A stretch of DNA of 52,919 nucleotides from Emticicia agri (GTDB lineage: Bacteria; Bacteroidota; Bacteroidia; Cytophagales; Spirosomataceae), in contig NZ_SEWF01000040.1 in NCBI RefSeq assembly GCF_004168285.1, positions 1 to 52,919 of the forward strand, given 5' to 3'. Both the position numbers and the translations under genes were made by a program. Under the pieces are notes generated by a model. The model made no database searches, had not been told where the DNA came from, and was given only the letters and a program-made list of their open reading frames with translations. This document shows, one piece after another, positions 1-52,919 of the stretch; positions within the stretch are counted from its first letter, which is position 1; each line of letters begins with the position of its first letter.

Positions 1-1398
1 TCTCCCACCAATGGCACATTGGTTTTTGATACAGGTACGCAAAGCTACTGGTACAGGCAAGCGGGCGTATGGGTTGAATTGCCCAAAGGTGGTAATATGG
101 CCAATTACTGGCAATTATCGGGTATGGCAGGTAATGAAATTACGCACACCAACTCCGGTGGTTTCTGGTCTAAAAACCCTGTTGCAGTCCCGTTTACTGC
201 TGATACTATTTCTAACCCACCTACCGTGCCTGTAAACGAAGCAGGTACACGCCTGATGTGGATACCCAACAGGTCGGCTTTCAGGGCGGGTACGGTGTCA
301 AATACTTCTATCTGGTCAGCCAGTAAAATAGGCTTATTCTCTTTTGCATCAGGATTCGACACACAAGCCAACGGCAAATGGTCAACAGCAATGGGAAATG
401 TTACTACAGCCAGTGGCTTAGGATCGGTGGCTTTAGGCTCAGGAAACAACGCTACCAATGAGGCTTCTGTGGCATTGGGGGCACTTAACAACGCTACCGG
501 ATACGTATCTACTACTACAGGCTATTTAAATTCCGCAAGCGGTTATGTGTCAACAGCTATGGGGTACAACACCCATGCCAGTAGTGCTTATACAACAGCT
601 ATCGGAAACTATACAACTGCCAGTGGTGAAGGTGCGCTGGCTACCGGAGGCTACACTACTGCCAGTGGATCTTATGCTACCGCTATGGGTGCGCATACGT
701 GGGCGTCAGGACAATATGCGACAGCAATGGGATATGTAACTGCGGCGAGTGGTCGCTTATCTACCGCTATGGGTTATGGGGCAAACACAGATTATTATGC
801 AGGTGCTTTTATTATCGGCGACTCTGACCCCAACAATGAGGGAGTAACCTATAGTGGAGCAACAGACCAGTTTGTAGCCCGATACTGGAATGGCTATTAC
901 CTGATGACGAGCGGGAATCAAGCTCGCACAGGAGTACAGATAGCACACGGGCAATCTGCTTGGAGTGCCATCAGCGACTCGACCCGTAAAGAAAAAATCG
1001 TCTTAGCTGACGGAGAATCATTTCTCTTAAAATTAAGAAATCTACGATTAGGCTCATGGAATTATAAAAATCAGGGAACTAAACCCGAACGCTTTTACGG
1101 GCCGATGGCACAGGAAATTTTTACGGCTTTCGGCAAAGACCAATACGGTACCATCGGCAACGATACCACCGTAAGCACCCTCAATATGGACGGCTTGCTG
1201 TTTATCTTCTCGCAGGCATTAGAAAAACGCACGCAGGATTTAAAAAATTATGTCCACAATCTTGAAAAATGCACTGAAATACTGGAAGCCGAAAACCGCC
1301 AGTTGAAAGACTTTATGCAAAAGATGGAAGCACGTCTGCAACAATTAGAGTCTTCTTCTGCGACAGATACCGAAAAAAAACAAATAGCCGATAAATAG
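1..1398 (+). CDS. YadA-head/peptidase S74 surface protein, 5' partial
   Basis: The reading frame is open from base 1, so the start lies outside the window. Comparison with the three paralogues downstream suggests only the signal peptide and about 40 residues are missing. A conserved N-terminal module (NGTLVFDTGTQSYWYRQ) is followed by many head-type repeats of the pattern TASG-x(n)-ATAMG, as in YadA/Hia trimeric adhesins and phage fibres. Next comes a C-terminal intramolecular-chaperone domain of the S74 type (AISDSTRKEKI, the Ser-Asp being the usual self-cleavage point) and a final predicted coiled coil rich in Glu, Leu and Gln. Probably a trimeric, secreted or surface-exposed fibre. Its ligand is unknown. 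Confidence 0.85.
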   Translation, partial: SPTNGTLVFDTGTQSYWYRQAGVWVELPKGGNMANYWQLSGMAGNEITHTNSGGFWSKNPVAVPFTADTISNPPTVPVNEAGTRLMWIPNRSAFRAGTVSNTSIWSASKIGLFSFASGFDTQANGKWSTAMGNVTTASGLGSVALGSGNNATNEASVALGALNNATGYVSTTTGYLNSASGYVSTAMGYNTHASSAYTTAIGNYTTASGEGALATGGYTTASGSYATAMGAHTWASGQYATAMGYVTAASGRLSTAMGYGANTDYYAGAFIIGDSDPNNEGVTYSGATDQFVARYWNGYYLMTSGNQARTGVQIAHGQSAWSAISDSTRKEKIVLADGESFLLKLRNLRLGSWNYKNQGTKPERFYGPMAQEIFTAFGKDQYGTIGNDTTVSTLNMDGLLFIFSQALEKRTQDLKNYVHNLEKCTEILEAENRQLKDFMQKMEARLQQLESSSATDTEKKQIADK

Positions 1399-1446
1399 TG
1401 TCATAGGATAATGAATTTTTCTTACAAAATTAATTTGTAATAATAT

Positions 1447-2490
1447 TTATTTTTTCAATGAGGGGGTCTGGCTTTTCCCACTCCATGTAGGAGTCATTTT
1501 TATTGTATATAGCCATCTTTCAACTAATACTTCCCAGTCTGCAATAGGAAGTTCATTCCAGTTTGGGTTATTAAGTGCTGTCCTGTTTAAACCAAAAGCA
1601 TGTCCACCTTCGGCATATACATGATACTCAGCATGTACATTCGCTTTTTTTAGTGCTATGTAGTAAACCAAAGAGTTTTGTATAGTGTCAATTGGGTCAT
1701 TTCCTGCTTGCAAAATAAACATTGGTGGCGTACTGCTATCAACTGGAAGTGTCCTATTTAAGCCATATTCGTTATCAGTATGTACAAGCATGTGTCCCGG
1801 GAAAAAAGAAATTCCAAAATTCGGCTTACAACTGATTTTATCAATTTCATCAGTTAATTTATATGCTTTTTTTCTGTAATTGGTACTTACATCAGCAACT
1901 AAATGTCCTCCTGCCGAAAATCCCATCACACCAATTTTATTTGAATCGATATCCCATTCTTTGGCTTTTGAACGAACGAAACTCATTGCTCTTTGAGCAT
2001 CTTGTAAGGCAAGAGGTTTTATTGGATCTTTTCCGCATTTACAATCTTTGTCCCAATGATGCCCTGATGCTGGTACTCTGTATTTAAGTAAAATTCCTGT
2101 AACCCCAATTGAAGCTAACCACTCACATATTTCGGAACCTTCAAGCTCAATAGCAACTTTATTATAGCCACCACCTGGAAATACAAGCACAGCCGCTCCC
2201 GTATTATTTTTAGGTGGTTTATAAATAGTAATGGTAGGTTTGGAAACATCATACACCATACCATCTTTATATGATTCCGTTCCTTTTATTAGTTCAAAGT
2301 CAGGTATAGAAGTGGTCCAGATAGGTTGTTGTTTTTGTTCAAGCCAGGGCTTATGTAATTCCATTTGCTCTTGTTTGTCTTGATCTGAATTTTTGTCCTG
2401 ATTGCAAGAAGATATAAAGCAAATGACTAACGATGGAAATAGCAGTCCAAAAAATGCTTTACTGATTGAATATTTCATTTTTTGATTCAA
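1447..2490 (-). CDS. Alpha/beta-hydrolase lipoprotein, BD-FAE/acetylxylan-esterase-like
   Basis: 347 residues. The N-terminus is a lipoprotein signal ending in a lipobox with Cys29 (ICFISSC), so the protein is probably lipid-anchored in the envelope. The fold is an alpha/beta hydrolase: oxyanion region FPGGGY near 104-109, nucleophile elbow GFSAGG at 190-195 (Ser192), an acid in the segment GNDPIDT and catalytic His in EGGHAFGL. This arrangement is typical of carbohydrate acetyl esterases and of the BD-FAE hydrolase family. It is convergent with fibre gene 1. Met5 (2478) is an alternative start. The substrate cannot be read from sequence. Confidence 0.82.
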   Translation of the reverse strand: MNQKMKYSISKAFFGLLFPSLVICFISSCNQDKNSDQDKQEQMELHKPWLEQKQQPIWTTSIPDFELIKGTESYKDGMVYDVSKPTITIYKPPKNNTGAAVLVFPGGGYNKVAIELEGSEICEWLASIGVTGILLKYRVPASGHHWDKDCKCGKDPIKPLALQDAQRAMSFVRSKAKEWDIDSNKIGVMGFSAGGHLVADVSTNYRKKAYKLTDEIDKISCKPNFGISFFPGHMLVHTDNEYGLNRTLPVDSSTPPMFILQAGNDPIDTIQNSLVYYIALKKANVHAEYHVYAEGGHAFGLNRTALNNPNWNELPIADWEVLVERWLYTIKMTPTWSGKSQTPSLKK

Positions 2491-2861
2491 AATTTTATTG
2501 AGTTCTTAAATTTCTGGAGGCTTCATGAAGCTAACCGCAAACACTATAATAGGCAAAAGTTTTATTGGGCTGCCGCAGCGATCGTGCTTTTTGTATTGCC
2601 TGGTACTTTATCTATATTTTGTTATATATTTATGTTGTGGTTTTCTAATTGCTATCTACATCATCGTAGAAATAAAGTTAGAAATTTTATTCGAATTAAT
2701 TTTTACTACTTAATTTATCAGTTTTAAGACTGATTTTTAGCTTGAAAAAACTGATAAAATCATCAACAGTTATTGTCTTTGTTTGTTGTTATTAAAGCCT
2801 ATTAAAAGATTTGACTCATTTTTAAACAGTCTCTTAGTGAATTACACAATTTTATATGACT
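2491..2861. other. Intergenic gap with one hairpin
   Basis: No convincing gene. The stretch is very AT-rich and contains an inverted repeat, TTTATCAGTTTT at 2714-2725 and its complement at 2747-2758, with a 21-nt spacer. It probably holds the promoters of the esterase and of fibre gene 2. No TAnnTTTG element could be placed with confidence. Confidence 0.5.
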
Positions 2862-4166
2862 ATGAAAAAACTTCACACATTTCTATTATTCCTTATTACA
2901 CATCTTGTTTTTGCCCAGAGTACCACACTCACACCGGGCACTGTCTTACCGAGTATGACCACCGCCCAACGCACGGCTTTAGCCTCTCCCACCAATGGTA
3001 CCCTGATTTTTGATACAGGTACTCAGAGTTACTGGTACAGGCAATCAGGAAACTGGGTTGAACTACCCAAAAGCGGTAGCACCACTAATTACTGGCAACA
3101 AACAGGTTTAGGAGGCAACGAAATCAAAAACACCAATTCAGGTGGTTTCTGGTCTGCTAACCCTACAGGGCTTACAGTTGGTTCAAATAATTCCTCAAAT
3201 CCACCTACAGTTCCTGCAGAGGGGGCAGGCACCCGACTCATGTGGATACCCAGCCGTTCAGCTTTCAGAGTGGGTACAGTTAGTGTTGACAATGAAGATA
3301 GAGGGTCGGCTGAAAATATCGGTTTATTTACTTTTGCCGCCGGATACGATAATCTGGCGAGCAGCAAATATGCTATAGCTATAGGACTCAGTACGCAAGC
3401 TACGGGCACTGCTTCAATTGCTCTTGGCATCAGTTCAACCGCAAGTGGCTATGGCGCTACAGCATCAGGATTGGGTACTGTTGCCAGTGGAGATTTCTCT
3501 TTAGTAGCAGGATATTACAATACTGCCAGTGGCGAGCGTTCTACTGCTATGGGTAGCCAGGTAAATACCAATAACCAGAAAGGGACTTTTATCATTGGTG
3601 ATTCACATCCTAATGCCGATGGTGTTACCTTGTGCGGAGCTCCTGACCAGTTTGTGGCTCGTTTTAATAATGGCTATTACCTGATGACAAGTGGAAATCA
3701 AGTTCGCACAGGGGTACAGATAGCACACGGCCAATCTGCCTGGAGCGCCATCAGCGACTCAACCCGTAAAGAAAAAATCGTCTTAGCTGACGGAGAATCA
3801 TTTCTCTTAAAACTAAGAAATCTACGATTAGGCTCATGGAATTATAAAAATCAGGGAACTAAACCCGAACGCTTTTACGGGCCGATGGCACAGGAAATTT
3901 TTACGGCTTTCGGCAAAGATAAATTCGGTACCATCGGCAACGATACCACCGTAAGCACCCTGAATATGGACGGCCTGCTGTTTATCTTCTCACAGGCTTT
4001 AGAAAAACGCACGCAGGATTTGCAGGCTGAAAATACACAATTAAAAAATGAGACAAGCGAACTAAGAGCCATAATTCAAAAGTTAGATGCACGGCTGGCA
4101 ATGTTAGAAACTTATTTACCTGAAAATAGTTCTACAAAACAACTCCTCTCTCAAACTGATAAATAA
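2862..4166 (+). CDS. YadA-head/peptidase S74 surface protein
   Basis: 434 residues from ATG 2862; ATG 2856 is two codons upstream. A signal peptide (MKKLHTFLLFLITHLVFAQ) is followed by the shared module STTLTPGTVLPSMTTAQR and the aromatic WYRQSGNWVELPK segment. This is the shortest head region of the four, with a few ASG-type repeats around residues 170-235. The S74 chaperone motif AISDSTRKEKI lies near residue 300, then RFYGPMAQEIF and a C-terminal coiled coil. The next paralogue starts 16 bases after the stop, so the two are likely co-transcribed. Probably a secreted trimeric fibre; target unknown. Confidence 0.85.
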   Translation: MKKLHTFLLFLITHLVFAQSTTLTPGTVLPSMTTAQRTALASPTNGTLIFDTGTQSYWYRQSGNWVELPKSGSTTNYWQQTGLGGNEIKNTNSGGFWSANPTGLTVGSNNSSNPPTVPAEGAGTRLMWIPSRSAFRVGTVSVDNEDRGSAENIGLFTFAAGYDNLASSKYAIAIGLSTQATGTASIALGISSTASGYGATASGLGTVASGDFSLVAGYYNTASGERSTAMGSQVNTNNQKGTFIIGDSHPNADGVTLCGAPDQFVARFNNGYYLMTSGNQVRTGVQIAHGQSAWSAISDSTRKEKIVLADGESFLLKLRNLRLGSWNYKNQGTKPERFYGPMAQEIFTAFGKDKFGTIGNDTTVSTLNMDGLLFIFSQALEKRTQDLQAENTQLKNETSELRAIIQKLDARLAMLETYLPENSSTKQLLSQTDK

Positions 4167-4182
4167 TTAACAATTTTTATTT

Positions 4183-5751
4183 ATGAAACAATTATATACC
4201 TTGTTCTTATTACTGGCTACCCAAGTAGCCTTTGCACAAAGTACCACACTCACGCCCGGTACAATCTTACCAACCATGACAACCGCCCAGCGAGTAGCTT
4301 TAGCCTCTCCTACCAATGGCACATTGGTTTTCGATACAGGTACGCAAAGTTACTGGTACAGGCAATCGGGTGTCTGGGTTGAATTACCCAAAGGGGGCAG
4401 CACCGCCAATTACTGGCAACTGACAGGCTTAGCAGGCAACGAAATCAAAAATACCAATTCTGGTGGTTTCTGGTCTGCCAATCCAACAGTAGTATCCAGT
4501 GCCGCTTCCAATACTACCAACCCACCTACAGCACCTGTAGAAGGCGCAGGTACACGCCTGATGTGGATACCCAGCCGCTCGGCTTTCAGAGTAGGCACAA
4601 TTAGCGAAGGTAATGCTGCCCGATGGTCTGCTGCCAATATTGGTCTGTTTTCTTTTGCAGCAGGTGCCGAAACCCAGGCAAGCAATGTTTATACAACAGC
4701 GATAGGAGCCGGTACACAAGCCACAGGCGAACGATCAACAGCTATTGGTATCGGCAATTTAGCCAGTGGATACACCTCTGCTGCTTTCGGATTTGCTACT
4801 ACGGCCAGCGGGAGTTATGCCACCACTTTCGGGTACAATACCAGAGCAAGTGCCTATGCAGCTACCTCATTTGGTTATGCTACCGGAGCAACAGGCGAGT
4901 ATTCGTTAGTATCAGGCTATTATTCAGAGTCAACAGGCAATTATTCCTTGGCACATGGCCTCCGTTCTCAAGCCTTTGGGAACGCATCTATTGCCATCGG
5001 AAACTATGCGATTGCCATTGGCCATAATTCTACGGCTTTGGGGGTTAACGCCATTACACGCGGAAACTCTTCATTATCCATGGGAGAATATACAGAATCA
5101 AGTGGAGATAACTCTGTGGCTATAGGAAGAAATGTGAGTACCAATTATCAAAAAGGGGCATTTATTTTCGGCGACTCTGACCCACTGAATCAGGGTACAA
5201 CCAGTGTTGGTTTTCCAGACCAGTTTGTAGCCCGTTTTAATAATGGCTATTACCTGATGACCAGTGGAGACGATGCTCCCCGGACAGGAGTTTATATAGC
5301 AAACGGGCAATCTGCCTGGAGTGCCATCAGCGACTCGACCCGAAAAGAAAAAATCGTAATGGCCGATGGCGAATCGTTTCTCTTAAAATTAAGAAATCTC
5401 AGATTAGGCTCATGGAACTATAAAAATCAGGGAGCTAAGCCCGAACGCTTTTACGGGCCGATGGCACAAGAGATTTTTGCTGCATTCGGCAAAGACCAAT
5501 ACGGTACCATCGGCAACGATACCACCGTAAGCACCCTCAATATGGACGGCCTGCTGTTTATCTTCTCGCAGGCATTGGAAAAACGCACGCAGGATTTGAA
5601 GCAGGAGAACGAACAGTTAAAAGAACGTCTGGTTACTGAAACACAGGAATTAAAAGCCATTATTCAGAAAATGGATGCACGGCTGATGAATATGGAGACA
5701 CTTTTACAAGAGAAAAATCAGCATAGTCAATCAGCAAAAGCCGACAGATAA
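4183..5751 (+). CDS. YadA-head/peptidase S74 surface protein
   Basis: 522 residues. Signal peptide MKQLYTLFLLLATQVAFAQ, then the shared N-terminal module and a long run of head repeats (TTASGSYATTFGYNTRASAY and similar, about residues 160-340). The S74 chaperone follows (AISDSTRKEKIVMADG) with a terminal coiled coil containing KQENEQLKERL. The chaperone block differs from the sisters at only a few residues. It lies 16 bases behind the previous fibre gene. The larger head suggests a longer stalk than its neighbour. Function beyond a self-assembling surface fibre is inference. Confidence 0.85.
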   Translation: MKQLYTLFLLLATQVAFAQSTTLTPGTILPTMTTAQRVALASPTNGTLVFDTGTQSYWYRQSGVWVELPKGGSTANYWQLTGLAGNEIKNTNSGGFWSANPTVVSSAASNTTNPPTAPVEGAGTRLMWIPSRSAFRVGTISEGNAARWSAANIGLFSFAAGAETQASNVYTTAIGAGTQATGERSTAIGIGNLASGYTSAAFGFATTASGSYATTFGYNTRASAYAATSFGYATGATGEYSLVSGYYSESTGNYSLAHGLRSQAFGNASIAIGNYAIAIGHNSTALGVNAITRGNSSLSMGEYTESSGDNSVAIGRNVSTNYQKGAFIFGDSDPLNQGTTSVGFPDQFVARFNNGYYLMTSGDDAPRTGVYIANGQSAWSAISDSTRKEKIVMADGESFLLKLRNLRLGSWNYKNQGAKPERFYGPMAQEIFAAFGKDQYGTIGNDTTVSTLNMDGLLFIFSQALEKRTQDLKQENEQLKERLVTETQELKAIIQKMDARLMNMETLLQEKNQHSQSAKADR

Positions 5752-5832
5752 ATCAATGAGGATAATTGCTTAATAAAAATCTCTTGTGTATTATTGTTGT
5801 TTGTTTATCTATACTAACACACTAAAAAGCAC

Positions 5833-7425
5833 ATGAGACAACTAATTATCCTCACTTTCATTGTAACTGTTTTTCAGAAAGTATCTGCCCAAAGCACGAC
5901 TTTATCACCCGGATTGCTTCTCCCGCAAATGACAACCACCCAGCGAACTGCGCTGAACAATCCTGCCAACGGAACCCTTGTTTTTGATACCGATACGCAG
6001 AGTTACTGGTACAGGCAAACCAATGAATGGCTTGAACTACCCAAAGTTAGTTACTGGCAATTAGCAGGTGCGGCAGGCAACGAAATCAAAAATACCAATG
6101 CAGGTGGTTTCTGGTCGGCCAATCCAATTGAAGTACCATCCTTTGCTGATAACACGACCAATCCTCCCACAGCACCTGTAGAGAGTGGAGGCACACGTCT
6201 GATGTGGATACCCAGTCGGTCAGCTTTCAGAGTCGGTACGGTCAATAGCGAAAACCCTTATATCTGGAATGCGAATAAGATAGGTTTATTTTCTTTTGTG
6301 GCAGGTTATGACAGTGAGGCCAGCGGTAATCACAGTCATGTAATAGGAACTTCTTCCAGTGCCACCGGATTAGGCTCAATAGCCATAGGGTTTAATGCCC
6401 AGTCATGGGGTGAAATGTCATTTGCTGCCGGAAGTTCTGTATTGGCCAGTGGTAATTATTCAACTGCCATTGGTTTTTATTCGAGAGCTTACAGTGTTGC
6501 CTCTACTGCTTTGGGGAATTTTACTCAATCCAGTGCTTTCTCTTCTACCGCAATGGGTCATTCAACATTGGCAAGTGGCGACTACGCTACCTCAATGGGA
6601 TTTACTACTATTGCCAGCGGATTGGGAGCAACGGCATCGGGCTATCAGACAACAGCCAGTGGGCAATATGCCCATTCGGGCGGACACTTGACTAATGCCA
6701 CAGGAATTGCCTCTTTTGCCTTTGGCAATGAAACAACTGCCAGCGGCGATTATTCAACAGCACTCGGAAATAAAGTAAATACCAGCAACCAGAAAGGTGC
6801 TTTTATGATTGGCGACTCTGACCCACTCAATACAGGCGTAACAGGTATCGGAACAGAAGACCAGTTAGTAACCCGTTTCAAAAATGGGTATTACCTCATG
6901 ACCAGCGGCACCAACGTACGCACAGGTGCACAGATGTGGGGCGGGCAATCTGCCTGGAGCGCCATCAGCGACTCAACCCGTAAAGAAAAAATCGTCTTAG
7001 CTGACGGAGAATCATTTCTCTTAAAACTAAGAAATCTACGATTAGGCTCATGGAATTATAAAAATCAGGGAGATAAACCCGAACGCTTTTACGGGCCGAT
7101 GGCACAAGAGATTTTTACCGCTTTCGGCAAAGACCAATACGGTACCATCGGCAACGATACTACGGTAAGTACTCTCAATATGGACGGTTTGCTGTTTATC
7201 TTCTCGCAGGCTTTAGAAAAACGTACGCAGGATTTACAGACTGAAAACGCACAGTTGAAAAATCGGCTGCAAGCAGAAAATCAGGAGAGGATACAATCAG
7301 AAACCCGACTGCAAGCAGAAAACAACCAGCTGAAAGCCCTTATTCAGAGGCTTGATGCTCGCCTGGAAACCCTTGAATCTAAGGCACAAACATTGCCTCA
7401 AACGCCACATGCCCCAGATAAATAA
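5833..7425 (+). CDS. YadA-head/peptidase S74 surface protein
   Basis: 530 residues, the longest complete member. Signal peptide MRQLIILTFIVTVFQKVSAQ, shared module STTLSPGLLLPQMTTTQRTA, about a dozen ASG/AMG head repeats, S74 chaperone with AISDSTRKEKIVLADG, and an extended coiled coil with internal duplication (NRLQAENQERIQ and TRLQAENNQLKA). It is separated from the previous fibre by 81 bases and may have its own promoter. A weak GC hairpin (CGCAC 7442-7446, GTGCG 7456-7460) follows, shared with the convergent hydrolase gene. Confidence 0.85.
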   Translation: MRQLIILTFIVTVFQKVSAQSTTLSPGLLLPQMTTTQRTALNNPANGTLVFDTDTQSYWYRQTNEWLELPKVSYWQLAGAAGNEIKNTNAGGFWSANPIEVPSFADNTTNPPTAPVESGGTRLMWIPSRSAFRVGTVNSENPYIWNANKIGLFSFVAGYDSEASGNHSHVIGTSSSATGLGSIAIGFNAQSWGEMSFAAGSSVLASGNYSTAIGFYSRAYSVASTALGNFTQSSAFSSTAMGHSTLASGDYATSMGFTTIASGLGATASGYQTTASGQYAHSGGHLTNATGIASFAFGNETTASGDYSTALGNKVNTSNQKGAFMIGDSDPLNTGVTGIGTEDQLVTRFKNGYYLMTSGTNVRTGAQMWGGQSAWSAISDSTRKEKIVLADGESFLLKLRNLRLGSWNYKNQGDKPERFYGPMAQEIFTAFGKDQYGTIGNDTTVSTLNMDGLLFIFSQALEKRTQDLQTENAQLKNRLQAENQERIQSETRLQAENNQLKALIQRLDARLETLESKAQTLPQTPHAPDK

Positions 7426-7461
7426 CCCTGATGCCTTGAAACGCACGATATAAAAGTGCGC

Positions 7462-8502
7462 CTACTTCCTGAAATAATAATCAGCCAGTGCATTGGCAAT
7501 AGCCCGTGGATTGGCTTCGTCTGTATTGGTGAGAATGACAATTGAGAGTCCGTCGTTTACAAAACGTGCATATACCGACCTGAATCCGGTATTAGAACCC
7601 CCATGCACAATTACTTTATGGCCTTTGTATTCATCTATCATCCATCCAAAGCCATAATGCTCCTTTGAGTCTGCTCTGTTGGAGGTTTTAATAAACGGTT
7701 GCCAGAGTTTTTCCCAGTTGTCTTTGGTAAGAATCATCTTCTCTTCACTGAGTACCTTTTCCCATTTAATCATATCCGAAGAGGTAGAAAGAAATCCACC
7801 GCTCGGTCTTATCCCAAACATGGCCGTCGCATTAATCAGCGAATCACGTTTGTGCATATACCCATTGGCCCGGTTCGGAATAATCTGATAAAAATCGGTC
7901 AGATAACTATGGGTCATACCTGCGGGAACAAATAATTTTTCATGAATATACTCCTGCCACGGTTGGCCACTTACCTGTGTGATGATTTGAGCCAACATGA
8001 AATAGGCTAAATTGCAGTACTGGTATTTTTCTCCGGTTTTAAAAACAAGCGGCAAATGATACGCAGACCTGATAACGTCTATATCGGGTTGGATTTTAAA
8101 ATTGTCGTAGCCGGGTGCTTCTCTTTGCAAGCCGGAAGAGTGCGACATCAGGTGTTTGACTTGAATAGGTCGCCACGCCTCGGGGGCATCAGGGAAAAAC
8201 TTGTGTACCGAATCTTCAATACTTAGTTTTCCGTCCTGCATTAAGTGCATAATAGCTGTGGTAAAAAACTGCTTACTCACCGACCCAAGCCTGATAACAC
8301 TTTCTGAACTGACGGGTACATTTAATTCTACATTGGCCAGTCCATAGCCTTTGTTTACCACAGGCTGCCCGTTTTTTACGATAGCGAGTGAAAGTCCCAC
8401 AATTTTTTGCTTCTCCATGAGCCGCTTCACAATTATATCCGTACTGTCAACCTGAGCAAAGGCAAGAGCGGGTAAAAAGAAAAGGAATAGCCATTTTTTC
8501 AT
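7462..8502 (-). CDS. Beta-lactamase-related serine hydrolase (class C fold)
   Basis: 346 residues with signal peptide MKKWLFLFFLPALAFAQ. All three landmarks of the beta-lactamase/D-Ala-D-Ala carboxypeptidase fold are present: SxxK as SVSK at 74-77, YxN as YCN at 162-164, and a C-terminal HGGSNTG in place of KTG. The HGG variant is typical of the broad serine-hydrolase (EstB/Pab87-like) subfamily, which acts on peptides or esters. True cephalosporinase activity is not implied. Likely periplasmic. It is convergent with the fibre array. Confidence 0.85.
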   Translation of the reverse strand: MKKWLFLFFLPALAFAQVDSTDIIVKRLMEKQKIVGLSLAIVKNGQPVVNKGYGLANVELNVPVSSESVIRLGSVSKQFFTTAIMHLMQDGKLSIEDSVHKFFPDAPEAWRPIQVKHLMSHSSGLQREAPGYDNFKIQPDIDVIRSAYHLPLVFKTGEKYQYCNLAYFMLAQIITQVSGQPWQEYIHEKLFVPAGMTHSYLTDFYQIIPNRANGYMHKRDSLINATAMFGIRPSGGFLSTSSDMIKWEKVLSEEKMILTKDNWEKLWQPFIKTSNRADSKEHYGFGWMIDEYKGHKVIVHGGSNTGFRSVYARFVNDGLSIVILTNTDEANPRAIANALADYYFRK

Positions 8503-8723
8503 AGTAAATCATTATTTTAAGAGTAGTGTATAAATCTTGTTAAAGATAGCATAAGTTCGATAAGTAAATTACTGAATACAACACACTTGCAGTCCCGTAG
8601 GGACTTGATTCCATAGAAATCTTGTTAAAGATAGAAATTATTTAAGTATCTCAAAAAAACTGTTCGGTATAACCGGGTTTTTGGCCTGTGAATGGGTTTA
8701 TCCGGCCTGTTGAATTTTTTATC
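8503..8723. repeat. Intergenic repeat with AGTCCCGTAGGGACT palindrome
   Basis: An 18-bp direct repeat (AAATCTTGTTAAAGATAG) at 8532-8549 and 8617-8634 flanks a segment with the palindrome AGTCCC-GTA-GGGACT at 8591-8605. The segment 8551-8613 resembles 37114-37175, including AGTTCGA at one side and the same palindrome. I read it as a dispersed non-coding repeat, possibly a MITE relic. No gene seen here. Confidence 0.6.
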
Positions 8724-8788
8724 GGTGAAATTGGTAAGTAATTCCGTAGAATGTATAAAATGGGTTTGAACGATTGTGCTGAAATTTG
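8724..8788 (+). promoter_or_regulatory. AraC-type operator and -7 element, copy 1
   Basis: A 37-bp motif (8724-8760; starts GGTGAAATTGGTAAG, ends ATGTATAAAA) lies exactly 20 bp before GAAATTTG (8781-8788), a weak match to the -7 consensus TAnnTTTG. The same motif with only three changes is at 10984-11020, and a diverged copy is at 31668-31704 on the other strand, both with the same 20-bp spacing. It is proposed as the activator site of the AraC proteins encoded nearby. Confidence 0.7.
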
Positions 8789-8838
8789 CAAAAGAAATGA
8801 AGTTTCAGACCTTTATACAAATTAAAACAATTTTCACC

Positions 8839-9915
8839 ATGAAAAAACTATGTTTAATCGCCGTGTCCTCATTAGTGTTATCGGGGCAGGCAATCGGACA
8901 AGCAAGTCAACCAAAAAATTCAAATTCCATGAGTACAGCTCCTTCAACCGAATATTATACATTCAATTTAAGCGATAAGGTTATTAGACAACACGTAACC
9001 TACAAAAACAGATTCGGCATTCCTGTTTCCGGCGATTTATACTTGCCAAAAAATATTGACCCATCTAAAAAGCATCCGGCGGTTATCATAGGCACACCCT
9101 ATGGCGGCGTAAAAGAACAGGGTGCAGGAGTTTATGCACAAAATATGGCTGAACGTGGTTTTGTAGCCGTAGCTTTTGATGAATCTTTTAATGGCACAAG
9201 TGGAGGCGATGCCAGACGGGTTTCTTCGCCTGATATTTTTGTGGAAGACTTTAGTGCGGGCGTTGATTTTTTAGGAACTCATCCATTGGTTGACAGAGCC
9301 AAAATCGGAGCCATTGGTATATGTGGTAGTGGTGGTTTTGCCCTGACCGCAGCGCAGGTTGACCACAGAATAAAAGCAGTAGTTACTACCAGCATGTACG
9401 ACATGAGCCGTGTAAAACGCAATGGCTGGAAAGACAGCATGACAGAAGCGCAACGAAACAAATCGCTTGACCAGATAGCTGAACAACGCTGGAAAGATGT
9501 TGACAAAGGTTCGCAACAATTAACGAATCCTTTCCCCTCGGCACCAGTAGAAAAAGTGCCAGAGGGTTTAGACCCGATTTCAAGTGAGTTTTTTGAATAT
9601 TATGCCATGAAACGTGGTTTTCATCCCAACTCGATTGGTGCATTTACAGTTACAAGCGATATGTCTTTTTACAACTTTCCGTTGCTGAATTATATCCAGA
9701 CCATTTCACCACGTCCGGTGCTTTTCATTATAGGCGAAAATGCCCACTCACGTTATTTCAGCGAAGATGCCTATAAACTAGCGGCTGAACCTAAAGAATT
9801 GCACATCGTTCCGAAAGCAAGACATATTGATTTATACGACCGTGTAGAGTTAATTCCCTTTGATAAAATGGCTTTATTTTTCAACGAATATCTGAAATCA
9901 AATCAGGTTAATTAA
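8839..9915 (+). CDS. Secreted alpha/beta hydrolase (dienelactone-hydrolase/DUF1100-like)
   Basis: 358 residues from ATG 8839, chosen because it opens a clean signal peptide (MKKLCLIAVSSLVLSGQAIGQ); an ATG 21 codons upstream would bury it. The alpha/beta fold shows strand YLPKNIDP, oxyanion segment GTPYGGV, nucleophile elbow GICGSGG and a C-terminal ARHIDLYD carrying a plausible catalytic His. This resembles bacterial hydrolases often found beside AraC regulators, cupins and cyclophilin-like proteins. The promoter carries AraC operator copy 1, and a strong terminator follows. Substrate unknown. Confidence 0.8.
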   Translation: MKKLCLIAVSSLVLSGQAIGQASQPKNSNSMSTAPSTEYYTFNLSDKVIRQHVTYKNRFGIPVSGDLYLPKNIDPSKKHPAVIIGTPYGGVKEQGAGVYAQNMAERGFVAVAFDESFNGTSGGDARRVSSPDIFVEDFSAGVDFLGTHPLVDRAKIGAIGICGSGGFALTAAQVDHRIKAVVTTSMYDMSRVKRNGWKDSMTEAQRNKSLDQIAEQRWKDVDKGSQQLTNPFPSAPVEKVPEGLDPISSEFFEYYAMKRGFHPNSIGAFTVTSDMSFYNFPLLNYIQTISPRPVLFIIGENAHSRYFSEDAYKLAAEPKELHIVPKARHIDLYDRVELIPFDKMALFFNEYLKSNQVN

Positions 9916-9943
9916 AGCTGATTAATCCTTTCCCTAAACTACA

Positions 9944-9970
9944 AAAAAGTCCCTCACAAAGGGACTTTTT
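9944..9970 (+). terminator. Intrinsic terminator after the alpha/beta hydrolase
   Basis: AAAAAGTCCCT pairs perfectly with AGGGACTTTTT across a 5-nt loop, ending in a T tract. It is placed 28 bases after the hydrolase stop and, being symmetric, may also serve the convergent AraC gene. Confidence 0.8.
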
Positions 9971-10033
9971 GCTTTAACTACAATTTATTTTTTTAACTAA
10001 AGAACAAATTGCCATTCATCATAGGTTAACTGT

Positions 10034-10918
10034 TTAATTCATCCTGTACTCATGCGGAGTAACGCCTGTTTTCTGTTTGAAAAAACGGGTAAAATGCTGT
10101 GGATATTTAAAGCCCAGGTCGTAAGAGATTTCACTCAGTGATTTACTGGTATCAAATATTTTTTCTTTGGCTAAATCCAACAATTTCAGTTGCATATATT
10201 CCAGCGCCGTTTTGCCTGTTTCTTTTTTCACCAGGTCGCCGAAGTAATTGGCCGAAAGATGTAATTCGTCAGCAAAATACGCAACAGAGGGTATGCCTTT
10301 GATTTTCAGCTTGTCGCTCAATAAATATTCATTCAATAGCTGTTCAAACTGCTCAATAATGCCATGATTCACATGCTCTCTCGTAATAAACTGGCGGTCG
10401 TAGAATCGTGAGCAATATTTTAGCAATAACTCAATATTGGCTACAATCAGCATACGGCTGTGCTTGTCAATATTCTGCCTGATTTCTGCTTCGATATTTG
10501 CCAGACAGATATTTACCAATTCTCTTTCACGGTCAGAAACGTGCAGCGCTTCATGAGACTGATAACTGAAAAATGAGTATTCGTGAATATGCTTGCCCAG
10601 CGAAGTGCCTTTGATTATATCAGGATGGAAAATCAGTGCAATGCCATAAGGCTGATGTAATTCACCCTCAGGCTCGTTGGTAATTACCTGCCCGGGGCCA
10701 AAAAAGACGATGGTTCCTTTATCGTAATCATAGTACTGATTGCCATATCGCAAATCGCCACATTTACTGTCTTTAATAATAATGGCATAAAACCCAACCG
10801 TGAACTTACTTCTTGCAAAGGGTTTCGACCTACCTAAGTCAAGCACGCTGATAAGCGGATGCAGAGTCTGGTTGTTAAAGGTCTCATTGTATTTTTTAAT
10901 TGTATCCAATACCAGCAT
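10034..10918 (-). CDS. AraC-family transcriptional regulator, locus 1
   Basis: 294 residues from ATG 10918. A longer frame reaches 11104, but its first 62 residues have low-complexity character and cover the divergent promoter. The N-terminal half is an AraC-type sensor domain (YYDYDKGTIVFFGPGQV, a cupin-like signature). The C-terminal half has two helix-turn-helix units (FADELHLSANYFGDLVKKET and LSEISYDLGFKYPQHFTRFF). It is clearly paralogous to the regulator at 31775, sharing ICTRFY-like, QFITRE and LHLSANYFGDL segments. It is divergent from the 11085 operon and probably activates it and the hydrolase gene through the shared 37-bp motif. Confidence 0.88.
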   Translation of the reverse strand: MLVLDTIKKYNETFNNQTLHPLISVLDLGRSKPFARSKFTVGFYAIIIKDSKCGDLRYGNQYYDYDKGTIVFFGPGQVITNEPEGELHQPYGIALIFHPDIIKGTSLGKHIHEYSFFSYQSHEALHVSDRERELVNICLANIEAEIRQNIDKHSRMLIVANIELLLKYCSRFYDRQFITREHVNHGIIEQFEQLLNEYLLSDKLKIKGIPSVAYFADELHLSANYFGDLVKKETGKTALEYMQLKLLDLAKEKIFDTSKSLSEISYDLGFKYPQHFTRFFKQKTGVTPHEYRMN

Positions 10919-10983
10919 TTTCTTCCTTTTCAATGATTTACTATTCAAAAATAAATGGATTATTCTGAATCTGAATCCCGGCA

Positions 10984-11048
10984 GGTGAAATTGGTAAGTA
11001 ATTCTGTAAAATGTATAAGAAGTCATTGATTGAGTTGCAATAATTTTG
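10984..11048 (+). promoter_or_regulatory. AraC-type operator and -7 element, copy 2
   Basis: The 37-bp motif at 10984-11020 differs from copy 1 at three positions and is followed after exactly 20 bp by TAATTTTG (11041-11048), a full match to TAnnTTTG. It drives the operon beginning at 11085. It lies in the divergent region with the AraC gene, so autoregulation is possible. Confidence 0.75.
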
Positions 11049-11084
11049 CAAGTAGAACTAACTATATTATTTAAATTACAGAAA

Positions 11085-11855
11085 ATGAAGTTTTTCAAAA
11101 TCATTACTACCCTACTGTTTTTTATTTTTTCTACTCAAAACGGTCATTCTCAGCAGGTTGATAGTACCAAAACAGTAGCAAATTTTTCAGGCACAATAGG
11201 GCTGACCAATAATGGATTCTCAATTATTCCTACGTTTTCGTTGAACAATCCTGCGGCTATTGTCCTTTTATCATGGCAAAAAAAAAGATGGAGTTTCGAC
11301 CCTGACATTCGTCTTGTACCTGATGCCAGCAAAGGTAGTATGTTGTTCTGGTTACGGTATCGCATCATTGAGCAACAGAAATTCAGTTTAAGAGTAGGTG
11401 TTCATCCCGCTTTTAATTTTGTAAGAAGAAAGGTAGCTGATAATGGAAAAACTGTTGAGATTACCGAACTTCTGAGATTTGTGGCCGGAGAAGTAGCACC
11501 AAACTACCAGATTTCGCCTAACTGGAGTGTAGGAGCCGTTTATTTTTACGGAAAAGCCCTGCAAAAACATGGCCCTCAGCGCACGCACGTTTTGTTTCTT
11601 AATACTTCTGTATCAAATATAAAAATAAGCAACCATTTCAGATTTCAACTCGTACCAATGGTTTATTTCCTGTATCCCGATTCTTTTAAAGGCACTTATT
11701 TGTCTGTTACAGGAATATTATCCAGAAAAAACTTTCCATTTACCTTACAATCAACTATCAATCAGACTTTCAATTCAGACATACCTGATAACAAGCATTT
11801 TATGTGGAATGTGATGGTAGCATACAATTTCAGTAAGAATTATAAACGTATTTAA
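11085..11855 (+). CDS. Predicted outer-membrane beta-barrel protein, unknown function
   Basis: 256 residues from ATG 11085, which opens the signal peptide MKFFKIITTLLFFIFSTQNGHSQ. The body alternates aromatic and polar residues in amphipathic strands (FSLRVGVHPAFNF, WSVGAVYFYGKAL, FRFQLVPMVYFLY) and ends with an aromatic strand (WNVMVAYNFSKNYKRI), as expected of a small barrel. I do not recognise the family. First gene of a co-oriented run of four (11085-13458) with gaps of 11, 4 and 43 bases, so probably one operon under AraC operator copy 2. Confidence 0.65.
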   Translation: MKFFKIITTLLFFIFSTQNGHSQQVDSTKTVANFSGTIGLTNNGFSIIPTFSLNNPAAIVLLSWQKKRWSFDPDIRLVPDASKGSMLFWLRYRIIEQQKFSLRVGVHPAFNFVRRKVADNGKTVEITELLRFVAGEVAPNYQISPNWSVGAVYFYGKALQKHGPQRTHVLFLNTSVSNIKISNHFRFQLVPMVYFLYPDSFKGTYLSVTGILSRKNFPFTLQSTINQTFNSDIPDNKHFMWNVMVAYNFSKNYKRI

Positions 11856-11866
11856 CCTGTAAAAAA

Positions 11867-12352
11867 ATGAACCGTTCTTTACCATTAGCTATATTACTTG
11901 CTTTTTTCATTGGAATGATTGCCTGTAAACCCGATAACAGCTTAACACCTGAAAACACGCATAGCGAAAAACTCCTAAATATGGATTCAACAGCTATTAA
12001 CAAAAATCGGTTAAAGATTAAAATAGGGTCAAGCACCTTCACGGCAACACTGCTCGATAACCCAACGGTAACTACATTTAAAGCCAAATTACCTCTGACT
12101 ATCGAAATGAGCGATTTCAACGATAACGAAAAACTCTATCGTTTTTCAGGCAACCTGCCTACCAATAATATAAACCCTGAAAAGATTAATACAGGTGATT
12201 TAATGCTTTATAGCGGGAATACGCTCGTACTTTTCTATAAATCGTTCCCGACCATTTATAGCTATACCCGACTGGGAAAAATTGACGATACCAACGGATT
12301 AGCGACAGCATTGGGCTCGGGCAATATAAAGGTTACCTTTACATTAGAATAA
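11867..12352 (+). CDS. Cyclophilin-like fold lipoprotein
   Basis: 161 residues. Lipoprotein signal with Cys20 (IGMIACKPD). The mature part matches the cyclophilin-like domain family (TM1367 fold): [34 protein letters not shown], a [19 protein letters not shown] core and YTRLGKID near the end. Members have a cyclophilin-type barrel but no demonstrated prolyl-isomerase activity. They often neighbour cupins, hydrolases and AraC regulators, as here. A second member lacking a signal peptide is at 31019-31384 in the other AraC locus. Function unknown. Confidence 0.8.
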
Positions 12353-12356
12353 ACAA

Positions 12357-12932
12357 ATGGAAGAAGAACGAATAAGAACCGATATTTTTGAGCGTATGAA
12401 AGCAGGTGAGCCTATCTGTAAAGACGACCCCGGCTACCATGCCTTTATGGAAGTAGTGGATAAAACCATTCAGCAATGCGTGGAGATGAATACAACCGCT
12501 ACAACAGTAGAACAGGTACGTGAACAACTGGGCAAGATTACAGGCAAGACAATTGATGAATCAACAGCCATTTTCCCACCGTTCTACACCAATTTTGGTC
12601 GTAATATCAGCCTGGGCAAAAATGTATTCATTAACCACGCCTGTTCGTTTCTGGATATGGGCGGTATTACCATTGAAGACGATGTAATGCTTGGCCCGAG
12701 AGTTAATCTTACTTCTGAAAATCACCCCCTGAACCCTGCTGATAGAACTACCGTGCTTCCGGCACCGATTCATATCAAACAAAATGCCTGGATTGGCGCA
12801 GGTGCGACCATTCTGCCCGGTGTAACAGTCGGAGAAAATGCGGTTGTAGCTGCTGGAGCCTTAGTCAATCGCAATGTACCTGCTAATACAGTTGTAGCAG
12901 GCGTTCCGGCAAAGGTGATTAAGCAGCTTTAA
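12357..12932 (+). CDS. Hexapeptide-repeat O-acetyltransferase (LacA/Maa/NodL type)
   Basis: 191 residues, the usual length for the family. The N-terminal helical Maa-type segment ([16 protein letters not shown]) precedes a left-handed beta-helix of hexapeptide repeats ([20 protein letters not shown] and neighbours). NHACSF and [10 protein letters not shown] carry the family's conserved His and loop residues. It should transfer acetyl from acetyl-CoA to a sugar or similar hydroxyl group in the cytoplasm. It starts 4 bases after the preceding stop, so translational coupling is likely. The acceptor is unknown. Confidence 0.85.
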
Positions 12933-12975
12933 GTTACCCTAATATTCACTCATGATTCTGAAATTAAATGCACTT

Positions 12976-13458
12976 ATGAAAACTAAATTTTTCTCATTAC
13001 TCGCATTAGCTTCTTTGCCTTGCTTGCTTATGAATTGCCAGCAGGCAACACAAACCGCCGATATAAGTCAGGGTATTTTTCCACAGGGAACATTAGGGCC
13101 GAGCGAAAATTTCACCGGAAAGGCCTGGAATCTGGGGTTGGTTGCCAATGATACAACCTATCAGACTTTAGTTGGAAATGTCTATTTTGAGCCGGGTGCC
13201 AGAAGCAACTGGCATACCCATCCATCGGGTCAGATTCTGATAATTACCGATGGTGTAGGGTATCATCAGCTAAAAGGACAAGCCCGTCAAACCATCAGAA
13301 AAGGCGATGTAGTTAAATGTCCGCCCAATACATTACATTGGCATGGAGCAAGTCAGGACAGTGGCATGCAGCAAATGTACATCATTCCTAAAACAGAAAA
13401 AGGCATTGTACAATGGTTACAACCTGTTACTGATAAAGAATACAATGGAGGTAAATAA
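12976..13458 (+). CDS. Cupin-domain lipoprotein
   Basis: 160 residues from ATG 12976 (an upstream ATG at 12952 is eight codons earlier). Lipoprotein signal ending in NCQQ. A single cupin shows both motifs: GARSNWHTHPSGQILIITDG (two His and downstream residues of motif 1) and PPNTLHWHGA (motif 2), giving the usual His-type metal site. The C-terminal phrase WLQPVTDKEY recurs as WLQPVSAEEY in the cupin at 30503-30997, so the two are paralogues. Probably a periplasmic metal-dependent enzyme or binding protein of the small cupin type. Last gene of the AraC locus 1 operon. Confidence 0.82.
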   Translation: MKTKFFSLLALASLPCLLMNCQQATQTADISQGIFPQGTLGPSENFTGKAWNLGLVANDTTYQTLVGNVYFEPGARSNWHTHPSGQILIITDGVGYHQLKGQARQTIRKGDVVKCPPNTLHWHGASQDSGMQQMYIIPKTEKGIVQWLQPVTDKEYNGGK

Positions 13459-13557
13459 TAAAATCCGGGTTGAAATAATTCCTGAAAATCTGTTTGAAGA
13501 AACTGATTACGCCCCATTATGCCAACTTAAGGATATAGCATTCATGTAAATACTGTA

Positions 13558-14751
13558 TCACCCATAATCAGGAATCTCAATATCCTCCTCTTTATTTTTG
13601 CCTTTAGATGAAAACAGCCCGGCTAATTTCTGAACTGGTTTGCTGGCAACAATACCGGCAAAGGTATTGAGTACCGCCACACCAAATCGTGTCTTTGGAT
13701 ACACCATCCAGGGTACACCCGGCGGTAGGTTCTGCACTTTTTCTACATACGGGCGCATACGCTCCTCGTAAGCCTTGAAAGCATCCTGATGGTTTTCATG
13801 TTTTGCCAATTCGCCTGCTAACAGATAAGCCCCTACTATGGCAAGGGTAGTTCCTTTACCGGATAGAGGTGTGGGACAGTAAGCAGCATCGCCAATCATC
13901 GCCAACCTGCCAACCGACCATCGGGGGGCTTTTATCTGGCCAATTCTGTCTAAATACACATCATCTGCCTCATCAAGCGCCTTGCTTATGCGTTCGGCTT
14001 CCCACCCTGCTCCTTTTAGTCTGGTTTTCAGAAGTTTTTTCTGCTCATCGGCCGACAGCTTTTCATAGCCTTTATCATCTTCCAAAAAGGCAACCGAAGC
14101 CCGCATGGTTCCATGATTGTCAGGCCGCAGCATTAACACCCGGCTGTCAACGGCGGTGTACCACCGCCACCAGTTAGTGTCCGTTTTCTCCCGGGGAATA
14201 GTCATGTAGGAGATATATAACCCTAAAAACTTAAACTCAGGCTCGTCGCCAAATATCAGTTGACGAGTGGTTGAATAGACCCCATCAGCCGCAATAACAT
14301 ACTCAAAAGTGTCTTTTTTGCCACTCGCAAAGGTTACATTCACCTGATTTTCATCTTGCGTCAGGGTTTTAATCGAATCATCGAACTGATAGGTTACGTC
14401 CTTCTTTGTGCTTTCATAAAGAATCGTAACCAGGTCTCCCCTGATGATCTCTAATTCCCTCGTTCCGGTGAGAGCAGCTTTTTTAGGAAAAGAGGCAGCG
14501 GCTTCGCCATTCTGCCCAATCAGTTGCAAACCTATCTCACCCGTATTCCCGTCGAGTATAGCGGTTTTTATACCCATTTTTTTAACTACTTTTTCTGCAG
14601 GGCCACTAATATCAATATTTTGCCCACCCAGACGCAGCGCAGGCGCACGTTCAACAACAGTAACTTTAAAACCATATTTAGCCAACCAGAAAGCTAAAGT
14701 AGGGCCGGCAATACTGGCACCGGAGATAAGCACTTTTTTTGATTTTGACAT
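13558..14751 (-). CDS. FAD-dependent monooxygenase (TetX/PHBH-like)
   Basis: 397 residues from Met 14751. The N-terminal dinucleotide-binding motif GASIAG at 11-16 is preceded by a beta strand and followed by Glu in VVERAP, which binds the ribose. The C-terminal GDAAYCPTPLSGKGT matches the second FAD motif of group A flavoprotein monooxygenases. TetX-like enzymes have the same order of elements. No hydrophobic signal, so cytosolic. It could hydroxylate an aromatic or polyketide substrate. Antibiotic inactivation cannot be claimed. Its promoter lies beyond the terminator at 14848-14878. Confidence 0.85.
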   Translation of the reverse strand: MSKSKKVLISGASIAGPTLAFWLAKYGFKVTVVERAPALRLGGQNIDISGPAEKVVKKMGIKTAILDGNTGEIGLQLIGQNGEAAASFPKKAALTGTRELEIIRGDLVTILYESTKKDVTYQFDDSIKTLTQDENQVNVTFASGKKDTFEYVIAADGVYSTTRQLIFGDEPEFKFLGLYISYMTIPREKTDTNWWRWYTAVDSRVLMLRPDNHGTMRASVAFLEDDKGYEKLSADEQKKLLKTRLKGAGWEAERISKALDEADDVYLDRIGQIKAPRWSVGRLAMIGDAAYCPTPLSGKGTTLAIVGAYLLAGELAKHENHQDAFKAYEERMRPYVEKVQNLPPGVPWMVYPKTRFGVAVLNTFAGIVASKPVQKLAGLFSSKGKNKEEDIEIPDYG

Positions 14752-14847
14752 TTCTTGATAAGAAAATAATAAACTTGAACAGGGTAAATAATCAGACAAT
14801 TAACAGGCACAAATACCTGAGGCAAGCGTTTGAGTCAGGTTTATAAA

Positions 14848-14878
14848 AAAACCATAACCTATACAAGATTATGGTTTT
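14848..14878 (-). terminator. Intrinsic terminator for the glycine-zipper gene
   Basis: AAAACCATAA (14848-14857) pairs with TTATGGTTTT (14869-14878) with an 11-nt loop. Read on the minus strand it ends in a run of T. It lies 26 bases past the stop of 14904-15200 and separates it from the monooxygenase gene. Confidence 0.7.
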
Positions 14879-14903
14879 ACCCTGAACACTCTTATACAAT
14901 AAA

Positions 14904-15200
14904 CTATTTTTCTGTTTTTTTCAAGGCGTCTTTGGTGTCTTTATACACTTCATCGTATTCTTTCCTATCGTCGCCTTCCATCGTAGAGCCTATCGCTCCG
15001 CCTATCAATAGTCCAAGCGGCCCTGCTACAATGGTACCCACTACCGCCCCTATCACGGCATTCTCGGTATTATTCGCCTCTGGTGGATTGGGGGTATCAT
15101 TAATGGCGTCTTGCACTGCCTTTTTGGTATTGGCATTTACCTCTTCATTGTGTTTCTCTACCTGTTCTTTAATAAACTTCTCTTTCGTTGTCTTATTCAT
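14904..15200 (-). CDS. Small glycine-zipper protein
   Basis: 98 residues from ATG 15200; a longer frame would run into repeat DNA. The N-terminal half is a charged helix (TTKEKFIKEQVEKHNEEVN). The centre is a glycine-zipper membrane segment (GAVVGTIVAGPLGLLIGGAI) and the tail is acidic and Lys-rich (DDRKEYDEVYKDTKDALKK). Such segments insert in membranes or oligomerise. No function is known to me. It has its own terminator and probably forms a single-gene unit. Confidence 0.6.
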   Translation of the reverse strand: MNKTTKEKFIKEQVEKHNEEVNANTKKAVQDAINDTPNPPEANNTENAVIGAVVGTIVAGPLGLLIGGAIGSTMEGDDRKEYDEVYKDTKDALKKTEK

Positions 15201-15566
15201 AGTCTTAAAATTTTGTGTGGTATATTGTTTATATATAACCCATAAGACCAATAATTTGTTTTGAAAAGATAAACAAGCTCCACGAAACTCCGTGGCACGG
15301 CTATCCTCGTCCAAAAAAAGGCCGTGTCACGGGTACTTGAGGATTAAATGAAGGTTCGGCGACTCTCAAGGCTGAGGCCAGTTCAACCCGTGGCACGGCT
15401 ATCCTCGTCCGAGAATGGCCGCGGTCGTCGCATGATGTCACAGATAATATGGGGATTAAATTTATACCTTGGCACAATTACATACATCTGTAAAGGTCAT
15501 ATAACAGATATTCTGCAATTGCATATCCCATTTTCTCCCTATCTTGCAAACTTTTATCACTAACCT
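15201..15566. repeat. Intergenic region with a 22-bp GC-rich direct repeat
   Basis: A 22-bp word beginning CGTGGCACGGC and ending CCTCGTCC occurs at 15291-15312 and again at 15389-15410. The first copy also forms a hairpin with GCCGTGTCACG (15321-15331). The composition is much more GC-rich than its surroundings. It should also contain the promoter of the efflux gene at 15567. An apparent plus-strand frame through the repeat looks non-coding. Confidence 0.6.
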
Positions 15567-16757
15567 ATGGGCGGCAGGCGTTTTTATCTGATTATTATTC
15601 TGGGTTTATTATCGGCTATCGGGGCTTTTTCAATTGATACCTACATTTCAGGATTCCCCAGCATCGCTGCCGATTTTCATGTAAGCATTGATACGGTTTC
15701 TTATTCCATTTCCAGTTTTTTTCTCGGTATCTGTATCGGCCAGATGATTTGCGGCCCGCTTTTGGACCGTTTTGGTAGGCGTATCCCCCTGCTTATCGGC
15801 TTGTTTCTCTATACACTGGCATCCATAGGTTGTGCCTTATCTACCTCTATCGAAATGCTCATTGTGGTGCGTTTTTTCCAGGCTTTGGGCGGTTGTGTGG
15901 GCATTGTAGCACCCAGAGCCATCGTAAGAGACCTATTTCCGCTTCATGAAATTGCCAAAATCTTTTCCTTATTGGTACTCGTTTTAGGCGTTTCGCCCAT
16001 CATTGCCCCTACTATCGGCAGTTACCTCATTATTGGTTTCGGCTGGCAGTCGGTTTTCTGGTTACAGGTCATTATCGGTATTGCATTACTGCTGACCGTT
16101 TTCTTTTTCCTGCCAGAAAGTCGTCCGGGTGATGCTTCTATGTCATTACACCCCAAAGTAGTAAGTGCTAATTTTTTCAGGATTTTTACCAACGGGCAAT
16201 TCATTACTTACGCCCTGTGTGGGGCGGTGGTATCGTCGGGCATTTATGCCTATTTAGCAGGGTCGGCAGTGGTTTTTATGAAAATATATAGCGTGAATGA
16301 ACAAGAATACGGGTATATTTTTGGTCTGACTGCCGCCGCCTTGATTGGCAGTAGTCAGTTAAATACATTGGTTCTTCGGAAACAAAGCAGCATGACCATC
16401 ATAAGAGTAGTGCTGGTGATACAAACTGTTTTCGGGATTTTCTTATTTGGTTTGAGTGCTTTGGGCTGGCATACTTTATACAGCATGATAGGTTGTATTC
16501 TGCTATTTGTAGGCTGTCAGGGATTTGTTCACCCCAATACCTCTGCCCTGTCGCTGGCACCATTCAGCAAAGATGCCGGGAGTGCCTCGGCATTGATGGG
16601 CGCTATCCAGATGAGTTTCGGGGCTTTTGCTACGGCATTAATCGGCAGTCTGGGCAATGGTACCAGTATTCCGCTTACGGCCATTATGGCGTCTTGTCCG
16701 GTTATTGCCCTGTTGATTTTTGGTGTAAGGCGGCTAATCGTGAGGGGGAATGAGTAA
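15567..16757 (+). CDS. Bcr/CflA-family MFS drug-resistance transporter
   Basis: 396 residues with about twelve hydrophobic helices, the usual size for the DHA1 Bcr/CflA family. The loop between helices 2 and 3 carries the MFS signature (GPLLDRFGRRIPLLIGL). The motif-C-like LGVSPIIAPTIGSYLI in helix 5 marks antiporters. It should be a proton-driven exporter of small drugs in the inner membrane. Only 57 bases separate it from the response regulator at 16815, but that gene has its own promoter. Confidence 0.87.
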   Translation: MGGRRFYLIIILGLLSAIGAFSIDTYISGFPSIAADFHVSIDTVSYSISSFFLGICIGQMICGPLLDRFGRRIPLLIGLFLYTLASIGCALSTSIEMLIVVRFFQALGGCVGIVAPRAIVRDLFPLHEIAKIFSLLVLVLGVSPIIAPTIGSYLIIGFGWQSVFWLQVIIGIALLLTVFFFLPESRPGDASMSLHPKVVSANFFRIFTNGQFITYALCGAVVSSGIYAYLAGSAVVFMKIYSVNEQEYGYIFGLTAAALIGSSQLNTLVLRKQSSMTIIRVVLVIQTVFGIFLFGLSALGWHTLYSMIGCILLFVGCQGFVHPNTSALSLAPFSKDAGSASALMGAIQMSFGAFATALIGSLGNGTSIPLTAIMASCPVIALLIFGVRRLIVRGNE

Positions 16758-16774
16758 CTGATTAAGGCTGCATC

Positions 16775-16809
16775 TTCAGAATAAATTCAGAATTGTTCTG
16801 CTACATTTG
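16775..16809 (+). promoter_or_regulatory. Tandem TTCAGAAT operator and promoter of the response-regulator gene
   Basis: TTCAGAAT occurs at 16775-16782 and 16786-16793, an 11-bp period typical of OmpR/PhoB-type dimer sites. TACATTTG (16802-16809) is a perfect TAnnTTTG -7 element 8 bp downstream. The same arrangement precedes the receptor gene at 18928. It suggests autoregulation. Confidence 0.7.
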
Positions 16810-16814
16810 CCTAC

Positions 16815-17489
16815 ATGAAGATACTGATTATTGAAGACGAAAAAGAACTGGCACAAAATATGGCCGACTACCTGTCAGCCGAAAACTACCTTTGCGAATT
16901 TGCGGCTACTTATGCACAGGCCATCGAAAAAATCAATCTCTATCAATACGACTGCATTCTGCTCGATTTAATGTTGCCCGGTGGCAATGGCTTGCAGGTG
17001 TTGCAGCTACTTAAAGAAAAAAACAGGCAGGAGGGCGTAATTATTATTTCGGCAAAAAATGCCCTTGATGATAAAGTGAGTGGACTAAAATCAGGGGCAG
17101 ACGATTACCTTGCCAAGCCCTTTCACCTACCCGAGTTATCGGCCCGCATCTATTCCCTTATTCGCCGTAAACAGTTCAATAGTACCAATAGTATTGAGCA
17201 GAACGAATTGCAGATTGATATACTCGCCAAAACCGTGAAAGTAAAAGATGAGACAGTAAACCTTACCCGGAAAGAATTTGAGTTGTTATTGTTTTTTATA
17301 GGCAATAAAAACCGGGTAGTTTCTAAAAGTGCGCTGGCAGAATATCTTTCAGGCGATATTGCTGATATGCTCGACAACCATGATTTTATTTATGCGCATA
17401 TCAAAAACCTGAAAAAGAAACTGAGCGATGCCGGATGCGGCAACTATCTGAAAACCCTTTACGGCACCGGATACAAATGGGAAATATGA
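16815..17489 (+). CDS. OmpR/PhoB-family response regulator
   Basis: 224 residues. Receiver domain with acidic pocket EDE at 7-9, phospho-acceptor Asp51 (LLDLMLPG) and Lys101 (LAKPF). The C-terminal winged helix includes LTRKEFELLLFF and the final hairpin YGTGYKW. It overlaps the kinase gene by four bases (ATGA), so the pair is co-translated. The start codon lies only 5 bases past the -7 element, so the mRNA may be nearly leaderless. Predicted targets are its own gene and the receptor at 18928, both preceded by tandem TTCAGAAT. Confidence 0.92.
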   Translation: MKILIIEDEKELAQNMADYLSAENYLCEFAATYAQAIEKINLYQYDCILLDLMLPGGNGLQVLQLLKEKNRQEGVIIISAKNALDDKVSGLKSGADDYLAKPFHLPELSARIYSLIRRKQFNSTNSIEQNELQIDILAKTVKVKDETVNLTRKEFELLLFFIGNKNRVVSKSALAEYLSGDIADMLDNHDFIYAHIKNLKKKLSDAGCGNYLKTLYGTGYKWEI

Positions 17490-18772
17490 ACAAGCTTCTG
17501 AACAAGCCACTGAAGGCTTTTACGATGTATGCGTTGCTCATTTTGGCGTTGAGCATTCCGGTATATTATTGGGTCATTGACAGCATCTGGCTGAACGAAA
17601 TTGATGTGCATAACCAAACCATTGAAGGGCGTATCAAAGACGGGTTTAAGAATATTCCGCTGACAGAAAACGAAATTACACACGTCATCAATGTCTGGAG
17701 TCAGATTCAGCCGGGGGTAAAAATCAGTGCAGTGTCGGTCAGTAACATACGGAAAGACAGTGTATATGAGACCATCAGACCTAATACCTATGCCAATGAA
17801 ACCTACGAGCGTTTCAGAGGTCGCTCGACCTATTTTTATATCCACAACAAACCCTACCATCTGTCTGTAGAAACCAATGTAGAAGAAACCCACGAAACTG
17901 TGATTGCCATTGCAACGGTTACGGCGGTTTTCTTTGTGCTACTCTTGCTGGGGTTTGTGTTGTTGAACAGAAAAATAGCCCAACAAATCTGGCAACCCTT
18001 CCGCAATACCTTGAATCAACTCAAAATCTTTGACCTAAACAGTCAGAAACCCATTAAATTGGATCCGACAACTATTGAAGAATTTGAAGAGCTGAATGAG
18101 GTGCTCCGAAAACTGATAGCCAATAATATTGATGTGTACAATCAGCAAAAACAGTTTACTGAAAATGCTTCACACGAATTACAAACGCCTTTGGCCTTAC
18201 TGAAATCGAAAATAGATTTGTTGCTGCAAGACAAAACCCTCAGCAAAACCCAGCTTGAATCAATCACGGCACTTAATATTCCTTTATCAAGGGTTTCACG
18301 TATCAATAAAAACCTGTTGCTATTAGCAAAAATTGAGAATCATCAGTACCCCAACGAAGAAACCATTGACCTGAACCAGATATTGAACGAAAACATAGAT
18401 ATTCTGTCAGATTATGCCAGCACCGGAGAAATCAGCATCGACAACGGGATTAAAGAACCGGTTATGGTTAAAGCCAACAGGCATCTGATAGAAATTATGC
18501 TCACCAATCTGCTGGTGAATGGTATCAGGCACAACCTTAGAAATGGCATATTAGCGATTGACTACCAAGCCTCTACACTTATGTTCTCTAATTCAGGCAC
18601 GAGTCCGCTTAATGAAGATACGCTTTTCAAGCGTTTTGTTTCGGCTTCTACACAATCGCCCAACAGTGGCTTAGGTTTAGCTATCGTGAAAGAAATCTGT
18701 CATTTATACGGATGGAAAGTAAGCTATCGTTTTGAAAAAAATTTTCATCATTTTTCTGTTTCTTTCTCCTGA
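17486..18772 (+). CDS. Two-component sensor histidine kinase
   Basis: 428 residues from ATG 17486, which overlaps the regulator stop. One N-terminal transmembrane helix (AFTMYALLILALSIPVYYWV), a periplasmic sensor of about 110 residues, and a second helix (VIAIATVTAVFFVLLLLGFV). The dimerisation H-box is NASHELQTPL with His230, followed by an N-box (LLVNGIRHN) and a short G-box (NSGLGLAIVKE). The C-terminus is compact, as in QseC/ArlS-like kinases. The signal is unknown. Its periplasmic domain has no recognised fold. Confidence 0.9.
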   Translation: MNKLLNKPLKAFTMYALLILALSIPVYYWVIDSIWLNEIDVHNQTIEGRIKDGFKNIPLTENEITHVINVWSQIQPGVKISAVSVSNIRKDSVYETIRPNTYANETYERFRGRSTYFYIHNKPYHLSVETNVEETHETVIAIATVTAVFFVLLLLGFVLLNRKIAQQIWQPFRNTLNQLKIFDLNSQKPIKLDPTTIEEFEELNEVLRKLIANNIDVYNQQKQFTENASHELQTPLALLKSKIDLLLQDKTLSKTQLESITALNIPLSRVSRINKNLLLLAKIENHQYPNEETIDLNQILNENIDILSDYASTGEISIDNGIKEPVMVKANRHLIEIMLTNLLVNGIRHNLRNGILAIDYQASTLMFSNSGTSPLNEDTLFKRFVSASTQSPNSGLGLAIVKEICHLYGWKVSYRFEKNFHHFSVSFS

Positions 18773-18806
18773 TTCAGAATTTCTTCAGAATGCCGTATTT
18801 CCTTTG
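18773..18806 (+). promoter_or_regulatory. Tandem TTCAGAAT operator and promoter of the receptor gene
   Basis: TTCAGAAT at 18773-18780 and 18784-18791 again has an 11-bp period. TTCCTTTG (18799-18806) is one base off TAnnTTTG and lies 7 bp downstream. The match in sequence, period and distance to the site at 16775 supports control by the adjacent two-component system. The first half-site begins at the last base of the kinase stop codon. Confidence 0.65.
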
Positions 18807-18834
18807 TTGCATAAATTCAACACACAGGATAAAT

Positions 18835-18918
18835 AACATGAGTTCGGTAAGACAAATTCTGTCAGGAATGATAAAAGTCTTACTTCATTTTCAAGCTCAT
18901 GTTTTTTATTGAACTCAT
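18835..18918 (+). promoter_or_regulatory. Structured leader with alternative hairpins before the receptor gene
   Basis: AACATGAG (18835-18842) can pair with CTCATGTT (18896-18903), which runs into a T tract like a terminator. The overlapping ATGAGTTC (18839-18846) can instead pair with GAACTCAT (18911-18918). A nested stem GTAAGAC/GTCTTAC (18847-18853, 18877-18883) sits inside both. The two outer pairings exclude each other, which allows attenuation, but there is no evidence that it occurs. Confidence 0.35.
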
Positions 18919-18927
18919 ATTGTATAT

Positions 18928-21321
18928 ATGAAACAGCTCATTTTAATAATATTTCTATTGCCCCTTTACAGCTTTGCTCAAACTTCCGGTATTAGTGTTT
19001 CGGGAAACGTAAGGGAACAGGGTAGTAAAACTGCCCTGCCCTACGTTAATGTAGTGCTGAAAAGCGAAAAAGACAGCAGTTTTACAGGTGGCACCGTAAC
19101 GAACGAAGAAGGTCGGTTTACACTGAGTAATATCAAGCCCGGTAACTATGTATTAACCTTTTCTTTTACAGGCTATACTACCCAGACCCAGCCGCTTTTT
19201 GTTGGTACGCTGAGTTCATTCCTTGAAGTCGGTAACATTGAATTAGCCGAAAAAGCTGAACTGCTGAACGAGGTAACCGTAGTTGCCCGACAGGATGAAG
19301 TGGGTGGTAAAATGGATAAAAAAACCTTTACTGTGGCCGATAATATCAGCCAGAGTGGCGGTTCGGTATTACAAGCCATGCAGAACCTGCCGGGTGTAAC
19401 CATTCAGGACGGGAAAGTTCAACTGCGGGGCAGCGATAAAATAACTGTACTGATTGATGGCAAACAAACTGCCCTGACGGGCTTTGGAAGCCAGACAAGT
19501 CTGGATAATATTCCGGCTTCAGCTATCGAAAAAATCGAAATCATCAACAATCCCTCTGCCCGATACGATGCTAACGGCAATGCAGGCATCATCAATATCA
19601 TTTATAAAACCAATAAGCAGGAAGGCTTTAATGGCAAAGTGGGGTTAGCAAGCGGTTTAGGGGCATTATGGATAAAACATCATAACCTCCCGACCATCCG
19701 GCCGCAGTATCAGGCAACCCCTAAAATTAATCCATCTTTATCTCTCAATTACCGCCGAAATAAGATAAATGCCTTTTTTCAGGGAGATTATCTCTATACC
19801 AGAACCCTGAATAAAAACGAGTTTGTTGACCGATTTTATGACAATGGCGATGTAGTAAGGCAACAAACCAAACGTAACCGCCGCACAAGCCTGCCGACTG
19901 CCAAAGCAGGTATCGACTGGCATTTTAATAGCAACAATATGCTCACTGTCTCAGGCTTTTTCAGCAGTGAAAAAATACTGGATGATGGCGATGAACCCTT
20001 CTTTAATACAGACCTTACCGAAAGACGACGTTTGTGGCAGTTTTTAGAAGACGAACTGAAAACAACAGTAATGGCATCATCGGCCTATCAGCATAAGTTT
20101 AAAGAGGCAGGTCATTTGCTTAATATAGGCTTTAATTATACTTTCCATCGGGAAGACGAAAAATACTTCTTTACCAATACCATGCCTACCTACACTGGTT
20201 TTGATGCTTTCAAGCTGATTTCAGACGAACACGTAGGCGACCTGAACATAGACTATATCCGTCCGCTCCGCTATGGTCGTTTTGAAACCGGATTGAAATT
20301 CAGACAACGGGTGATTCCTACGAATATGCTTTTTATTCCGGGGTTGAACTCACCGCTTGATGTAAATGCCGGAGGCGAAGCTACCTATAAAGAAACCATT
20401 CCGGCGCTCTACGGTACGTATGTATTCGAAAATCCGAAATATGAAGTAGAAGCCGGATTGCGGTTGGAATACGTAGGTGTGCGCTATGAAGTAAACCCGA
20501 ACCATAATACCTACAAAAGCGACGGATACAATTATACGCAGCCATTTCCGAACATACGTTTAGCCTATAAGGTTAACAACAAAAATAAACTCTCTTTCTT
20601 CTACAATCGTCGGGTTGACCGACCGAATGAAGTAGACATCCGTATTTTTCCGAAATATGATGATGCCGAAATCATAAAAATCGGAAACCCTGCCCTGAGC
20701 CCGCAATTCACCAATTCGTTAGAATTAGGGTATAAAACAGGTTGGGCAAAAGGGTATTTATATTCAGCGGTGTATCATCGCATGGCCAACGGAACCATTA
20801 CCCGCATTGCCAGCACTGTACCGGGTAGCAACCTGATTTATGCCATTTTCCAGAATGCCAAACGTAGTTATAATTCGGGTATAGAATTATTACTTTCGCA
20901 AGAAATCAGCCGGGCATTTACGCTTAATCTGAACACCAATATCTATCAGAACAGGATTGACGCCTTTACCGTTGAAAACAAATATCCGGTACCTCATAGC
21001 TTTTCGGCAGACGAACAACAGCTCATCTCAGGCAATGTAAAACTGAGTGGAACTATACGCCTGCTTCGCAATGTAGATGCGCAATTGGTAGCAGTATATC
21101 TGGCACCCGACATTATTCCGCAGGGGAAAATGGGGGCACGATTTTCGGTAGATGCCGGAATAAAAAAGACCTTTAGTAAAGGAGAAATCTTCCTGAATGC
21201 AACCGATTTACTGAATACGCTGGTGATTCAGAAAGAGGTATTTGGCGAGGGCTTCAGATACATGAGTAAAGATTATTATGAAACACAGGTAATCCGGGTC
21301 GGGTACAATTATAAATTCTGA
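18928..21321 (+). CDS. TonB-dependent receptor-like protein with PF14905-type barrel
   Basis: 797 residues with signal peptide MKQLILIIFLLPLYSFAQ. A carboxypeptidase-regulatory-like beta sandwich (about 22-105: SGNVREQGSKTALPYVNVVL, FTGYTTQTQ) is followed by a plug domain (about 125-215: VLQAMQNLPGVTIQDGK, TVLIDGKQ) and a long beta barrel ending in an aromatic strand (VIRVGYNYKF), as needed for outer-membrane insertion. The barrel resembles the outer-membrane family-3 barrels of Bacteroidota. Ligand unknown. It directly follows, and is probably controlled by, the two-component system. Confidence 0.87.
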   Translation: MKQLILIIFLLPLYSFAQTSGISVSGNVREQGSKTALPYVNVVLKSEKDSSFTGGTVTNEEGRFTLSNIKPGNYVLTFSFTGYTTQTQPLFVGTLSSFLEVGNIELAEKAELLNEVTVVARQDEVGGKMDKKTFTVADNISQSGGSVLQAMQNLPGVTIQDGKVQLRGSDKITVLIDGKQTALTGFGSQTSLDNIPASAIEKIEIINNPSARYDANGNAGIINIIYKTNKQEGFNGKVGLASGLGALWIKHHNLPTIRPQYQATPKINPSLSLNYRRNKINAFFQGDYLYTRTLNKNEFVDRFYDNGDVVRQQTKRNRRTSLPTAKAGIDWHFNSNNMLTVSGFFSSEKILDDGDEPFFNTDLTERRRLWQFLEDELKTTVMASSAYQHKFKEAGHLLNIGFNYTFHREDEKYFFTNTMPTYTGFDAFKLISDEHVGDLNIDYIRPLRYGRFETGLKFRQRVIPTNMLFIPGLNSPLDVNAGGEATYKETIPALYGTYVFENPKYEVEAGLRLEYVGVRYEVNPNHNTYKSDGYNYTQPFPNIRLAYKVNNKNKLSFFYNRRVDRPNEVDIRIFPKYDDAEIIKIGNPALSPQFTNSLELGYKTGWAKGYLYSAVYHRMANGTITRIASTVPGSNLIYAIFQNAKRSYNSGIELLLSQEISRAFTLNLNTNIYQNRIDAFTVENKYPVPHSFSADEQQLISGNVKLSGTIRLLRNVDAQLVAVYLAPDIIPQGKMGARFSVDAGIKKTFSKGEIFLNATDLLNTLVIQKEVFGEGFRYMSKDYYETQVIRVGYNYKF

Positions 21322-21384
21322 TGCCATCGGGCAGGTCTAATTATGGCCGGGACAGTGGTGCTGGTGTATTAGTGAGTACCAACC

Positions 21385-21723
21385 CTACTTCCCAATCACC
21401 TGTTTGCGGTGCTTTAGACCCCAGAAATGGAGTTCGTCTATGACTTTTTCTAAAGACAGCCCATGTTCGGTGATAGAATACTCAACCGTAGGCGGAAAAG
21501 TATCAAATACCTCCCGTTTAATTAATTCATTGGCTTCGAGGTTTTTCAACTCCTTTGAAAGCGTTTTATCGGTTATACCACCCACTTCTTTGCTTATCTG
21601 TTTAAACCGCTTGGGGCTTGCCGATAAGGCAAATAATATCAGTAATTTCCATTTGCCTTCAACCGCTTCAAGCGCATCTTTGATAGAAAGCATACTTTTA
21701 GGACAACCCCCTTTTGCTAACAT
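21385..21723 (-). CDS. HxlR-family winged-helix regulator
   Basis: 112 residues, typical for HxlR. The N-terminal Cys7 (GGCPKSML) is followed by GKWKLLILFAL, the recognition region RFKQISKEVGGITDKTLSKELKNL and wing segment VFDTFPPTVEYSITEHG. HxlR proteins often sense electrophiles or redox through an N-terminal Cys. It is divergent from the DoxX gene at 21837. The region between holds several CTATCC/GGATAG half-sites, so it probably represses that gene and itself. Confidence 0.9.
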   Translation of the reverse strand: MLAKGGCPKSMLSIKDALEAVEGKWKLLILFALSASPKRFKQISKEVGGITDKTLSKELKNLEANELIKREVFDTFPPTVEYSITEHGLSLEKVIDELHFWGLKHRKQVIGK

Positions 21724-21740
21724 TGTTACTGCTTTTTAGT

Positions 21741-21795
21741 GATACTATCTTTCAGGATAGCACTATCCGAAAGGATAGTACTATCATTTGGATAG
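21741..21795. promoter_or_regulatory. Cluster of CTATCC/GGATAG half-sites (probable HxlR operator)
   Basis: Half-sites CTATC at 21745-21749, GGATAG at 21755-21760, CTATCC at 21763-21768, GGATAG at 21773-21778, CTATC at 21781-21785 and GGATAG at 21790-21795. GATAGTACTATC (21774-21785) is a perfect palindrome. The cluster sits midway between the divergent HxlR and DoxX genes. TAATCTTG (21806-21813) may be the -7 element of the DoxX promoter. Confidence 0.65.
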
Positions 21796-21836
21796 CAAAT
21801 TTACGTAATCTTGCCCCATAAAGAAAATAGCAAGCA

Positions 21837-22244
21837 ATGGAAAAAAATCTAAGCACCTCAAAAGTAGTAAACATCATTGTCTGGATATGCCAGCTATTAT
21901 TAGCTGTTACGCTCCTGTGGGCAGCGGCTATGAAATGGCTGAAACCCATCGACGAATTAGCCTTGATGTGGCCCTGGACAGCCGACAACCCAACCCTTAC
22001 CCGAATAACAGGCTTATTTGACTTACTGGGAGGGCTGGGTATTCTGTTACCTTCAACCTTACGCATCAGACCCGCACTTACTATCTATGCCGCCTATGGC
22101 ATTATCGCTTTAATGCTAACTGCCAGTATTTTTCATATAGCAAGAGGAGAAGCCTCGCAGATAGGTTTCAATCTATTGGTGATAGCAATGGCCGGATTTA
22201 TAGCCTGGGCAAGAAGCCGCAAAGTAGTAATCAGCAGCAGATAA
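21837..22244 (+). CDS. DoxX-family membrane protein
   Basis: 135 residues, four hydrophobic helices, with the DoxX hallmark GLFDLLGGLGILLPSTLRIRPALTI split over helices 2 and 3 (about 60-85). Small DoxX proteins are quinone-related inner-membrane proteins linked to thiol and oxidative stress. Coupling to a divergent HxlR regulator is common in this family and suggests induction by an electrophile or quinone (inference). A hairpin follows the gene. Confidence 0.85.
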   Translation: MEKNLSTSKVVNIIVWICQLLLAVTLLWAAAMKWLKPIDELALMWPWTADNPTLTRITGLFDLLGGLGILLPSTLRIRPALTIYAAYGIIALMLTASIFHIARGEASQIGFNLLVIAMAGFIAWARSRKVVISSR

Positions 22245-22272
22245 AGTAAAGGTTTTGATTATGAATAATTTG

Positions 22273-22311
22273 ATAAACGCAAGGCTTCAAAACTCAGAAC
22301 CTTGCGTTTAT
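22273..22311 (+). terminator. Hairpin after the DoxX gene
   Basis: ATAAACGCAAGG (22273-22284) pairs perfectly with CCTTGCGTTTAT (22300-22311) across 15 nt. The stem is strong but the following T tract is weak. Probable transcription end of the DoxX gene. Confidence 0.6.
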
Positions 22312-22446
22312 TGATTTAATCGTGCAAAATACCAAGAGCTTCGCTGTCAGCTATTTGTTCAATAAAAATAAAGGCTCATTCTGCGGTCTTTGTTGGGTGT
22401 CACTGCTTATTTTGGTTTAATTGGCTACCTGATTTAAGCACGCCTT

Positions 22447-22938
22447 ATGAACCTGATTCTGAAACTAAAAACCTGGCAGATATTCTTACTATTGATGAGT
22501 CCCCGGATTTTAATGTTGTTTTTCCTCAACAATCCCTTTTATACCGATCTGCTCATTGGTATCAATCCTTTATTATTTTTTGGCTTTCTTATCCTTTCCT
22601 ACGAGTTTCTGCGACAATTCAGTCAGAAAAAACGCCCTATACAGCGTATTCTCTTCTTTCTGTTCAATCTGATTTTCATGTACCTGTTCTGCACTATGCT
22701 GGTCAATGGCTATGGGCTTGATTTTCTTGAAACAGTGCTACTCATGCCTTTTTTCTGCCTGATGATGGGGTACATTCTCTATATTTTAGCCAGAAAGCTG
22801 AACAACGCAGAAAAGGCGCATTATCTTAAATCGTATGGCATTTTTGTATACATGCTACTGTTCCTGCTACTCCCAATCGGCATCTGGATACTGGTACCGC
22901 AAATGAAAAAACTAAAGGAATTAGTCAGGTTAAACTAA
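22447..22938 (+). CDS. Membrane protein of unknown function
   Basis: 163 residues, mostly hydrophobic, with about four transmembrane helices (near 10-30, 40-56, 66-85, 92-112) plus one close to the C-terminus (VYMLLFLLLPIGIWILVP), ending in a basic tail. I do not recognise the family. It is convergent with the small membrane protein at 22950, only 11 bases away. Confidence 0.55.
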   Translation: MNLILKLKTWQIFLLLMSPRILMLFFLNNPFYTDLLIGINPLLFFGFLILSYEFLRQFSQKKRPIQRILFFLFNLIFMYLFCTMLVNGYGLDFLETVLLMPFFCLMMGYILYILARKLNNAEKAHYLKSYGIFVYMLLFLLLPIGIWILVPQMKKLKELVRLN

Positions 22939-22949
22939 AAAAGTATCAG

Positions 22950-23255
22950 CTATTTCTGCAAAGCACTATTATAAAACGAGCTAATTATTACGAACCAGAA
23001 AAACACATACGCCACCCCTACCAGTCTTAGTTTCAGGGGTTCTTTAAGCAGATAGTGAAAAGATAAATAGGGTAAAATAAAAATCGCCAGCAGATAAGAG
23101 ATAACAAACAAGGCAGGCAGTATATCAAAGTTTCTAAGGTTTTTGATAGAATAGTAATGCCCTAAAATATAAGTAACCACATGATATATGCCGCAAATGG
23201 CAATAAAATTCAGTAAGATGAGTAGGTATTTTTTCATCATTTGCCTTTCGTTCAC
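22950..23255 (-). CDS. Small membrane protein of unknown function
   Basis: 101 residues, or 95 if Met7 (23237) is the start, which gives the more usual MKKYLLILL opening. Three hydrophobic segments (about 8-28, 45-65, 75-95). No recognised family. It is divergent from the DoxX gene downstream. Confidence 0.5.
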   Translation of the reverse strand: MNERQMMKKYLLILLNFIAICGIYHVVTYILGHYYSIKNLRNFDILPALFVISYLLAIFILPYLSFHYLLKEPLKLRLVGVAYVFFWFVIISSFYNSALQK

Positions 23256-23382
23256 AGTTTAATAAATCTCAATCGGTTTTTGCAAAAAACATTCTTGAAA
23301 ATTCATTTGCGAATTTATGAAATAAATATTTACTTTGAAAAAAAAAGTACTTTTAGTTTCAATAATTCATTTTATTTATTTT

Positions 23383-24108
23383 ATGCCTTTCTTTGCTAAA
23401 CTCGACCAGATTCACGCCCAACTCCGTAAAAATGTCTGGTTGCAATATTTTTCTATTTTCTGTCGGGTAGCGCTGGCCGCAGGTTTTATTCCGTCAGGAC
23501 TGGTTAAAATTTTTGATGAACGCTTTACCGACCTTTCTGTCAACCACCCGATGGGTCATTACCTTGAAGCACTCTATTATACCGGATACTATTATACGTT
23601 TATCGGTATTTTGCAGGTAACAGCCGCCATTTTGTTATTAATCCCCCGCACTGCTACACTTGGCGCACTTCTTTATTTTCCAATTATCCTCAACATCACC
23701 ATTCTATCATTGGCGGTTCGTTTTGTTGGCTCACATATCAGTTCGCCTTTGATGGTACTTGCCTGTCTTTTCTTAATTCTGTGGGATTACCATAAAATTA
23801 AGTATATACTACCCTTTAATGAACCACCTGAGCACAAGGTCTTACGAGCTAAAACCGAACGCATCAGAAGTTTCCCCTGGAAATTTGCTGTAGGTGCTTT
23901 CGCTGCACTGGTAGTGCTGATTACAGTACTCGTGAATATGTATAACATTGAGCCTTATAATACCCTGAAAGATTGCGCAAGACAGGCAAAAAACAGCAAA
24001 AACCCCAAAGCCACAGATGATTTCTGCAACTGTATTCATACTGAAGGCAAACCTCTGAATAAGTGTTTAGATGCGTATGAAAAGGCTTTGGAGCAGACAG
24101 GAAGATAG
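23383..24108 (+). CDS. DoxX-like membrane protein with Cys-rich tail
   Basis: 241 residues from ATG 23383. The frame stays open to a TTG at 23335, which would add a short hydrophobic lead. The central part is DoxX-like (FCRVALAAGFIPSGLVKIF, TFIGILQVTAAILLLIPRTA) with four helices, then a fifth helix (AVGAFAALVVLITVLVNMY). The C-terminal 45 residues are soluble and hold four Cys (DCARQAK, DFCNCIHTEG, KCLDAYEKA). The tail is unusual for DoxX and looks like a small disulphide or metal-binding domain in the periplasm. Confidence 0.72.
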   Translation: MPFFAKLDQIHAQLRKNVWLQYFSIFCRVALAAGFIPSGLVKIFDERFTDLSVNHPMGHYLEALYYTGYYYTFIGILQVTAAILLLIPRTATLGALLYFPIILNITILSLAVRFVGSHISSPLMVLACLFLILWDYHKIKYILPFNEPPEHKVLRAKTERIRSFPWKFAVGAFAALVVLITVLVNMYNIEPYNTLKDCARQAKNSKNPKATDDFCNCIHTEGKPLNKCLDAYEKALEQTGR

Positions 24109-24117
24109 ATGTATGCA

Positions 24118-24145
24118 GTAGGGGTTCAAAATTTTGAACCCCTAC
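24118..24145. repeat. 28-bp palindromic repeat, copy A
   Basis: Perfect palindrome with half-site GTAGGGGTTCAAAA, 9 bases past the DoxX stop. Related copies are at 35597, 36914 and 39858. The position after a stop suggests a bidirectional terminator or a mobile palindromic unit. Confidence 0.8.
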
Positions 24146-24155
24146 CTAAACTTTC

Positions 24156-24254
24156 TCAGATATACATGTCGCTCATAAAAGAAATTTCAGCATACATTTC
24201 TTTCAGCGTGTTGCATAGCTGTTCATAAAAAAACACCTCCCTTGCCCTATTCAT
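24156..24254 (-). pseudogene. Probable hipA N-terminal relic (32 codons)
   Basis: The frame starts at an ATG overlapping the HipB-like stop (ATGAATAG), as hipA does in hipBA operons, and ends after 32 codons. Its beginning, MNRAREVFFYEQLCNTLKE, resembles the first strand and turn of HipA kinases (pattern VxYnxxlaGxLxE). The rest does not continue as HipA, and the palindromic repeat copy A lies beyond. I read it as what remains after most of hipA was deleted. A short genuine peptide cannot be excluded. Confidence 0.4.
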
Positions 24255-24456
24255 CTTTCACCTCCTTTCTGATAACCCCGGCTTCACTGCCAAACATATC
24301 TAATACCTGATTTACTTTATCAAGCCTGAGGGTGGTTTTCCCTTGTTCCAGCTCACGTAAGAAACGGAGACCTACGCCTGCTTTCTGAGCTAATTCTTCC
24401 TGAGTTAATTTCACGCTTTTGCGTTTTTGCTTAACAAATTCACTGATTGGATTCAT
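24247..24456 (-). CDS. HipB-like XRE-family repressor
   Basis: 69 residues from Met 24456, or 72 from 24465. Met 24456 is preferred because the first operator covers 24463-24480. The fold is a short XRE helix-turn-helix (VKLTQEELAQKAGVGLRFLRELEQGK) with a C-terminal strand (LRLDKVNQVLDMFG) as in HipB/y4mF repressors. Two TATACC-N6-GGTATA sites lie upstream, resembling the TATCC-N8-GGATA operators known for HipB. The partner kinase appears lost. Confidence 0.85.
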   Translation of the reverse strand: MNPISEFVKQKRKSVKLTQEELAQKAGVGLRFLRELEQGKTTLRLDKVNQVLDMFGSEAGVIRKEVKDE

Positions 24457-24462
24457 AATATT

Positions 24463-24521
24463 CATACCTTATCGGGTATAAATATAAAACATTTCTTAAT
24501 AAATATACCTGTTAGGGTATA
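24463..24521 (-). promoter_or_regulatory. Two HipB-type operators
   Basis: CATACC-TTATCG-GGTATA (24463-24480) and TATACC-TGTTAG-GGTATA (24504-24521), 41 bp apart start to start (about four helical turns). The second is a perfect inverted repeat. They precede the HipB-like gene, so autorepression is expected. Confidence 0.75.
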
Positions 24522-24535
24522 ATTTTTTATCCCCT

Positions 24536-24569
24536 TCCCTCAGGGTCCCCTTCGGGAGACCCTGAGGGA
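24536..24569. other. Strong hairpin with UUCG tetraloop
   Basis: TCCCTCAGGGTC (24536-24547) pairs perfectly with GACCCTGAGGGA (24558-24569). The loop itself closes as CCC-TTCG-GGA, a C(UUCG)G tetraloop, so the full stem is long and very stable. It lies between the HipB operators and the end of the molybdopterin-fold gene. Possible terminator or REP-like unit. Confidence 0.6.
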
Positions 24570-24607
24570 ACACAAAGAGCGTTCTTTCTCACTTGAATAA
24601 AAAATAC

Positions 24608-24666
24608 AATAAAGTTAAAAATACACAATAAAGTATATTAATTTATTGTACATTTTTAACTTTATT
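24608..24666 (-). terminator. 25-bp inverted repeat after the molybdopterin-fold gene
   Basis: The arms at 24608-24632 and 24642-24666 (starting AATAAAGTTAAAAAT) are complementary except for two positions, with a 9-nt loop. It begins 11 bases beyond the stop of 24678-25178. Very AT-rich, so it may be an extended terminator or an element end. Confidence 0.5.
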
Positions 24667-24677
24667 AAACCCTGCTA

Positions 24678-25178
24678 TCACTTCACAAACACTACCTTAA
24701 TAGACCGTACTTCCCGTATCCAGCGGGCTTGTTTTTTGTCTTGTGGAGCTACGAGGCGGAAAGGGCCTTCACCTGCGGCCAAGGGAGCACCATCTTTTTC
24801 TGCTACCAACAAAACAGTGTTATTACTAAATTCAGGGTCTAACTCTGGTAATGAATACACTACTTCGTAGCCATCAGCCGCCTGAACCAGTACTACTTTA
24901 GCCAGATTTTCACCTCGCAGTTTGCCGCCCAATGTTACTCCGGCTTTTTCGAGTACCTCAACCAATGCTACGCCTTTGTATTCGTGTTCTTTACCATCTT
25001 TATCTTTGGATTTATGGCTTGCAGATTTATAGTTGGCGAGGTCTGCTTTCGTGAGCGTAAGGGGTGTCAATACCTCACCGCTTATACTGATAGATGCCGC
25101 TTGCTGGGCAAGGCTCATGAAAGGAATACTTATCAAGAGCGTGACAACCAGTAAGGCAATGTTTTTATTTTTTTTCAT
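24678..25178 (-). CDS. Secreted molybdopterin-oxidoreductase-fold protein (SUOX-like domain)
   Basis: 166 residues with signal peptide MKKNKNIALLVVTLLISIPFMSLAQ. The mature part matches the sulphite-oxidase-type molybdopterin-binding fold: SISGEVLTPLTLTKADLANY, YKGVALVEVLEKAGV, AADGYEVVYSLPELD and GPFRLVAPQDKKQARWIREV. Full-length enzymes are larger and bind the molybdenum through a conserved Cys, but this protein has no Cys at all. It may bind cofactor without that ligand or serve as a scaffold. Its start overlaps the stop of the peroxidase gene by four bases. Last gene of the ModE-linked operon. Confidence 0.8.
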   Translation of the reverse strand: MKKNKNIALLVVTLLISIPFMSLAQQAASISISGEVLTPLTLTKADLANYKSASHKSKDKDGKEHEYKGVALVEVLEKAGVTLGGKLRGENLAKVVLVQAADGYEVVYSLPELDPEFSNNTVLLVAEKDGAPLAAGEGPFRLVAPQDKKQARWIREVRSIKVVFVK

Positions 25179-26305
25179 TGTTTTAAAGATTTATTGGGGT
25201 CTGAAAATGCCGGATTATTAATAAATGTCTTGTCGGTAAGCATCTGTAAAAAGGCGATTATATCTGCTTTTTCTGTCTGATTCAGCAAGAGTGTTTTCCC
25301 TCCTTTTTCGTTGGAAGTTCCTCTTAGAAAACTGCTCAAAGTAGGGCTTTCCTGAATGTGTTCGTTATAATGTTCCAATACCTCGGCCAGTGTTTTAAAA
25401 CGTCCGTCGTGCATATATGGGTCTGTGAGCGCAATATTTCTTAGCGTAGGTACTCTGAATCTGCCTTTGTCTTCTGCCTGATTGCTGACGGCCTCCCGAC
25501 CAGAGTCTTTAGGCGTGGCATCCAGTCCGTTGTTATGAAACAACTCCTTGAATGTTTTTGGTCCGCCATGACAATGGCCGCAATTGGCCCCTCTTATCCC
25601 TTTTTCCGGTGCTGGAGGTTCCATAAACAGGTTCATGCCTCTTAATTCTTGCGCAGTAGGCTGATAAGTTCCGGCCAGATAACGGTCATATGGCGAGTCG
25701 GCAGAAATAAGCGTGCGTTCAAACTGAGCCAGCGCCTTTCTGATTTTATCGGCATCAATATTGGCTGTACCAAATGCTTTTTTAAACATCGTCCCATAGA
25801 CAGGCACCTGTTGCAGTTTTCTGACAGATGCTTCCATTGATTGCCCCATTTCGTGGGGATTTGTCATCGGAAAAACAGCCTGCTCTTCCAGACCCGGCGA
25901 ACGGCCATCCCAGAAAAAATTGCGTACCCATAGCAGATTTACCAAAGCCATCGAATTACGGGCAGTGAGCGATTTATCAACCCCTACACTAAAGGCTTTG
26001 CCATCTGTAAAAGCCAGTTTCTGCTCATGGCAACTCCCACACGACAGCGTATTATCGGCCGATAGTTTCTTTTCATAAAACAACATTCTGCCCAACGCCA
26101 CCCCTTCTCTGGTAGTAGGGTTATCAGCAGGAATAGTAATTCTACCTCCAAAATTGGCCGGATAGACCAACGGGTAAGGTTCCGGCTGGTTATCGTCTGT
26201 GTTTAATCCGCTTATAACTACACTTACCACCGCTATGCTCAACAGCAACCACCGGAAGCCTTTCCGGTTTGATTGCTGGGGTGATATGTGAGTATTGTTG
26301 TTCAT
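25175..26305 (-). CDS. Di-heme cytochrome c peroxidase (MauG/CcpA-type)
   Basis: 376 residues. An N-terminal hydrophobic segment (WLLLSIAVVSVVISG) is a signal or anchor. Two c-type heme sites are present, CGSCH at 89-93 and CGHCH at 242-246, with FTDGKAFSVGVD and FFWDGRSPGLEEQA between them as in bacterial di-heme peroxidases. It reduces hydrogen peroxide or, in MauG-like members, oxidises a protein or small substrate in the periplasm. It lies between a TonB-dependent receptor (44-base gap) and a molybdopterin-fold protein (4-base overlap). Confidence 0.9.
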   Translation of the reverse strand: MNNNTHISPQQSNRKGFRWLLLSIAVVSVVISGLNTDDNQPEPYPLVYPANFGGRITIPADNPTTREGVALGRMLFYEKKLSADNTLSCGSCHEQKLAFTDGKAFSVGVDKSLTARNSMALVNLLWVRNFFWDGRSPGLEEQAVFPMTNPHEMGQSMEASVRKLQQVPVYGTMFKKAFGTANIDADKIRKALAQFERTLISADSPYDRYLAGTYQPTAQELRGMNLFMEPPAPEKGIRGANCGHCHGGPKTFKELFHNNGLDATPKDSGREAVSNQAEDKGRFRVPTLRNIALTDPYMHDGRFKTLAEVLEHYNEHIQESPTLSSFLRGTSNEKGGKTLLLNQTEKADIIAFLQMLTDKTFINNPAFSDPNKSLKQ

Positions 26306-26349
26306 TTGTCTGCTAAAACACTGTCTTAGCTACAACATTAAGCCTGTTT

Positions 26350-28320
26350 TCAATGATAACTAAACGCCAGCGTTACAAAGTAATTTCGTCCTGCTTCAGG
26401 AAAACCTTCAACGAGCGTATAATTTTTATCAAAAATATTATTTATCCCCGCTTCTGCCGAAATGAATTTATAAATTTTTACTGATGCCTTCGTATTCATT
26501 AACGTATAGGCTTTTGCCTGCGTGCCATAACTGGTACTATAACGGTCGCTATTATACTCAGCACTCAGCAACAGATTAACCCGTTTCAGGAAGGTATAAT
26601 CAGCATAGCCGAATACCTTATTTTCTGGCACATTGGTAAATAGAATAGCCGGGTTAGTGATATTTTTACGCTTGATATACGAATAATTGGCGCCCAATGC
26701 CAGCCCTTTTTCAGCTTTATAGTCGAGCCCTAACTCTGCGCCATAAAACCGGGCTTTACCTGCATTCTGCAATTGAAATCGGCCGGGTTGCACATTATCT
26801 ACCTGCTGAATAATATCATTGATACTGCTATTAAACACACTTGCCTGCAAACTTAGTTTGTCGGCTATTTTTCCGGTATAGCTCAGGTCAAAATTAACAG
26901 CTACCTCGGCATGCAATGACGGATTCGGAATAGCCTGACCCATACGGTACGAATAGCGGTCTTTGATGGTAGCAAAACGGGTCTTTCTGGCAATAGACGC
27001 CTTGATAGAATGGCCGGTGCGAATATCATAGAAGATACCCAGTTGCGCATTGACTGCATTGTTCTTACTATCGGCAAAATTAGTGAGTTCTTTGGTAGTG
27101 GCATTATATTCCTGCGCCTGTTCGCTACCACGGGTATTAAAACTTGCGCCGGGAATTAAGGCCAAGGCAGGCGTAACCTGATAAATGTTTTCGATACCTA
27201 CCGATAGTGTGTTATCAATATAAGACTGTACAGGCTCACCCAAGTCATTTTCACGGTGTATATCTCTTTTATATTGAATATTAGCCCTGAAAACATTGTT
27301 TTTTAGTGCTTTCGATTCAAACTCGGCATTGCCTCCTACGGTATAGTCGTTATAAAAACTCTGAAAAGCATACGGTCTTGTTTGCTTGGTATAGGTGGTA
27401 TCATCGTAGCTGAAAAGCTGATTCACAAAAGTATCATAATAAAGTCTCGACTTGATTTTGTTATGCTCGCCCAAAGCTGTATTCGAGATAAAGTACAGGC
27501 TTTGCTTGTTCCATTCAGGCCATTTCCAGAATCTGGTCATGATTTTGGAATCATCGCCCACATAAGGCGGTGTGCCTTTTTCTCCCTGCTGATTCACATA
27601 GCCAATTACATACTCATCGGTGGCATTGGGCGTAAAACCCACTTTGGCTGTCAGTTTACGGTCGTCTCTATACGCATTTTTCCGATTATCTGTCTGCTGA
27701 AATCTTCTTTTTTTAAAATCAGCCGACAAAGGGAAAGTTTTTTGTTTCAATTGCGATGCCCCTGCCTGAAAATAAAACTTACCCAACCTTGACCCTATAT
27801 TGATATTGCCACGGAAACCCTCACCACTGAAAACTCCTACCCTGCCATTGACTTCAAATTTCTCTACGGGTTTTCTTGACACCAGATTAATGGCACCTCC
27901 CATCGTATTAGCACCATACAGTATAGAAGCAAAACCTTTGGAAACATTAATTTCGGCGAGGTCGAAAGTCGTAAATCGGCCCATATCTACATAGCCATCG
28001 TAAGGCACATACACGGGTACACCATCAATAAATACCGGAACCTGACGCAGGTCGAACCCACGCACATATACCACCGATTCGTTTCTTGGGCCAACATTGG
28101 CAATATTTACCCCCGGTAAAAGATTCAGGGCGTTTGATAAGTCCAGCCTATTAAATTTCTCTATGCGTTGGTAAGATATACGCTGTTGGGTATCTCTCAG
28201 CGAATCTGCCAATATTCTGATTTCTCCTAACTGAAACAATCGGTCGGGGGTTTCTGAGGGTTCGTTCTGCGCAAAAATCTGTGTTGATACAAGGCTGAAA
28301 ATCAGTAGAAGCTTTTTCAT
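26350..28320 (-). CDS. TonB-dependent outer-membrane receptor, predicted ModE-controlled
   Basis: 656 residues with signal peptide MKKLLLIFSLVSTQIFAQ. Plug domain at about 30-150 (LSNALNLLPGVNIANVG, VYVRGFDLRQVPVFIDGVPV, NVSKGFASILYGANTMGGAI), then a 22-strand-type barrel ending in NYFVTLAFSYH. It lacks a carboxypeptidase-like domain, so it resembles metal-chelate or cobalamin receptors more than glycan SusC proteins. A ModE-type operator overlaps its promoter, which suggests a molybdenum-related ligand such as molybdate-chelator complex (inference). Confidence 0.9.
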   Translation of the reverse strand: MKKLLLIFSLVSTQIFAQNEPSETPDRLFQLGEIRILADSLRDTQQRISYQRIEKFNRLDLSNALNLLPGVNIANVGPRNESVVYVRGFDLRQVPVFIDGVPVYVPYDGYVDMGRFTTFDLAEINVSKGFASILYGANTMGGAINLVSRKPVEKFEVNGRVGVFSGEGFRGNINIGSRLGKFYFQAGASQLKQKTFPLSADFKKRRFQQTDNRKNAYRDDRKLTAKVGFTPNATDEYVIGYVNQQGEKGTPPYVGDDSKIMTRFWKWPEWNKQSLYFISNTALGEHNKIKSRLYYDTFVNQLFSYDDTTYTKQTRPYAFQSFYNDYTVGGNAEFESKALKNNVFRANIQYKRDIHRENDLGEPVQSYIDNTLSVGIENIYQVTPALALIPGASFNTRGSEQAQEYNATTKELTNFADSKNNAVNAQLGIFYDIRTGHSIKASIARKTRFATIKDRYSYRMGQAIPNPSLHAEVAVNFDLSYTGKIADKLSLQASVFNSSINDIIQQVDNVQPGRFQLQNAGKARFYGAELGLDYKAEKGLALGANYSYIKRKNITNPAILFTNVPENKVFGYADYTFLKRVNLLLSAEYNSDRYSTSYGTQAKAYTLMNTKASVKIYKFISAEAGINNIFDKNYTLVEGFPEAGRNYFVTLAFSYH

Positions 28321-28323
28321 GAA

Positions 28324-28377
28324 ATCGATATATATTTAAAAATATATCGCAAATATAGGAGAAAAACCTTTGCACAA
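28324..28377 (-). promoter_or_regulatory. modE box: Promoter with ModE-type operator
   Basis: ATCGATATATA (28324-28334), a 6-bp spacer, then AATATATCG (28341-28349). The left arm fits the published ModE half-site ATCGNTATATA fully and the right arm fits TATATANCG at all but one position. On the minus strand TATATTTG (28357-28350) is a perfect -7 element, with TTG (28377-28375) 17 bp upstream. The operator would cover the transcription start, so repression is expected. It lies 4 bp before the receptor start codon. Confidence 0.75.
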
Positions 28378-28397
28378 GATTCAAAACAAAAATATTG

Positions 28398-28742
28398 TTA
28401 AATCAGGTTGAGTAGTTCCTGCTCTGCCTCGGCTACAGCCTTTAGTTTCTGCCCCAATTTTTTATAGGCCTCTATCACTTGCAGTCCGGCTTCGGTAATT
28501 TCTGCACCGCCCCCATGCTGACCGCCTTTATGGGTAATCACATAAGGATTTTTGCCCAGAGTATTCAGGGAAACCACCATATCCCAGGCTTTTTTGTACG
28601 ACATTCCCATCTGCTGCGCCGCTTTTACAATAGAACCCGTTTCCTGAATATGTTCCAATAATTGCACCCTGCCGGGCCCGAAAAACTTGGTATCATCTAT
28701 AAAAACCCAATGACTCAGGCTTATTCTTACATTTCTTTCCAT
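28398..28742 (-). CDS. ModE N-terminal-domain winged-helix regulator
   Basis: 114 residues. This is the LysR-like winged helix of ModE: FGPGRVQLLEHIQETGSIVKAAQQMGMSYKKAWDMV, then the wing with KGGQHGGGAEITEAG and a dimerisation helix (YKKLGQKLKAVAEAEQELL). The C-terminal molybdate-binding (MOP/TOBE) domains of the 262-residue E. coli ModE are absent, as in many single-domain relatives. It heads the operon, 77 bases before the receptor. How it would sense molybdate without MOP domains is open. Confidence 0.88.
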   Translation of the reverse strand: MERNVRISLSHWVFIDDTKFFGPGRVQLLEHIQETGSIVKAAQQMGMSYKKAWDMVVSLNTLGKNPYVITHKGGQHGGGAEITEAGLQVIEAYKKLGQKLKAVAEAEQELLNLI

Positions 28743-29026
28743 AGTATCAATGAATGCTTATTGCGAAGTTAGATGAAATCAGGGATATTTTGGTTGAGAT
28801 AAATTGATTGCATTAAAATTTTCAAAAATCAAACCTCAAAACACCCCTATAAAAATGCCTATTCTAATCTTTCTAATTTTACTTACCCCTTTTTCCTTAT
28901 TCCCTGCCCCTCCTCCTTGTTCCTTGTTCCATCCCCTCGCTTTATCGTCTAAAAAATAGACAATACAATTTAAATGCTTACATTTGTTTCTATTCTATTA
29001 TCTTTCACCTAAAACCATCCCCTATT

Positions 29027-29890
29027 ATGAAGAAAATCCTTAAAATCGTGCTTTGGTCGGTATTGGTACTCGTTGTAGTACTTGGTGGACTCATCGGCGT
29101 ATTTATCTACAAGGTTAAGTATGGTTTCCCGGTTTCGTATGAGACTGAAGCTCCTAAGATTGACTTTCCGGCTGATAAACCTGCCATTTTGCTTTTCTCA
29201 AAAACCACCGGATTCCGTCATGGCGAATCTATCGAAGCCTCCAAACCAGTCATTACTGAACTGGCAAAGAAAAACAACTGGTTTGTGTATGAAACCGAAG
29301 AAGGCGGCGTTTTCAACGAAGCACAATTAGCTAAATTCAGTACTGTGATTTTCAATAACTCAACAGGAGAGGTCATTAACGATGAGCAAAAACGTGTACT
29401 CGAAAAATATGTGGAAAATGGCGGTAGTCTGATGGGTATTCACGGAGCCGGAGACGACTCGCATCATTGGGACTGGTACGAAAACAATCTTTTAGGTGCA
29501 AAATTTTCTCACCACCCAATCAGTCCGCAATTCCAGAAAACCGATGTATTACTCGACACACAGGCCGATAGTTCCCTTACGGCAGGTATTCCAAAGGTAT
29601 GGAGTCATTCCGACGAATGGTATGTATTTTTCAAAAATCCCCGTGAAAAAGGCTTTAATATCCAGTTTACCATCAACGGCGAAACCATTAATCCAAGTGG
29701 CAATATCCTGTTTGTAACAGACAAAAATTATGGCATGGGTAAAGACCACCCCGTAGCCTGGTGCAAGCCCATAGGCAAAGGAAAAACTTTCTATACCTCT
29801 ATCGGGCATAACGAAGAAGCCTGGAAAAATGAGCATTTTATAAGGCTGATTGAAAACGCTCTTAAATGGACGCAGGCAGGAAAAAAATAA
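29027..29890 (+). CDS. ThuA-domain protein (glutamine-amidotransferase-like fold)
   Basis: 287 residues. An N-terminal membrane anchor (LKIVLWSVLVLVVVLGGLIG) is followed by a ThuA domain: ILLFSKTTGFRHGESIEASK, FSTVIFNNSTGEVINDEQK, GGSLMGIHGAGD, HHPISPQF, and the C-terminal GKGKTFYTSIGHNEEAW. ThuA-like proteins are linked to trehalose and other sugar catabolism but their chemistry is poorly known. TACATTTG (28979-28986) matches the -7 consensus. No sugar-utilisation genes are adjacent. Confidence 0.88.
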   Translation: MKKILKIVLWSVLVLVVVLGGLIGVFIYKVKYGFPVSYETEAPKIDFPADKPAILLFSKTTGFRHGESIEASKPVITELAKKNNWFVYETEEGGVFNEAQLAKFSTVIFNNSTGEVINDEQKRVLEKYVENGGSLMGIHGAGDDSHHWDWYENNLLGAKFSHHPISPQFQKTDVLLDTQADSSLTAGIPKVWSHSDEWYVFFKNPREKGFNIQFTINGETINPSGNILFVTDKNYGMGKDHPVAWCKPIGKGKTFYTSIGHNEEAWKNEHFIRLIENALKWTQAGKK

Positions 29891-30036
29891 AGCATCTCAA
29901 ATGTGGGCTAATCTCTTAGTAAGATTGTATTGTACCTGCATAAAACACGGAAGTCACAACTATGCTATAATTACTGAATAGTGAAAATTAAATAGCATTG
30001 CTGATGGCTAAATATTCGAACATATCAATTACTTCT

Positions 30037-30501
30037 TTATTTCATCTTTCGGAATATCTCCTGCATGGCTTCGGGATTAATAGTGTTCATCTCAACTAAC
30101 CTGAGCGATTTTACCATTTTCAGGGTAGTAGTTTTGTAATGTTGAAAATGAGGTGTCTGTAAATGCGCCTGATAGGCCGCTTTACTGGCATATATTTCCA
30201 GAAGTCTTATCCGGGTGGGGTTTTCTTTCTCATACATCGGGAAAATACAGATAACCCCCGCCTCAATTTTTACAGACGCCTCCGATTCAACTTTCAGTAT
30301 CGCTTTATATTCATCTAAATATTCGGGCAGAATTTCAATCTCTGCTATGCGTACCATCATCGTTGTATCCCTGTTCGGGGTTATTAAACCCGGCTGTTTT
30401 TCGGCAGTTAAAGGCTGCTTCAGGTGCTGTGCTTTGAGGATACTCATGCTCATTGCCACAACCAGAAGCATTGCCCAGAACCTGATGCTGTTTTTATTCA
30501 T
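30037..30501 (-). CDS. Secreted antibiotic-biosynthesis-monooxygenase-like (ABM) protein
   Basis: 154 residues with signal peptide ending near SILKAQ. The ABM/quinol monooxygenase dimeric ferredoxin-like fold is recognisable from VRIAEIEILPEYLDEYKAIL, EAGVICIFPMYEKENPTRI, LLEIYASKAAYQAHLQTPHF and the helix after it. Homologues such as YgiN act on quinols in the cytoplasm; a signal peptide is less common and puts this one in the periplasm. It starts 1 base after the cupin stop, so they are co-transcribed. Confidence 0.85.
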   Translation of the reverse strand: MNKNSIRFWAMLLVVAMSMSILKAQHLKQPLTAEKQPGLITPNRDTTMMVRIAEIEILPEYLDEYKAILKVESEASVKIEAGVICIFPMYEKENPTRIRLLEIYASKAAYQAHLQTPHFQHYKTTTLKMVKSLRLVEMNTINPEAMQEIFRKMK

Positions 30502-30502
30502 C

Positions 30503-30997
30503 TTAAGGTTTATTATTTTTATTTACTTCACCATATTCTTCTGCTGAAACCGGTTGTAACCATACCACATTTACATCGTCTTTAAAATGGGTGATAGCAA
30601 TATGTATCATGCCTATCTCGGCGGCAGCCCCATGCCAATGCTCGGTATTTTCGGGTATATTCACCACATCACCTTTTTTTATGATTCGGGCAGGTTTACC
30701 TTTTTCCTGATAAAAGCCTTGCCCTTCTGTAACAATCAACACCTGTCCTTTCGGGTGAGTATGCCAGTTTGTTCTGGCACCGGGCTCAAAAGTTACACTA
30801 CCTATTACAAAGTCGTTATTCTTATCTCTCGCTAAAAGTGGTTTCAGAAAAGCATCTCCGGTAAAATACCCGTTGGTCAGCTTATCACCTTTCGGAAAAA
30901 TCGTGTTTGTTTCCATTGTTGTTTGTGCGTTTAGACTATACAAGCTAAAAAAGCCTGAAATTGTTAGTAGAATTGCCTGCAAGCTAAGTGATTTCAT
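30503..30997 (-). CDS. Secreted cupin-domain protein
   Basis: 164 residues with signal peptide ending near SLNAQ. Cupin motif 1 is GARTNWHTHPKGQVLIVTEG and motif 2 is PENTEHWHGA. The protein is a close relative of the cupin lipoprotein at 12976-13458, with shared FEPGAR, NWHTHP and WLQPV segments. Probably a metal-binding periplasmic protein related to the small cupin (R)-mandelonitrile-lyase-like group. Middle gene of an operon of cyclophilin-like, cupin and ABM proteins controlled by AraC operator copy 3. Confidence 0.85.
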   Translation of the reverse strand: MKSLSLQAILLTISGFFSLYSLNAQTTMETNTIFPKGDKLTNGYFTGDAFLKPLLARDKNNDFVIGSVTFEPGARTNWHTHPKGQVLIVTEGQGFYQEKGKPARIIKKGDVVNIPENTEHWHGAAAEIGMIHIAITHFKDDVNVVWLQPVSAEEYGEVNKNNKP

Positions 30998-31018
30998 AAT
31001 TTTATGATTAAATAGTTA

Positions 31019-31384
31019 TCAGCTAATTTCCATCCTGAGTTCATTGTGTTGCCCTATATTTAACATATTTGCCCCCGAATCAATTTTACCTAACAAATAA
31101 AAACCACTATCTGGCATCAGTTGATATTGTCGGTAAAAAATAACAATACCCGGGCCGGGTGCCCAATAAGCTACCTGTCCTATTTCTGCTTTTTGCATAC
31201 ATATCCCCGATTCGGTCAATGCCTCAGGCAGACGAGCATATTTTTGTACGCCAAATAAATCGGTCAAGCGCAAAGACAATGGTAAAAATGCCATCAACCC
31301 CCTGCTTGCCGGACAGTCGTTCAGGTTCAATACCCATATCTGTTCTCCTGATTTTACTTTAACTTGTTGGGTGTGGTGGTTCAT
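31019..31384 (-). CDS. Cyclophilin-like fold protein (TM1367 type)
   Basis: 121 residues without signal peptide, so probably cytosolic. The pattern LPLSLRLTDLFGVQKYARLP, IGQVAYWAPGPGIVIFYRQY and SGFYLLGKIDSGAN matches the cyclophilin-like domain of the TM1367 fold. A secreted lipoprotein member lies at 11867-12352. First gene of an operon with the cupin (21-base gap) and ABM protein. Its promoter is predicted about 250 bases upstream, with a REP-like repeat in between. Confidence 0.8.
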   Translation of the reverse strand: MNHHTQQVKVKSGEQIWVLNLNDCPASRGLMAFLPLSLRLTDLFGVQKYARLPEALTESGICMQKAEIGQVAYWAPGPGIVIFYRQYQLMPDSGFYLLGKIDSGANMLNIGQHNELRMEIS

Positions 31385-31419
31385 ATGGGGGTTTGATGAG
31401 GGGGTTTGGAAAGTCTTTT

Positions 31420-31600
31420 ATACCAAATATTATTTGGCTGAGCTTCGAGCCGTGCGACGTCCGCCCACACCCCAACCCCTCTCCGCGCGGCGGCCGCCCC
31501 AACTGTGGGGAGAGGGGCTTTTTCGTCCCCTCCCTCCACAGTTGGGCGGACGCCACGCGGGAGGGTTAGGGTGGGGTATTCTCCAAACATTATTTGACAT
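31420..31600. repeat. REP-like element with GC-rich islets, copy 1
   Basis: The element opens with CCAAATATTATTTGG (31420-31434) and closes with CCAAACATTATTTGA. In between it has CCCAACCCCTCTCC/GGAGAGGGG stems and GC-rich words such as CCGTGCGACGTCCGC and CCGCGCGGCGGCCGCCCC (31483-31500). The reverse complements of both words occur at 52568-52769, so that copy is inverted. It lies in the predicted 5' leader of the cyclophilin-like gene. Plus-strand and minus-strand frames across it are spurious. Confidence 0.75.
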
Positions 31601-31639
31601 CAAAAGCTTCAAAAGCATCTCTTCATTATTTTTGATAAA

Positions 31640-31704
31640 CAAAGGTCTTTACTTTTTTTGGTCAGTAACTTATACAAATTACTGCATCTCTTACCATTAT
31701 TACC
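31640..31704 (-). promoter_or_regulatory. AraC-type operator and -7 element, copy 3
   Basis: Read on the minus strand from 31704, the 37-bp motif starts GGTAATAATGGTAAG and ends TTGTATAAGT. It aligns without gaps to copies 1 and 2, with TGGTAAG, GTAA and TGTATAA conserved. After exactly 20 bp comes GACCTTTG (31647-31640), one base off TAnnTTTG. It drives the operon 31384 to 30037 and is divergent from the AraC gene at 31775. Confidence 0.7.
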
Positions 31705-31774
31705 GATTTGGTAAAATCATAGAAAAAGCCTCAGCTATTTCTGTTAATTTTGATTCATCAGAATAACGATGCTC

Positions 31775-32674
31775 ATGGAAAAGATAGAAAAACTAACAAG
31801 CGTTACACAGTTTAATACCAAAAGGGGTCAGCTTACGCTTCACCCTTTAGTAAGCGTACTCGACCAGTCAAAGTCCATATCCATACAATCTACAAGATAT
31901 ATCTCCGAATTGTATGTGGTATTTCTGAAAGATGTGAAATGTGGGCCTATGACCTATGGCAGAAGCCACTACGACTATGAAGACGAAACGCTGATTTTTA
32001 TTGCGCCGGGTCAGGTGTATGGCATTGATTTACCTGCCGACAATCTGGTGCAGCCTACGGGTTGGGCATTGGTATTTCATCCTGATTTTATCAGAGGTAC
32101 TGCCTTGGGCAAGCAAATAAAAGACTACGGTTTTTTCTCGTATGATTCCAACGAGGCATTGCATCTTTCAACCCGTGAAAAGCAGATTGTGATAGAGTGT
32201 TTCAGCAAAATAAAAGATGAACTGGAACATGGCATTGACAAATACAGTAAAACGCTTATTATCAGTAATATCGAGTTGTTTCTGAATTATTGTACCCGTT
32301 TTTACGGCCGTCAGTTTATTACCCGTGAAAACCTGAATAAAGATATACTGGTAAGATTTGAAGAACTGCTGAACGACTATTTTCAATCAGACAAACCGCA
32401 AACCATCGGGCTGCCGTCGGTAGGCTTTTGTGCCGAACAGCTGCATTTGTCGGCCAATTATTTTGGCGACCTGATAAAGAAAGAAACAGGCAAATCGGCA
32501 CAGGAATTTATCCATTCGGCCATTATCAACCTTGCCAAAGAAAAGGTAGTTGACATTACCAGGTCTATCAGCGAAGTATCCTACGAAATGGGCTTCAAGT
32601 ATCCGGCACATTTTACACGCCTTTTCAAACAATGGGTCGGGCAATCACCCACTGAATACAGGATTGCCAATTAG
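31775..32674 (+). CDS. AraC-family transcriptional regulator, locus 2
   Basis: 299 residues from Met 31775 (Met 31769 is two codons earlier). Sensor domain with YDYEDETLIFIAPGQV, then two helix-turn-helix units (FCAEQLHLSANYFGDLIKKE and ISEVSYEMGFKYPAHFTRLF). It is a clear paralogue of the regulator at 10034-10918. It is divergent from the cyclophilin-like/cupin/ABM operon and followed 80 bases later by a YjlB-type cupin. Predicted to activate through operator copy 3. Confidence 0.9.
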   Translation: MEKIEKLTSVTQFNTKRGQLTLHPLVSVLDQSKSISIQSTRYISELYVVFLKDVKCGPMTYGRSHYDYEDETLIFIAPGQVYGIDLPADNLVQPTGWALVFHPDFIRGTALGKQIKDYGFFSYDSNEALHLSTREKQIVIECFSKIKDELEHGIDKYSKTLIISNIELFLNYCTRFYGRQFITRENLNKDILVRFEELLNDYFQSDKPQTIGLPSVGFCAEQLHLSANYFGDLIKKETGKSAQEFIHSAIINLAKEKVVDITRSISEVSYEMGFKYPAHFTRLFKQWVGQSPTEYRIAN

Positions 32675-32754
32675 TCGAACTATTTTCTGTTTGCCCAAAG
32701 CAATCATCAGAAATATTCTGTTAAATTGTCCGGCGCATTCAAACAATTCATCCA

Positions 32755-33258
32755 ATGGCAGATATTACTGTTGAAAAATATCATTTCCCCGACGACGGCA
32801 TTACTCCCAACAACCGTTTGCCTGTGATTGTCTATCGGCAGGTAACAGACGCAGAAGATACATCAGCCTGGCTCGAAGAGCGTTTCAAAGCCAATGGCTG
32901 GACAAATAACTGGCGAGACATTGTGTTGCCTTACGACCATTTTCATAGCACTACGCACGAGGTGCTTGGTGTAGGCAAAGGCAGTGTTGAACTACAGATA
33001 GGCGGACAAAAAGGCATAATTGTAAACGTTTCAAAGGGAGATGCACTCATTTTACCCGCAGGTGTCGGCCACGCTTCTGTGTCAGACCATAAAAATTATG
33101 AAATGGTGGGCGGCTACCCCGACGGCAAAGACTGGGATTTACTCACAGGCACCGCCGAAGAAAGAAAACACGCCCTACCCCGTATTAAAAATCTGCCATT
33201 ACCCACCAAAGACCCCATTTTTGGCGAAGAAAGCGAAATGTTACGCTTGTGGAAGTGA
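32755..33258 (+). CDS. YjlB-type cupin protein
   Basis: 167 residues, no signal peptide. The pattern KYHFPDDGITPNNRLPVIVY, WRDIVLPYDHFHSTTHEVLG, ILPAGVGHASVSDHKNYEMV and GGYPDGKDWDL is characteristic of the YjlB cupin family. His residues of DHFHSTTHE and GHASV form the predicted metal site. Cytosolic, substrate unknown. It follows the AraC gene and is convergent with the WGR/DUF4240 gene, 13 bases away. Confidence 0.85.
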   Translation: MADITVEKYHFPDDGITPNNRLPVIVYRQVTDAEDTSAWLEERFKANGWTNNWRDIVLPYDHFHSTTHEVLGVGKGSVELQIGGQKGIIVNVSKGDALILPAGVGHASVSDHKNYEMVGGYPDGKDWDLLTGTAEERKHALPRIKNLPLPTKDPIFGEESEMLRLWK

Positions 33259-33271
33259 GTGTACAGCCTTT

Positions 33272-34009
33272 TCAGAAACCTAAAGCGCTGCATTTTTTCG
33301 ATAACTTAGGGAATTTGATGGCTAAACTATCATCACCTTCCTGCCAGTCAAATACAATTTCTGGTAAAGGCTGTTTTTCTATATGGTCATAAAAATCACT
33401 TTTACCTGTTTTTTGATTATAGGCAGTGCTCGCCGCATAGAGTAATGATTCAGCTTCACACTCACCAATATTCTCTTCGTTAATATATTTTGCTAAACTT
33501 TCAGGATTTTCGCAGGCTTCATCATATGCTTTTTTACCCTTTAAAATAACCCAGCATCTGAAATACTCAAACCCATCGTCAGAGCAACCACCATTGATAA
33601 GGTAAGCCGCTCCCCACCAGTCCGACCGATAGGAAGCATGAAGCAATCGGTTTAATATTTTTCCAAACTCAATCATTTCTGCCACTGGTCTTTCTGACAG
33701 CATTTCTGAGACTACACTTGCCTGATAGTCCACCTCTCCTTCTGAATTTTTTCTGGCTCTTTCTATCATATTCCAGAAGTCTTCTTCTCCGAATATTACT
33801 GTATTGGCTTCTTTGTAGCCTTTTTTTAGTTTTTCGGCAATAAGCCTGTTGGCTTCTTTTTCTGCTTCCACACCTGATGGGAAGGTTTTTGATTCTACTC
33901 TTCCCAGGGTTCCACTCTTACCAAAAAATACGGTTAAAGTGGTATCTTCGATAGAAACACGCCAGAATTTATCTGAACCATCACCCCGAAATATAAAAGT
34001 TCTGTTCAT
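33272..34009 (-). CDS. WGR plus DUF4240 domain protein
   Basis: 245 residues. The first 70 form a WGR domain (SDKFWRVSIEDTTLTVFFGKSGTLGRVESKTF), a fold that contacts nucleic acid in PARPs and occurs in many bacterial proteins. The rest is a DUF4240 domain (EEDFWNMIERARK, GAAYLINGGCSDDGFEYFRCW, ESLLYAASTAYNQKTG). The combination is known in bacteria but its function is not. It is co-oriented with the unknown gene at 34042, 32 bases upstream. Confidence 0.82.
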   Translation of the reverse strand: MNRTFIFRGDGSDKFWRVSIEDTTLTVFFGKSGTLGRVESKTFPSGVEAEKEANRLIAEKLKKGYKEANTVIFGEEDFWNMIERARKNSEGEVDYQASVVSEMLSERPVAEMIEFGKILNRLLHASYRSDWWGAAYLINGGCSDDGFEYFRCWVILKGKKAYDEACENPESLAKYINEENIGECEAESLLYAASTAYNQKTGKSDFYDHIEKQPLPEIVFDWQEGDDSLAIKFPKLSKKCSALGF

Positions 34010-34041
34010 TAATGATTATGTGTTATATACTATGCTAAATA

Positions 34042-34509
34042 TTAATACCATATTCCTGATTTTTCATCAAACTGATATTTAAAAGGCTGTGTCTGAAAAT
34101 AATCAGATGAAATATTTCCGTTGCTAAAAGCCATATTCACTACCCATTTATGATAAGTAATGGTATGTTCGTAATCTATGCTTGTTGAAAATTTCATAAA
34201 CTGAATGGTGTCATCAGGATTAAGCGATGCCAGTTTCTGGTCATATCCATTATACCGTGGAATTTTCACCTGCAATATGTTATTTTCTATCTCAAAAATC
34301 AGATTCCCAACAACGCTGATTAATTTATTAGTGGCATTATCCGGCACTTGCATAGATTCATAAATGACTGAAATATATTTTTCAATAGTCAGAGATTTCC
34401 TGTCTGATGAAATTTCAAAAGCATACGGTATAGCATTTCTTACAGTAGCTAATCTACCTCCACGTGCCTCTTTTGTCCAGGATATCTCAATCTGCTGACA
34501 GGTTATCAT
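34042..34509 (-). CDS. Hypothetical protein
   Basis: 155 residues with no signal peptide, transmembrane helix or recognised motif. It is rich in beta-prone segments (TIEKYISVIYESMQV, NNILQVKIPRYNGYD, YEHTITYHKWVVNMAF) and ends in FDEKSGIWY. Probably cytosolic and possibly co-transcribed with the WGR/DUF4240 gene. I do not recognise the family. Confidence 0.6.
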   Translation of the reverse strand: MITCQQIEISWTKEARGGRLATVRNAIPYAFEISSDRKSLTIEKYISVIYESMQVPDNATNKLISVVGNLIFEIENNILQVKIPRYNGYDQKLASLNPDDTIQFMKFSTSIDYEHTITYHKWVVNMAFSNGNISSDYFQTQPFKYQFDEKSGIWY

Positions 34510-34593
34510 ATTTATTTACTGCTTTTCATCAAATCTATTATTTTGTTTCTTGGCTTCCAATGAATAAATTTGTTCAAAATGTTTCAGACAACA

Positions 34594-35577
34594 ATGAAAA
34601 AGAATATTTTAATTGTACTGGTAGTTTTGATTGCTGCTGTGCTTGGAGGTGTATTTTATATGCTATCACCCTCAGGCGATATAGAAAAATATCAGAAATT
34701 TTATGCAGACGATACGTCTGTACCCACCAACGGACAAGTAAAAGCTACATTTTTCGGGGTTTCTACCCTGCTATTCGACGATGGGGAAACCCAGTTGCTC
34801 ATCGATGGCTTTTTTACAAGACCCCCTTTTCTGAAACTAATCACCTCTGCACTCTCTACTGATACGGCCCTGATTGATGGGTTGGTAAGCCGCTATAAAA
34901 TGGATAGAGTAAAAGGTATTTTTGCCACCCACTCGCACTACGACCACGCCTTTGATGTAGCCTACGACGCAAAAAAAATGAATGCCACTTTGTATGGCTC
35001 GGTTTCAACACTCAATATCGGTCGTGGTGGTGGGCTGAAAGAAGAACAATTACACTTGTTTGTGCCTTACGAAGAAATCCGGTTAGGCAAATTTACTGTG
35101 CAGATTATCCCCTCCATACACTCCTCACCCAGTGCGTTAAAAGATTCGGGCGTAGTCATTAAAGAGCCGATACGCCAGCCTGTGAAAATGAAAGATTACC
35201 CCGAAGGTGGGTCATTCGATTTCTTAATTAAACATAACGACCACCGGATATATATTAAACCAAGTCCTAATTATATTGAAGGTGCCTTAGATACCCTGAA
35301 AGCCGATGTATGTTTTATTGGCATAGGGACTATCTCGAAAAAAGAACCTGCCTGGCAGAACAAATACTACGAACAGACTATCGGGAAACTACACCCAAAA
35401 ATAGTAGTACCGCTCCACTGGGATGATTTTACCAGACCTATCAGAGGTAGCCTTGAAATGCTTCCCCGCTTTGTAGCCAATACTCCCAAAGATTTTGATT
35501 TTATTATCCAGAAAACCAATTCAGATAAAATCGACTTTAAACTATTACAGGCCTATAAGAGTATAGTGTTGTTTTAG
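34594..35577 (+). CDS. Membrane-anchored metallo-beta-lactamase-fold hydrolase
   Basis: 327 residues from Met 34594, which starts a basic, hydrophobic anchor (MKKNILIVLVVLIAAVLGGVF). The metal motif is THSHYDH with His113, His115, Asp117 and His118; His in SIHSSP and PLHWDDF provide further ligands. The order of motifs resembles the UlaG/lactonase-like branch of the MBL superfamily. Probably periplasmic and membrane-tethered. Substrate unknown. A palindromic repeat and then a sialidase gene follow. Confidence 0.85.
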   Translation: MKKNILIVLVVLIAAVLGGVFYMLSPSGDIEKYQKFYADDTSVPTNGQVKATFFGVSTLLFDDGETQLLIDGFFTRPPFLKLITSALSTDTALIDGLVSRYKMDRVKGIFATHSHYDHAFDVAYDAKKMNATLYGSVSTLNIGRGGGLKEEQLHLFVPYEEIRLGKFTVQIIPSIHSSPSALKDSGVVIKEPIRQPVKMKDYPEGGSFDFLIKHNDHRIYIKPSPNYIEGALDTLKADVCFIGIGTISKKEPAWQNKYYEQTIGKLHPKIVVPLHWDDFTRPIRGSLEMLPRFVANTPKDFDFIIQKTNSDKIDFKLLQAYKSIVLF

Positions 35578-35596
35578 GTGTAGGGGTTAAAGATTT

Positions 35597-35624
35597 GTAG
35601 GGGTTCAAAATTTTGAACCCCTAC
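35597..35624. repeat. 28-bp palindromic repeat, copy B
   Basis: Identical to copy A (half-site GTAGGGGTTCAAAA), 19 bases past the MBL hydrolase stop. A partial half-site GTAGGGGTT precedes it at 35580-35588. Confidence 0.8.
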
Positions 35625-35730
35625 CGGATATGCAAACTTTAGAAAGTCTAATCCACATTTCATCTGCAATTTGTTTTTGCCAACCTTCAATCATTAAAAA
35701 AATAACCCAATCTATCCCCTTTTTCAATCC

Positions 35731-36897
35731 ATGAAAAAAATCATTTTATTGGTTATTTCCACCTTTGTTTTTCATCAAATCCATGCGCAGCAATCGGGTG
35801 TGCCTGTTTTTGTATCGGGTACAGAAGGGCATAAAACTTACCGTATTCCGGCCATTATTCAATTACCTAAAGGCGACCTGCTTGCCTTTGCCGAAGGACG
35901 GGTAAACGGAAGCGGAGATTTTGGCGACATCAATATCGTGATGAAACGCAGCACCGATAATGGCAAAACCTGGGGTACACTCTCAACTCTTGTAGATTAT
36001 GCTCACCTGCAAGCCGGAAACCCTGCCCCTGTGTTTGATAGTTCAGACCCTGCTTTTCCGCAAGGCCGGATTTTTCTTTTTTACAATACAGGCAATAATC
36101 ACGAAGGCGAGGTAAGAAAAGGCAATGGCTTGCGGGAAGTCTGGTACAAAACCTCAACCGATGGCGGACAAACGTGGAGTGAGAGCATAAACATTACCAC
36201 ACAGGTACACCGCCCGAAACAACCAGCCATTAATCCTGCGTATAACTTTGCCGAAGACTGGCGGCATTATGCCAATACACCCGGGCATGCCATTCAGCTA
36301 CAGCACGGCAAATACAAAGGTCGGTTATACATAGCCGCCAACCACTCGGCAGGAGAACCACGGAAAGATGGCGAAGATTATTTTTCGCACGGTTTTTATA
36401 GCGACGACCACGGCAAAACCTTTCAACTCAGCGATGTAGTTCTCATAGAAGGCAGCAATGAATGTACGGCAACAGAGCTATCAGGCAATAGAGTAATGCT
36501 CAATATCCGCAACCAGAAAGGCGATATAAGGTCACGATTAGTGGTAATCAGTAAAGATGGAGGCGCAAGCTGGGTGCATATGTATATGGATGAGCAACTA
36601 CCTGACCCTGTGTGTGAAGGTAGTATTCTCTCATTAGGCATCAGAAATGGGAAGCATGTGCTGGCATTTACTAATCCGGCTCACCAGACCAAACGGGATA
36701 ACCTGACCCTCAGAATCAGCTATGACGAAGGAATCACATGGCCAGTCAGCAAAGTAATTGACAAAAGCCCTGATGAAAATGATAGAGATTACACGGCTTA
36801 TTCAGATATAGTAGCCATAGACAAGAAAACCATTGGTATTTTATACGAAAAAGACCGCTACTCACAGATTGTGTTTAAGGCGGTGGTGTGGGAGTAA
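35731..36897 (+). CDS. Exo-alpha-sialidase (neuraminidase)
   Basis: 388 residues with signal peptide ending HQIHAQ. The active-site arginine motif appears as YRIP at 37-40 (family F/YRIP). Asp boxes (SxDxGxTW) occur as STDNGKTW at 74-81, STDGGQTW, SDDHGKTF, SKDGGASW and SYDEGITW, giving the six-bladed propeller of GH33. A catalytic Glu-rich loop ECTATEL and the late Tyr in DYTAYSD fit the family. It releases sialic acid from glycans outside the cell. No sialic-acid catabolism genes are nearby. Confidence 0.9.
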   Translation: MKKIILLVISTFVFHQIHAQQSGVPVFVSGTEGHKTYRIPAIIQLPKGDLLAFAEGRVNGSGDFGDINIVMKRSTDNGKTWGTLSTLVDYAHLQAGNPAPVFDSSDPAFPQGRIFLFYNTGNNHEGEVRKGNGLREVWYKTSTDGGQTWSESINITTQVHRPKQPAINPAYNFAEDWRHYANTPGHAIQLQHGKYKGRLYIAANHSAGEPRKDGEDYFSHGFYSDDHGKTFQLSDVVLIEGSNECTATELSGNRVMLNIRNQKGDIRSRLVVISKDGGASWVHMYMDEQLPDPVCEGSILSLGIRNGKHVLAFTNPAHQTKRDNLTLRISYDEGITWPVSKVIDKSPDENDRDYTAYSDIVAIDKKTIGILYEKDRYSQIVFKAVVWE

Positions 36898-37219
36898 ATT
36901 AAATCAAATAATCGTTGGGGTTCAAAATTTTGAACCCCAACTCCAAATCCCCACCAAAACAAATACACCTGTTTTTGAGTATAAGTATTTATACTACTAT
37001 ACAATTTTAATAATAGGACTAAACAGGAACGCTTAGTTAATTTTTCACTTTAACAAATTGTGTAACATTGTGACTTTTGTGTACATCGTGGCAAAATTGT
37101 AAAGTAATATAACGTGAGTTCGACAGGTAAATAGCTGACTACAAGGTATTTGTAGTCCCGTAGGGATTTATTCTATCGAGCTTACGTTAATATAATAAGT
37201 ATTAATACAAATACGCTTA
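36898..37219. repeat. Intergenic repeats: palindrome copy C and AGTCCCGTAGGGA element
   Basis: Palindrome copy C at 36914-36941 has half-site GTTGGGGTTCAAAA, a compensated change in both arms compared with copies A and B. Further on, 37105-37190 contains TAACGTGAGTTCGA facing TCGAGCTTACGTTA as an inverted repeat around AGTCCCGTAGGGAT (37154-37167). This is the second copy of the repeat at 8551-8613. No gene seen in this gap. Confidence 0.7.
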
Positions 37220-38602
37220 ATGACAGAAAACACTTTAGTTAAAGAACGATTGCCTATTACGCTGGCAATAGCCATTTTTATGCAGATGCTGGATTCTACG
37301 ATTCTGAATACAGCCCTGCCTGCTATTGCCCGTGACCTCAACCAGTCTGCCATTAATATGCACTATGCCATTGTGGCCTATGTGCTTACACTCGCCTTGT
37401 TAATGCCCGTCAGTGGTTTTTTAGCCGATAAATTCGGCACGCAACGGGTGTTTATTATGGCATTGCTTATTTTTAGCATCGGCTCTTTGTTTTGTGCTTT
37501 ATCAAAAAACCTCACCCATCTCATCATTGCCCGTATCATTCAGGGGGCAGGTGGCAGCCTGATGACACCCGTAGGCAAATTAGCCATTATCAAAACATTC
37601 GATACCAAAGAAATAGTAAAGGCCATGAATTTTGCCATTGTGCCTGCCCTGATTGGTCCGGTAATGGGGCCTCTGGTGGGTGGATATATGTCGGTTTACC
37701 TTTCCTGGCATTGGATATTCCTGATTAATATTCCGATTGGTGTAGTCGGTATTATTCTTGCCCGAAGTTATATGCCCAATTATAGGTCTGATGCACCTAA
37801 ATTCGACCTCCGGGGGTTTGTTTATTTTTCTTTAGCCTCATTATTATTATCTCTTTCGATAGAATTATTGGGAGATGTGCAGAACCTGACACTTGTACTA
37901 ACGATTTTTATCATCGGCATTTTGTCGCTCATTGTGTATTTTATCTATGCCCGCAAATCACAGAATGCTATTTTCCCTACCAATCTGTTTATGGTGCGCA
38001 CGTTCAGGGTGGGTATTTTAGGTAATTTTGCCACAAGGTTAGGGATAAGCTCGGTGCCTTTGCTTCTGCCCTTGATGATACAAACCGTTTTCGGACAGTC
38101 GGCTATTGTATCGGGCTGGATGATAGCTCCGATGGCACTGATGGCTATTTTCGCCAAATCGAGGGTAATTACTATCCTTCAAAAATTCGGATACAGAAAT
38201 ACTCTGGTTGTTAATACCATGATTATCGGCCTGCTGATAGCTTCTCTGGCAATTCCGGGCATACATACTTCTATTTACTGGTTTGTGCCTATTATTGTTA
38301 CCATTGGCTTTTTCAACTCCATCCAGTTTACATCTATGAATACCATAGCCATTGCCGACCTGCGGAAATACCATACCAGTAGCGGTAACTCGTTATTAGC
38401 AGTTAATCAGCAGTTAGCCATCGGGTTCGGAATTTCGAGTGGATTATTAATACTGAAATACTTTGAAGCCAACAAAGCTATGCTTGATAACAGTACACAT
38501 ACCGCTTTCCGTTATACGTTTATGGTTATCGGGCTTATCAGTATCCTGTCGAGCTTTGTATTCAGAAGACTCCACGCCTCTGATGGTTCTAATTTGCAAT
38601 AG
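37220..38602 (+). CDS. MFS multidrug transporter, DHA2 (14-helix) type
   Basis: 460 residues with 13-14 hydrophobic helices, as in EmrB/QacA/MdtD. The first helix carries LDSTILNTALPAIARDL, the DHA2 motif D1. The 2-3 loop has SGFLADKFGTQRVFI and helix 5 has GPVMGPLVGGYM (motif C, antiporters). Inner-membrane, proton-driven export of drugs or metabolites is expected. The gene is monocistronic or co-transcribed with the ene-reductase 143 bases downstream. Confidence 0.9.
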   Translation: MTENTLVKERLPITLAIAIFMQMLDSTILNTALPAIARDLNQSAINMHYAIVAYVLTLALLMPVSGFLADKFGTQRVFIMALLIFSIGSLFCALSKNLTHLIIARIIQGAGGSLMTPVGKLAIIKTFDTKEIVKAMNFAIVPALIGPVMGPLVGGYMSVYLSWHWIFLINIPIGVVGIILARSYMPNYRSDAPKFDLRGFVYFSLASLLLSLSIELLGDVQNLTLVLTIFIIGILSLIVYFIYARKSQNAIFPTNLFMVRTFRVGILGNFATRLGISSVPLLLPLMIQTVFGQSAIVSGWMIAPMALMAIFAKSRVITILQKFGYRNTLVVNTMIIGLLIASLAIPGIHTSIYWFVPIIVTIGFFNSIQFTSMNTIAIADLRKYHTSSGNSLLAVNQQLAIGFGISSGLLILKYFEANKAMLDNSTHTAFRYTFMVIGLISILSSFVFRRLHASDGSNLQ

Positions 38603-38745
38603 CGATTTTTTTGTCTAATCTGCGAACCTGGAGATTCGCGCCACAAAAGATTCAACAACTATTAAAAGAAAAACAAACCGACCAACGCAGGAACATAAAA
38701 CCCAATACAGGCGTTAGTTTTCTATCATTAAAAAATCGCCGCTAT

Positions 38746-39825
38746 ATGAATCCAAATCTTTTTTCTCCTTTAGAAATCCGGGGTATTACCCTCAAAAATC
38801 GCATAGTTGTTTCGCCCATGTGTCAGTATTCAAGCGAAGATGGTTTTGCTAACGACTGGCATTTAGTACATCTCGGAAGTCGGGCGGTAGGTGGTGCGGC
38901 TTTGGTAATGACCGAAGCAACAGCCGTTTCACCAGAAGGACGTATCTCTCCTAACGACTTGGGTATCTGGAAAGACGAGCATATTCCTTTCTTGCGCCGA
39001 ATCACCGATTTTATCCATCAGCATGGCGCTGTTGCCGGCATTCAACTGGCACATGCAGGGCATAAAGCCAGCACACAAAGCCCCTGGAAAGGCGGCAAAT
39101 TTATACCTCAATCGGCTGGTGGGTGGCAGAACTTTTCTTCGAGTGAGGTATCTATGAGCGATGGCGAAAGCAAAGCCATAGCCTTAACTACCGAAGACAT
39201 TCAGCAGGTGATTGATGATTTTAAAGCAGCCACGCATAGAGCCTTAGAGGCAGGTTTTCAGGTGTTTGAATTACATGCCGCACATGGGTATTTGATTCAC
39301 GAATTTCTCTCACCTTTAATCAACCACCGAACCGATGAATATGGCGGTAGTTTTGAGAACCGTATTCGTCTTTTACTCACTTTAACAGGTGAAGTACGGG
39401 CTATCGTACCCGAAAACTATCCCCTATGGGTACGTATTTCGGCTACTGACTGGGAAGAAAACGGTTGGACACCCGATGATTCTGTCAGACTGTCGGCTAT
39501 ACTGAAAGACAAAGGCGTTGACCTCATTGATTGCTCATCAGGTGGTTTGACTGCCCCAACCAATATTCCGGTTGGGCTTGGGTATCAGGTGCCTTTTGCC
39601 GAACTTATCAAGGCAGAAACAGGTATCAGAACCGGAGCCGTGGGTTTGATAGTTTCACCCGAACAGGCCGACGAAATTATTGTATCTGGCAAAGCCGATT
39701 TGGTATTATTAGCCCGTGAGTTCCTAAGAGACCCTTATTTTCCACTCAGAGCCGCCACCGAATTAAGCTATGACACTCAATGGCCTGTACAATATGTAAG
39801 GGCTAAAAGGGGGAAGAAATCATAA
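38746..39825 (+). CDS. namA: Old-yellow-enzyme family ene-reductase (YqjM/NamA type)
   Basis: 359 residues from ATG 38746; an in-frame upstream extension to 38611 shows no conservation-like pattern. Cys26 and Tyr28 in SPMCQYS are the signature of the thermophilic-like YqjM/NamA group. QLAHAGHKAS, HAAHGYLIHEFLSPLINHR, DEYGGSFENR and the phosphate-site segment VLLAREFLRDPY complete the FMN barrel. It should reduce activated C=C bonds with NADPH in the cytosol. It follows a drug efflux gene. Confidence 0.9.
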   Translation: MNPNLFSPLEIRGITLKNRIVVSPMCQYSSEDGFANDWHLVHLGSRAVGGAALVMTEATAVSPEGRISPNDLGIWKDEHIPFLRRITDFIHQHGAVAGIQLAHAGHKASTQSPWKGGKFIPQSAGGWQNFSSSEVSMSDGESKAIALTTEDIQQVIDDFKAATHRALEAGFQVFELHAAHGYLIHEFLSPLINHRTDEYGGSFENRIRLLLTLTGEVRAIVPENYPLWVRISATDWEENGWTPDDSVRLSAILKDKGVDLIDCSSGGLTAPTNIPVGLGYQVPFAELIKAETGIRTGAVGLIVSPEQADEIIVSGKADLVLLAREFLRDPYFPLRAATELSYDTQWPVQYVRAKRGKKS

Positions 39826-39857
39826 ATTATGATATATAGCAGAGGTTATGTTTTATA

Positions 39858-39885
39858 GTAGGGGTTCAAAATTTTGAATCCCTAC
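39858..39885. repeat. 28-bp palindromic repeat, copy D
   Basis: Half-site GTAGGGGTTCAAAA, with one mismatch in the right arm. It lies 32 bases after the ene-reductase stop. Confidence 0.75.
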
Positions 39886-39956
39886 CACTCCTATACTCCA
39901 CTCATCTCCCAAAAGCTACATTCAGGGCTTTGAAATGTCCGTTCTTCTTCTTTTCT

Positions 39957-39987
39957 TTGATTGGCCGACACATAGGCACTACCTTTG
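39957..39987 (+). promoter_or_regulatory. Promoter of the LytS-type kinase gene
   Basis: TTG (39957-39959), 20-bp spacer, TACCTTTG (39980-39987), a textbook Bacteroidota promoter. The expected transcript start near 39994 supports translation from ATG 40008 and argues against an ATG at 39930. Confidence 0.7.
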
Positions 39988-40007
39988 ACCTTTCTAAATG
40001 TGTACCT

Positions 40008-41114
40008 ATGGCTCATTTATTGACTGCCCGACAAAAATGGCAATTAGCACTCCGATTGGTGATATTCTTCTCTCCGGTTTTATTGTATGTCAATATGCCC
40101 GATGCGCAAAGAAGCCATATTTTTTCGCCCATTTTTCTCTGTATTCTTGTGGTCTTTACGTCCTTAACCACGCTGATGTATTTTATCTGGATTACCTTTA
40201 CCGACTGGATTCAATATCAGATAGGCATCTGGTTGGGTAAAGACTTCCTGATGAAATTCAGCATAGGAGCCTTGTTACTTTCTATTGTCATTGCATTGGG
40301 CTTATCTGTGGCCTATACTTTTACGTTAAGATACACCATCAAGGGCATCATAAGTATTGTTTATCCGATTTGGCCCTCATGGCCCGAAAAAAAACCAATG
40401 GAACTTTCGCCGGATACATGGTCTTATATTACCCGCTTCAATCAGGGGTTTTCGGTAGTCATCATGTTTTCGGCCTTTTATCTTACCCTCAACTTCAGAG
40501 CCTATCAGCAATTAAAAGACGTGCAGCTAAAAACCGAGCAATTAGAAAAAGAAGCCGTGCTGGCACAATTTGCCGCACTCAAAAGTCAGGTGAATCCCCA
40601 TTTTCTATTCAACAGCCTGAGTATTCTTAACTCCCTCATTTACGAAGACGTTAACCTCTCAGGTAAATTTGTGCAGCAATTATCTAAAGCCTACCGATAC
40701 ATTTTAGAACAGCGAGACCAGGAACTCATTCTGCTTAAAACAGAATTGGATTTTATTGAATCTTATACGTTTCTACTTAAAATACGGTTTGAAAACAAGT
40801 TTGATGTATTGGTAGATGTACCTGCTGACATAAAAAATCATTATCAGATTACACCATTAGCTTTACAGATGTTGGTTGAAAACGCCGTCAAACACAACCG
40901 GATGTCGGTAACTGACCCATTGCTGATAAAAATTTATTATGAAGCACCTTTCTTAGTGGTCGAAAACCCCTTACAGTTAAGAGACCAGCCCGATGTATCA
41001 ACAGGTGTAGGGTTGAGTAATATCAGCAACCGGTATGCACTCTTAACCGACCTGAAAGTAAGCCACGAAATAATTAATCAATCTTATATGGTAAAGATAC
41101 CATTACTCCGATGA
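40008..41114 (+). CDS. LytS/YehU-type sensor histidine kinase
   Basis: 368 residues from ATG 40008. Four hydrophobic helices in the first 170 residues (near 19-33, 48-68, 96-116, 149-165). The his-kinase domain has the family box AALKSQVNPHFLFNSLSIL, then ALQMLVENAVKHN and a late GVGLSNISNRY. The start is set by the promoter at 39957-39987. Its last four bases overlap the LytTR regulator gene (ATGA), so the two are a two-component pair. The signal is unknown. Confidence 0.9.
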   Translation: MAHLLTARQKWQLALRLVIFFSPVLLYVNMPDAQRSHIFSPIFLCILVVFTSLTTLMYFIWITFTDWIQYQIGIWLGKDFLMKFSIGALLLSIVIALGLSVAYTFTLRYTIKGIISIVYPIWPSWPEKKPMELSPDTWSYITRFNQGFSVVIMFSAFYLTLNFRAYQQLKDVQLKTEQLEKEAVLAQFAALKSQVNPHFLFNSLSILNSLIYEDVNLSGKFVQQLSKAYRYILEQRDQELILLKTELDFIESYTFLLKIRFENKFDVLVDVPADIKNHYQITPLALQMLVENAVKHNRMSVTDPLLIKIYYEAPFLVVENPLQLRDQPDVSTGVGLSNISNRYALLTDLKVSHEIINQSYMVKIPLLR

Positions 41115-41869
41115 AAGTAATAATCATTGAAGATGAAGAACGCACGGCAAGGGCTTTAGTCAGAATGCTTTTAACCTACGACCCTACCATTGAGGTACTG
41201 GCGCAGTTGCCTTCTGTGAAAGAATCGGTTGCCTGGTTTACCCACAACCCTGTGCCTGATATAGCCTTTATGGACATTCATCTGGAAGACGGACAGGCAT
41301 TCAGCATTTTTGAGCAAATCCCCAATCTGAATGTTCCGGTTATTTTCACTACTGCCTTTGACGAATATATGCTTAAGGCATTCAAGGTAAATAGCATTGA
41401 TTACCTGCTGAAACCGATTGATGCCGACGAACTGGCACGTGCCTTAGAGAAGTTTAAAAACCTGAAAGCCACCCCTGGTTTTGATATGAACGCATTACTG
41501 CAATTGGTGCAAAAACCAAAAGAAACCACCTTTAAACAACGGTTTATGGTTACGGTCGGCACTAAAATATATAGTATTGAGGTAGCAGATATTGCGTTTT
41601 TTTATTCCGAAGAAAAAGCTACTTTTTTGCTGACAAAATCAGGACAGTTGTTGCCATTGGAATATAGCCTTGATGGGCTGGAAAACCAGCTGAATGCTGC
41701 TGATTTTTTTCGGGTAAACCGACAATTTCTCGTATCCCGCAAAGCACTTACTTCTATTCAGATATATTCCCCTACCAAAATCAGGTTAGATTTAGCCCCG
41801 GTGCCTCGTAAAGATGTTTTTGTGAGTGTACATAAAGTACCCGATTTTAAAGACTGGCTGGGTCGGTAA
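41111..41869 (+). CDS. LytTR-family response regulator
   Basis: 252 residues. Receiver domain with EDEE at 7-10, phospho-acceptor Asp55 (AFMDIHLED) and Lys101 (LLKPIDAD). The C-terminal LytTR DNA-binding domain spans about 155-250 (FMVTVGTKIYSIEVADIAFF, LEYSLDGLENQL, FFRVNRQFLVSRKAL). It is translationally coupled to the kinase. Targets cannot be read from the window. Confidence 0.92.
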   Translation: MKVIIIEDEERTARALVRMLLTYDPTIEVLAQLPSVKESVAWFTHNPVPDIAFMDIHLEDGQAFSIFEQIPNLNVPVIFTTAFDEYMLKAFKVNSIDYLLKPIDADELARALEKFKNLKATPGFDMNALLQLVQKPKETTFKQRFMVTVGTKIYSIEVADIAFFYSEEKATFLLTKSGQLLPLEYSLDGLENQLNAADFFRVNRQFLVSRKALTSIQIYSPTKIRLDLAPVPRKDVFVSVHKVPDFKDWLGR

Positions 41870-42035
41870 ACAATCTGTCATACCATACCCTACATTCATC
41901 AGGCAGAATCTTACACTCAGCAGATTAATGTTTCAGGCAATACGCCAATAGGTTAATTTTGATAAAGCCAATCAATGTATGTGCCGCCATAGATTGAAAT
42001 GGCATTAACAAGTATTTTATTAAGGTTTTTTGTTG

Positions 42036-42065
42036 AAAAAGCTACCTGTTGGGTAGCTTTTTTTT
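42036..42065 (+). terminator. Intrinsic terminator
   Basis: AAAAAGCTACC pairs with GGTAGCTTTTT across 5 nt and runs into a T tract. It lies 167 bases past the LytTR gene, with no other gene between. Confidence 0.8.
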
Positions 42066-42130
42066 GTGGCTTATTAAGTCTGTTTCACTCAAAAATACTG
42101 ATAGACAACAACTATTTACAATAATCTATT

Positions 42131-42316
42131 CTATTTAACAAGTTTTCTCTTAGCAGCAGGTATATACCCTGATAAGTCTTCAATATGACTTTTCTCTTGC
42201 AAAACTACTCCCATTATACCTTCTCTAACTCTTTCAATTCTTCTTTTCTGAAGTGCATAAGAAGCAGTTTTTATAACAGGCTGACTGTTATTACTCTTAA
42301 TTTTTTCACTTTTCAT
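42131..42316 (-). CDS. Small basic protein beside the zeta-like kinase (candidate antitoxin)
   Basis: 61 residues, basic and helical (SYALQKRRIERVREGIMGVVLQ, YIPAAKRKLVK). It begins 41 bases after the stop of the zeta-like gene on the same strand. No recognised family. The position and size suggest an antitoxin or accessory partner, but classical epsilon/PezA antitoxins precede their toxin, so this is only inference. Confidence 0.5.
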   Translation of the reverse strand: MKSEKIKSNNSQPVIKTASYALQKRRIERVREGIMGVVLQEKSHIEDLSGYIPAAKRKLVK

Positions 42317-42357
42317 AACGCTTATCTATTTCAAATTTTATATACAAATATAAACTT

Positions 42358-43272
42358 TTATTTATACAAATACGCCGGATTGCTTATATTATTACATGCT
42401 ATAAATCTTGGTGGCATACCTACTTCAACATCATTTGATATTTTACCTACACTCTTAAATTCATGTTCATGAAATGTTTTTATCCGATAATAAGACAGGA
42501 TGGGTTCATTGGCGTAAACATCGTAAATCCGGCTCAATGGTACGTATCTACCTGTTGATTCAAATCTTTTTATTGCTCTTTCTGTAGCCTTCTTTCTATC
42601 AAGGCTTACAAGTGTCAGATGTACTTCATAACCAAATTCATTCAGTTTTTTCTTTAAACTTAATAGCTCCTCTACTGAATCTCCGATTTTAGGAACAACA
42701 ATATTTGTATTATCAACAGAAAACTTATCAAGAAGCGTTTCAAAAGATGTACTATTAAAAGTAGCACTGCCAAAAATAATGGCTCCTGATTCTTTGTGAA
42801 TAATACTTGCACCTGCATTAAAGTCTTCAAATTCAGGCAATTTTCTTTTGGCATAATCAGAATCTAATAGGGCTGCACCAAATGAATCCGCAATTTTATT
42901 TGCAATTCCAGATTTACCTGATGCAGGCAAACCTGTAACAATATAAGCTTGTGATTCTTTTTTAACAGTAGTCAATGGCAACGCTCCTCCTTCTCCTAAT
43001 ACTATATCATTATCATCAGAAAGCCTTTTCATATTGGATAATTCTTCAACAATCTGGTCTCTTAATTTCCTTCTATCTCTATCTGTACTAAAATTCGGGT
43101 CTCTATATTTCCTGCTATTTAAAGTATTGTTATCTAAATCAAAACCTTTTATTGTCAATTCTGCGGCACTAATTTTACTTACAGTTTTAGATTTAATTAT
43201 ATCACTGTCTTCTCCTAAAATACCTTCAAGAAATTCAGTCACCAACAAATTATCTGTTAATGGTCTTATCAT
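42358..43272 (-). CDS. Zeta-toxin-like P-loop kinase with N-terminal extension
   Basis: 304 residues. Walker A GLPASGKS at 114-121, then LLDSDYAKRKLPEF, in which Asp and Arg/Lys follow the zeta pattern, and VSLDRKKATERAIKRFESTGRYVP, which matches the zeta lid region. The first 105 residues are acidic and helical with no recognised fold. Zeta/PezT toxins phosphorylate UDP-sugars of cell-wall synthesis. It lies in an islet with higBA. Confidence 0.82.
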   Translation of the reverse strand: MIRPLTDNLLVTEFLEGILGEDSDIIKSKTVSKISAAELTIKGFDLDNNTLNSRKYRDPNFSTDRDRRKLRDQIVEELSNMKRLSDDNDIVLGEGGALPLTTVKKESQAYIVTGLPASGKSGIANKIADSFGAALLDSDYAKRKLPEFEDFNAGASIIHKESGAIIFGSATFNSTSFETLLDKFSVDNTNIVVPKIGDSVEELLSLKKKLNEFGYEVHLTLVSLDRKKATERAIKRFESTGRYVPLSRIYDVYANEPILSYYRIKTFHEHEFKSVGKISNDVEVGMPPRFIACNNISNPAYLYK

Positions 43273-43561
43273 ACAAAGCTTAAAAATTTAAAAGAAAAAG
43301 TCATCAGTTTTTACTAAGTTCTAAAAGGCTTTTGCTATTCTACAGACATGTTAAAGATTTTGCGTCTATACTACAATAATAAAGTTATCATATTCATAAA
43401 GCAAACTTATTCTATTTACTGTACGGGTTAAAGTTAATTTTTTATAATTGTTAAGATTACTCTCAAAATAATCCATACCCCTTTATAGTTTTCAAGATAT
43501 GAAAAACAAAAGGATGGATGTTACTTTTTATCCATGTAGCATATTTATTGCTATTAGAACA

Positions 43562-43894
43562 TTATATTGGCTGCAACGAATTAACCTCTAATGGCCAAAA
43601 TTGACGAATGTTTTTACGTTCAACATTTCTTTCAGCATGCCAGAGGTCATAATTGCGCTGAACATTTAACCAAAATTCAGCACTGGTGCCAAATGCTTCA
43701 GACAACCTAACGCACATTTCAGAACTGATGCCTTGATGTTCATTTAAAATATTAGATAGTGTTTTACGTGTTACACCTAAGCCCTTTGCTATCTCTGCCT
43801 GTGTATATGTATGCCCGGTTTCCTCTTTTAAACCATCAATGGTTTCTTTTATAAGTGCTCCCGGATGAGCTGGCCGCATTCCTCTTTTTAACAT
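43562..43894 (-). CDS. higA: HigA-family antitoxin
   Basis: 110 residues. Typical HigA opening (MRPAHPGALIKETIDGLKEE), XRE helix-turn-helix QAEIAKGLGVTRKTLSNILNE, and the tail SEAFGTSAEFWLNVQRNYDLWHAE. Follows the toxin gene with a 14-base gap, the toxin-first order usual for higBA. It should neutralise HigB and repress the operon. Confidence 0.93.
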   Translation of the reverse strand: MLKRGMRPAHPGALIKETIDGLKEETGHTYTQAEIAKGLGVTRKTLSNILNEHQGISSEMCVRLSEAFGTSAEFWLNVQRNYDLWHAERNVERKNIRQFWPLEVNSLQPI

Positions 43895-43908
43895 AGTACA
43901 TCTCCTTA

Positions 43909-44250
43909 TTAGTGATAGTCTAAATAATTAACATCGTACACGTGACCATCTTCAAATCTGAATATAATCCGCCAATTTCCAGATACATTTCCAGCATAAA
44001 ACCCTTTTAAATTTCCCGATAAAGGGTGTAACCGAGAGCCAGGGGTTCCTATATCATCTAATGACTGGGCAAATTCCAGTCTTGTTAAGATATTACGTAT
44101 TCTGATAATATGGGCTGCTGGCAACTTAGAAGTATCTTCATAAAACTGCCGTAAACCTTTATGCTGAATGCTTTTAACCTTAACACAAATGTAACCTGAA
44201 ACGTTACACGTGTCATTTTTTTTATTAATCAAAATCCTGATTTCTGCCAC
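43909..44250 (-). CDS. higB: HigB-family RelE-type toxin
   Basis: The conserved part covers IQHKGLRQFYEDTSKL, RLEFAQSLDDIGTPGSRLHPLSGNLKGFYAGNVSGNWRI and DGHVYDVNYLDYH, matching the HigB mRNA interferase. Family members start right at the KSIQHKGL segment, but here no ATG, GTG or TTG is present at that point. The nearest ATG (44250) adds about 25 residues, and a putative operator and -7 element lie inside the extension. The real start may be a rare ATT or the extension may be genuine. Confidence 0.85.
   Translation of the reverse strand: MAEIRILINKKNDTCNVSGYICVKVKSIQHKGLRQFYEDTSKLPAAHIIRIRNILTRLEFAQSLDDIGTPGSRLHPLSGNLKGFYAGNVSGNWRIIFRFEDGHVYDVNYLDYH
44186..44208 (-). promoter_or_regulatory. 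Probable HigA operator and -7 element
   Basis: TGTAAC-N7-GTTACA (44190-44208) is a perfect inverted repeat. Overlapping it on the minus strand is TACATTTG (44193-44186), a TAnnTTTG match. It lies just before the conserved HigB sequence and inside the ATG-initiated reading frame. Confidence 0.55.
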
Positions 44251-45004
44251 ATTCTTGTTTAAGCCTTTCCTACTCAGTATTCAAATACACATCTGTAACA
44301 ATTTTCAAGCAATTAACAACCATTACCCCCATGCCAAAATTTCCGGCCAGTATCAGCAAAAAAAATTCTGACCTAAACCATTCAAAAATTCTACCCTTTT
44401 TCGTCGGCACATTTTACCATTACGTCGCACAATCAAGCAATAAACCGATACAATGCTGATAAAATTTTTTTTTTTCAGACAGATAGCCAATGGCTTTGGT
44501 TTGATTTTTGAATTATCGGTACACAATTGCTATTGATTATTATAACACCTCAGATATTGAAAAATATCGACACAAATCTTGTATTTCTTTGCTGTCGTTC
44601 ATCTTTATTTCCTCTTGTAGAGATGCGTACGTTGAAAGAATTCTACGGTCAATAATAATCTATTTTTAAATGTTTGCTATACTGTCTGGTTTTGCAGATT
44701 GGTGTAATTGTATTTGTCGAAATGCAGCAATCATTCAGTTAAGCTATTTTTAATTTTAAAAAACGTGTATTTCAAAAGCCCTGTTTAATAGGGTATTTTA
44801 AAAATTACTTTCGTTCAGAAAAAGTATTTTTTGTGTGAAACAGCACTTTGTATGCAGGCTGTAGCGGATAGCTGTGCCTGAAAAAACATGCCCATACAGC
44901 AGTTGTTTCTTTGAGCTGAAGTTCTTTTTCGGTGCGGAAGTACCTGTTAGATGTCCGTTTTACTATAAAGATTTAAAAACCTGATTTCAAACTGCAAAAA
45001 GATT
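44251..45004. other. 754-base gap without a recognised gene
   Basis: AT-rich with many T runs. No protein frame with plausible composition, no tRNA and no large repeat. The only structure noted is a short hairpin CCCTGTTTAATAGGG near 44780. It may hold promoters of higB and the glycosyltransferase, an sRNA, or nothing. Confidence 0.4.
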
Positions 45005-46282
45005 ATGCTTACCCAAGAAGAATTCCGTAAAATGCCGATTTTCATTACTACCATGTCTCGTTGGGACGGAGAAATATCATCGGCTTCTTTAGCATTGGCA
45101 AAAGTTTTCAGCGCCAGTAATCATGTGTATTATATCGATTTCCCTTATACCTTAAAAAGCCTCTGGCAAGAGCGTCGACTGGCTTCTGTCAGAAAAAGAC
45201 TACCTGCCTTGCTATTCGGAAAAAACTACCTCACCCCTATTCCTAATCAATCAGAAAAATTAGTAGCCGCTACACCCGGCGTTATGCTTCCGGCAGGTTC
45301 GTTACCCGAAGGAATGCTCAATACGGTGTTTACTAAAATCAATAATTTTATTCTGGCAAGGCTTGTGAAACGTATTTTGAAAGAGAAGAAAATTAAGCAT
45401 TACCTCATGCTTAATTCTTTTAATCCTTTCTACTTATCAGACCTTACCAATTATTTAAATCCTACTTACAGCGTTTACCAAAGCCGTGATAACATAGAGG
45501 CCATAAAAGCCACAGGTACTACCAAAGAAAACGAATGTACCCGAAACTATAACCTCGTGCTGGCTACCTCAAACTGGCTGAGTAAACATATAGCCCGACG
45601 CTCGGGTAAAAATGTAGCGTTTTTCCCCAATGGTGCTGATGTATCCCTGTTTAAAAGTGCGATGAAAAACGAGTACCCTAAACCCATTGAGTTGCAAAAC
45701 ATTACTACGCCCATTATCGGGTATACAGGAGCCGTTTGTCAGCGCATTGACTACCCTCTGCTTGAAAAACTGGCCAAAGCAAACCCGGATAAAACCCTTG
45801 TACTGGTAGGTCCACGCAAAAACGACTTATATAGTTCTGTAGATTTGAATGCGATTCCGAATATCGTCTTTACAGGCCCTAAAACAATTGATGAATTACC
45901 CGCTTATTTACAATACTTTGATTGCACAATTATCCCTTTTGTTTATAACAATTTTACAGCAGGCATTTACCCGTTGAAAATCAACGAGTATCTGGCCGCA
46001 GGTAAACCTGTGGTAACCACCAATTTCTCTGAAGATATTGCCTCTTTTGGCGAGTCTGTGTATCTGTCAGCTACCCACGAAGATTTTATCGGTAACGTGT
46101 CAAGAGCCATAGAGAAAAACAACGAGGCCATTGCAAACGAGCGGACAAAAGTTGCCTCAGAAAATGACTGGACTCGCCGGGTTGAGTATTTCTGGGATAT
46201 GGCCTGGACGTCTTATGTGGCTGCCAACCAGCCTGCGTATGTACAGGAGCGTAGGTTGCTGGAAGTGCATGATTTATATTGA
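45005..46282 (+). CDS. GT-B glycosyltransferase (GT1/GT4-like)
   Basis: 425 residues. The C-terminal half has the GT-B donor site pattern: IIGYTGAVCQRIDYPLLEKL, KTLVLVGPR, NIVFTGPKTIDELPAYLQYFD, and the carboxylate-bearing loop GIYPLKINEYLAAGKPVVTTNF. The N-terminal half resembles TuaH-like transferases (MSRWDGEISSASLALAK). A cytoplasmic role in surface polysaccharide assembly is likely. No polysaccharide cluster surrounds it, so acceptor and donor are unknown. Confidence 0.85.
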   Translation: MLTQEEFRKMPIFITTMSRWDGEISSASLALAKVFSASNHVYYIDFPYTLKSLWQERRLASVRKRLPALLFGKNYLTPIPNQSEKLVAATPGVMLPAGSLPEGMLNTVFTKINNFILARLVKRILKEKKIKHYLMLNSFNPFYLSDLTNYLNPTYSVYQSRDNIEAIKATGTTKENECTRNYNLVLATSNWLSKHIARRSGKNVAFFPNGADVSLFKSAMKNEYPKPIELQNITTPIIGYTGAVCQRIDYPLLEKLAKANPDKTLVLVGPRKNDLYSSVDLNAIPNIVFTGPKTIDELPAYLQYFDCTIIPFVYNNFTAGIYPLKINEYLAAGKPVVTTNFSEDIASFGESVYLSATHEDFIGNVSRAIEKNNEAIANERTKVASENDWTRRVEYFWDMAWTSYVAANQPAYVQERRLLEVHDLY

Positions 46283-46405
46283 TAACACCATAGATATATC
46301 TGTTTAAAGTGATTATTCAGGTATAAATTTTATGATTACCTTTGCTATCGGGGTGCTGTGCATTTACAGTAGCCCTGATAGTATTTATATTGTTTACAGT
46401 AAAAT

Positions 46406-46936
46406 ATGAAGATAGGACTGGTAAGACATTTTAAAGTAAAGCAGCAATTGCCTAAAGGTTTTCTGATAGGCCATGATGCCCTGACCGATTGGTATGCCCG
46501 ATACGATGAAGCCGACATACACTATAAGAACGTTGATTTGCGTGAGACAAACTGGGAAATCTGTTACGCCAGCCCCATGAGCCGAGCACACAATACTGCC
46601 CGGCATATCTATAAAGGAAATATACTCCTGCTTGATGATTTGCGTGAGATAAGTGCCTTGAACCTGATGAATACACGGTACAGGCTTCCGCTTATTGTCT
46701 GGGCGATTCTTATTAAGCGTAAAACGCTTGCCAACAACCCTGTCAGGGAAGCAGCAGAAAAGAAATTAATTGATTTTGTAGAAAAACTCTTATCAGGCCA
46801 GGAAAAAGAAGTGCTGATTGTCAGTCATGGATTTATTATGATGCTATTACAGCAAGTACTTGCGGCCAGAGGTTTTACCGGAGAAAAATTCAATAATCCG
46901 GCCAATGGGAAAGTATATGTTTTTGAGAAGGATTAA
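46406..46936 (+). CDS. Histidine phosphatase superfamily protein
   Basis: 176 residues. Catalytic motif LVRHFKV (RHG variant with Phe), ASPMSRAHNTAR with the second phosphate-binding Arg, and the late VSHGFIMML with the second His. The protein is short and cytosolic. Substrate unknown. TACCTTTG (46337-46344) is a full -7 match, but I see no good -33 element. It follows the glycosyltransferase by 123 bases. Confidence 0.82.
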   Translation: MKIGLVRHFKVKQQLPKGFLIGHDALTDWYARYDEADIHYKNVDLRETNWEICYASPMSRAHNTARHIYKGNILLLDDLREISALNLMNTRYRLPLIVWAILIKRKTLANNPVREAAEKKLIDFVEKLLSGQEKEVLIVSHGFIMMLLQQVLAARGFTGEKFNNPANGKVYVFEKD

Positions 46937-46948
46937 GTATGATAGAAG

Positions 46949-47016
46949 TGAGGTTGTCTCAAAATTTTGCCAAGCCAAATATTATTTGGCACAATTTCCT
47001 TTTGAGACACCCTCAC
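46949..47016. terminator. Long inverted repeat between convergent genes
   Basis: Arms 46949-46964 and 47000-47016 (GTGAGG...TGTCTCAAAA and its complement) flank the palindrome GCCAAATATTATTTGGC (46974-46990). The palindrome recurs in the REP-like elements at 31420 and 52590. Situated between the phosphatase and the convergent ohr gene, it could end both transcripts. Confidence 0.65.
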
Positions 47017-47034
47017 AATTCTTATAAATACCTA

Positions 47035-47457
47035 TCAATGATTACTCACTGTCAGCAATACTTCAATATTACCTCTGGTAGCATTAGAATACGGACATAC
47101 TTTATGCGCTTCTTCCACTAATGTATGGGCTTGTTCGATACTTACGCCGGGTACATTTACTGCCAGTTCTACTGCCAGACCAAATCTGCCGTTTTCTATC
47201 TGTCCGATACTTACTTTGGCGGTTACTGTGGTTTCATCTGCTTCGGTTTTAGTCAGTTTAATGATACGGTTCAAGGCGCTATCAAAACAAGCCGAATAAC
47301 CTGCCGCAAATAACTGCTCAGGATTAGTATAATCATCGTTGGCACCACCTAAACCTTTTGGCATTCTTACCTGCAAATCTAATACACCATTATCTGATTT
47401 TACGTGTCCGTTTCTTCCTCCTGTGGCCGTTGCTACGGCTGTATATAATGCTTTCAT
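47035..47457 (-). CDS. ohr: Organic hydroperoxide resistance protein (OsmC/Ohr family)
   Basis: 140 residues, the typical Ohr length. Catalytic Cys57 (SACFDSAL) and Cys121 (KVCPYSNAT) with the Ohr-type surroundings. It reduces organic and fatty-acid hydroperoxides in the cytosol with lipoyl-dependent recycling (family knowledge). The ohrR gene lies upstream on the same strand, with a 154-bp palindromic element between the two. Confidence 0.93.
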   Translation of the reverse strand: MKALYTAVATATGGRNGHVKSDNGVLDLQVRMPKGLGGANDDYTNPEQLFAAGYSACFDSALNRIIKLTKTEADETTVTAKVSIGQIENGRFGLAVELAVNVPGVSIEQAHTLVEEAHKVCPYSNATRGNIEVLLTVSNH

Positions 47458-47483
47458 TTTAATTGTTTTTTTGTTGTTGATAT

Positions 47484-47647
47484 AAAAAGCCGTTTAAGTT
47501 AATATTGTTTCGTTCAAAATGATTCTTTTTCACAAATACTGCGTCACTAAAATCCTCATTTAGCTCTGCTAAACTGCGGTTTTAGCTCCTTGTCTTTGTA
47601 AAAAATAATACATTTTGATTCATAAAATTTAACTTAAACAGCTTTTA
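47484..47647. repeat. MITE-like long imperfect palindrome between ohrR and ohr
   Basis: AAAAAGCCGTTTAAGTTAA (47484-47502) faces its near-complement at 47629-47647, which overlaps the ohrR stop. Inner segments (TTTCACAAATAC versus GTCTTTGTAAA, and CTAAAATCC.CATTTAGC versus GCTAAAC.GCGGTTTTAGC) continue the pairing to the centre. The whole can fold as one long hairpin. It looks like a small mobile palindrome. Confidence 0.65.
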
Positions 47648-48056
47648 AAATTTTATCACTAATACTTTTCAGTTGTATCATATCTTCCATCGACATATTG
47701 AGCGATTGCATCAGTTGTTCAGGAATACAAGTGGCCTTGGTTTCCAGTGCCTTTCCCTGTTCGGTAAGTGAAATAAAAACTACTCGTTCGTCAGCGGTGC
47801 TCCTTTCCCGTTTCACAATGCCTTTTTGTTCGAGTCTTTTCAGCAAAGGCGTAAGTGTGCCACTATCAAGCATGAGTTTTTCGCCAAGCTGATTAACGGT
47901 TTGCTTTTCCTGCTCCCAAAGCACCAATAAAACAAGGTATTGCGGATAGGTCAGTTCGAGTTCATCAAGCATAGGCCTGTAATGGTTGATGATTTCTCTT
48001 GCCAGCGCATACACCGGAAAACACATCTGATTCTGTAATTTCAATAACTCTGTCAT
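47634..48056 (-). CDS. ohrR: MarR-family regulator (OhrR type)
   Basis: 140 residues. N-terminal reactive Cys12 (LKLQNQMCFPVYALAREI) is at the position used by OhrR to sense hydroperoxides. The winged helix is VNQLGEKLMLDSGTLTPLLKRLE with wing KGIVKRERSTADERVVFI. A near-perfect palindrome (48090-48115) precedes the gene. Peroxide oxidation of Cys12 would release the DNA and derepress ohr. Confidence 0.9.
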   Translation of the reverse strand: MTELLKLQNQMCFPVYALAREIINHYRPMLDELELTYPQYLVLLVLWEQEKQTVNQLGEKLMLDSGTLTPLLKRLEQKGIVKRERSTADERVVFISLTEQGKALETKATCIPEQLMQSLNMSMEDMIQLKSISDKILKAV

Positions 48057-48089
48057 CGGTTGAAAATCTGATTGTGCAAATGTAGCACA

Positions 48090-48115
48090 AAATTAAATTG
48101 TACACAATATAATTT
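48090..48115 (-). promoter_or_regulatory. Probable OhrR operator
   Basis: AAATTAAATTGT-AC-ACAATATAATTT, 11 of 12 positions symmetric, 34 bases before the ohrR start. AT-rich palindromes of this kind are typical MarR/OhrR sites. A second TTGTGTACAA-like half lies near 48139-48148. Confidence 0.6.
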
Positions 48116-48436
48116 TACAAAACTTAATTTAATATTTTTTGTGTACAAGTAAAGAGGAAATATTAATTGCTTTTAAAACTTAAAACCACGGAGCGACCGA
48201 CGACCGGTTTCTCGGAGTAAAATTCACCGAGTTACACAGAGTGATTCACACATAGTTTAGCTATAAATACTCTGTGAAACTCGGTGCAAAACCGGGCGTC
48301 GGTCGCTCAGTGAAACTCTGTGGTTAATAATATCAATTAGTTTTATCCACTTGCTTAGAGATACTCAAGGTTGTATCGTCAGAGATAGGATTATAGAACG
48401 ATTGTAGTGGAAAAACACCAATGAAACTAATGCAGA
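48116..48436. repeat. Intergenic gap with long nested inverted repeat
   Basis: Arms of about 57 bases at 48185-48242 and 48269-48325. The left arm contains GAGCGACCGACGACCGGTTT, the right arm its near-complement, with inner arms CACCGAGTTACACAGAGT and ACTCTGTGAAACTCGGTG. GC-rich words alternate with ordinary ones. No gene seen. Confidence 0.6.
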
Positions 48437-49249
48437 TTAGTGATACTGTTTTTCAGCATATTCAGGCTCTTTCGGCATTGGTTTGGGAGTATCTATATAG
48501 TTCAGGTCGTTTATCTGCTCACTATATTCAGCCGGAAGAAGAATATGTTTTACCAAACCGTCAACTTTCAGTTTGCGACTCAGCAGATACAGATTCAGCA
48601 ATATTTTACCTTTCATCGAACTACCGAATTTTAATAAGCTGGATACTCTGTCAGGAACAATTAGTTTCTGGCACTCTAATAAAATCAGGTAACGTACAGC
48701 ACCGAGGTGTTTTTTGTATTGCAGATAAAGGTCGGCTGTATAATGCCCATGCACGAGGTCGGCCTGTAAGTGGGCCTCCCGGGAATGTCGCCAGTCTGCA
48801 TAAGTATCAGGGAGTTCTTTTAAACCCATCCGCAAACCCATGCGCTGAAAAACATCAAAAATTTCTTCTTTTTCGGCATAACTCAGCTTTCTTTCAAGCA
48901 ATTCATAGGAAGTAACCGAATAATCAATCAGCATATACAGCACATCTCTGTAAGCCCAGTCGGGAATCCTGGCTCCCCTACTCTGCTCAACCCCTTTATG
49001 AATACTATTGATTTTATCTATGGCTTTAAACGCATTTTCGGTATCGGCAAAGACAATCTTCCGGGCATAGCCAACCGTTGAAAACAGCCTGCCCAAAGGG
49101 TCAGACGGTATTTTACCCGTAAAATATAACCAGTCAACGGCCTTATTTAAAGCAAACTCGGCTGCCGACCCGGCAAAGATGAATAAAATCACATCTGAAT
49201 TGCTCCAAATTTTTCTTACAATTGAGTTTTTGTCAACAAAATCATTCAT
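48437..49249 (-). CDS. MpaB-family oxygenase-like protein (DUF2236)
   Basis: 270 residues without signal peptide. The segment SNSDVILFIFAGSAAEFALN, DPLGRLFSTVGYARKIVFAD, the HKGV turn and WAYRDVLYMLIDYSVTSYELL fit the DUF2236/MpaB helical heme-b family, which includes latex-clearing protein and a mycophenolic acid enzyme. His residues in the IHKGV and REAHLQADLVHGHY segments are candidate heme or proton ligands. Substrate unknown. It overlaps the upstream membrane gene by 8 bases. Confidence 0.78.
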   Translation of the reverse strand: MNDFVDKNSIVRKIWSNSDVILFIFAGSAAEFALNKAVDWLYFTGKIPSDPLGRLFSTVGYARKIVFADTENAFKAIDKINSIHKGVEQSRGARIPDWAYRDVLYMLIDYSVTSYELLERKLSYAEKEEIFDVFQRMGLRMGLKELPDTYADWRHSREAHLQADLVHGHYTADLYLQYKKHLGAVRYLILLECQKLIVPDRVSSLLKFGSSMKGKILLNLYLLSRKLKVDGLVKHILLPAEYSEQINDLNYIDTPKPMPKEPEYAEKQYH

Positions 49250-49703
49250 AACTGCTCAATTTTTTTTGTTTCAATATTGAATTAGTAGCACCTGCTCTCC
49301 GGTTTTCTATCAGAACTATTGTCAGAAAGCCTAAAGTATAAGCCAACATATCGTACCACGAAAAACTACTGCCAAGCACTACTATTAATACTTTGTACTT
49401 CTCCAGACCCATGAGTTGCACAAAATGAAAATACTGTACCGTTTCAATCAGATATGCAAACAACAGTACTGCGATTGATGCCTTCATAAAATGGGTATTA
49501 TAGAAAGCAAAAACAAAGCAATACATCAGAAACATCACTAAATAATCGCCTAAAATAGGCCTGACAAAAGCATCATGGACATAAAGAGCAATAAGTACTT
49601 CAATGATAAAAAAAATGAGCGCCAGTAAGGCATATCCCCGCCTGAATGTAAACATCGTCAATAAAATTAAAAGTACTTTGTAAAACAAAGTTAATAGATA
49701 CAA
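49242..49703 (-). CDS. DUF2809 membrane protein
   Basis: 153 residues with five hydrophobic helices. RRGYALLALIFFIIEVLIAL, HDAFVRPILGDYLVMFLMY, LLFAYLIETVQYFHFV, and LGSSFSWYDMLAYTLGF match the DUF2809 family (VanZ-like integral protein). Function unknown. Likely co-translated with the MpaB-like oxygenase. Confidence 0.82.
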   Translation of the reverse strand: MYLLTLFYKVLLILLTMFTFRRGYALLALIFFIIEVLIALYVHDAFVRPILGDYLVMFLMYCFVFAFYNTHFMKASIAVLLFAYLIETVQYFHFVQLMGLEKYKVLIVVLGSSFSWYDMLAYTLGFLTIVLIENRRAGATNSILKQKKLSSYE

Positions 49704-50099
49704 ATGAGAATACCAAACAGATGGTGGGTATATTTTTTTTTAGTGCGTTTTATTAGGAGAGTTCTGTGATTTGTAGAGGTGTGATGGTTATGTTTCAAGA
49801 AATAAACATTCTTCAAATCGTTTTTTCTCGTAGAGACGTAATGCATTACGTCTCCAAAGGACTATCTAACCCAATAGATACTATTTTGAATTAGACAAAC
49901 CTTGAATGGACGCCTCAGAGATCTATAGCATTCGCACTACAAATCGGAATGTATATTTCTTGAAACCTAATTACCAAAGGACTATGCGCTAAAATAATTA
50001 TCTATTCTCTCAAAAATATCCCCCGAAACACGTTCATCTAAAAGGATATGCCCTCGGAGACGTAATGCATTACGTCTCTACTGAAACAAAACAAAATCA
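49704..50099. repeat. Intergenic gap with nested inverted repeats and two perfect palindromes
   Basis: TTTCAAGAAATAAACATTC (49793-49811) faces its near-complement at 49947-49965. Inside and after it are two copies of a perfect 22-bp palindrome with half-site GAGACGTAATG, at 49833-49854 and 50057-50078. CCAAAGGACTAT repeats at 49854-49865 and 49974-49985. No gene seen. The layout suggests an element built from repeat units. Confidence 0.65.
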
Positions 50100-50708
50100 C
50101 TATTTTACCATAGCCTTATTAAATTTCCTGATTTTATCCAGTACCTCTTCCAATCTCGCTCTGTCAGGCAAGGAATCAAAAAAGGCATAATATTCGGGTA
50201 TGAAATTCTTGAAAAAAGCCTTGAAATCGTATCGGCCCGTATCGTTTCTTTTGGCTTCCAACCAATAAGCAACATCATCATATCTTAACTGAACGGCATA
50301 AACAGGTGTCCGGACAGGTCCGTTAGGGCCATTCATGAGGTCGATAAAATAATAAACCTTTATATGCCCTCGCTGAATGATTCGCATAAAGACCCGTTTC
50401 TCATCTACGCCTCCGAACATGCCCGGCGATACTACTGTAACAGACACAAAGTGCAGGGTATCATTTTTGACATAAATACCGAACGCCTTAATATCTTCGG
50501 GCATGAAATTCCGCTTTTTCCCATCGTCAAACACTACTCTGATGCCATACTGAAACGAAGCAACATCAATACCGCTTATCACCGCAAAATTCTGAACAAT
50601 TTCACATTTCAGGGTATCAGCATTTTTCAGTACCACGTAGCCCTCTATTTTTCGGGCGTAGGTGTCCAGTCCGATTGTCAGTAGCAAAAAAAGTATGAGG
50701 TGTTTCAT
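50100..50708 (-). CDS. Secreted protein of unknown function
   Basis: 202 residues from Met 50708, which opens the signal peptide MKHLILFLLLTIGLDTYA; Met 50735 would place nine residues before it. The rest is beta-rich (KIEGYVVLKNADTLKCEIV, VVFDDGKKRNFMPEDIKAFG) with a C-terminal helical region (LEEVLDKIRKFNKAM). The opening resembles the GYVVLKNGDTLKG pattern of many secreted Bacteroidota proteins of unknown role. No enzyme motif. Confidence 0.7.
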   Translation of the reverse strand: MKHLILFLLLTIGLDTYARKIEGYVVLKNADTLKCEIVQNFAVISGIDVASFQYGIRVVFDDGKKRNFMPEDIKAFGIYVKNDTLHFVSVTVVSPGMFGGVDEKRVFMRIIQRGHIKVYYFIDLMNGPNGPVRTPVYAVQLRYDDVAYWLEAKRNDTGRYDFKAFFKNFIPEYYAFFDSLPDRARLEEVLDKIRKFNKAMVK

Positions 50709-50788
50709 AAGGCAGCCATCAGGGAAACGATTCAACGCATCAAATGTATGATTTATTTGTTAAATCATCGCCTTCTGTATAAAAACAC

Positions 50789-51187
50789 TCAGGTACTTTG
50801 ATCAACAGTCTCTATCAGAAACCATTTTTTATTCCTTAATTCAAAAATATATTCCACATACACTCCCGTATCTTCTATCATCAAGGCCATGATAGTTCGG
50901 GTAGGTGATTCTTTATTAAGGGTTTTGATGAGTCCTTCTATGTTGAAATCTCGATACTCCCACTCTGATTTTTTTGTGGTTTCTTCGTGATATTCGTCGT
51001 CAACACCATAGTATTTACTTAGCAGTGGAAACTTAACTCTTGACTTCTGAAAATCCTTATCATATTGAAATTTCTGCCAGAAAATTTCAAAGTCTTCCTG
51101 TTTGTCCTTTTGGGCTTCTTTGGATTGATTACTTCCGCACGAAATAAGCAGACAGGCAATAACCCATGAGAATATAGTGATGCGCAT
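50789..51187 (-). CDS. DUF4348-like lipoprotein
   Basis: 132 residues from Met 51187, which gives a clean lipoprotein signal (MRITIFSWVIACLLISC). Mature segment: FEIFWQKFQYDKDFQKSRVKFPL, a pattern I associate with the DUF4348 family of Bacteroidota, then a beta-rich end (VYVEYIFELRNKKWFLIETV). Function unknown. Faces away from any operon partner. Confidence 0.72.
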   Translation of the reverse strand: MRITIFSWVIACLLISCGSNQSKEAQKDKQEDFEIFWQKFQYDKDFQKSRVKFPLLSKYYGVDDEYHEETTKKSEWEYRDFNIEGLIKTLNKESPTRTIMALMIEDTGVYVEYIFELRNKKWFLIETVDQST

Positions 51188-51265
51188 ACCAAATTTTAAC
51201 ATATCCGACATTAGATAAAAATAAATACTTTCTCCTTGTTCCGTTTTCCTTTCTCCACCCCTCCC

Positions 51266-51928
51266 CTAAAACCCAAACAAAGAATAATCAATAAACATAT
51301 TATTGGTCAAATCGGGTACATCGTCTTTTTTTCGCTCGCCATGCGGATAATGCTCTACCCTGTTCAACGACATCATCAGAATACCAATCATTTCATCTTT
51401 ATTGGCCTGTGTAATTTTAGAAATCACTTTCAGGGCAAATTTGGTTATCTCAACCGAGGCCGAAAACGCCGGATTAGCCGCCGCAGCTACCAGCGTTCCC
51501 AGATTATTGGTAAACTTGTCAAACTCATTGTCGTTCAGAATATCCTCTACCATTCTGCCAGTGTCTCTGATGCGTTCATCACTTTCAAAGGCAATAAACT
51601 GCCAATCGAAAAATACCGGAATTTCTGCTGACTGATACAGCACGAATCCAGTATCGCCAAAGGTCATTACGTGGTTATCTTTTACGTTCTGTATTTCGGT
51701 AAATATCCGGCTGGCAATTACATTTTCTACCTCCTTTTTTATAATGGCCTTTTTTTCTTCAGCATTATTGGTATTCAGGAAATCGGATAAATCAGGGAAT
51801 GCCGAAAACTCGGTTGAAACAAAACTCAGGAATTTGACCTGTGCCAGGTCTCTACCAAAAATACCGAGAAATTTCTTTTTCTCACGGTTATCAAAAATCT
51901 TTACTTTATTGATTCTGAAAAAAAACAT
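51266..51928 (-). CDS. Hypothetical protein
   Basis: 220 residues, no signal peptide or transmembrane helix. The middle is acidic and helical (NTNNAEEKKAIIKKEVENVI), followed by beta-rich segments (HVMTFGDTGFVLYQSAEIPV) and helices (DEFDKFTNNLGTLVAAAANP). No recognised family. Likely cytosolic, in its own transcription unit. Confidence 0.6.
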   Translation of the reverse strand: MFFFRINKVKIFDNREKKKFLGIFGRDLAQVKFLSFVSTEFSAFPDLSDFLNTNNAEEKKAIIKKEVENVIASRIFTEIQNVKDNHVMTFGDTGFVLYQSAEIPVFFDWQFIAFESDERIRDTGRMVEDILNDNEFDKFTNNLGTLVAAAANPAFSASVEITKFALKVISKITQANKDEMIGILMMSLNRVEHYPHGERKKDDVPDLTNNMFIDYSLFGF

Positions 51929-52271
51929 GGTCTATATCATTTGATGGTTTGAAATCAGCTAAAAGGCAGTCAGTTTAAAGTGGTGGTTTTGTACGATAAC
52001 CATTATATAATTTACGAAAAAAAGCAGACTTTAACAAATCTATTCAAGTGCTTGTAAACCACCATAGAATATTTATTGTCCGGTAACTTATTGATTAAAA
52101 GGCAGAAGTAATAATCCTGACAGGTACTTCAGTCAATCGGCAAGAAGCAAAAGTTCTATTTTTTTTGTATTCCCACGCCATTCATGTATTCCTGATTGTG
52201 TAGATAAGAATCTTTCATTACCTTTATCCCTATAATTATGATGAACTTTACTTTTAAATCCTCTTTTTAAG
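51929..52271. other. 343-base gap, nothing recognised
   Basis: AT-rich, with no plausible gene or clear repeat. It presumably holds the promoters of 51266-51928 (minus) and 52272-52538 (plus). A 61-codon minus-strand frame at 52133-52318 overlaps the start of the next gene and was not accepted. Confidence 0.4.
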
Positions 52272-52538
52272 ATGAAACTATTACTAACTTCTGTATTTGC
52301 CTTTATCGTATTATCCAACTCTTATTATTCAGATAATGCCTTTGATACTGAAAATACCGTATCTGCCAAAAACCGTCAGGTAAAAAATGTCTGTTTATCA
52401 AAGCCAAACACTACAAGCAATGGCACAGTAAAAAAAGTGTATGCACATAAAGGTAGCACAGGCAAAAGCGGTATCAAGAAAAAAGTATGCTCAACAAAAG
52501 GTGGTACTTCAAGCGGAGGCAAATGTGGCAATGCTTAA
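52272..52538 (+). CDS. Small secreted basic protein, unknown
   Basis: 88 residues with a signal peptide (MKLLLTSVFAFIVLSNSYYS). The mature part is rich in Lys, Ser, Thr and Gly with three Cys (NVCLSKP, KKVCSTKGG, GGKCGNA) and a repeated KKV.....KG pattern (KKVYAHKGSTGK, KKVCSTKGGTSS). No recognised family. Its small size and low-complexity composition make function unclear. Confidence 0.55.
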   Translation: MKLLLTSVFAFIVLSNSYYSDNAFDTENTVSAKNRQVKNVCLSKPNTTSNGTVKKVYAHKGSTGKSGIKKKVCSTKGGTSSGGKCGNA

Positions 52539-52567
52539 TGTAAGTCTTTAATATATATATCCAAAGG

Positions 52568-52769
52568 GGGTGTCTCAAAAGGAAATTGCACCAAATATTA
52601 TTTGGCACAAAATCTCCTCACCCTCTAAATCTCCCTCTCCTGAACAAGGAGCGGACGTCGCACGGAGGGAGACTTTAAGCCCCTCTCCCTCGGGAGAGGG
52701 GTTGGGGCGGCCGCCGCGCGGTGAGGAAAAATTCCAAACGGTTCGCCGTAGCGATATTATTTGGTACAA
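52568..52769. repeat. REP-like element with GC-rich islets, copy 2 (inverted)
   Basis: CCAAATATTATTTGG (52591-52605) near one end and ATTATTTGG near the other, with GGGAGAGGGGTTGGGG, GGGGCGGCCGCCGCGCGG (52704-52721) and GCGGACGTCGCACGG between. These are reverse complements of words in the element at 31420-31600. GTGTCTCAAAAGG at its left end also occurs, inverted, in the hairpin at 46949-47016. It lies directly upstream of the IS110 end. Confidence 0.75.
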
Positions 52770-52801
52770 AAAACTTTTGAGTTTGTATGTTTGAAAAAAT
52801 A

Positions 52802-52862
52802 GCTTCGGAATCAGTTTCACAGTAACTTTAAGTTAACAGCAGTGAAAACCAAAAACCGAAGC
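52802..52862 (+). ncRNA. Structured leader upstream of the IS110 transposase
   Basis: Three nested stems: GCTTCGG (52802-52808) with CCGAAGC (52856-52862), GTTTCAC (52814-52820) with GTGAAAAC (52842-52849), and AACT-TTA-AGTT at 52824-52834. The transposase ATG follows at 52865. In the IS110 family the non-coding end upstream of the transposase can encode a bridge RNA. This small structure could be part of one or only a translation-control hairpin. Confidence 0.4.
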
Positions 52863-52864
52863 AT

Positions 52865-52919
52865 ATGAAAACAAAAGTAAGAGATTTTAGCGGAGAATCA
52901 ATCTATGTAGGGATTGATT
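52865..52919 (+). CDS. IS110-family transposase, N-terminal fragment (cut by window end)
   Basis: Only 18 residues are visible: MKTKVRDFSGESIYVGID. The ending YVGID is the first strand of the RuvC-like DEDD domain, whose first Asp is the opening catalytic residue of IS110 enzymes, and the lead MKTKVRDFSG is common in Bacteroidota members. The rest of the gene and the right end of the element lie beyond base 52919. Confidence 0.75.
   Translation, partial: MKTKVRDFSGESIYVGID

Follow-up and report, generated by a model that had tools for sequence, protein, structure and literature searches.

What does a ModE-type regulator control in a bacterium that encodes MoaA but in which ModA was not found with PF13531 or TIGR01256 at a threshold of E 0.001, and why do its operator and gene adjoin those for a TonB-dependent receptor and two secreted proteins? 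These questions are raised by a locus of Emticicia agri, whose genome of 6.65 Mb is 99.93% complete. The window, by which we mean the whole stretch of 52,919 nucleotides that was analysed, corresponds to contig C40 of this genome. We propose that this operon provides the outer-membrane and periplasmic part of a regulon through which ModE governs the acquisition of molybdenum (or tungsten), wherein a TauE permease replaces ModABC, and we place the probability of this reading at roughly 60%.

As the initial annotation had it, the locus consists of four co-oriented genes with short gaps or overlaps, and all four open reading frames were confirmed on the minus strand. The ModE-type regulator (28398-28742; 114 amino acids, a helix-turn-helix domain only) is separated by 77 bp, which contain the operator, from a TonB-dependent receptor of 656 amino acids (26350-28320) whose Plug and TonB_dep_Rec domains score above the Pfam cut-off. 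After a further 44 bp follows the gene for an exported di-heme enzyme of the MbnH/MauG/peroxidase superfamily (25175-26305; 376 amino acids, CCP_MauG above cut-off), which overlaps by 4 bp the gene for a secreted SUOX-fold protein that lacks cysteine and has a PruR-like fold (24678-25178; 166 amino acids, PF00174 or Oxidored_molyb above cut-off). Neither Rfam families at gathering score nor tRNAs were found in the window. A ThuA-family gene (29027-29890 of the window) is divergent from ModE and has a relative in the same position in G002 (L036), one of three genomes (G001, G002, G003) of the same genus as the host; the operator is absent upstream of it. Further along, at 30037-30997 of the window, two genes, one for a secreted protein with an ABM domain and the other for a secreted cupin, overlap almost completely, and no tie of this pair to the operator was seen.

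The regulator is ModE-like in sequence and lies outside the curated membership of the family. Its score against TIGR00637 (ModE_repress) is 89.1 bits (E 1.5e-25), below the curated cut-off of 98.5 bits, and it is related in sequence to the ModE chains 2ijl, 1b9m and 1o7l of the PDB. The protein stops at residue 114, and a profile search matched models of the helix-turn-helix region alone, with the C-terminal molybdate-binding domains missing. This lack counts against the regulon, and any sensing of molybdate by the single-domain protein is putative. A palindromic operator of the E. coli type is located upstream of the target genes.

This operator, CGATATATATTTAAAAATATATCG, was located by a pattern search of the genome and by its conservation. 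It is a 24-bp palindrome at 28326-28349, between ModE and the receptor and 5 bp upstream of the receptor start codon, and 22 of its 24 letters are identical to its own reverse complement. Compared by direct reading with the E. coli ModE consensus ATCGNTATATA-N6-TATATANCGAT, as given in the accessible text of PMC545781, positions 28324-28351 match at 17 of the 20 specified letters. A near-consensus ModE operator had been claimed at 28324-28349, and the palindrome found there is the one place in the whole 6.65 Mb where CGNTATAT-N8-ATATANCG is matched exactly; a first-order Markov model of window composition predicts 0.022 such matches per genome. When two mismatches are allowed, the pattern performs no better in this genome than its reversed control (25 matches versus 34). 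Consequently, we give weight within a single genome only to exact sites and to one-mismatch sites that precede a gene, and matches with two or more mismatches were discarded as single-genome evidence. A one-mismatch site at C10:117122 was set aside because it is located inside an open reading frame.

The initial annotation also placed the operator over a promoter, and here the picture needs correction. The candidate promoter element TATATTTG (28350-28357, minus strand), which we take to be a Bacteroidota -7 element, adjoins the operator and does not lie beneath it. Labelled genes are preceded by 78 distinct sites that have no more than one mismatch. The motif TAnnTTTG falls at offset -8 in 15 of them, and offsets +3 and +5 account for 22 and 7, the inner of these offsets being favoured in part by the letters of the operator itself; the reversed motif gives four scattered matches. 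The element at the window operator shares the -8 offset with the 15 sites.

Conservation of the operator and of the genes was examined in 58 related genomes (27 with ModE and 31 without), in 198 genomes of the phylum, and in the best 80 of 118 loci confirmed through the SUOX-fold protein, 68 of which have long flanks. At least 22 exact operators are present over the 58 genomes. Among the matches listed, all are in 15 genomes that carry ModE, none is in the 31 genomes that do not, and no exact operator was found in 12 of the 27 ModE genomes, which weighs against a common regulon; one further match with at most one mismatch, in G054, is outside the matches listed. Of the 22 listed exact operators, 21 lie upstream of a gene for a receptor, TauE or a SUOX/di-heme protein, or fall slightly within its start as called. 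The exception, in G002 (C28:344586-344609), is situated between the ends of convergent genes, with receptor, TauE and SUOX genes absent nearby.

At the best 80 of 118 SUOX loci, sites with zero, one and two mismatches number 14, 32 and 14, compared with 0, 2 and 27 for the reversed pattern. The first gene is preceded by a site with at most one mismatch at 42 of these loci (a count that omits L127, L150 and L157, where a one-mismatch site stands before a truncated or mis-called receptor), by a site with two mismatches at 11, and by none at 27. Operators are also found where ModE is not adjacent, before receptor, SUOX or SUOX-di-heme genes in G015, G028, G030 and G039. In G028 the site is exact and precedes receptor and SUOX genes; in G030 it has one mismatch and precedes SUOX and di-heme genes, and in both genomes it stands away from ModE. 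The ATATA-type pattern is missing at six Chitinophaga loci that have the receptor. In four Chitinophaga loci (L145, L149, L153 and L177) the operator position is occupied by a variant 24-bp palindrome, CGTTATTC-N8-GAATAACG, and a near copy is present in a fifth (L160); the variant has the same length and outer letters as the ATATA-type operator, but its inner letters differ. A failure of the site to be conserved upstream of orthologous receptors, one of three outcomes that the initial annotation had named as fatal to its proposal, did not occur. Its conservation before orthologous receptors, SUOX genes and TauE genes supports the predicted regulation of ModE type.

Outside the window, the genome encodes a TauE/SafE permease (G000:C7:170666-171406; PF01925, 108.8 bits against a cut-off of 32.6), and a one-mismatch operator at C7:171417 is located 10 bp upstream of its gene. 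Much of our argument depends on this permease, which was out of sight of the initial annotation. Across the 58 genomes, the TauE clade is present in 30 and ModA above cut-off in 12, with no overlap, and these two together with MOT1 (3 genomes) account for 42 of the 44 genomes that have MoaA. No ModE genome carries more than one of the three or lacks them all: of the 27, 21 have TauE, 5 have ModA and 1 has MOT1. In the phylum sample, all 36 TauE genomes have MoaA and one of the 36 has ModA, and tauE is no more than 10 kb from moaA in 22 of them. Some Moco-making genomes remain outside the pattern: G024 and G054 have none of TauE, ModA and MOT1, and 21 of the 114 MoaA genomes of the phylum sample have neither TauE nor ModA, the two importers scored there. 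Because the genomes share ancestry, the significance values of exact tests on these counts are descriptive only.

PF16983 alone was rejected as a marker for MOT1, since most of the 58 genomes match it weakly, at about 30 bits. MOT1 was therefore counted only where two strong repeats were present, in G038, G046 and G057. These three genomes make Moco without ModA or TauE and have a two-repeat MOT1-type protein instead, the gene for which is about 5 kb from moaA in G046. A ModA match in G018 (31.7 bits, below cut-off) was left uncounted, and the TauE of G005, found as two pieces at contig ends, was scored as present.

The molybdenum theme of the initial annotation gains from this exclusion of TauE, ModA and MOT1 by one another, and from G157, where an exact operator is positioned 8 bp before a predicted operon of the order moeA-modE-four-helix-tauE-mobA-moeB-moaE-four-helix-moaC/B-moaA (names are best NCBIfam matches, several below cut-off). 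The gene for a SUOX-like secreted protein is next to tauE amid Moco genes in G200 and G149. In approximately 12 of the 21 genomes with both ModE and TauE, tauE or its operon is preceded, by direct reading, by an operator that has no more than one mismatch. Several observations count against a common regulon. No such operator precedes tauE in the ModE genomes G008, G014, G015, G018, G028 and G030, TauE is present without ModE in 9 of the 58 genomes, and none of the five ModABC loci in the ModE-bearing genomes G013, G021, G026, G031 and G034 has an operator with two or fewer mismatches.

The genes, the operators and their conservation, the missing ModA match and the exclusion pattern are all computed directly. 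From them we infer that repression is lifted when molybdenum is lacking, which way transport runs, what the ligands are and what the two secreted proteins do. Under molybdenum scarcity, ModE would leave the operator adjoining the promoter, and the receptor, the di-heme enzyme and the SUOX-fold protein would be produced. Molybdenum in a scarce or chelated form would cross the outer membrane through the receptor; in the periplasm, this species or its pterin part may be bound by the SUOX-fold protein, and the di-heme enzyme may oxidise the carrier or mature the binding protein. Finally, the TauE/SafE (TSUP) permease, under its own ModE operator, would take over from ModABC the import of molybdate into the cytoplasm. 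A point against this scheme is that ordinary porins let molybdate diffuse through, so that it is not evident why a receptor would be needed.

The SUOX-fold protein offers a bolder variation on this theme. It scores 37.2 bits against PF00174 (cut-off 24), its structure model has a pLDDT of 91.8, and the top structural matches of the model are sulfite oxidases and PruR. The fold named in the initial annotation is upheld, with a correction. The protein contains no cysteine, the residue that binds molybdenum in molybdoenzymes of the SUOX family, and therefore cannot carry the molybdenum cofactor in the usual way; cysteine is likewise lacking from the last 140 amino acids in 77 of the best 80 of 118 homologues. 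Two further full-length PF00174 proteins are encoded in the same genome. A stand-alone SUOX fold without cysteine is also the hallmark of PruR, a secreted protein of about 170 amino acids according to the accessible text of PMC13259868. PruR of Proteobacteria is coupled there to DcpA/DTB signalling proteins, whereas the protein examined here is linked to ModE, a TonB receptor and a di-heme enzyme; no DcpA or DTB signalling gene was found in the operon, and the flanking genes in the window belong to other families.

The resemblance to pterin-binding PruR leads to a reading in which pterin-bound molybdenum is salvaged. The receptor would import Moco, molybdopterin or another pterin from the environment, the SUOX-fold protein would bind it, the di-heme enzyme would oxidise it and thereby release molybdate, and TauE would import the product. 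We regard this as rather unlikely. The PruR pocket is judged too small for full Moco in the portion of PMC13259868 that is accessible, and the genomes make their own Moco. Moreover, the equivalence of Y104 and W153 to PruR residues is putative, the Trp aligning also with an ordinary sulfite dehydrogenase Trp. Equally doubtful in its entirety is a two-membrane Bacteroidota pathway that would combine a TonB receptor for a molybdenum-pterin or other chelate, a PruR-like protein, an MbnH-like enzyme and a TSUP permease under a single-domain ModE with an E. coli-type operator.

The di-heme enzyme carries two CXXCH heme motifs, at residues 89 and 242, as is characteristic of MbnH. It scores 277.2 bits against TIGR04039 (MbnH), below the cut-off of 362.85, and its best PDB chain is 6e1c. 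Of the earlier designation as a MauG-type peroxidase, the di-heme superfamily is retained and the MauG identity is given up, as the enzyme is by these comparisons nearer to MbnH. Might the operon then handle copper or another metal, with the di-heme enzyme modifying its SUOX partner for copper binding in the manner of MbnH and MbnP, and with a re-purposed ModE-like regulator? MbnH/MbnP pairs, each an exported di-heme enzyme with a small secreted partner, are found near TonB receptors (PMC3621798, accessible text), and SUOX and di-heme genes are linked at 38 of the best 80 of 118 loci. However, the partner here has a SUOX fold and no MbnP model among its NCBIfam matches, the enzyme falls short of the TIGR04039 cut-off, and the locus has a ModE-type regulator whose operator also precedes TauE in the same genome and the Moco operon in G157. 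These differences make the use of copper or another metal in this manner improbable. Trp153 was considered as a mark of the di-heme substrate and dropped, as W is present at 36 loci with a linked di-heme gene and at 40 without one (best 80 of 118).

An involvement in sulfite or redox metabolism appears quite unlikely as well. TauE would in that case export sulfite from sulfite-oxidase-type molybdoenzymes, and the operon would serve periplasmic redox reactions linked to molybdoenzymes and not uptake. Such a role agrees with the annotation of TauE/SafE as a sulfite exporter and with the SUOX fold, and ModE proteins can control molybdoenzyme genes. However, so clean a separation from ModA and MOT1 would be surprising for an exporter of an enzyme product, and a TonB receptor is an import device.

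Molybdenum acquisition through TauE, the reading that we prefer, can be compared with known systems. The ModE-ModABC regulon of E. coli and Geobacter sulfurreducens, as far as it is covered in the accessible text of PMC545781, has the same ModE-type helix-turn-helix, and its operator agrees with ours in length (24 bp), in geometry and, nearly, in the consensus letters. It differs from the system in our genome, which has no ModA match, a ModE without molybdate-binding domains, and as targets a TonB receptor, secreted proteins and a TSUP permease. The single-domain ModE of Desulfovibrio, in the same source, also consists of the DNA-binding domain alone, but Desulfovibrio retains modABC and uses the operator CGGTCACG-N14-CGTGACCG. 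TSUP (TauE/SafE) proteins share PF01925, and uptake of sulfate by one member, described in the accessible text of PMC11535334, provides a precedent for oxyanion import; the clade examined here differs in that it tracks MoaA and excludes ModA, and its transport of molybdate is putative.

If our reading is correct, it would explain the molybdenum supply of many Moco-making Bacteroidota that lack ModABC and MOT1, and would assign a function to a clade of proteins whose sole annotation is that of a sulfite exporter. Molybdenum would join the metals imported through TonB receptors, and small sulfite-oxidase-fold proteins without cysteine would gain a role beyond PruR signalling. Many Bacteroidota seem, judging from gene content, to employ an outer-membrane receptor, secreted helpers and an inner-membrane carrier other than ModABC under a shared operator. 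Among the literature matches listed, ModE was not joined with a TonB receptor for molybdenum, nor a TSUP protein with molybdate uptake. An earlier prediction is possible in Studholme and Pau 2003, an older survey of ModE sites and the most relevant of its kind.

Gene order speaks to how general the arrangement is. Synteny limited to this genome had been named as a further ground for abandoning the proposal, and instead all four genes are present at 20 of the best 80 of 118 loci. The window order is kept at 14 loci (Dyadobacter 12, Chryseolinea 1, a MAG labelled Thalassovita 1), although the 80 loci are not independent and 12 of these 14 are from Dyadobacter. ModE is within 5 kb of the SUOX gene at 42 of the best 80 of 118 loci; among the same 80, the window-type receptor is found at 32, another receptor family at 6, a di-heme gene at 38 and TauE at 2. 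Aligned orthologues of the window receptor are 47-79% identical to it. A second set comprises the surroundings of ModE in the remaining genomes of the 58-genome sample, 26 loci in all (two are shortened by contig ends, and the ModE open reading frame was recognised in 25). Genes near ModE in this set include TauE at 12 loci, the SUOX gene at 9, a receptor of approximately 850 amino acids and of a different family at 9, DUF2490 at 6 and a di-heme gene at 1; the window receptor is beside ModE at none of the 26, which counts against the regulon. Each structural gene is tied to the operator, yet the set is modular, and two receptor families, about 25% alike, have been recruited. A chance neighbourhood of unrelated genes with an accidental palindrome, to which the variable gene order and modularity might point, is very unlikely given the operators before receptor, SUOX and SUOX-di-heme genes without adjacent ModE (G015, G028, G030 and G039) and the 20 loci that hold all four genes.

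Several variants were observed among these loci. The DUF2490 protein is encoded near ModE at L038, L039, L042, L047, L054 and L060, and at L054 (G031) its gene is located between ModE and a ModA-matching gene. Four Acidobacteriota (Terriglobia) MAGs (L187, L188, L189 and L191) carry a SUOX homologue followed by a gene of about 237 amino acids and then one of about 493-517 amino acids; ModE and the operator were not found at these four loci. The MAG labelled Thalassovita (L138), an alphaproteobacterial name, contains the whole four-gene operon with an exact operator, and is probably a mis-binned Bacteroidota contig. In G001 (L035) the receptor is missing beside ModE and the operator is retained. 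The operator likewise persists in Emticicia sp. CRIBPO and at one Dyadobacter koreensis locus, where the receptor is reduced to a fragment (L114:7594-7860 and L127:8483-8950).
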